Below are positions 1 through 25,044 of a stretch of 25,044 bases of DNA, piece by piece. The notes under the pieces are model-generated. The model saw only the letters and a program-made list of their open reading frames with translations. It was not told the origin of the DNA and did not search any database. This DNA is from a virus. The stretch covers positions 1 to 25,044 of IMG/VR virus record IMGVR_UViG_3300033571_020613. One strand, written 5' to 3'. Made by a program: the position numbers and the translations under genes. Each line of letters begins with the position of its first letter. Position 1 is the stretch's first letter.

Positions 1-830
1 CCTCTTCGGGTGTAGAGACATCCTACTAGTAGTTCTTCTGGTTCGAGTAGGTCCCAAAGTCTTTTGTAAATACACTCACAAATTTCTTCGTGAAAGTGAT
101 TTTCTTTTCTCATAGAGACAATATACTGCAGTAGAGATTCTTCCGTAACCCCCTTTTTACCTTTTTTATGGATGTACACATCACCCCAGTCAGGCTGATT
201 AGTAACCCGGCAGTTTGAACGAAGAGAGTGTGAGCGCCATCTCTCTGCATATTGTCCTGAAGTAGGAACAACTTTTAAGATATCAGCCGACTCATTATAT
301 CGATCAAAAGAAATATTTTCTATATCACAATAAAACTCTAATGCAATAAATTCATCGGCAAAAGGCCTTTCCGTAACCTTGGGATCAATAAACAAACACG
401 CTTTAACTGGACTATTGCTTCCTGTTGCTTTTTGTAAGTCGTTCTCAATCATTTGTTCTATCTTATAAATTTCATCATGCGTGTCAATCAAACGAGCCAT
501 ATTATAAGAGTTAAGATAGAGCTTGACCGACTTAGATTCAACAATATTTGGTGTGTGACAGTCGTATACAAATTTAAGCCACCCGGATATAGGATAGCCG
601 TTTTTAAGTAGCGTAGAGAATTCATAAGAATTCCAGCTATCTCTTCCTACAAAAGGTAAATTATTATCATCTAGACCATAAGCAGTTCGATTAAGCTGCC
701 TGGGTACTGCTACAAGCAGTGAAGGATCTACCTTATCCGGTGTTACGTACGGTTTAACTACAGTGCCATCACCTGCCCTTCCAAGGTGTACTGATACTAG
801 TTCATTTAGCTCTTTTTGATTAGCATCCAT
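1..830 (-). CDS. queF: QueF, NADPH-dependent preQ0 reductase, long (type II) form, C-terminus cut by window edge
   Basis: Reduces 7-cyano-7-deazaguanine (preQ0) to the aminomethyl base preQ1. Translation from the ATG at 830 gives about 276 residues before the window ends. It follows the E. coli-type two-domain QueF: N-terminal ESKSVKLYLNS motif at residues 98-108, then SNCRVTNQPDWGDV at 205-218 with the catalytic Cys207 and Asp214, then HFHEEICECIYKRL and a terminal YTRRG. Both halves are intact as far as visible, so it is probably active. The start overlaps the 3' end of the kinase-like gene (stop at 820-822). A tandem ATG at 833 is in the same frame, but 830 sits better behind the purine-rich GGAAAGAGAG. 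In this operon QueF would provide the amine that a formyltransferase such as DpdN could modify. Family assignment is firm. Whether it acts on the free base or on base already in DNA is not known. Confidence 0.93.
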   Translation of the reverse strand, partial: MDANQKELNELVSVHLGRAGDGTVVKPYVTPDKVDPSLLVAVPRQLNRTAYGLDDNNLPFVGRDSWNSYEFSTLLKNGYPISGWLKFVYDCHTPNIVESKSVKLYLNSYNMARLIDTHDEIYKIEQMIENDLQKATGSNSPVKACLFIDPKVTERPFADEFIALEFYCDIENISFDRYNESADILKVVPTSGQYAERWRSHSLRSNCRVTNQPDWGDVYIHKKGKKGVTEESLLQYIVSMRKENHFHEEICECIYKRLWDLLEPEELLVGCLYTRR

Positions 831-1395
831 CATCCATCTCTCTTTCCCACACCATTTCTTTTACATTTTCTAACGCTTTATAAGCTTTGACCACTGTTTC
901 AACTCGCTCTCTTACCGAACCTCTTAACAATGTACAGTTAATTTTTTCTAGATGTTCATTAAAAATTTTAACTATACTATTTCGAAATTCTACGTCTGTA
1001 CTTCGTTCTCCGTCGTCTGCTATTTCAAACTCCGGAGGGATATAAAACAACAAGTCATATTTTGGCATTACTTTATTAAACACTTTGTAAGCAAATGTAA
1101 GTGTATCGGTTGAAACTTTCTTCTTGTCTACTAAATACTTTGTATACACTACTCCGTCAAGCGCAGTACGATCAGTAATCATGTTATCGTACATAAAAAC
1201 GTTTACTATGTGTTCTTGCATAATAAGTTGCTGGGTAACATTGTCACCATTCTCATTAATGCGCAAACCATAGTCCCGTACACGCCTTGTTACTTCGTTG
1301 CAGATTGTATATTCTTTAAACCATTTTTCTGAACGTAATGCGTTAAGTAGAGTTGTCTTACCGACAGATTGAGCTCCACAGATACCAATTCTCAT
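820..1395 (-). CDS. P-loop NTPase, AAA_28/NadR-type kinase-like protein
   Basis: A 191-residue P-loop protein of unknown substrate. The Walker A motif GAQSVGKT is at residues 7-14, right after the first beta strand (MRIGIC). DRTALD at 75-80 resembles the lid or substrate-binding Asp-Arg of nucleoside and nucleotide kinases. A Walker-B-like strand (YDLLFYIPP) follows. This arrangement recalls the ATPase domain of NadR and phage deoxynucleotide-kinase-like proteins. I chose the ATG at 1395, not an in-frame ATG at 1425, because it overlaps the upstream stop as ATGA and has GAAAGG 9 bases upstream. It sits between the formyltransferase and queF. Base exchange by a transglycosylase does not need a nucleotide kinase, so its role in the modification pathway is unclear. 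It may act in general nucleotide metabolism. Confidence 0.75.
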   Translation of the reverse strand: MRIGICGAQSVGKTTLLNALRSEKWFKEYTICNEVTRRVRDYGLRINENGDNVTQQLIMQEHIVNVFMYDNMITDRTALDGVVYTKYLVDKKKVSTDTLTFAYKVFNKVMPKYDLLFYIPPEFEIADDGERSTDVEFRNSIVKIFNEHLEKINCTLLRGSVRERVETVVKAYKALENVKEMVWEREMDDGC

Positions 1396-1928
1396 TTTAT
1401 TATACCTTTCACAACATGCAACCATGATTCTAATGACGTACTTTTTAAAAGGCCATACATTTCATCTAATGTTGTAGCTGTATTGGGAGATGAATAGGCA
1501 AATAATATTTCTCCTTCATCAACACCCGGCGTTACCTTATGTACTACTGACCCAACAAAATGGTACTTACCTTTCCAGGCTCGTATTTGAGGGTCCTTGC
1601 CTTTTAACTCCGGGTAAGTATTAATGAGACCGGGATGACCATTGTACATAGTAAACTTATTACAAACATCCTCAGGTATAATTCTTAAGTAACCATGAAG
1701 AGTGCAAACTATTTCTTCTGGCTGCCACATAGTTTGAAGGCGTAAGTAATCCATTAAATAATTATGTTTAGCCGTTATTATTGGAACACCTAACTGCCGT
1801 ATTTTAGGGTTATAATTTATTTTATCTTCAAAATTGTTAGTAATAATTAAACTAGGCTTTACATTTAAACGCTCACATATATCAATTATTTCTGAGCCTG
1901 TTTGACTAAAAAATGTAATCCATTTCAT
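1392..1928 (-). CDS. dpdN: Folate-dependent formyltransferase, candidate dPreQ1 formyltransferase DpdN
   Basis: A 178-residue member of the GART/Fmt formyltransferase fold, which moves a formyl group from 10-formyl-tetrahydrofolate to an amine. The N-terminus (FFSQTGSEI, residues 6-14) resembles PurN. The catalytic triad of the family is visible: Asn96 and His98 in YNGHPGLINTYPELKGKDP, and Asp137 in TPGVDEGEIL, matching PurN Asn106, His108 and Asp144. PurN's role in purine synthesis is less likely here because the gene lies between a TGT-like DpdA and QueF. A preQ1 formyltransferase called DpdN has been predicted in phages carrying 2'-deoxy-7-(formylamino)methyl-7-deazaguanine. Its ATG overlaps the DpdA stop as TAATG, implying translational coupling. 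The fold is secure. The DpdN identity is inferred from gene context. Confidence 0.75.
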   Translation of the reverse strand: MKWITFFSQTGSEIIDICERLNVKPSLIITNNFEDKINYNPKIRQLGVPIITAKHNYLMDYLRLQTMWQPEEIVCTLHGYLRIIPEDVCNKFTMYNGHPGLINTYPELKGKDPQIRAWKGKYHFVGSVVHKVTPGVDEGEILFAYSSPNTATTLDEMYGLLKSTSLESWLHVVKGIIK

Positions 1929-2755
1929 TATTTGGAACCATTACAAAAAGATTTAAAATATTTAACGTTATGCTCAATTCGTTCCCGTTGAATTTGAACT
2001 GGTATGATTTTTAAAAGATCTACTAACTTAATGGACTGCTTAGTAACCAAGCCCCCAGGCTCATAATTAATATTAAGAAGACCATGAACGATAGGATTGG
2101 AAGTGTCAATAGTATCAATCCAATCGAATCCTTCACGGTAGAAAAGAAATTCAATAGGCAAGGAACAACCCAGTAAATGATGCGGTTTATCTTTGTTAAT
2201 AATTCCATCTTCTTGTAACCTCGTCAAAGTTTGTATACGTCCTAATGTATATCCCATCCACTTGTTAGGATGAGGACATATTTTTAAATAATAAGAGTAA
2301 TCAAAAGAAATAGCTAACTTGTCAACATTAATAACAGTATCAAGATATTGATAGCAGTTTACTAAATCTTCATATGACTTACCCTGAACAACTCCTATAC
2401 ACTTTGTATTAGGAGTAAGAGGGTTGCTACCCTGGTGTAGCGGCTCCCAATAATTCTCTTTCCAGTCTAAAGCATTATCCATAGTTCCTATAGCGTTTTC
2501 TAGAACATCAGGGATAATATATTCGGTAGGCTTAAGACGAGAGATCCAAGAAAAATATTTTTTACTGTCAAATGCTTCACCTAATTCAAAAATAGAGTTA
2601 TCTAAAATTACATGTCGACCGTCTTTTACTGCGTCTTCATAAAATTGATAATACTCCGGTATATCTTCAAATAAGTGAACAAGGGCATAATCGTAGTCAT
2701 TAAACTTACGGGAATCATGCAACAAGGACAGAGGAACCTCATGTGAAATTTTCAT
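1928..2755 (-). CDS. dpdA: TGT-like 7-deazaguanine transglycosylase (DpdA family)
   Basis: Predicted to exchange guanine in DNA for a 7-deazaguanine base, by analogy with tRNA-guanine transglycosylase (TGT). The 275 residues can be laid on TGT by eye: VILDNSIFE (49-57) on the active-site VLDSGGFQ strand, giving Asp52; IIPDV with Asp83; GVVQGKS (121-127) on GIVQGG; HLLGCSLPIEF (193-203) on LMGVG; and GFDWIDTIDTSNP (209-221) on the GIDxFDCVMPTR segment, which makes Asp214 the likely nucleophile. The TGT C-terminal zinc site (CxCxxC plus His) is absent, and the protein is shorter than the roughly 375 residues of bacterial TGT. Both fit a phage DpdA better than a tRNA enzyme. The start overlaps the upstream stop as ATGA. 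Clustering with FolE, QueE and QueF supports the role. The DpdA subfamily cannot be assigned from sequence reading alone. Confidence 0.82.
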   Translation of the reverse strand: MKISHEVPLSLLHDSRKFNDYDYALVHLFEDIPEYYQFYEDAVKDGRHVILDNSIFELGEAFDSKKYFSWISRLKPTEYIIPDVLENAIGTMDNALDWKENYWEPLHQGSNPLTPNTKCIGVVQGKSYEDLVNCYQYLDTVINVDKLAISFDYSYYLKICPHPNKWMGYTLGRIQTLTRLQEDGIINKDKPHHLLGCSLPIEFLFYREGFDWIDTIDTSNPIVHGLLNINYEPGGLVTKQSIKLVDLLKIIPVQIQRERIEHNVKYFKSFCNGSK

Positions 2756-3192
2756 TGTATTTTCTCAATAAAATTATTTTTATCAACCGAAACCCAGAGA
2801 ACTTTATCGCCTTTTTTGGTAATTTTTGCCCGGTGTTGATTTTTTTCAACATAATCAAGCATAGCCTTTACATTATAACGATAGATGGACTTTGTCTGTT
2901 CATCTACCCCATAAATTTCTTCAGCACCGGTAGTGTAGATCCAACCAGGTTTGTTTTTCTTTTTAACATGTAGCTCAACGGCAAGAAAGCCTTTAAAATA
3001 ATTAGTCTTTACATCTATTTTTACATTATTAATAATACAATCTATTTTTTCTTTTACCTGACTATTATAGTCGTTCTTATCTACAAAATCCAGGTTATTT
3101 GTTTTACAATATTCTTCAACGATAGCCTCACCTCGATCTCCTTTAGCACCATTGATACCATACCTTCCTTCTGAATTAGTATACCAAGTCAT
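2752..3192 (-). CDS. PD-(D/E)XK nuclease-like protein
   Basis: A 146-residue protein that I do not recognise as a named family but that shows a PD-(D/E)XK-like core. GDRGEAIVEEYC (residues 18-29) offers Glu22 or Glu26 in the first helix, KIDCII gives Asp51, and VKIDVKTNY gives the Asp60-Val-Lys62 signature on the next strand. Such small proteins include restriction-type and Holliday-junction nucleases. Start and stop overlap both neighbours by ATGA (oxygenase upstream, DpdA downstream), so it is made together with the modification enzymes. A nuclease that spares hypermodified phage DNA and attacks host DNA would fit the context, but this is inference. Non-nuclease members of the fold exist. 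Confidence 0.55.
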   Translation of the reverse strand: MTWYTNSEGRYGINGAKGDRGEAIVEEYCKTNNLDFVDKNDYNSQVKEKIDCIINNVKIDVKTNYFKGFLAVELHVKKKNKPGWIYTTGAEEIYGVDEQTKSIYRYNVKAMLDYVEKNQHRAKITKKGDKVLWVSVDKNNFIEKIQ

Positions 3193-3803
3193 ATAAAATT
3201 AATAGTTGCTACTACTCTAATATTGTTACTACTAGTAGAGCTAGAATGAAGTCTGAACCCGCTAAAAATAACCGCTCTATTTTTCTTAGGCTTAATTCTT
3301 TCTACAATATTTACTTCTCTCATATTACCTAGATCCATATCTTTCTGTACCTTGTCATTATACATTTCATCATACAGTACTGTATCTCCTTCAGTTTCGT
3401 TTATATAATAACAAAGTGTGTAGTGTGGTTCAAAAAAGTCAAAGTGAGGTTGATTAATTTCTTCACTACCTGAATTATTAGGTAAATTAAATCCCAATCT
3501 TATTCGTAATAATTCTTCTATTGGAGTTATTTTTTCTTCAATAGCATCTAAAACAGAATCAAATACGTAATGGTAGGATGATTTACTATGAGTAATATCT
3601 CTTTTATTAAAGATTGAATGTCCAAAACCTAAAGCAGGTTTATGTGCATGATCTTTTATTTTAAAAATGCATGGTTCGTTGTAATCCGACGTTATATTTT
3701 TTACGTAGTACCATGGAAAATATGGGTTATTAAGAAGTGTATTTTCTAAACGGCTAGCTGCTTTAGAGGTAATAAAGTTATCAAATATTTGTATATCGTT
3801 CAT
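3189..3803 (-). CDS. 2-oxoglutarate/Fe(II)-dependent oxygenase
   Basis: A 204-residue protein with the double-stranded beta-helix iron site. The metal triad is visible as His120-x-Asp122 in QPHFDFFEPHYTLCYYIN and His186 in FSGFRLHSSS. Arg196 in NNIRVVATINF is placed to bind the 2-oxoglutarate carboxylate. GDTVLYDE (139-146) is the typical strand after the HxD motif. Members oxidise or hydroxylate proteins, nucleic acids or small molecules; the substrate here is not known. Such genes are common in marine T4-like phages, so the family alone says little. Its place between FolE and the nuclease and DpdA genes, with ATGA overlaps on both sides, makes oxidation of a modified base a reasonable hypothesis. 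Fold assignment is good; function is open. Confidence 0.82.
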   Translation of the reverse strand: MNDIQIFDNFITSKAASRLENTLLNNPYFPWYYVKNITSDYNEPCIFKIKDHAHKPALGFGHSIFNKRDITHSKSSYHYVFDSVLDAIEEKITPIEELLRIRLGFNLPNNSGSEEINQPHFDFFEPHYTLCYYINETEGDTVLYDEMYNDKVQKDMDLGNMREVNIVERIKPKKNRAVIFSGFRLHSSSTSSNNIRVVATINFI

Positions 3804-4477
3804 CTTTTAATTAAATTCATAAATTCAGCTCTAGTTTCTGGCTCACTTCTAAAGCATCCCCCTAACTTAGCTGTTACCGTATAAGAAGAATGATCTTCTA
3901 CTCCTCTCGATTTTACACAGTAATGGGTACCTTCAATTACTACTGCTACATCTTCCGTATCAAGAATAAAAGAAAGGGCATGATAGACCTGCTCGGCAAT
4001 CCGCTCTTGTACTTGCGGTCGACGGGCAAAATATTCAACAATTCGATTAAGTTTAGAAAGACCTAGAACCTTACCTTTAGGGATGTATGCAATATGTGCT
4101 TTTCCATCAATAGTTACAAAGTGATGTTCACAGTTAGACATCATTGTAATATCTTTCTCAATAACCATTTCGTCATACTTCATTTTATTATCTATTACGG
4201 TACATTTAGGAAAATTATCGGGTTTTAAACCCCAGAAAATTTCATTAACGAACATCTTAGCCACCCGCTTAGGTGTTTCTTCTAACGAATCATCTGAGCG
4301 ATCTAAACCTAGAATATCCATAATAGCACTAAAATGTTTTTCTATTTTTTTAATTTTAGATTCATCTTTAACTAATACTTTATCAATAACCGTTGGAGTA
4401 TGTACCCCTTTAGATTTTAAATATTCTTCAATTTTATACCCCAGCTCGGGATCACATTTAGCTTTAGTGAGTGCCAT
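3800..4477 (-). CDS. folE: FolE, GTP cyclohydrolase I
   Basis: Converts GTP to 7,8-dihydroneopterin triphosphate, the first step toward 7-deazaguanines and also toward folate. The 225 residues contain the zinc and catalytic set in the usual order: Cys116, His118 and His119 in NCEHHFVTIDG, then His185 and Cys187 in THYCVKSRG (E. coli Cys110, His112, His113, His179, Cys181). The substrate-binding stretches HIAYIP, GLSKLNRIVEYFARR and QVQERI are intact. About 35 extra N-terminal residues precede the core, as in other phage FolE. The ATG lies just after the upstream stop, and GGAG of that gene's last codons serves as ribosome binding site, 5 bases from the start. With QueE, QueF and DpdA in the same operon, its main role is probably the DNA modification pathway. 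Confidence 0.96.
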   Translation of the reverse strand: MALTKAKCDPELGYKIEEYLKSKGVHTPTVIDKVLVKDESKIKKIEKHFSAIMDILGLDRSDDSLEETPKRVAKMFVNEIFWGLKPDNFPKCTVIDNKMKYDEMVIEKDITMMSNCEHHFVTIDGKAHIAYIPKGKVLGLSKLNRIVEYFARRPQVQERIAEQVYHALSFILDTEDVAVVIEGTHYCVKSRGVEDHSSYTVTAKLGGCFRSEPETRAEFMNLIKR

Positions 4478-4479
4478 GT

Positions 4480-5196
4480 TTACTCCATTAAGTTAGATTT
4501 AATTTCTTTTAAAATAATATTTTTGTAATGAGATTTTATAAAGATATTATAAAATGCATTCATCTTTTTTAACACGCTATATTTACCAACTACATTATAT
4601 TTTTTACTTCCAACTGTGCCTTGATAATAGTGTATAATTCGTTCGTTGCAGTAAAATTTTTTAAATTTTATTTTTTCATCGGTATGAAACTTAACGTATG
4701 CTAGAGTATCGCCTCGTTCAATCTTAACTCTTTTTTTCTGTTCATTAAAAATAATTCCAATGTCCAAGGGTCTAAACCAATTACCAATATTATAGTGCCC
4801 TTCCATTATAGATGCATTATTTGTAAAACTATTTTTTGCATAAAAAGCGTTTCTAAATTCCATATTAATTGGCTTTTCAGCAAAAAACATATAGCGAGCT
4901 AATGTAAAAGAAATAACACCTCTAGAAGAATCTCTTAAAATAATGTTGTTAGAAAAAAATTCTTGATCAAGAGCAGAAGAAGATATGCGGTCCCCCTCCC
5001 ATATTAAGTCATAATCAATTGGCGACTTCAACCTGTAAACATTTTTTAACTGCTGCATTGCAACCGGGCAACGTAATATATCTGTTGTCATGTGACCCGG
5101 TTTCCAAGTTTTAGTTAAAGCCTGTAAATCAAAAACTGCAAAATCAGGAGGAAGAGATTCAAATTGAAAAATTGGATGGGACCAATATACAATCAT
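4480..5196 (-). CDS. Conserved-looking protein of unknown function in the modification operon
   Basis: A 238-residue soluble protein that I cannot assign. It has no signal peptide, clear membrane segment or cysteine cluster. It is rich in aromatic residues: IVYWSHPIFQF at the N-terminus, then EGHYNIGNWFRPLDIGIIFNE around residues 132-152, followed by a short RGDTLAYVKFHTD stretch that looks like beta strands of a cupin-like or jelly-roll fold, and a basic C-terminus (about residues 175-235). I prefer the ATG at 5196 over a GTG at 5205, because it overlaps the queE stop as ATGA and GTGGGGAAC precedes it. It lies between queE and folE in the same transcript. A role in the same pathway is possible, but nothing in the sequence shows a catalytic site. 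Confidence 0.7.
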   Translation of the reverse strand: MIVYWSHPIFQFESLPPDFAVFDLQALTKTWKPGHMTTDILRCPVAMQQLKNVYRLKSPIDYDLIWEGDRISSSALDQEFFSNNIILRDSSRGVISFTLARYMFFAEKPINMEFRNAFYAKNSFTNNASIMEGHYNIGNWFRPLDIGIIFNEQKKRVKIERGDTLAYVKFHTDEKIKFKKFYCNERIIHYYQGTVGSKKYNVVGKYSVLKKMNAFYNIFIKSHYKNIILKEIKSNLME

Positions 5197-5513
5197 GTTC
5201 CCCACTCATTTTTAAATAACGGGACCTGTAAACGATCAGAGTAACGTAGACCTTTTTCCATTGCTAGCAAGGCTACAGTTTTGTTATTTAAATTATAAAC
5301 TGACTCAACCCCTCCTACTGGCATTAAGTAAACCGGGCCTTTAAAGCCAGCTTTTCTATATTCGTTTATAGCCCTCATAGCATCTTCTACATCCTGCTTT
5401 GTTGCTACAACAAATTTAAGGTAAGTGTACCCAATATCTTCGTACTCACAAACTACTTCTGGACAAATAGCTTCTTCCCATTTTTCCCCACTACAGGGTA
5501 ATTTAGCTGACAC
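5193..5513 (-). CDS. queE: C-terminal half of QueE, separated from the N-terminal half by an in-frame stop
   Basis: This reading frame is the direct continuation of the QueE fragment at 5595-6056. Both share one frame, and translation across the TAA continues as KSFRHFLLDWTLNPKRGRRG, then FSVSAKLPCSGEKWEEAI, then YLKFVVATKQDVEDA and YLMPVGG, ending NEWGT. These are the usual second-half elements of QueE-like radical SAM enzymes in phages. The frame is open from 5594 to the TGA at 5193. The only early start inside it is a GTG at 5513, which I read as an internal valine because no ribosome binding site precedes it. Without readthrough this half is probably not made, or is made only by weak reinitiation. 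Its stop overlaps the next gene's ATG. Confidence 0.85.
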   Translation of the reverse strand: MSAKLPCSGEKWEEAICPEVVCEYEDIGYTYLKFVVATKQDVEDAMRAINEYRKAGFKGPVYLMPVGGVESVYNLNNKTVALLAMEKGLRYSDRLQVPLFKNEWGT

Positions 5514-5594
5514 TGAAAAGGTAAGCTTATCATATCCTCGGCGACCTCGTTTTGGATTAAGAGTCCAATCAAGAAGAAAGTGTCTAAAGGATTT

Positions 5595-5597
5595 TTA
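5595..5597 (-). other. In-frame TAA that splits queE
   Basis: Reading queE from 6056, the codons run ACC CAA CCC ATT TAA AAA TCC TTT AGA, and the same frame stays open to 5193. A single ochre codon, with no insertion or deletion, separates the two halves. One base change would restore a sense codon such as CAA, GAA or AAA. TAA is also the normal stop of many genes in this window (gp15, gp14, UvsY, DpdA), so a general recoding of TAA is not supported. Possible causes are a real nonsense mutation, local readthrough, or a sequence or assembly error. Confidence 0.9.
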
Positions 5598-6056
5598 AAT
5601 GGGTTGGGTACCGTTAGTTTCAAAAGTAAGCTCTTTTAAGTCACTCATTAATTCATTCTCTAGTAAATCTGGGTAAGCTCGCTGCCATCCAAGAAGCGGC
5701 TCACCCCCTGTAATTACTAGGTGCTCACTTTCCCATTTTTTGTTTGGAAGTAAATCCACAATTGACTTAACAAGACCATCAACTTCCACAACAGGGCTAA
5801 GATGCTTAAAACGAACATCCCAGGAAGCATAAGAATCACAGCCGGTAGATACCAGAGGAAGTTCTTTGTAGTTTTGAAATTTAGAAATGTTTTCTGCAAT
5901 TTGATCCCTTTCTTTACTAACTTCACCAGGAGGCATACCGAAACCCCCACAGGTAAAGTTACATCCAAAGGTTCTTAAGAAGACAGAAGGTACGCCCATA
6001 TAGCGGCCTTCACCTTGAATAGAATAAAAAAGCTCAGCAACTTTTATCTTTGACAT
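5595..6056 (-). CDS. queE: N-terminal part of QueE (7-carboxy-7-deazaguanine synthase), radical SAM
   Basis: QueE converts 6-carboxytetrahydropterin to 7-carboxy-7-deazaguanine (CDG) with a [4Fe-4S] cluster and S-adenosylmethionine. The first 153 residues show FYSIQGEGRYMGVPSVFLRT (10-29), the cluster start CNFTC (Cys32, Cys36), VITGGEPLLG for SAM binding near 114-123, and FETNGTQPI at the end. The third cluster cysteine appears to be Cys73 in TGCDSYASWD. The spacing CX3CX36C suggests an insert of about 34 residues in the usual CX3CX2C loop. The frame stops at a TAA (5595-5597) and resumes directly after it. The whole gene would be 287 residues (5193-6056). AGGAG lies 5 bases before the ATG. 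It is the first gene of the modification operon. Confidence 0.9.
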   Translation of the reverse strand: MSKIKVAELFYSIQGEGRYMGVPSVFLRTFGCNFTCGGFGMPPGEVSKERDQIAENISKFQNYKELPLVSTGCDSYASWDVRFKHLSPVVEVDGLVKSIVDLLPNKKWESEHLVITGGEPLLGWQRAYPDLLENELMSDLKELTFETNGTQPI

Positions 6057-6081
6057 AACAACTCCTAGTTATTTTGATAGC

Positions 6082-6097
6082 AGGTGGAAGGGCACCT
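6082..6097 (-). promoter_or_regulatory. Leader hairpin ahead of queE, possible pseudoknot over the ribosome binding site
   Basis: On the transcript AGGUG pairs with CACCU around the loop CCCUUC. An A-rich tail (GCUAUCAAAAUAACUAGGAG) then leads into the queE ribosome binding site. Loop CUUC can pair with GGAG of that site, giving an H-type pseudoknot. This resembles the general plan of preQ1-I riboswitches, which control preQ1 genes, but the loop is shorter than in known members. The hairpin is seen; the regulatory role is inferred. Confidence 0.3.
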
Positions 6098-6116
6098 ACA
6101 CTCACACGCTCATAAT

Positions 6117-6145
6117 ATAATAATCTATTTATGTATCTAAATCAA
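6117..6145 (-). promoter_or_regulatory. Sigma70-like promoter for the modification operon
   Basis: TTGATT (6140-6145), a 17-base spacer and TATTAT (6117-6122) match the host sigma70 consensus at 4 of 6 and 5 of 6 bases with ideal spacing. The -35 box lies in the last codons of gp55. Transcription would start near 6110, giving a leader of about 55 bases before the queE ATG. This would allow expression by unmodified host polymerase early in infection, when a DNA modification operon is needed. Confidence 0.5.
6126..6133 (-). promoter_or_regulatory. Late-promoter-like motif CATAAATA before queE
   Basis: CATAAATA matches 7 of 8 bases of the T4 late promoter TATAAATA. It overlaps the gp55 stop codon and lies within the spacer of the sigma70-like promoter. 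It is the weakest-placed of the seven sites because it partly falls in a coding end, but it keeps the shared core ATAAATA. Confidence 0.4.
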
Positions 6146-6725
6146 CTTTTTCTGGTAAATCTTTCTTTTTCTTTTTGGTAGTTTTAATTGTTTTACGATC
6201 AGGGTCTATGGTGTCGGCTTGTTTATGAATTAATTCTATTAAGTGATTTGCAAACTCTTCGTTATCTTCTGATTGAGCTATAAGTTGGTCAATATCAACA
6301 TTTTCTAGTAATTTATATTTTGTGGCTGTTTGCTTTTTTTCTTTTTGTATGCGACGAATAAAAGCAAAGTAAATAATTTGAGTATAGTACGCGAATGGGT
6401 TTGAGGATCGTGAAGGATCAAATTTTTCTACAGCTGTTAGACAGTTTTCAATACCATCAGATATCATATCATCTTTGTATGTATAGTTAATAAAATTAGC
6501 TTTATACGAAAGATGGGTTGCAATTTTTAAAAAGCATTCACCAAGATAATTACTTACTCGCGGCTTGGGTAACCCTTGTCCAATAGATTTATCTACTAAT
6601 GTTTTATGTTCTACCAAAGCTTGATAGAATTTTTTATTATCTACGTAATGAGCGCCGGTTTTAGTAGATGGCTCTTCCGGTGTCTTAGTGGATAATTCTT
6701 CTTGTTGTTGTGTTGTATTGTTCAT
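6129..6725 (-). CDS. 55: gp55, late-transcription sigma factor
   Basis: Phage sigma factor that directs host RNA polymerase to late promoters, working with the sliding clamp in T4. The protein has 198 residues from the ATG at 6725 (T4 gp55 about 185). After a Thr/Gln/Glu-rich tail comes the region-2-like helix set: LGECFLKIATHLSYKANFINYTYKDDMISDGIENCLTAVEKFDP with the DDMISDGI core, then NPFAYYTQIIYFAFIRRIQKEKKQ, the part that resembles sigma region 2 promoter-melting helices. An upstream in-frame TTG at 6734 is less likely than the ATG. The start lies inside the preceding gene (overlap about 40 bases). The seven ATAAATA-core sites in this window are its likely targets. Confidence 0.93.
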   Translation of the reverse strand: MNNTTQQQEELSTKTPEEPSTKTGAHYVDNKKFYQALVEHKTLVDKSIGQGLPKPRVSNYLGECFLKIATHLSYKANFINYTYKDDMISDGIENCLTAVEKFDPSRSSNPFAYYTQIIYFAFIRRIQKEKKQTATKYKLLENVDIDQLIAQSEDNEEFANHLIELIHKQADTIDPDRKTIKTTKKKKKDLPEKVDLDT

Positions 6726-7125
6726 TTTCTTCAAATTCTAATTGTGAATCGTCCCCATCTTCAATGTTTTCCAAAAGCATACTTAGTTTTTCTTCTATAC
6801 TTTTTTCACTTACATCTTGTATAGGTTTTTTATCTCTATCTTCTACAAAACTAATGTAATGACTTACCGCGCTTTCTAATAAATCTGCTACTGTTATAAT
6901 CATATCAGAAGAAAGTAGCATTACGTTACAAACTCCTAATTTCGTCCAGGATTGCATTGTATATGTTTCCATTATAACCTGATTTGAGGAAATTCTTGTA
7001 ACACCAAGGCATACAGGGTCAATAATCTTTATGTATTTTTCAGCCCTATAATCTTCATATGCTAACTCTGTCTTAGCAATTATATCATCCCCGTTGGAGA
7101 GTTTAATATACTTGTAGTATTCCAC
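6685..7125 (-). CDS. Small conserved phage protein, possibly Sm-like
   Basis: A 146-residue protein that starts with YYKYIKLSNGDDIIAKTELAYEDYR, a beta-hairpin pattern like the Sm1 motif of Sm/Hfq-like RNA-binding folds. It continues with more strands (YIKIIDPVCLGVTRI, QVIMETYTMQSWTKLG) and ends in an acidic low-complexity tail. Proteins of this type often sit next to UvsW or gp55 in marine T4-like phages. The start is a GTG one base after the uvsW-side boundary (TAAGTG read across the junction), with AAAGG about 12 bases upstream; there is no later Met near the N-terminus. Function is unknown; the Sm-like reading is tentative. Confidence 0.7.
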   Translation of the reverse strand: MEYYKYIKLSNGDDIIAKTELAYEDYRAEKYIKIIDPVCLGVTRISSNQVIMETYTMQSWTKLGVCNVMLLSSDMIITVADLLESAVSHYISFVEDRDKKPIQDVSEKSIEEKLSMLLENIEDGDDSQLEFEENEQYNTTTRRIIH

Positions 7126-8607
7126 TTATAGATCTACCTTTATCATTTGATAGTCGAACTGCTCGTCATTATATATTTTTACACGGTCAATCATATGTGT
7201 TAGTGTATAGTTCTTTCTCGTTTTCCAGGTCATATCATCGCCTATATCATACAAATTGCAGGCTACTTTTTTATCCCCTCTCCTTAAACCTCTACCTATA
7301 GATTGAAGATTACGAATTCTTGATTTTGAAGGAGATGCAAATATAATATTATGTAAGTTTTTAATATTTATACCGGTAGAAAACGTACCGTAGCTAGCTA
7401 CAATTATAGCATTACTTTCTTGTTCTGTTATATGTCTAATGTCTTCCCTTTGTTGTGTGTCCGTACCGCCATATACAAAAAATACTTTACGAAAATCATC
7501 TTTATTTTTAATTAATTCATACAAGATTTTACCGTGTTTTTCAACAAATTGAAATAAAACTAGTGTGTTTCCCTCTTGTTTTAATGATAAATTTCGAATA
7601 AAACGATTTCGAGGTTCATACTGTACCAGGAAGTCCATTTCTTCCTGATACTTGTTTTCTTTGTTATTCTTTCGTATTTCATTGGGGTGGTTTAGAACAA
7701 TACAATATATTTTAAGATTAGCCAATTGCTCATTGTCCATTAATTGCCTGGTTGTGGTCACTTTATAAACCAAACCAAAAAGACCTTCTAAGACAAGTTT
7801 ATGAGTTTTTGTCCCGTCCAAAGTCCCGGTAGTACCAATTCTATAAGGGGTACCTATCATTTTATGCAAGATAGAAGTTAATGATTTTGCTTTAAAAAGG
7901 TGTGCCTCATCCCCATAAACTACTTTAAAATCACTGAAGAATTGTTTTGGTAAATTGTACACCGATTGCCACGTAGAAATAGTTACTGGCATTTCGTTTG
8001 ATTTGTCGAAACCAGAATAGATTCGAGAACAGTGATAAGAGGCTTTCCAACCGTTAAGGGTGGAGTAGTCTTGAAAGTCTGAATACATTTGTTCAACAAG
8101 GGAGGTAGTAGGAACAAGAATTAATTGTTTTCTATCAAACTGTTCATGCCACCTTATTAAGCAATAAATGATTAAGGATTTACCTGACCCTGTTGGAGAA
8201 AGCAACAAGCGACGACCGTCTTGTATACCTCTCAAAACTGCGTCTATCTGGTAATCTCGTATCTCTAACGGTTCTCCCTTTGATGCTAGGTTAAGATTGC
8301 GACAAAACTCCTCTACAATGGAATATGTCACACTATCTGCTGTCTCAATAAACTGACTGCTATCGACCGTGTAATTATTTACTTCTGCAAAATGAAGAAG
8401 ATAGTTCTGCAAACCTACATACATCTCTTTAGTGAGCATGGAAAAAAGTCTAACTTTTCCATCCCACATTTTATTTCGATAAAGGGGGTGAAATTTTGCT
8501 CCTGGTACCTCAAAAGAAAAATGATCTGAAAGCTCTTGTGCTATTGAAGGGTCGCACTGAACATGTAAATAAACTTCATTTTTCTTTTTGTAGGTTATAT
8601 CTGCCAT
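7126..8607 (-). CDS. uvsW: UvsW, recombination and branch-migration helicase
   Basis: Superfamily 2 helicase that in T4 unwinds R-loops, migrates branched DNA and shifts replication from origin- to recombination-dependent mode. The 493 residues are close to the T4 length of about 503. The N-terminal domain has FHPLYRNKMWDGKVRLF (39-55). Then follow Walker A SPTGSGKS (137-144), motif II DEAH (233-236) in VVYGDEAHLFKAKS, motif III TGT near 260, and the C-terminal lobe with motif VI QSIGRGLRRGDKK. All key residues are present. The ATG overlaps the uvsY stop as TAATG, matching the UvsY-UvsW pairing of T4-like genomes. Confidence 0.96.
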   Translation of the reverse strand: MADITYKKKNEVYLHVQCDPSIAQELSDHFSFEVPGAKFHPLYRNKMWDGKVRLFSMLTKEMYVGLQNYLLHFAEVNNYTVDSSQFIETADSVTYSIVEEFCRNLNLASKGEPLEIRDYQIDAVLRGIQDGRRLLLSPTGSGKSLIIYCLIRWHEQFDRKQLILVPTTSLVEQMYSDFQDYSTLNGWKASYHCSRIYSGFDKSNEMPVTISTWQSVYNLPKQFFSDFKVVYGDEAHLFKAKSLTSILHKMIGTPYRIGTTGTLDGTKTHKLVLEGLFGLVYKVTTTRQLMDNEQLANLKIYCIVLNHPNEIRKNNKENKYQEEMDFLVQYEPRNRFIRNLSLKQEGNTLVLFQFVEKHGKILYELIKNKDDFRKVFFVYGGTDTQQREDIRHITEQESNAIIVASYGTFSTGINIKNLHNIIFASPSKSRIRNLQSIGRGLRRGDKKVACNLYDIGDDMTWKTRKNYTLTHMIDRVKIYNDEQFDYQMIKVDL

Positions 8608-9047
8608 TACATCATACCGTTGGTAAACTTATGCCATTCTACCGCGGTCTTTATATCCCACGTTCTAGAATTAATAGAACGAATAATCTGCTCCAAGGTA
8701 TATATAACTGTTTTAAAATACTCTACCTTATCTACTAACTCGATAAGCTCTTTATCGCATTGTAAAAACTCATCCATTTCATTTTTAAGTGGTTTATTAC
8801 CTTGAAATTGAACCCACCCGGTTTCTTCCAACTCTTCTCTCGTCATTTCACCCCTATAATATTTGTATTTTAGGCGACGGGTGTTGAAATAATCAGATTC
8901 TGCCTTTCGAAGGGCAAGTTTGGATTTACCTAGAAAGTTTAGATATTTGGCATGAAGAGTAGGTACACGTGTTGATTCTTTACCTAGATTAAGCTCATCA
9001 ATACGTGAATCTTCTTCCCATTGCGACTGCAGATCACTTAATTTCAT
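8607..9047 (-). CDS. uvsY: UvsY, recombination mediator
   Basis: Loads the UvsX recombinase on gp32-covered single-stranded DNA in T4. The 146 residues compare with 137 in T4. Recognisable parts are the N-terminal LSDLQSQWEEDSRID, the LHAKYLNFLGKSKLALRKAE segment (about 32-51), YKYYRGEMTREEL, and the C-terminal helix EYFKTVIYTLEQIIRSINSRTWDIKTAVEWHKF. It is helical and charged throughout, as expected for the hexameric mediator. Start and stop both overlap neighbours as TAATG. The uvsX gene is not in this window. Confidence 0.95.
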   Translation of the reverse strand: MKLSDLQSQWEEDSRIDELNLGKESTRVPTLHAKYLNFLGKSKLALRKAESDYFNTRRLKYKYYRGEMTREELEETGWVQFQGNKPLKNEMDEFLQCDKELIELVDKVEYFKTVIYTLEQIIRSINSRTWDIKTAVEWHKFTNGMM

Positions 9048-9919
9048 TACAATTTTTGAATAGGTACGTCAATAAATTTTTCGTCTTCTTTAGGAGGGAC
9101 AGCTTGACCGGGATTAAAATTGATAATTGCTTGAGGATTTCCTTGAAAGCAAAATGAACCGTAGTGGTTAAGAGAGATAGAAGGATCTAGCCAGATATCT
9201 CCTCCAATCTCTTGCCACCGTCGGCAGAACGTATAGTCTTCTGAAAGATATCTGCGATCTTTAGGATCAATCATTGTATCAAAAAGAGCATAGAAATTAT
9301 CTTTTAAAGATTCATTATTGATTTGCACGTCGTTATTGTATTTAATATCTGGATATGCTTCGATTAGTTTCATTATAGCTTCGCGTTTAATCATCATAAA
9401 GCCTGTACCAGCGTCGTGTAACTTTAATATACCATTTTCAATTTGAATAGTTTTTGATTCTCTATCTAAAAACTGAAAATTTATTGCGTAGTCGGAACCC
9501 ATAGCGCCAATTTCTTGCGCAGAGAATTCTTTACTAGTATCTGCTCTTACTCCATCTTGAATATGCTTCCAATTTACCCCTTTCTTAGGATATGCACCAA
9601 CCGCTACATCTTTGTTGTGATAAAATAACTTTAAAACATCATCTACTTGAAATTCAATATCAGCATCAATGAATAACAAATGGGTATAGTCTGAAGAAAG
9701 GAAGTATGCGAGAAGAACATTTCGTGCTCGTGTAACAAGGGATTCGTTGGCAATAGTTCCAAACGCAAGAGGGATTTTATGACCGTTAAAGAAAGTCATA
9801 AGTTTAATTACTGATCTAAAATACGGTTCAGTTAAAGCACCGCCATAACACGGGGTTGCAATAAACAGTTTATTTTTACGAAGTTCTTCTATATTCAACT
9901 GTATCTGTTTTTGCTGCAT
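9047..9919 (-). CDS. GT-A fold glycosyltransferase
   Basis: A 290-residue glycosyltransferase-like protein. LFIATPCYGG (18-27) is the nucleotide-sugar-binding first strand, ESLVTRARNVLLAYFL (59-74) a typical helix, and LLFIDADIEF carries the metal-binding Asp85-Ala-Asp87. Later GTGFMMIKREA and EDYTFCRRWQEIGGDIWLDPSISLNHYG resemble the acceptor side and a conserved Glu-Asp. It has no membrane segment. Substrate is unknown: phage enzymes of this kind may glycosylate DNA bases, virion proteins or host glycans. It sits between the gp3-like gene and uvsY. GGAGA lies 4 bases before its ATG, with a poly-T stretch farther upstream but no hairpin. Confidence 0.85.
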   Translation of the reverse strand: MQQKQIQLNIEELRKNKLFIATPCYGGALTEPYFRSVIKLMTFFNGHKIPLAFGTIANESLVTRARNVLLAYFLSSDYTHLLFIDADIEFQVDDVLKLFYHNKDVAVGAYPKKGVNWKHIQDGVRADTSKEFSAQEIGAMGSDYAINFQFLDRESKTIQIENGILKLHDAGTGFMMIKREAIMKLIEAYPDIKYNNDVQINNESLKDNFYALFDTMIDPKDRRYLSEDYTFCRRWQEIGGDIWLDPSISLNHYGSFCFQGNPQAIINFNPGQAVPPKEDEKFIDVPIQKL

Positions 9920-9954
9920 AATATCTCCAAAATATATAAAAAAAAATTAAATAC

Positions 9955-10548
9955 TTACACGCTCGTTTCAATAGTAAATGTTGTATACTTAAAAGAAGCT
10001 ATTCCTACAAAATAGTCTACTGAAGAAGAGGTTATGTCAAAATCTAAAGCTTCTAAGGAAATTGGAAACAAATCTTTAAATTTAATAGCCGACTGAGCAA
10101 CGTTGGAAGAATTTAATATCATTAAAGTTGCATCCGAATAGGCCAATGCTTCTGTACCGCCTACGTTATTCTTATAAAAGGGAAACCGATTTAAACGTTC
10201 CCCGGTAAAATTTTTATATTCATTATAGTTGTTTGGAAAGCCAAGTGCAACTAACCATTCGTATAACTCTATATAATTACTTAAATCTTCTGAAATAAGA
10301 AATCTAATAGTAAAATCCCCGAAACTAACTTTATCTCCAATTCTTGGAATATCCAAAAACGGAGATGTAAGTACTGCAAAACCTAAATTTATACCCGGTA
10401 AATTTGCTGACTGGCATGTATAAGCAACATTAGGTAAGTCATCAATTACAAACCTAAATGCATTAGGTCTAAGATAATTATATACTGAAGGATTAGCAAT
10501 AGTACCGACATCTTCAATAATCGTACTAATATTAGCTGTATACGCCAT
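9955..10548 (-). CDS. Tail-tube-fold protein, probably gp3 tail terminator by position
   Basis: A 197-residue virion protein. The segment RPNAFRFVIDDLPNVAYTCQ (27-46), the LPGINLG turn (49-55), then GDKVSFGDFTIRFLISEDL and YIELYEWLVALGFP follow the tail-tube (gp19) fold pattern shared by T4 gp19, gp48 and gp54. In marine T4-like genomes the gene directly after gp23 is usually annotated as gp3, the tail completion and sheath stabiliser protein (T4 176 residues). I therefore favour gp3 on position and the tube fold on sequence; a gp54-like tube initiator is the alternative. It has its own late-promoter motif and AGGAG 9 bases before the ATG. Confidence 0.72.
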   Translation of the reverse strand: MAYTANISTIIEDVGTIANPSVYNYLRPNAFRFVIDDLPNVAYTCQSANLPGINLGFAVLTSPFLDIPRIGDKVSFGDFTIRFLISEDLSNYIELYEWLVALGFPNNYNEYKNFTGERLNRFPFYKNNVGGTEALAYSDATLMILNSSNVAQSAIKFKDLFPISLEALDFDITSSSVDYFVGIASFKYTTFTIETSV

Positions 10549-10568
10549 AAAAATCCACTCCTTTTATG

Positions 10569-10576
10569 TATTTATT
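10569..10576 (-). promoter_or_regulatory. Late promoter motif AATAAATA before the gp3-like gene
   Basis: AATAAATAC matches 7 of 8 bases of the T4 late consensus. It follows at once on the gp23 terminator and lies 21 bases before the ATG, so transcription of the gp3-like gene can be separate from that of the capsid gene. Confidence 0.65.
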
Positions 10577-10577
10577 C

Positions 10578-10604
10578 AAAAAAAGAGGGGCTAAAAGCCC
10601 CTCT
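10578..10604 (-). terminator. Intrinsic terminator after gp23
   Basis: On the minus strand AGAGGGGC, loop TTTTA and GCCCCTCT form a perfect 8-bp GC-rich stem followed by a run of seven T, six of them after the stem. It lies 28 bases past the capsid stop codon and would end the very abundant gp23 transcript. It is the only clear rho-independent terminator in the window. Confidence 0.9.
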
Positions 10605-10631
10605 CTTAAGTACCGATCTATGTCGGTTCAA

Positions 10632-11963
10632 TTACATAAGATTGATAACTGCAGTACGGCGATAGTACTGGTTACGATCAGCTGTAAATGTTGCAGCGTC
10701 AGCGTTACCACCTGCAGATGTCGTTACGTATGGGTTAGCAATCATTCCATAACGGGTCTTAAAGCCAATCTTAGGCTGGAAGCTGTTAGGATCAACAGCA
10801 CGAACCATTTGGAGCGGAACATATGGGCAGTAGAAGATTCCTGCGTCATATGGTGATGTGCCTTTATAACCTACAACGTAGAACTGCGATGCCGAACCTA
10901 GGTTAGCCGAATACGGATCAACATAAACACGGAAACGACCATTTAGGACACCTGCAAAAGTGTTACCAGTGTCATCAACGTTTAAGTTCGTAGATAGAGC
11001 AGGAGCATAGTCCAGAACACCGGCCATTGCTAGTGCAGAAGCAACGTCGGCCGAACAAACGATGAAGTTGCCTTTACCACGACGGGTGTCTTGTCCAATG
11101 TGGTTAGCATCCCGCTCCATATTAAAGAGCAGACCTTTAAAGCGCTCAACAGACCAACGACCGTTTGAGTCAATGTCGAGGTTAAACGTACCAGCAGAAG
11201 CGGTAGCGGGCGATCCGGGCTTGGCAACGGTGTAAATTGTACGAACAACTTCACGGTTAATTTCAAACATAATTTCTTGCGAAAGAATATTTGAAAGCTC
11301 GGACTCAGCATCTAGACCGTGAATTGCTTTCAGGTCCTGAGCCAATTCTAAGGTATATTCAGCTTTCAGTGCACGTGTACGAGCAGTGACGGTTGTCTTA
11401 TCAATAGAGAAAGACATTTCACCAAATGCATTAGTAGCACCATCTCCAAGAGCTTCACCCTGGGCGGTGGTCATACCCTTACCTGTGGTATAAGTGCCCG
11501 AAACAGGGTTAGAACCAACGTGTGAACCGTTAAGGTTAGAAGCCAAGTTACCGCTAAAGCTTGACGAAGACCAGCTTGTATTAGCTTCGTTATACAAAGC
11601 TTCCGTAGTGGCCGATACGGGTGTGCGAACGTTACCATAGAGAGATCTCATTGCAAAGATCAACCCTGTAGGTCCAGTCATAGGCTGCACACCGCAAATA
11701 TCATATGCCATTAGGTTAGGCATTGCACGACGAACTAGACCAATAAGAATAGGATCGTACGTAGAAACACCAGCCGTTCCTGCACCGATGTTATTTGTAG
11801 GAGCTAGCTCAGAGAGCATTTGACGCTCTTCAGAAATAGCTTTTTCTTGATTCTCCAGAAGAACAGCCGTAACTTGTTTTCTGTAGTTGTCTTTAATCTC
11901 AGGAAGATCACCGTGGTTTAATACTTCTTTCCACTTTTCCTGAACTTGTTCTGATAGGAACAT
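10632..11963 (-). CDS. 23: gp23, major capsid protein
   Basis: Main shell subunit with a HK97-type fold. The protein has 443 residues, against 521 in T4. Signature stretches are ISEERQMLSELAPTNNIG (about 39-56), YDPILIGLVRRAMPNLMAYDI (69-89) and CGVQPMTGPTGLIFAMRS, with FRVYVDPYS and YVVGYKGTSPYDAGIFYCPY near the C-terminus. In T4 gp21 removes an N-terminal propeptide; here the N-terminal helix rich in Lys and Glu up to about residue 52 is the likely counterpart, though I see no clean L-x-E/A-or-G site. Its own late promoter, the strong AAGGAGAAGG ribosome site and the terminator behind it fit a very highly expressed gene. Confidence 0.97.
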   Translation of the reverse strand: MFLSEQVQEKWKEVLNHGDLPEIKDNYRKQVTAVLLENQEKAISEERQMLSELAPTNNIGAGTAGVSTYDPILIGLVRRAMPNLMAYDICGVQPMTGPTGLIFAMRSLYGNVRTPVSATTEALYNEANTSWSSSSFSGNLASNLNGSHVGSNPVSGTYTTGKGMTTAQGEALGDGATNAFGEMSFSIDKTTVTARTRALKAEYTLELAQDLKAIHGLDAESELSNILSQEIMFEINREVVRTIYTVAKPGSPATASAGTFNLDIDSNGRWSVERFKGLLFNMERDANHIGQDTRRGKGNFIVCSADVASALAMAGVLDYAPALSTNLNVDDTGNTFAGVLNGRFRVYVDPYSANLGSASQFYVVGYKGTSPYDAGIFYCPYVPLQMVRAVDPNSFQPKIGFKTRYGMIANPYVTTSAGGNADAATFTADRNQYYRRTAVINLM

Positions 11964-11991
11964 TACCTTCTCCTTTTTATGGAATATTGAT

Positions 11992-11999
11992 TATTTATC
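11992..11999 (-). promoter_or_regulatory. Late promoter motif GATAAATA before gp23
   Basis: GATAAATAA matches 7 of 8 bases of TATAAATA. It overlaps the stop codon of gp22 and lies 28 bases before the gp23 ATG, with AAGGAGAAGG between. Confidence 0.7.
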
Positions 12000-13074
12000 T
12001 TTTTACAGATTTGGATAAAGCCTGAACGTATCTCGACATAGCAGGGGAAATTTCAACAGATTGACCTGTACCTGTTTCTTGAACTAAAGATTGCTCAGGA
12101 GAGGTTTTAGCAGCTTTAGGAAAATAATTTTCTTTAATAACGGCCACCTTCTCTTTAAACAAATCTTCTGTATCAAATTCGATTCCTTCAACTAGCTTCT
12201 TAAGTTTTTCAATTTCTGTAGCAGCTAAGTCTTTGGTCTGCTCTTCTAAAATTTTATTTTTCTTAAGATCGTTAAGTTCTTTTTTAAGTTCAATAGCTTC
12301 ATTAATAGTTTCGTCTAGTTCTTTTTGCAACTCTTGGGCGTCAGTTTCGAGAGCTTGCATTACATCGTATTTTTCTTCCGGTACTTCGATATAGTGCTCT
12401 TTAAACAGTTTTTGCATTCCAGAGATAAAGTCTTCTGCAACTTCAGTTCTTAGCCCGGATTCAATTGATAGCTGATTTTCTTCCATCCACTGTTCTACAA
12501 CATAGTTAAGATAGCTGTCAACTTTTTGAACCAGTGTTTCTTTATACTCTACTAGCTGAGCAGAATTTTGCTCTTCTAATTTTTGAGTAATTTTTTCCAT
12601 CTCATTGTTAACACGAGCAATAACTACAGCTTCAAAAATTGAAGATGCTTTTGTTTTAAACTCTTCCGAAAGCTCTTCACCAAAGATAGTATTTAACTGA
12701 GACTGAATGTCCATTGTATCTTCTTCCACAATGGTTTCTTCCATAGCTGCTGTCTTTACAGACTTAGCGTCACCCTTGGAGGTGGGAAGTGTGCTATCTT
12801 TTGAAACCGCGGCAGCAGCTTTAGCGCCTTGATTTTCATCGTCTTCGTCTTGTTTTTGAATCGAAGCGTCTTGTGATGAACCTTGCTTGGGGGAAGTAGT
12901 GTCACCGGCTGTAGCTGCCATACCTGCCTTAGAAGTGTCTTTCTTCATGTTCGCAGCAGCCTTAGCACCTACATCAGCTATACTACCTGCCGCTAGGTTC
13001 TCTGTAGACTCTTCAGTCAATTGCCCACCGTTTGCACGATCAAGCAATTCTTTAACTTTTTGTTCGACTGACAT
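11995..13074 (-). CDS. 22: gp22, prohead scaffold core protein
   Basis: Internal scaffold around which the capsid assembles and which the gp21 protease later degrades. It has 359 residues, longer than T4 gp22 (about 269). Residues 1-120 are low-complexity, Ala/Lys/Asp/Ser-rich, with two similar pieces (GAKAAANMKKDTSKAG and GAKAAAAVSKDSTLP). Then comes IQSQLNTIFGEELSEEFKTKASSIFEAVVIARVNNEMEKI, the usual core-protein module, followed by long charged heptad-like helices (about 150-320), such as LETDAQELQKELDETINEAI, that should form coiled coils. Position between gp21 and gp23 is canonical. It has a perfect late promoter upstream and AGGAG 7 bases before the ATG. Confidence 0.92.
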   Translation of the reverse strand: MSVEQKVKELLDRANGGQLTEESTENLAAGSIADVGAKAAANMKKDTSKAGMAATAGDTTSPKQGSSQDASIQKQDEDDENQGAKAAAAVSKDSTLPTSKGDAKSVKTAAMEETIVEEDTMDIQSQLNTIFGEELSEEFKTKASSIFEAVVIARVNNEMEKITQKLEEQNSAQLVEYKETLVQKVDSYLNYVVEQWMEENQLSIESGLRTEVAEDFISGMQKLFKEHYIEVPEEKYDVMQALETDAQELQKELDETINEAIELKKELNDLKKNKILEEQTKDLAATEIEKLKKLVEGIEFDTEDLFKEKVAVIKENYFPKAAKTSPEQSLVQETGTGQSVEISPAMSRYVQALSKSVKR

Positions 13075-13105
13075 CCTGGTCTCCTAAGAGTTTGTTTAAT
13101 GTTTA

Positions 13106-13113
13106 TATTTATA
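13106..13113 (-). promoter_or_regulatory. Perfect late promoter TATAAATA before gp22
   Basis: Exact match to the T4 late promoter octamer in the 47-base gap between gp21 and gp22, 31 bases before the gp22 ATG. No sigma70-like pair is evident in this gap. Confidence 0.8.
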
Positions 13114-13121
13114 AAAATTTA

Positions 13122-13766
13122 CTACTTGATAGTCCTTAAAAACGCTTCAAAAACCTGTAATTTTGTTTCTGCTAATTTGTTTTTTGAAGCTTTTTTAATG
13201 GTGTTTCTGGCTTGCTCAATATGAACATATTTCCATACACCGTTCTCCAATATCCATTCTGCATTTTCCATAATACCTTGTACAAAAGCGTCTGGAGCGG
13301 AAGGATCAGCAACAATGTCAACAGTAGCAAGATGAAAATCATCTTGAACTTCATTAACACCGTTTTTTTCTTTTAAAGAGCCAAGACCTCTTGATGATAC
13401 ACCAAGACCAGCGCCCTCCATAATTAAACTTTCAGCAATCTTACCCATTGGGGTGGAAAGAATCTTTGCTTTTCCATAGACGTTTGTACCGTCAATTTTT
13501 AATTCAGTAATAAGGTGGGAAACTTTATCAAGATTAACCGTAGGGTTAGCAGGATGACCCAGCTCTCCTAGAGATCTTTTTTCTCTAATTAAATCTTGAT
13601 ATCTATTAACTTCTTTTTCCATTACTTTCATAGGGTATAGTCTGCCATTACGGTTTTCTTTTTCCGCTTGCATAAAAATACCTTCAATATAAACATTCTT
13701 TTTACCGTTTTCGGTTGCTTCTGTAAGATACTTAACATCTTGAATAACTTCTGTAATTAGCTTCAT
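13122..13766 (-). CDS. 21: gp21, prohead maturation protease
   Basis: Serine protease that processes the core and shell during head maturation. The 214 residues match T4 gp21 (212). Visible parts are the beta strand VYIEGIFMQAEKENRNGRLYP (25-45), LGELGHPANP with catalytic His71, and GLGVSSRGLGSL with the nucleophile Ser124 or Ser125. TVDIVADPSAPDAF offers Asp151 or Asp155 as third residue. The ATG overlaps the stop of the 141-residue gene as ATGA. It sits before gp22 and gp23, its main substrates. Confidence 0.94.
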   Translation of the reverse strand: MKLITEVIQDVKYLTEATENGKKNVYIEGIFMQAEKENRNGRLYPMKVMEKEVNRYQDLIREKRSLGELGHPANPTVNLDKVSHLITELKIDGTNVYGKAKILSTPMGKIAESLIMEGAGLGVSSRGLGSLKEKNGVNEVQDDFHLATVDIVADPSAPDAFVQGIMENAEWILENGVWKYVHIEQARNTIKKASKNKLAETKLQVFEAFLRTIK

Positions 13767-14188
13767 GGTCTGAATCCGTTCTCTAACCGTTGTATATCTG
13801 GTTCATTAAAGCCCGGGCCCTTGGTTAAGCCAAGAATTACGGTGCTTGCGGCACTTAGGGTAATAGATATATTTGCGTTAGCTGATTGATTTAAAGAAAA
13901 GCCCGTTTTTTCTGTAAATCCAATATCTCCATCTCCTGCCCCTCCAATAATAAAAACGTTAGACCCATTTCTTTGAATTAAAGCTTGTCCCCCGGTAGAG
14001 TAAATTATATCAGTTATTGTTAATTCAACATTAGGGACATCTAAAGTTTGAAGAGTCAAGCCGTTGGGTGCTGAATTAGCTTTAACGGACGACAAAAGAG
14101 ATGAGAGGTTACAAAAAAATGTACCTGTTCCAACAGCTGATACAATCGCTTGTCTAGGTGTCTTTTTAAGAATAGTTACTTCTGCCAT
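13763..14188 (-). CDS. Unknown protein of the head gene block, probably structural
   Basis: A 141-residue protein without a recognised family. It begins EVTILKKTPRQAIVSAVGTGTFFCNLS and is then dominated by short beta-strand-like segments with Gly, Asn, Ser and Thr (VELTITDIIYSTGGQALIQRNG, NVFIIGGAGDGDIGF, NANISITLSAASTVILGL). It ends PGFNEPDIQRLENGFRP. This composition fits a small beta-sandwich virion or decoration protein. It lies between the 629-residue repeat protein and the gp21 protease and is coupled to gp21 by an ATGA overlap. AAAGGA precedes the ATG. Confidence 0.75.
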   Translation of the reverse strand: MAEVTILKKTPRQAIVSAVGTGTFFCNLSSLLSSVKANSAPNGLTLQTLDVPNVELTITDIIYSTGGQALIQRNGSNVFIIGGAGDGDIGFTEKTGFSLNQSANANISITLSAASTVILGLTKGPGFNEPDIQRLENGFRP

Positions 14189-14215
14189 AGTTAGTCCTTT
14201 GTTGTACGCTATCTA

Positions 14216-16105
14216 TTACATCATAGAATCTGAATTACGTTTTTTTCTTCTATGATTAGCGTGATATTCTGCAATCATAATTTCTACATCTTCAGAATAT
14301 ACTTTATGAATTCCATCTTTAAACTCTACCATATACCATTCGATTTCACCATTTTGATTTGGTTCGTCATGCTGACCTTCCAGCACTACCCCTTCTCCAA
14401 ACATTTCGGAGTAAACGTGCTTGGCGCAATAATGCTGACCTTCCGGTGCTTCATCCATTTTGTCAACGTCTTGTTGGTTATGCATTAAGTAGTCATGAAC
14501 TGAGTCAAGATAATCTGAGGCTTTAGTTAATTTTGATTGAACCCACCCATCCAGTTGACGATCATCATTCATCATCCTTGCAAGCATTGAAGCTTGGCTA
14601 ACCATCTGCATTAATTGTCCTCTTGCCATGGAACCTTCATCATCCATTTCTTCTGCAACGCGCTTGGCAGTTTTAGTTGCAATGGCCATTTTCATGCCCA
14701 TAGGCATTTTAGGATTTTCCCGCTCAATAGCTTTAGCTACTTCTTCGCGTTTTTTCATTTCAGCAGGTGTAAGAGTTTTTTCAGCCATCTGTTGTCTAAA
14801 AGATTTTAAAGTAATAGCACCCATACTTTCTTCCCCTATTTTTCGAGCGGCTTTCATAATACCTACTGATCGATTAACTATTCTTCTATGGGCAGCAGCA
14901 CGTTCTTGCTCTGCTTTTTCTTTATTTTTCTCATCCCCAGACATACCAGCAACAGATGATCTAGCAGCGGCTGCAGCTTTATCCGTACTTCTCAATGCTA
15001 TATCAGGAGCAGATTGACGAATATAATTTGTTAATGTTGATTTTTTAAGTTCATCAATTTGATCCAAATCCTCATTAGCTTGTACTTTTTTCATAAGTTT
15101 ATATGCCCTAACAAAATCTTTTTCTTTGGAAGAGATAGGCTTGCCCATTTTTAATTTAGCGGATACAAAATTGTAGAAATTTTGATGGTCGTCACTTTTC
15201 TTTGGCGCCATTACACTTGGCGCTGTTACAGCTACAGCTTCTTGGTTGAGCAATTGTCTGTGTTCTTTATCAACGATAATTTTGTGTTTTTGTACTAGTG
15301 ATTTTAAAATTGCTTTAGACATTTTTCTTGTAGACGTATCGCTAATTCCAGATACTTTTTTTATTGCTTTATGTACAGCTGGAACAGAACTTTTTTCATT
15401 TTCAGAACTACTAACACCTAAAACCGAACTTAACTGTTTTTTAACGTGATCGTGATCACTCTGACTAGCAGAAGGAAGAGAATATGCTTCATCTACATTT
15501 GCTAATCGTTTAGTAGCACTTTTAATACCTTCAATTCGTTTATCACCCTCGGTACTTTTTTTCATTGCGGAAGTAACCTGTTTGGTGAATCTGTACATAT
15601 TAGCAGCGGCATCTTTTTTTGATTTTGCACTATCAGCCGCTTTCATAACGTAAGAAGCAAGGGTAGACTTCTTCAGTTCATCTATTTTTTCTTTATCGGT
15701 CATTTTAACTGCTTCACTAACCGCAGGAATTTTGTTACGTAATTTATCTAAAGGATCTGATCTAAGTTTATTACCCCCAGGACCATCGACATCTGCGTCC
15801 CCTCTTTTTAGTTTTCCATCTTTAGTAAAATGAAACCCTTTAGGGGCGGATTTTGTTTCATTTACTTTACTCTGAGATTTTTTTTCTGCACTCTTTAAAG
15901 CCATTCTAGCTAAATGTCTAGCTCTTGAAAAAGAGGAATGAACGGCTCCCGATTTATCAGTTACCGGGGTCATCTTCTTTTTTCCTCCCTCAAAGGGAAG
16001 CCCTTTAGACGGTTTTTCTTCTTGATACATGCTCATCCCCGATAATGGATCCGCACTACCTGAGGTTGGCATAGGAGAGTTACGCCTCTTGTGGTTGCTC
16101 GTCAT
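14216..16105 (-). CDS. 629-residue lysine-rich repeat protein, probable prohead core or internal head protein
   Basis: A large basic, helical protein in the place where T4 has small core genes 67 and 68. It is built of modules: a Lys/Ser-rich N-terminus; two copies of a block starting IDELKKSTL(A/T)(S/N)Y at residues 141-201 and 350-423, each ending in a GI(K/M)xAxxK-like helix; a helical segment GQLMQMVSQASMLARMM...WVQSKLTKASDYLDSVHDYL (496-540); and a C-terminal beta domain YSEMFGEGVVLEG...GEIEWYMVEF...VEIMIAEYHANHRRKK (565-622). I know the block motif from several proteins of marine T4-like phages. A scaffold or packaged internal protein is likely; no enzyme motif is seen. It overlaps the upstream small gene by 26 bases. 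Confidence 0.72.
   Translation of the reverse strand: MTSNHKRRNSPMPTSGSADPLSGMSMYQEEKPSKGLPFEGGKKKMTPVTDKSGAVHSSFSRARHLARMALKSAEKKSQSKVNETKSAPKGFHFTKDGKLKRGDADVDGPGGNKLRSDPLDKLRNKIPAVSEAVKMTDKEKIDELKKSTLASYVMKAADSAKSKKDAAANMYRFTKQVTSAMKKSTEGDKRIEGIKSATKRLANVDEAYSLPSASQSDHDHVKKQLSSVLGVSSSENEKSSVPAVHKAIKKVSGISDTSTRKMSKAILKSLVQKHKIIVDKEHRQLLNQEAVAVTAPSVMAPKKSDDHQNFYNFVSAKLKMGKPISSKEKDFVRAYKLMKKVQANEDLDQIDELKKSTLTNYIRQSAPDIALRSTDKAAAAARSSVAGMSGDEKNKEKAEQERAAAHRRIVNRSVGIMKAARKIGEESMGAITLKSFRQQMAEKTLTPAEMKKREEVAKAIERENPKMPMGMKMAIATKTAKRVAEEMDDEGSMARGQLMQMVSQASMLARMMNDDRQLDGWVQSKLTKASDYLDSVHDYLMHNQQDVDKMDEAPEGQHYCAKHVYSEMFGEGVVLEGQHDEPNQNGEIEWYMVEFKDGIHKVYSEDVEIMIAEYHANHRRKKRNSDSMM
14837..15685 (-). 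repeat. Two copies of an IDELKKSTL block within the 629-residue protein
   Basis: Copy one is encoded at 15503-15685 (residues 141-201) and copy two at 14837-15058 (350-423). Each starts IDELKKSTL followed by A-S-Y or T-N-Y and ends in a basic helix (GIKSATKRL, GIMKAARKI). Copy two carries an Ala-rich insert. The similarity is at protein level; the DNA has diverged, so the duplication is old. Confidence 0.7.
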
Positions 16106-16328
16106 AAGGTTGTTCTTCTTGAGTTTCTATTTCTATATTGTCTTCAGAGGAGGTAATATTTTCCTTATCTGACAGGGTATTATTATAAATTTGTTGCGCT
16201 AATTCTATTTTTTTCTGGTCTAAAGAAGCTGTAACTTTTTGTCCAATAATCGAATCATACACCTCTTTAGCTTGTGTATTTTCCCCAGCAATAATACTAT
16301 CAATCATCGCATCAATTTCGTTTTCCAT
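16080..16328 (-). CDS. Small acidic prohead core protein (gp67-like by position)
   Basis: An 82-residue protein directly after the portal gene, the place of T4 gene 67 (80 residues, prohead core). The first part is helical (MIDSIIAGENTQAKEVYDSIIGQKVTASLDQKKIELAQQIY, residues 8-48), a pattern seen in small scaffold proteins of marine T4-like phages. The last 30 residues are Glu/Gln-rich and unstructured. Identity as gp67 rests on size, acidity and place, not on clear similarity. It has a perfect late promoter 22 bases upstream and AGGAG before the ATG. Confidence 0.7.
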   Translation of the reverse strand: MENEIDAMIDSIIAGENTQAKEVYDSIIGQKVTASLDQKKIELAQQIYNNTLSDKENITSSEDNIEIETQEEQPYDEQPQEA

Positions 16329-16349
16329 TGTTTCTCCTATACTATTATG

Positions 16350-16357
16350 TATTTATA
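16350..16357 (-). promoter_or_regulatory. Perfect late promoter TATAAATA before the core-protein genes
   Basis: TATAAATAC lies in the 37-base gap between the portal gene and the 82-residue gene, with AGGAGA between the motif and the ATG. It would drive the core protein, the 629-residue protein, the 141-residue protein and gp21 as one late unit. Confidence 0.8.
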
Positions 16358-16365
16358 CCAAAATG

Positions 16366-17916
16366 TTATTGCTGAACTTCTTTACTTAATCCAGCTGCTT
16401 GTAATGCACCAGGGGACTGACCTTGTGCAGTTATTTCAAGCGGGTCTTCTTTATTTTGTTCTTCTATATTTTTTACGTCATCTTCTGACAAACGTAATAC
16501 ATTTTTACGAACGTATTCTTTGCTAAAATAAAGACCTACATATGGGTTGACCTGATTAAGAATATCTACCCTATTGCGCATATTTTCCAGCTCTTTAATT
16601 TCCTGAAAGTATTGATCTTGTGCATAGCGTATTTGTATTAATTCTTTCATTTGTTCCCAGTCTTGCTCGGTAATAATTTTCTTAAGTAAGAGTTGGGATT
16701 TTAAAAGATCCAAGAACAGGGTATTAAATTTTTTACGTAATCTACTAATAAACTTTGCAAATTTTAATTCATCTCTATTTATTTCCGCAGCTCGTCCAAA
16801 GTTAAAACCAGAGGACTGTTGGAATCTAGATGTTGGAACATTTAATGCTTGATAAACTTTGTTTTGAAAATATTCAATATCCGCAATTTGTCCTAAATTT
16901 TCTCCACCGGGTAAAGTAGTAATTTCCGTACCTCTTCCACCTTCTCTTCTTGGAAGCCAGAAGTCTTCTAACATAGTCATAAACTTGCGATCGTCTTTTA
17001 TTTCCCCGGTTGTAGAATCATAAACAATTTTATTTTTGTACCGAGTCATAATATCTTTCATATACTGCTCGGCTTTAAGTTTAGGCAAATTACCTATGTC
17101 TATATAAAATATTCTTCTTTCAGGAGCCCGGCTTAAGCGATATATTACCAATGAATCGGTCATCATTTTTAATTGATTAACCGGCTTTATAGCCTTATTT
17201 AAGTAACCTGTAACAATATTTCTATCTAAATCTATAATACCAGAATGACAGAACACAATTGCGTCAGGCATGATTTTTATGCCGGTATTAGATGCGGGTG
17301 TATTGGGAATTATACCCGGGGTATAATTTAACCCTTTTTCATTATAAATGTAATATTCTTCAATAGATTTTGTAAATTCTACCCCATTATCCTGTTTTTC
17401 TTTTTTTATTTCTCTTACTTTTCTTATCTTACGAGGATCTATATATCTAAGCTCAACTATTCCTTCTTTAAGATTTCTAGTATTAACAACCTTCTGATAA
17501 AATAATCGCCCATCAATATACCATCTTCGAAAAATATCATGCGCTTTGTCGTTAAAGTCTAATAAGGACAAAATCTCATTAAATTCCTCTTTAATGGTAC
17601 TTTTAATTGCTTCACCAAGGTCTAATTTGTCTAAATTAACCGAAACCGGTTGTTCATAGTCTATTGCAGAAATAGAATCACAAACAATTTCCTCAATAGC
17701 ATTATCACAATCAGGATAAGAAGCTATTTCTCGATATCTTTTTATTAATTCATTTTCAGATTTTGCCGAGGCATCCATATCCACGTAGGTGCCAAAATAG
17801 CCCCCCGCGGATACAGTTGTAGCCCCATCGTCAGCAACCGGAGTTATGTAATTCTGATTTTTTAACTCCGGTTTTTGCTCACGACTTAATGAAAAACCAA
17901 ACAGGTTTATAGCCAT
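16366..17916 (-). CDS. 20: gp20, portal vertex protein
   Basis: Dodecameric portal through which DNA enters the head. The 516 residues are close to T4 gp20 (524). Typical stretches are IASYPDCDNAIEEIVCDSIS (67-86), GRLFYQKVV, ELRYIDPRKIRKVREIKKE, then APERRIFYIDIGNLPKLKAEQYMKDIM, the REGGRGTEITTLPGGENLGQ loop (about 328-347) and ALNVPTSRF. These are hallmarks of the T4 portal family. The C-terminus is Gln-rich. Position after gp19 and before the core genes is canonical. There is no promoter motif in the 17-base gap to gp19, so it is probably co-transcribed with gp18 and gp19. Confidence 0.96.
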   Translation of the reverse strand: MAINLFGFSLSREQKPELKNQNYITPVADDGATTVSAGGYFGTYVDMDASAKSENELIKRYREIASYPDCDNAIEEIVCDSISAIDYEQPVSVNLDKLDLGEAIKSTIKEEFNEILSLLDFNDKAHDIFRRWYIDGRLFYQKVVNTRNLKEGIVELRYIDPRKIRKVREIKKEKQDNGVEFTKSIEEYYIYNEKGLNYTPGIIPNTPASNTGIKIMPDAIVFCHSGIIDLDRNIVTGYLNKAIKPVNQLKMMTDSLVIYRLSRAPERRIFYIDIGNLPKLKAEQYMKDIMTRYKNKIVYDSTTGEIKDDRKFMTMLEDFWLPRREGGRGTEITTLPGGENLGQIADIEYFQNKVYQALNVPTSRFQQSSGFNFGRAAEINRDELKFAKFISRLRKKFNTLFLDLLKSQLLLKKIITEQDWEQMKELIQIRYAQDQYFQEIKELENMRNRVDILNQVNPYVGLYFSKEYVRKNVLRLSEDDVKNIEEQNKEDPLEITAQGQSPGALQAAGLSKEVQQ

Positions 17917-17933
17917 ATCAAATTGCTTTCAAT

Positions 17934-18521
17934 TTAGACTGTGACGCCACCAAACGGAGTATTAATCGTTAGACTAATTCCACTTCGTGAACTAGATGTT
18001 ACAAAGGACTGATACTGCCAGGTGCAGGTAAATGTTGATAGCTGATCGTTTGCACCAAAATCTAATGCAACCGGAGATAGATCAACAGGAAAAGCATCCA
18101 GCAAGGTATAAGTCTTTAGAACCACCCCATTTCTATCTAATTGAAAAATATCAATGTTGCGTTGATATTCAGCTGAGTTCAGTCTTCCCACTTTAGTTTG
18201 CAAACCTTCAATACCAACCATCCATTGCTCGATTGCATTTCTAATAGATAATTGAGAATCGTTTATAGCGGTAATTGTCCATGGTGCGAAGATACGATCA
18301 CCAGCAAACTTTACCTCACGACCTCTATACTGAACGATAGCAGGATTAATTGTAGATCCAGGCAATTCTGCAACACTAACCAGAAATGGTGATCTTGCAA
18401 CTGCGGTTGCAGCATCAGCTACGTACGTTGGGTAGGAAAGTTGAACTGCAAACTGATTAGGGCGCGCGCCGCCATTGGTAAGAGCTGACTTAAAACGCTC
18501 TACATTAAATGCTGTTGTCAT
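17934..18521 (-). CDS. 19: gp19, tail tube protein
   Basis: Hexameric ring protein of the inner tail tube. The 195 residues compare with 163 in T4. Features are the N-terminal NVERFKSALTNGGARPNQFAVQLSYP, VAELPGSTINP with the LPG turn (about 53-63), FAGDRIFAPWTITAINDSQ and the C-terminal LDFGANDQLSTFTCTWQYQSF. It follows the sheath gene, as expected. GGGAG lies 7 bases before the ATG. It shares its pattern with the gp3-like protein at 9955-10548. Confidence 0.94.
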   Translation of the reverse strand: MTTAFNVERFKSALTNGGARPNQFAVQLSYPTYVADAATAVARSPFLVSVAELPGSTINPAIVQYRGREVKFAGDRIFAPWTITAINDSQLSIRNAIEQWMVGIEGLQTKVGRLNSAEYQRNIDIFQLDRNGVVLKTYTLLDAFPVDLSPVALDFGANDQLSTFTCTWQYQSFVTSSSRSGISLTINTPFGGVTV

Positions 18522-18533
18522 TTATTCTCTCCC

Positions 18534-20228
18534 TTATGCGCCAACTTCTTCAAAAGAAATTCCGGTACGCGTGGCTATGAAATTCAACTGGATAAAGTTA
18601 ATCGAACGAGCAGGCTTAATAAAAATATCAGCCACAAATTCGTTACGATCAATAACTTCACCGGTATTGTTGGTTTCATCACAAACTACTTTGTAGTCTG
18701 TAATACCACGTCGACCCTGAACGTCTCTTAAGAAAGGTTCAACTAAGTTTCTAAATTGCGCTCTTGTAAACGCATCGTTAAATTCGAAGAGCTGGAACTT
18801 GGCAGCTGTAGCAATTGCTTTCTCAAGAACAATAAACAGTCTTCGAACGTTTATACGATCAAATGCCGAAGGTTTGGCCAGCAATGTTTTATCTCCAAAC
18901 AGCACGGTACCTTGTCCAGGGAAGGTTACTATAGGATTAACACCTTTTTTATAGAGTGTGTCCCGATCAGTTTTACTCGGAGAGAATGGCAACTTAACTA
19001 CGTTTTTAACCTGACCGCGGTTAAATCCAGCGGGTGAGAACCAAGGATCAGCAACAAAGTCAGTTCTAACCGTTGTTCCTGCTGTGTCCCCGTTCAATGG
19101 AACATATCTATAAACATCGTTATACCGGTCGTATTGATACTTCCATCCAGAATCCATAACGCCATATGAAGAAGAAGGTAATGAATTTCTGAAAGATACT
19201 ACATCATTTGCTTCATCACCAGCGTTATTAACAACAGCTTCTCTTCCAGGAGATACAAACACTATACAGTCTTTACGAATTTCAGCTACGTTATTAATTA
19301 CATACGTGGCAGTTGTAGCGGTAACATTACCCAAGGGGATTAAAGAGACATCATATAATTCATCGTTAGCAAATGTAGCAAAAGCTGACTGAAGATTGCC
19401 CTGGGTAGGTGTCTCTGCGTTACCACCACTTGCTAGAGATACAGAAACATTAGATACACTTGTGGTATTTGCAAACGTTACGCCAGCGGCCTGTGTACCC
19501 CAAGCCGTACCCGCTCCAACCACGTTTGCAGTATGATCCATCCACCAAACATACTTAGAGGAACTATTAATTACATCTCTATAATAGTTTGTAGAGCCAT
19601 CAAATCTCTTAGCATCTGAAGCTTTAGATACAAAAGAAAATCTTTCTAGAACTGCCTCTTTTGTACCAGTCCAAAGACCATCTTCATCGATAACAATAAC
19701 GTGAAGTTCGTCATTTGCCCCTCCAACCGATGCAGCAAAAGCCGAAGTATTTGGTGCATCATCGAAACTAGATCTATATTGCCAACTGTTGAATGTGTTA
19801 GCATCACATAACGAAACTTTTAATGAATTACCTAAAGAGCCAGGATATTTTGCAGCCCATGCTCCCTCATTACCCTGACCTCCTGAATAATTTTCTGCGT
19901 AATTAGTTTCATTCAGTATTAATACTCCTGAACTTGATGCGTTAGCTACAGCGTTTTTAGCTTTTGACTTATCCACCACGCGAACAAGCTGAAGGTTATT
20001 ACCGTAAGAAAGAAAATTCGCAGCCGTAAAAAAGTCGGAAAAGGTGTTATCATTCGGCTTACCGAATCTTTCCACCAACGCGTTTTCTGAATCTACAGTG
20101 ACAACCTGATCAACAGGTCCCCATTGGAAGGCGCCAGCAAAACCGCCAGCTGTCGTTGCAACTGAAGGGACAACCGATGTTAGGTCCTTTTCAGTTACTA
20201 GAACTCCTGGTGAGAGCTGAAATGCCAT
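18534..20228 (-). CDS. 18: gp18, contractile tail sheath protein
   Basis: Forms the contractile outer tail. The 564 residues are shorter than T4 gp18 (659). The N-terminus FQLSPGVLVTEKDLTSVVPSVATTAGGFAGAFQWGPVD is the standard sheath opening. The C-terminal domain is clear: NPIVTFPGQGTVLFGDKTLLAKPSAFDRINVRRLFIVLEKAI and FRNLVEPFLRDVQGRRGI, ending NEFVADIFIKPARSINFIQLNFIATRTG. This part forms the interlocking sheath core. The middle domain is variable. It has a perfect late promoter and AAGGAG 7 bases before the ATG. Confidence 0.96.
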   Translation of the reverse strand: MAFQLSPGVLVTEKDLTSVVPSVATTAGGFAGAFQWGPVDQVVTVDSENALVERFGKPNDNTFSDFFTAANFLSYGNNLQLVRVVDKSKAKNAVANASSSGVLILNETNYAENYSGGQGNEGAWAAKYPGSLGNSLKVSLCDANTFNSWQYRSSFDDAPNTSAFAASVGGANDELHVIVIDEDGLWTGTKEAVLERFSFVSKASDAKRFDGSTNYYRDVINSSSKYVWWMDHTANVVGAGTAWGTQAAGVTFANTTSVSNVSVSLASGGNAETPTQGNLQSAFATFANDELYDVSLIPLGNVTATTATYVINNVAEIRKDCIVFVSPGREAVVNNAGDEANDVVSFRNSLPSSSYGVMDSGWKYQYDRYNDVYRYVPLNGDTAGTTVRTDFVADPWFSPAGFNRGQVKNVVKLPFSPSKTDRDTLYKKGVNPIVTFPGQGTVLFGDKTLLAKPSAFDRINVRRLFIVLEKAIATAAKFQLFEFNDAFTRAQFRNLVEPFLRDVQGRRGITDYKVVCDETNNTGEVIDRNEFVADIFIKPARSINFIQLNFIATRTGISFEEVGA

Positions 20229-20245
20229 TTTAATCTCCTTATGAT

Positions 20246-20260
20246 GTTATGTTTCATAAC
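20246..20260 (-). promoter_or_regulatory. Small inverted repeat in the gp18 leader
   Basis: GTTATG and CATAAC pair around three bases in the leader between the late promoter and the ribosome binding site of gp18. With six base pairs and AT-rich ends it is weak. It could shield the 5' end of an abundant mRNA, but may be chance. Confidence 0.3.
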
Positions 20261-20276
20261 AAAACTACTTACTCTA

Positions 20277-20284
20277 TATTTATA
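20277..20284 (-). promoter_or_regulatory. Perfect late promoter TATAAATA before gp18
   Basis: Exact T4 late octamer in the 72-base gap between gp17 and gp18, 48 bases before the ATG. It would drive sheath, tube and portal genes. Confidence 0.82.
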
Positions 20285-20300
20285 ATTTTAAAAAATTGAG

Positions 20301-21956
20301 TTACCAACCAGATTCTTGAGCGAATTTTTTATACCCTTCTTCGTACTTGGTTGTTAACCATACGTCTCCACCTTCAACAATCATTTTTTCTTCTTCAGGT
20401 TGTCCGTTCTCTACAAAGCCAAACGGAGTTAATTCATCTTCAATTTGTTGAATTTGATTGCTAAATAACGCCGTTCTGTTATCAGCGTTCATTAAATCTT
20501 TAAATAATATATCATTAGAGGCCCAGGCAAAAAGAACTAGTGTCATTACTAAATCGTCATGATAGCCCTCATCTGCTTCAAATGACCCATTATGCTCAAT
20601 AAAAGTAGAAAATTCCGAAATTAGGTCTTTATCAAAAATTAAAAGCTTTGAATTTTCTACTAGAGATTTTAATGTTGAACACCCAATTCTTTTTATTTGT
20701 TTGGTAGTTCTAAGCCCTAAAGAGCTGTTTTTTCCGCTTGCAGATAGATACTGACCAGACCTTGAATCGTTTCCTACCCATATCATATTTTCATACTCTA
20801 ACTCAGAATGAAGAAGATCGGCGACCTGTTGACCGATATCGTTTATTTCAACTAATACATATGCGTTAAAATAATCTTTAGCGACTTTGTGGATAATGTC
20901 TGGAAATAATAACGGGGCAATTTTATTATTACGATATTTGGCTACTATTTTAAATGGGTACTCCGTGCAATCTATAACGGTAAAGGCAGAATAGTCCCCT
21001 CCAACCCCACGCGATACGTCTACAGACATAAAGTACGAATGACCTGGTACTGGTGAAAATATTATATCTAAATTATCTTTGGTATATTCATAAGAAACTG
21101 GCGACATTTTTGATATACAATCTGCTGCTATAAGCGTATTAGAAGACCCCAGAAAGTTGCACAAAACTTCCTGGTTAAATTTAAGTTCTCCTAAAAGTGC
21201 TCTCTGCTCTTCTGCCCACTTAGAGTCTCTACCAGGAATTTTCCAGTATGGAATATGCATAGATATAAACCCATTTCTTCCTTCTGTGGCATCATTCCAG
21301 AACTTCCAAAAATGATTATAACCTAAAGGTGTAGAGGTAAGCAATATCTTTGTTGTTTCTCCAGCTGAAATAGTAGGATAGGTAGATGTAAAAAATTCTT
21401 CGGCTACGTTGTTTGGTACAATAGCAGCCTCATCAATATAAAGCCAGTTAACAGATTTTCCTCGAATACCTGATGTAGAGGTGGCGGCAGTAAATATCTT
21501 CGATCCATTCTCTAGTTCTACATCCCCTTTGTTCCAAGTCTTTACACCTTGCTGCATCCAAAGAGGCAGATTTTCATACATTATTTGATAACGATAAAGC
21601 ACCTCGCGCGCGGCAGAAGATTTATTTGCTAAAATAGCTACTGTCTTATTAAATTGAAAAAGAGTAAAATGAAGAATACATGCTGCCGAAGTAATTGTCT
21701 TTCCTTGCTGGCGGCCTTCCATTAATATAACTTTTCTATTATTAAGAATAGTATCTACTTTTTCTTTTTGACACTCATAAAGTTTAAATTTTATTAAACC
21801 TTTGTCCAGCGATACAATATAGCAATAATTTTCTATAAAATAAATTGGATCATCTCTACATTTCATTATCTCCTGTACCTGCTCATGGGTATACTCATGA
21901 TGATATCCAACTTGTTTTAGCAGAGAGTTTCCGTTGTAGGAATTATTTTGAGTCAT
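20301..21956 (-). CDS. 17: gp17, terminase large subunit
   Basis: Packaging motor and headful nuclease. The 551 residues compare with 610 in T4. The ATPase domain has Walker A EGRQQGKT (80-87), with Gln in the variable place as in T4, and Walker B WLYIDEAA with Asp175 and catalytic Glu176; LLTSTP (205-210) is the coupling motif. The RNase H-like nuclease domain has the metal ligand Asp313 in MSVDVSRGVGGDYSAF, LVEIND (Glu370, Asp373) and a C-terminal YHDDLVMTLVLFAW motif with its Asp pair. All active-site residues are intact. The start overlaps gp16 by 14 bases. Confidence 0.97.
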   Translation of the reverse strand: MTQNNSYNGNSLLKQVGYHHEYTHEQVQEIMKCRDDPIYFIENYCYIVSLDKGLIKFKLYECQKEKVDTILNNRKVILMEGRQQGKTITSAACILHFTLFQFNKTVAILANKSSAAREVLYRYQIMYENLPLWMQQGVKTWNKGDVELENGSKIFTAATSTSGIRGKSVNWLYIDEAAIVPNNVAEEFFTSTYPTISAGETTKILLTSTPLGYNHFWKFWNDATEGRNGFISMHIPYWKIPGRDSKWAEEQRALLGELKFNQEVLCNFLGSSNTLIAADCISKMSPVSYEYTKDNLDIIFSPVPGHSYFMSVDVSRGVGGDYSAFTVIDCTEYPFKIVAKYRNNKIAPLLFPDIIHKVAKDYFNAYVLVEINDIGQQVADLLHSELEYENMIWVGNDSRSGQYLSASGKNSSLGLRTTKQIKRIGCSTLKSLVENSKLLIFDKDLISEFSTFIEHNGSFEADEGYHDDLVMTLVLFAWASNDILFKDLMNADNRTALFSNQIQQIEDELTPFGFVENGQPEEEKMIVEGGDVWLTTKYEEGYKKFAQESGW

Positions 21957-22359
21957 TATTCTTTCCGTTTATCAACTTCATTAGTTCTGTAGTTGATCCG
22001 TTAAAGAGAATATTATTAGTCTGGTTGAGGGTATTTTTTATAGTTTCTTTTTCTATTTCTTTTTTCTGCTTATGAATGTCTAGCAAATCCTTTGCTACCT
22101 CTGACTGAGTTTTAACTAGTTGCCCTACTACCTCATATGTTCTAGGATGTTCAGAATTTTTAGCTAAATGAACTAGCTCATCTAAGACTGATTCATTTTT
22201 ATGAATAAGTTTTATAAGAGTATCTCTAGCAAGATCAAAATCTTTATCTTTATTTTCTTTATATTCTACTACAATTGGTTCAGGTGTAACCGTAGGCATT
22301 ATTTTTTCCTGAGTTACTTCTACATTAAAAATATCGTTTAATTTAATATCAGTTTTCAT
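21943..22359 (-). CDS. 16: gp16, terminase small subunit
   Basis: Recognises DNA and stimulates the gp17 motor. The 138 residues compare with 164 in T4. After a short tail the protein is a long helical hairpin: FDLARDTLIKLIHKNESVLDELVHLAKNSEHPRTYEVVGQLVKTQSEVAKDLLDIHKQKKEIEKE (about 41-105), the coiled-coil oligomerisation core of T4-type small terminases. The RTYEVVGQL stretch is typical. The ATG overlaps the gp15 stop as TAATG and the 3' end overlaps gp17. Confidence 0.92.
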   Translation of the reverse strand: MKTDIKLNDIFNVEVTQEKIMPTVTPEPIVVEYKENKDKDFDLARDTLIKLIHKNESVLDELVHLAKNSEHPRTYEVVGQLVKTQSEVAKDLLDIHKQKKEIEKETIKNTLNQTNNILFNGSTTELMKLINGKNNDSK

Positions 22360-23111
22360 TAGAAGTCTTCAAAAGTTTCTACAAAAGTAATAGTATCCCC
22401 AGGTTTTGCTGATGTTGGATCAACCGAAACGTTATAGGTTTGGATTTTTTGTGAGAGGTTGGCATTATTAAAAAAGTCTACGTTAACATTTTTTATAATA
22501 CCCTGTCTAGTTATTGGACCAAAGAAATTAAGTTTAAGAGTAAAAGATAATGTCCAAATTATAGCTCTTCTATTTTCAAAATTTCCTTCGTAGTCATCTT
22601 CATAGGTTACACTATCTAAAATTATAGCTAAATCATTTTTAATTCCTAAAGATGGAATGGCATTAATAGAAAGGTTAAAATCAGGATTAAAATAAGGTAG
22701 TATTTGTTCTACAATTTGCAAACCATCATCTTGATTTTTTACATAGATATAAAGCTGTATGTTAATATTATAGGGGGTTGGAGCGTATTGAGAATTTAAA
22801 GAATCGCTTGTAGAGTTAACTGCCCGATTTTGTTGTACAAGGCTTACTCTTCGATTTGGGTCGTAAGCAATACCTGCCATCTCAAAAGCCATTCTCGGTA
22901 TTAAAGTTTGTACGGATTGAGTCTCCGCTACAGGCTGAGCAGCAATTATAGCTAGAAATTTTTGCCTTGGAGCATATGAAAGTGGTACTTTAAGCGTTTG
23001 AACCACATTACCATTGGAATCTCTTCTATCTAACATTATGTTGTTAAATAGATTTCCAAAAGCTACAACGGCTTTTCTAATTGTTCCGTGATAAAATTTT
23101 TGATTTAACAT
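22359..23111 (-). CDS. 15: gp15, tail completion/terminator protein
   Basis: Caps the tail tube and sheath and joins tail to neck. The 250 residues compare with 272 in T4. It opens with FYHGTIRKAVVAFGNLFNNIMLDRRDSNGN, and has VPLSYAPRQKFLAII (43-57), PRMAFEMAGIAYDPNRR and TPYNINIQLYIYVKNQDDGLQIVEQILPYFNPDF, a set characteristic of gp15. The C-terminus carries DIIIKNVNVDFF-like strands. Start and stop overlap neighbours as TAATG. Confidence 0.94.
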   Translation of the reverse strand: MLNQKFYHGTIRKAVVAFGNLFNNIMLDRRDSNGNVVQTLKVPLSYAPRQKFLAIIAAQPVAETQSVQTLIPRMAFEMAGIAYDPNRRVSLVQQNRAVNSTSDSLNSQYAPTPYNINIQLYIYVKNQDDGLQIVEQILPYFNPDFNLSINAIPSLGIKNDLAIILDSVTYEDDYEGNFENRRAIIWTLSFTLKLNFFGPITRQGIIKNVNVDFFNNANLSQKIQTYNVSVDPTSAKPGDTITFVETFEDF

Positions 23112-23857
23112 TATAAATTATACACTTCCCCAAATGGGTTTCGATCTGTGAAGTCAAGAACGTTTATTTCTCTTTCAAATTTTTCATTTTGTGCTAAAGG
23201 TTCTTGCGTTACATAATCATATTCTTCTAAAATAATTGTAGATTCTACATCATATTCTAATAGTAATTTCATTCCATCTTCCATTAATAGTTGATAACCA
23301 AATATATCCATGGTTTTATCAGCTACTACATTATCTACTTCATCTACACCAGTACTAATAGCTTCTGAGCTGTACTGGAACAATTCGCACTCTAATTGAA
23401 AGACATAAAGTTTTCCAACTTGAAAGAACGGATTTAAGGCATTTACCTTTCTTACTTCAAAGTAAGATTTAGTTAAAGGAAAATATATTAAATCACCTTC
23501 AGTAGGTCTTGTAGTAAGCTGGGCCTCACCGGATGTACCAACTACATCAAACCATCTTCTTCTAGCTACTAAAAAAGTTGCCTGTTGTCTTAACTCAACA
23601 CCAAATTTACTTAACAGCTCCCCCTCACCCTCAAACCCTTCTACATTTTGCATGTACATTTCAAGCATGTAGGCATTATCAAATTTATTTAAAGCATCTT
23701 CATTAAGTATATTATCTTCATATACTGTAGTACGGGGCATGTAGTATACATCAAACCCATAAATTTTTAAACATTCTATAATTAAATCTTCCACCACAAG
23801 CTGTTCACTTGCGCGACCTCCAGGAATACCGGCTTGAAAATAGTGATTAACTGCCAT
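23111..23857 (-). CDS. 14: gp14, neck protein
   Basis: Part of the head-to-tail connector that closes the filled head. The 248 residues are near T4 gp14 (256). The usual pieces are visible: SEQLVVEDLIIECLKIYGFDVYYMPR (17-42), LNEDALNKFDNAYMLEMYMQNVEGFEGEGELLSKFG, VARRRW, RPTEGDLIYFPLTKSYFEVRKV and the terminal FTDRNPFGE. A 65-base gap separates it from gp13; no ATAAATA core is present there, so it is probably read from the gp13 promoter. The ribosome site is weak (GGGAA). Confidence 0.94.
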   Translation of the reverse strand: MAVNHYFQAGIPGGRASEQLVVEDLIIECLKIYGFDVYYMPRTTVYEDNILNEDALNKFDNAYMLEMYMQNVEGFEGEGELLSKFGVELRQQATFLVARRRWFDVVGTSGEAQLTTRPTEGDLIYFPLTKSYFEVRKVNALNPFFQVGKLYVFQLECELFQYSSEAISTGVDEVDNVVADKTMDIFGYQLLMEDGMKLLLEYDVESTIILEEYDYVTQEPLAQNEKFEREINVLDFTDRNPFGEVYNL

Positions 23858-23922
23858 TTTGGTAAATTCCCGTGGATTTTATATTGACTTGCATGTAAAA
23901 TTGATGTGTTGGCGGTTGAGAA

Positions 23923-24870
23923 TTACCCGGTAAAGAAATCAACCGGCAATTGATAAGTTTGCTTAACATCTTCCCTTAGTTTTTCTATCTCCTCAACTGC
24001 TTCATCGTATATTTTCTGCCCGTTAAGTGTAACACCTCCAGGCATTTGTACACCTTCAAATTTCTTTAAGTTGGATCCCCATTGACGTTTTATTATTGCT
24101 GTAGCATATTCCTTAAGAAACATGTCGTTATATACGTCAGTAAAAGTATCTGGATCTAGAATTCTAAATGCTTCGAATACAATATAGTCACCAATAGTAA
24201 CATCTTGCTTCCAATCCATATCAATATAAACGCGGTTTTGATGGCGATTAAATCTAACCGGTTTTTGACCAACTAAAAGTTGATTAAAAAGTTCTAGTTG
24301 AGTTTTTATTTGACTATAATAAATTATGTCAGTTGATTGTAAAGAGTATAAATCATTAAGCAGAATTTGATATCTAACATCAAACATACTCATGCCGTTG
24401 GTTTTGTTTGTAAACGGAAGTACCCGTACAATACCGGTAACCGCATCAGAAAGTCCAAAATACCGATTATCAAAATTACCTAATGTAATAGAAGACAGCA
24501 CAGCCGACGTTCCAGATGTTGCGCCTGTAAATGTTTCCCCAGCGGAAAAAGTACCGGTAACATTATATACATTCATGCGATTGGAAGAAACGTTAGAGAA
24601 TTTAGTTGCTGTAGCTCCTGAAGTAGCACCGGTTATAGTTTCACCGTTTGCAAAAGAGGCAGCATTTATACCAGCAATTTGAATAAGTGAGGCCGTTACC
24701 TTTTCACTTAAATAAACCGTTTCAATTGCGTCAAAATGAAACTCTCTATAGAATTGAAATGCTTCATCTATACGATCTTCTACCTGGTCATCATCTACGT
24801 TTATTTCTATAACGGGATGTCCTAACTTTCTTAAGCAGTAATCAATTAAGCTTTGTCTAGAATTTACCAT
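23923..24870 (-). CDS. 13: gp13, neck protein
   Basis: Connector protein next to the portal. The 315 residues are close to T4 gp13 (309). It starts SRQSLIDYCLRKLGHPVIEINVDDDQVEDRIDEAFQFYREFHFD, the family signature, and ends with an IKRQWGSNLKKFEGVQMPGGVTLNGQ segment and a helix EEIEKLREDVKQTYQLP typical of gp13. Residues 73-124 hold two copies of an F-x-x-GE-T-x-TGATSG motif that look inserted. AGGAAA lies 5 bases before the ATG, with a late-promoter motif just upstream. Confidence 0.94.
   Translation of the reverse strand: MVNSRQSLIDYCLRKLGHPVIEINVDDDQVEDRIDEAFQFYREFHFDAIETVYLSEKVTASLIQIAGINAASFANGETITGATSGATATKFSNVSSNRMNVYNVTGTFSAGETFTGATSGTSAVLSSITLGNFDNRYFGLSDAVTGIVRVLPFTNKTNGMSMFDVRYQILLNDLYSLQSTDIIYYSQIKTQLELFNQLLVGQKPVRFNRHQNRVYIDMDWKQDVTIGDYIVFEAFRILDPDTFTDVYNDMFLKEYATAIIKRQWGSNLKKFEGVQMPGGVTLNGQKIYDEAVEEIEKLREDVKQTYQLPVDFFTG
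24499..24654 (-). repeat. Two GETxTGATSG motifs inside gp13
   Basis: The copies are encoded at 24604-24654 (FANGETITGATSGATAT) and 24499-24549 (FSAGETFTGATSGTSAV), 105 bases apart. The same kind of Gly/Thr-rich beta repeat occurs in tail-fibre and other surface proteins of marine phages. It interrupts an otherwise ordinary gp13. Confidence 0.75.
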
Positions 24871-24888
24871 AAATTTCCTATTTTCTTA

Positions 24889-24896
24889 TATTTATC
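24889..24896 (-). promoter_or_regulatory. Late promoter motif GATAAATA before gp13
   Basis: GATAAATAT matches 7 of 8 bases of the late octamer in the 31-base gap upstream of gp13, 18 bases before the ATG. The leader would be very short, about a dozen bases, but still contains AGGAAA. Confidence 0.65.
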
Positions 24897-24901
24897 TCAG
24901 G

Positions 24902-25044
24902 TTAAATTGAGATTAAATTAACAATACCTTTTACGTTAATTGTAGTGTTTGAAGTATAGTTTTCATTAAAATAACCTGATAGGGCATAATCTGGTGAATT
25001 AACGTAAAGTATGATATCGTTTCCAACTAAATCAAAATAATAAG
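24902..25044 (-). CDS. C-terminal 46 residues of an unidentified, probably structural, protein
   Basis: An open frame enters from the right edge and ends at a TAA (24902-24904). The visible part reads YYFDLVGNDIILYVNSPDYA followed by LSGYFNENYTSNTTINVKGI and VNLISI. It is rich in Tyr, Asn, Ser and beta-strand patterns. Genes just before gp13 in T4-like phages encode baseplate or fibre proteins (gp10-gp12, fibritin), so a virion protein is likely, but the piece is too short to name. Confidence 0.6.
   Translation of the reverse strand, partial: YYFDLVGNDIILYVNSPDYALSGYFNENYTSNTTINVKGIVNLISI

Follow-up and report, generated by a model that had tools for sequence, protein, structure and literature searches.

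A candidate DpdN-type formyltransferase in a conserved dpdA gene cassette on a viral contig with T4-like phage genes

A dpdA gene cluster on the window

The window, that is, the whole stretch of DNA analysed here, is an entire IMG/VR record of 25,044 bases. It carries T4-like phage genes for the major head protein, portal, sheath, terminase, UvsY, a helicase and a late sigma factor. At one end lies a cluster of minus-strand genes, which includes the formyltransferase gene under study (FT). In the order in which they are read, these are:

5193-6056, minus strand: queE, 7-carboxy-7-deazaguanine synthase, split between ORFs 5595-6056 and 5193-5513, each of which matches the QueE-like phrog_2076
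4480-5205, minus strand: a gene of unknown function between queE and folE, protein phrog_17480
3800-4477, minus strand: folE, GTP cyclohydrolase I, the first step to preQ0 (Pfam 1.8e-62)
3189-3803, minus strand: 2OG-Fe(II)-oxygenase-like protein (Pfam 1.6e-5, slightly under the cut-off)
2752-3192, minus strand: conserved small protein of unknown function whose gene overlaps dpdA (34 matching ORFs among the loci of the set)
1928-2755, minus strand: dpdA, putative DNA-guanine transglycosylase of the TGT superfamily, 275 aa, sharing 49% identity with the DpdA annotated in phage immuto
1392-1928, minus strand: FT, candidate DpdN-type formyltransferase, 178 aa; triad N96, H98 and D137; signature SQTGSE at residues 8-13; insertion in HPGLINTYPELKG
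820-1395, minus strand: AAA_28 P-loop kinase, nucleoside/nucleotide-kinase-like; likely ATG at 1395 and stop at 820, the mechanical ORF extending to 1425
3-833, minus strand: queF, bimodular preQ0 reductase (QueF_N 1.6e-29, QueF 1.2e-14), its C-terminus lost at the contig end

The genes dpdA, FT, kinase and queF form the coupled core of the operon. The dpdA stop and the FT start overlap by one base (TAATG), and the FT stop and the kinase start by four (ATGA). A sequence-only reading of this DNA had placed FT between dpdA and queF. FT does adjoin dpdA, but the gene order needs correction on the other side, because the gene that follows it encodes a conserved AAA_28 kinase, and queF comes only after that. 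Nor is the operon complete, as had been supposed: queF is cut by the contig end, queE has an in-frame stop, and neither QueD nor QueC was identified on this contig. The split of queE into two ORFs is due to a single in-frame TAA at 5595-5597. The frame runs on past it to the end of the gene, and relatives have intact copies; the TAA may be a true lesion, an assembly error or something else.

Among the other members of the cluster, the product of 2752-3192 is encoded directly upstream of dpdA in many relatives, and a Pfam search assigned it to no family. The oxygenase-like gene is probably not part of the core, since it is rare in relatives. Two copies of the phrog_17480 protein (2384-3232 and 4031-4822) were seen in one other locus, L016.

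The dpdA product had no Pfam match, and its sole PDB sequence match, the DNA-guanine transglycosylase 7ui4, was weak and not significant by itself. When its profile was aligned to E. coli Tgt with hhalign (E = 0.005), the VQG, HLLG and nucleophile-Asp motifs fell in register. With these TGT-superfamily motifs, including the nucleophile Asp, 1928-2755 is predicted to encode a DpdA. The protein is clearly similar to the enzyme of Firehammervirus; complete replacement of guanine is the hallmark of the DpdA3 subfamily. For queF, similarity separates phage QueF from QueF-L poorly, and phage Dp-1, with an enzyme annotated as QueF-L, carried dPreQ1 (PMC6884629), so a check of individual residues matters. 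The window protein has the bimodular layout of E. coli QueF and retains the catalytic Cys, the Asp and the ESKSxKLYL motif, which are invariant or nearly so across 47 members of the cassette.

An intact folate-type formyltransferase

The presence of an intact folate-type formyltransferase gene at 1392-1928 is confirmed. The minus-strand ORF runs uninterrupted from the ATG at 1928 to a TGA ending at 1392, and its product matched Pfam Formyl_trans_N with an E-value of 7.8e-8 (32.7 bits, cut-off 26.1). The Asn-His-Asp triad noticed in the sequence-only reading is indeed present: in an alignment with E. coli PurN, PurU, Fmt and ArnA, the catalytic positions are occupied by N96, H98 and D137, and all three are unchanged across 66 aligned dereplicated relatives of FT. 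FT is not a chance ORF, as two scans found its relatives encoded on 351 and 554 stretches of viral contig. With these relatives, an enzyme family that had been predicted but scarcely tested now spans hundreds of environmental phage contigs.

The AlphaFold2 model of FT, with a mean pLDDT of 96.5, shows a minimal 178-aa domain that lacks a nucleic-acid-binding appendage. All of its top 24 fold matches in the PDB are PurN/GAR transformylases, led by 4s1n (E = 6e-12, TM 0.83). FT shares with PurN the fold, the triad and the cofactor site, but it is shorter and differs at several positions. Ser8-Gln9 and Glu13 are invariant in the FT family, whereas E. coli PurN has Ser8-Gly9 and Asn13, the latter position presumably being a phosphate contact. 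A three-residue insertion after HPGLI is also peculiar to the FT family relative to E. coli PurN.

Placement among formyltransferases and rival substrates

In a maximum-likelihood tree, the DpdN-type proteins and one Microcoleus plasmid protein lay on one side of a branch with an SH-aLRT of 100, and PurN (cellular and cyanophage), PurU, Fmt and ArnA lay on the other. Because ArnA and the Microcoleus protein sit on long branches, the exact joins are uncertain. The phylogeny proposed in the sequence-only reading thus puts FT outside these four families, and a position within PurN, named there as evidence against DpdN, was not seen. ArnA was the sole sugar-type entry in the tree; other sugar formyltransferases were compared by profile scores alone and lay far below PurN in the FT profile search. 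FT scored 35.5 bits on the NCBIfam PurN equivalog against a cut-off of 150.1, and 16.4 bits on Fmt against 201.5, corresponding to the N-terminal domain only, without the C-terminal tRNA-binding domain. Taken together, the tree and these cut-offs rule out membership of PurN, PurU, Fmt or ArnA.

Within its clade, FT groups with a protein of Flavobacterium phage vB_FspM_immuto (QQO91746.1), which is 43% identical over the alignment and has the same triad and signatures. The immuto cassette follows the same dpdA-FT-kinase-queF order (DpdA 49%, kinase 34% and QueF 44% identical). Its cluster differs in that QueD, QueE, a phosphoribosyltransferase and a PRA-PH pyrophosphohydrolase are also encoded close by. 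The only annotation of the immuto FT is phosphoribosylglycinamide formyltransferase, which would make it, and by extension the window FT, an auxiliary purine-synthesis enzyme that formylates GAR, as in cyanophages. The closest fold and PDB profile matches of FT, which are PurN, speak for such a role, as does its PHROG match, the cyanophage PurN family at 2e-7. Nevertheless, we regard it as highly improbable: cyanophage PurNs cluster with cellular PurN in the tree while FT does not, the equivalog score is far short of its cut-off, Glu13 is invariant where E. coli PurN has Asn13, and among phages FT is always found in dpdA loci.

A second alternative is that FT formylates some other amine, for example that of an amino sugar or of a further-modified base, the dpdA neighbourhood being secondary. 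Here the Microcoleus sp. CAWBG506 plasmid formyltransferase (L162) is the main witness. It is 40-44% identical to the FT proteins, has the same signatures and falls inside the FT clade, yet no dpdA or queF lies in the 16.5 kb of sequence that carries it; its cluster (4758-8543) instead has radical SAM, thymidylate-kinase-like, DegT aminotransferase and phosphoribosyltransferase genes. The clade is therefore not limited to preQ1. The oxygenase-like gene in the window cluster points the same way. However, dpdA and queF are constant partners of FT among phage loci, the oxygenase is rare in relatives, and sugar formyltransferases score poorly against the FT profile, so another amine is an improbable substrate for the window protein. 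Cellular homologues of FT were limited to one match in the genome contigs searched, with none in the other sampled cyanobacterial genomes. The L162 cluster, on a plasmid-like contig, adjoins a XamI restriction endonuclease and an Eco57I-type methylase, and its phosphoribosyltransferase matches a phage profile (9.5e-25).

FT occurs within QueF, and QueF within DpdA

The pooled set of 234 untruncated dpdA loci, which is enriched for FT-seeded contigs, fell into three classes: FT and QueF together in 203 loci, QueF but not FT in 18, and neither in 13; no locus had FT in the absence of QueF. An enzyme that worked on preQ1, the product of QueF, would give such nesting of FT within QueF within DpdA. 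We claim no significance, because the dpdA tree offers only about three well-supported FT changes that are independent, a number too small for a test. The DpdA-seeded set alone, with 54 untruncated loci having FT, kinase and QueF, 12 having the kinase only and 2 having none of them, had suggested a strict equivalence of FT and QueF (54 with both, 14 with neither). This was dropped after a kinase-seeded scan gave 29 loci in which dpdA, the kinase and queF occur and FT is missing. A search, run without a positive control, found no FT elsewhere in 15 records of this dpdA-kinase-queF class. Seven FT-negative virus records, among them three Firehammervirus genomes, lacked QueF too.

An FT-seeded scan for divergent members found dpdA in 76 of 76 new loci. 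Eight of these lacked queF or the kinase, on contigs that stop less than 2 kb downstream of FT. Of 80 environmental contigs, most keep the order dpdA-FT-kinase-queF; one clade has dpdA-queF-FT-kinase instead, with the four genes still together.

Proposed function and timing of formylation

FT has three features expected of a DpdN: a formyltransferase domain with the triad, a place beside DpdA and a preQ1-forming QueF, and grouping with the formyltransferases of dpdA-queF phages. Cui et al. (NAR, 2023) reportedly put DpdN forward as a dPreQ1 formyltransferase, with fdPreQ1 found in phage DNA. Literature searches for DpdN found nothing relevant; PMC12783734 cites the DpdN work of Cui et al. 2023. 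The match of FT to DpdN is one of predicted role and of DpdA and QueF context.

The candidacy of FT as DpdN, put forward in the sequence-only reading, gains support from the triad, the placement outside PurN, PurU, Fmt and ArnA, the clade and identical four-gene cassette shared with immuto, and the nested occurrence. From the observed sequence, triad, predicted fold, clade, coupled operon and co-occurrence we infer the substrate, the product and its protective effect: FT is very probably a DpdN-type N-formyltransferase leading to formyl-preQ1 DNA, whether it acts before or after base exchange. In the proposed pathway, preQ0 would be made by the phage and host enzymes FolE, QueD, QueE and QueC, and QueF would reduce it to preQ1, which bears a primary aminomethyl group. 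DpdA would swap guanine in phage DNA for a 7-deazaguanine base. Using Asn96, His98 and Asp137, FT would transfer the formyl group of 10-formyl-tetrahydrofolate onto the aminomethyl nitrogen of preQ1, in the way that PurN formylates GAR. The product in DNA, 7-(formylamino)methyl-7-deazaguanine, may confer resistance to host restriction and other defences.

Regarding timing, FT might formylate free preQ1, with DpdA then inserting formyl-preQ1. The minimal domain without a nucleic-acid-binding appendage fits this order, and QueF of this type uses the free base, as established for bacterial QueF. By contrast, gains or losses of FT across the dpdA tree have no corresponding dpdA subtype, a pattern more simply explained if DpdA inserts preQ1 in every case and FT works on it later. 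The FT family is not basic (median net charge -2), which would also suit a free substrate, but DpdA itself is acidic (median -10), so net charge is a weak guide to DNA binding and was set aside as uninformative. On balance, formylation of free preQ1 is a serious possibility to which we give slightly less than even credence.

The DpdN assignment of FT offers a comparative prediction for dpdA phages: their DNA would contain formyl-preQ1 where both queF and FT are present, preQ1 where only queF is present, and preQ0 or ADG where both genes are missing. Loci in which dpdA, kinase and queF are adjacent without FT (L254, L262, L266, L272, L279 and similar) are predicted to go with unformylated preQ1 in the phage DNA.

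A kinase that accompanies dpdA

The FT family itself is already predicted in the literature; its constant kinase neighbour is the less ordinary part of the cassette. The nearest relatives of this AAA_28 kinase, at modest similarity, are deoxynucleoside kinases, the NadR ribosylnicotinamide kinase and thymidylate kinases. The family is found almost exclusively beside dpdA (window 820-1395; L084 9001-9543; L212-L288), and the kinase-seeded scan found dpdA in 51 of 51 loci with at least 3.5 kb of upstream sequence. In Campylobacter Firehammervirus (CP21), DpdA (43-46% identical) and the AAA_28 kinase (41%) are adjacent and in the same order as in the window, although, unlike the window, these full genomes have neither FT nor QueF. 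As the kinase occurs without FT, a role in the formylation step is unlikely. Nor is the kinase always needed, since it is missing from one FT-positive clade, which includes an 82-kb record. According to PMC8713573, which cites Crippen et al. 2019, deazaguanosine was reported in place of guanosine in Firehammervirus DNA.

These observations raise the thought that the kinase is a partner of this type of DpdA and not of FT, base exchange including a nucleotide-level step in which the substrate of the kinase is a deoxynucleoside or deoxynucleotide of deazaguanine, or a product of the released guanine. Such a step, if true, would help explain complete guanine replacement; the conserved kinase beside dpdA may bear on this total replacement in some phages. 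We nevertheless think it unlikely. In infected cells, Crippen et al. in 2019 reportedly detected no dADG phosphates, a result that disfavours a nucleotide-level role.

Two further enzymes were seen in these clusters. A xanthine/guanine-type phosphoribosyltransferase recurs in 7-deazaguanine clusters (L002 5881-6276 and 57 other ORFs) and could remove or recycle the guanine released by DpdA. In the immuto-like group, a gene for a PRA-PH-type nucleotide pyrophosphohydrolase (L002 7320-7844, with counterparts in related loci) lies immediately upstream of dpdA.
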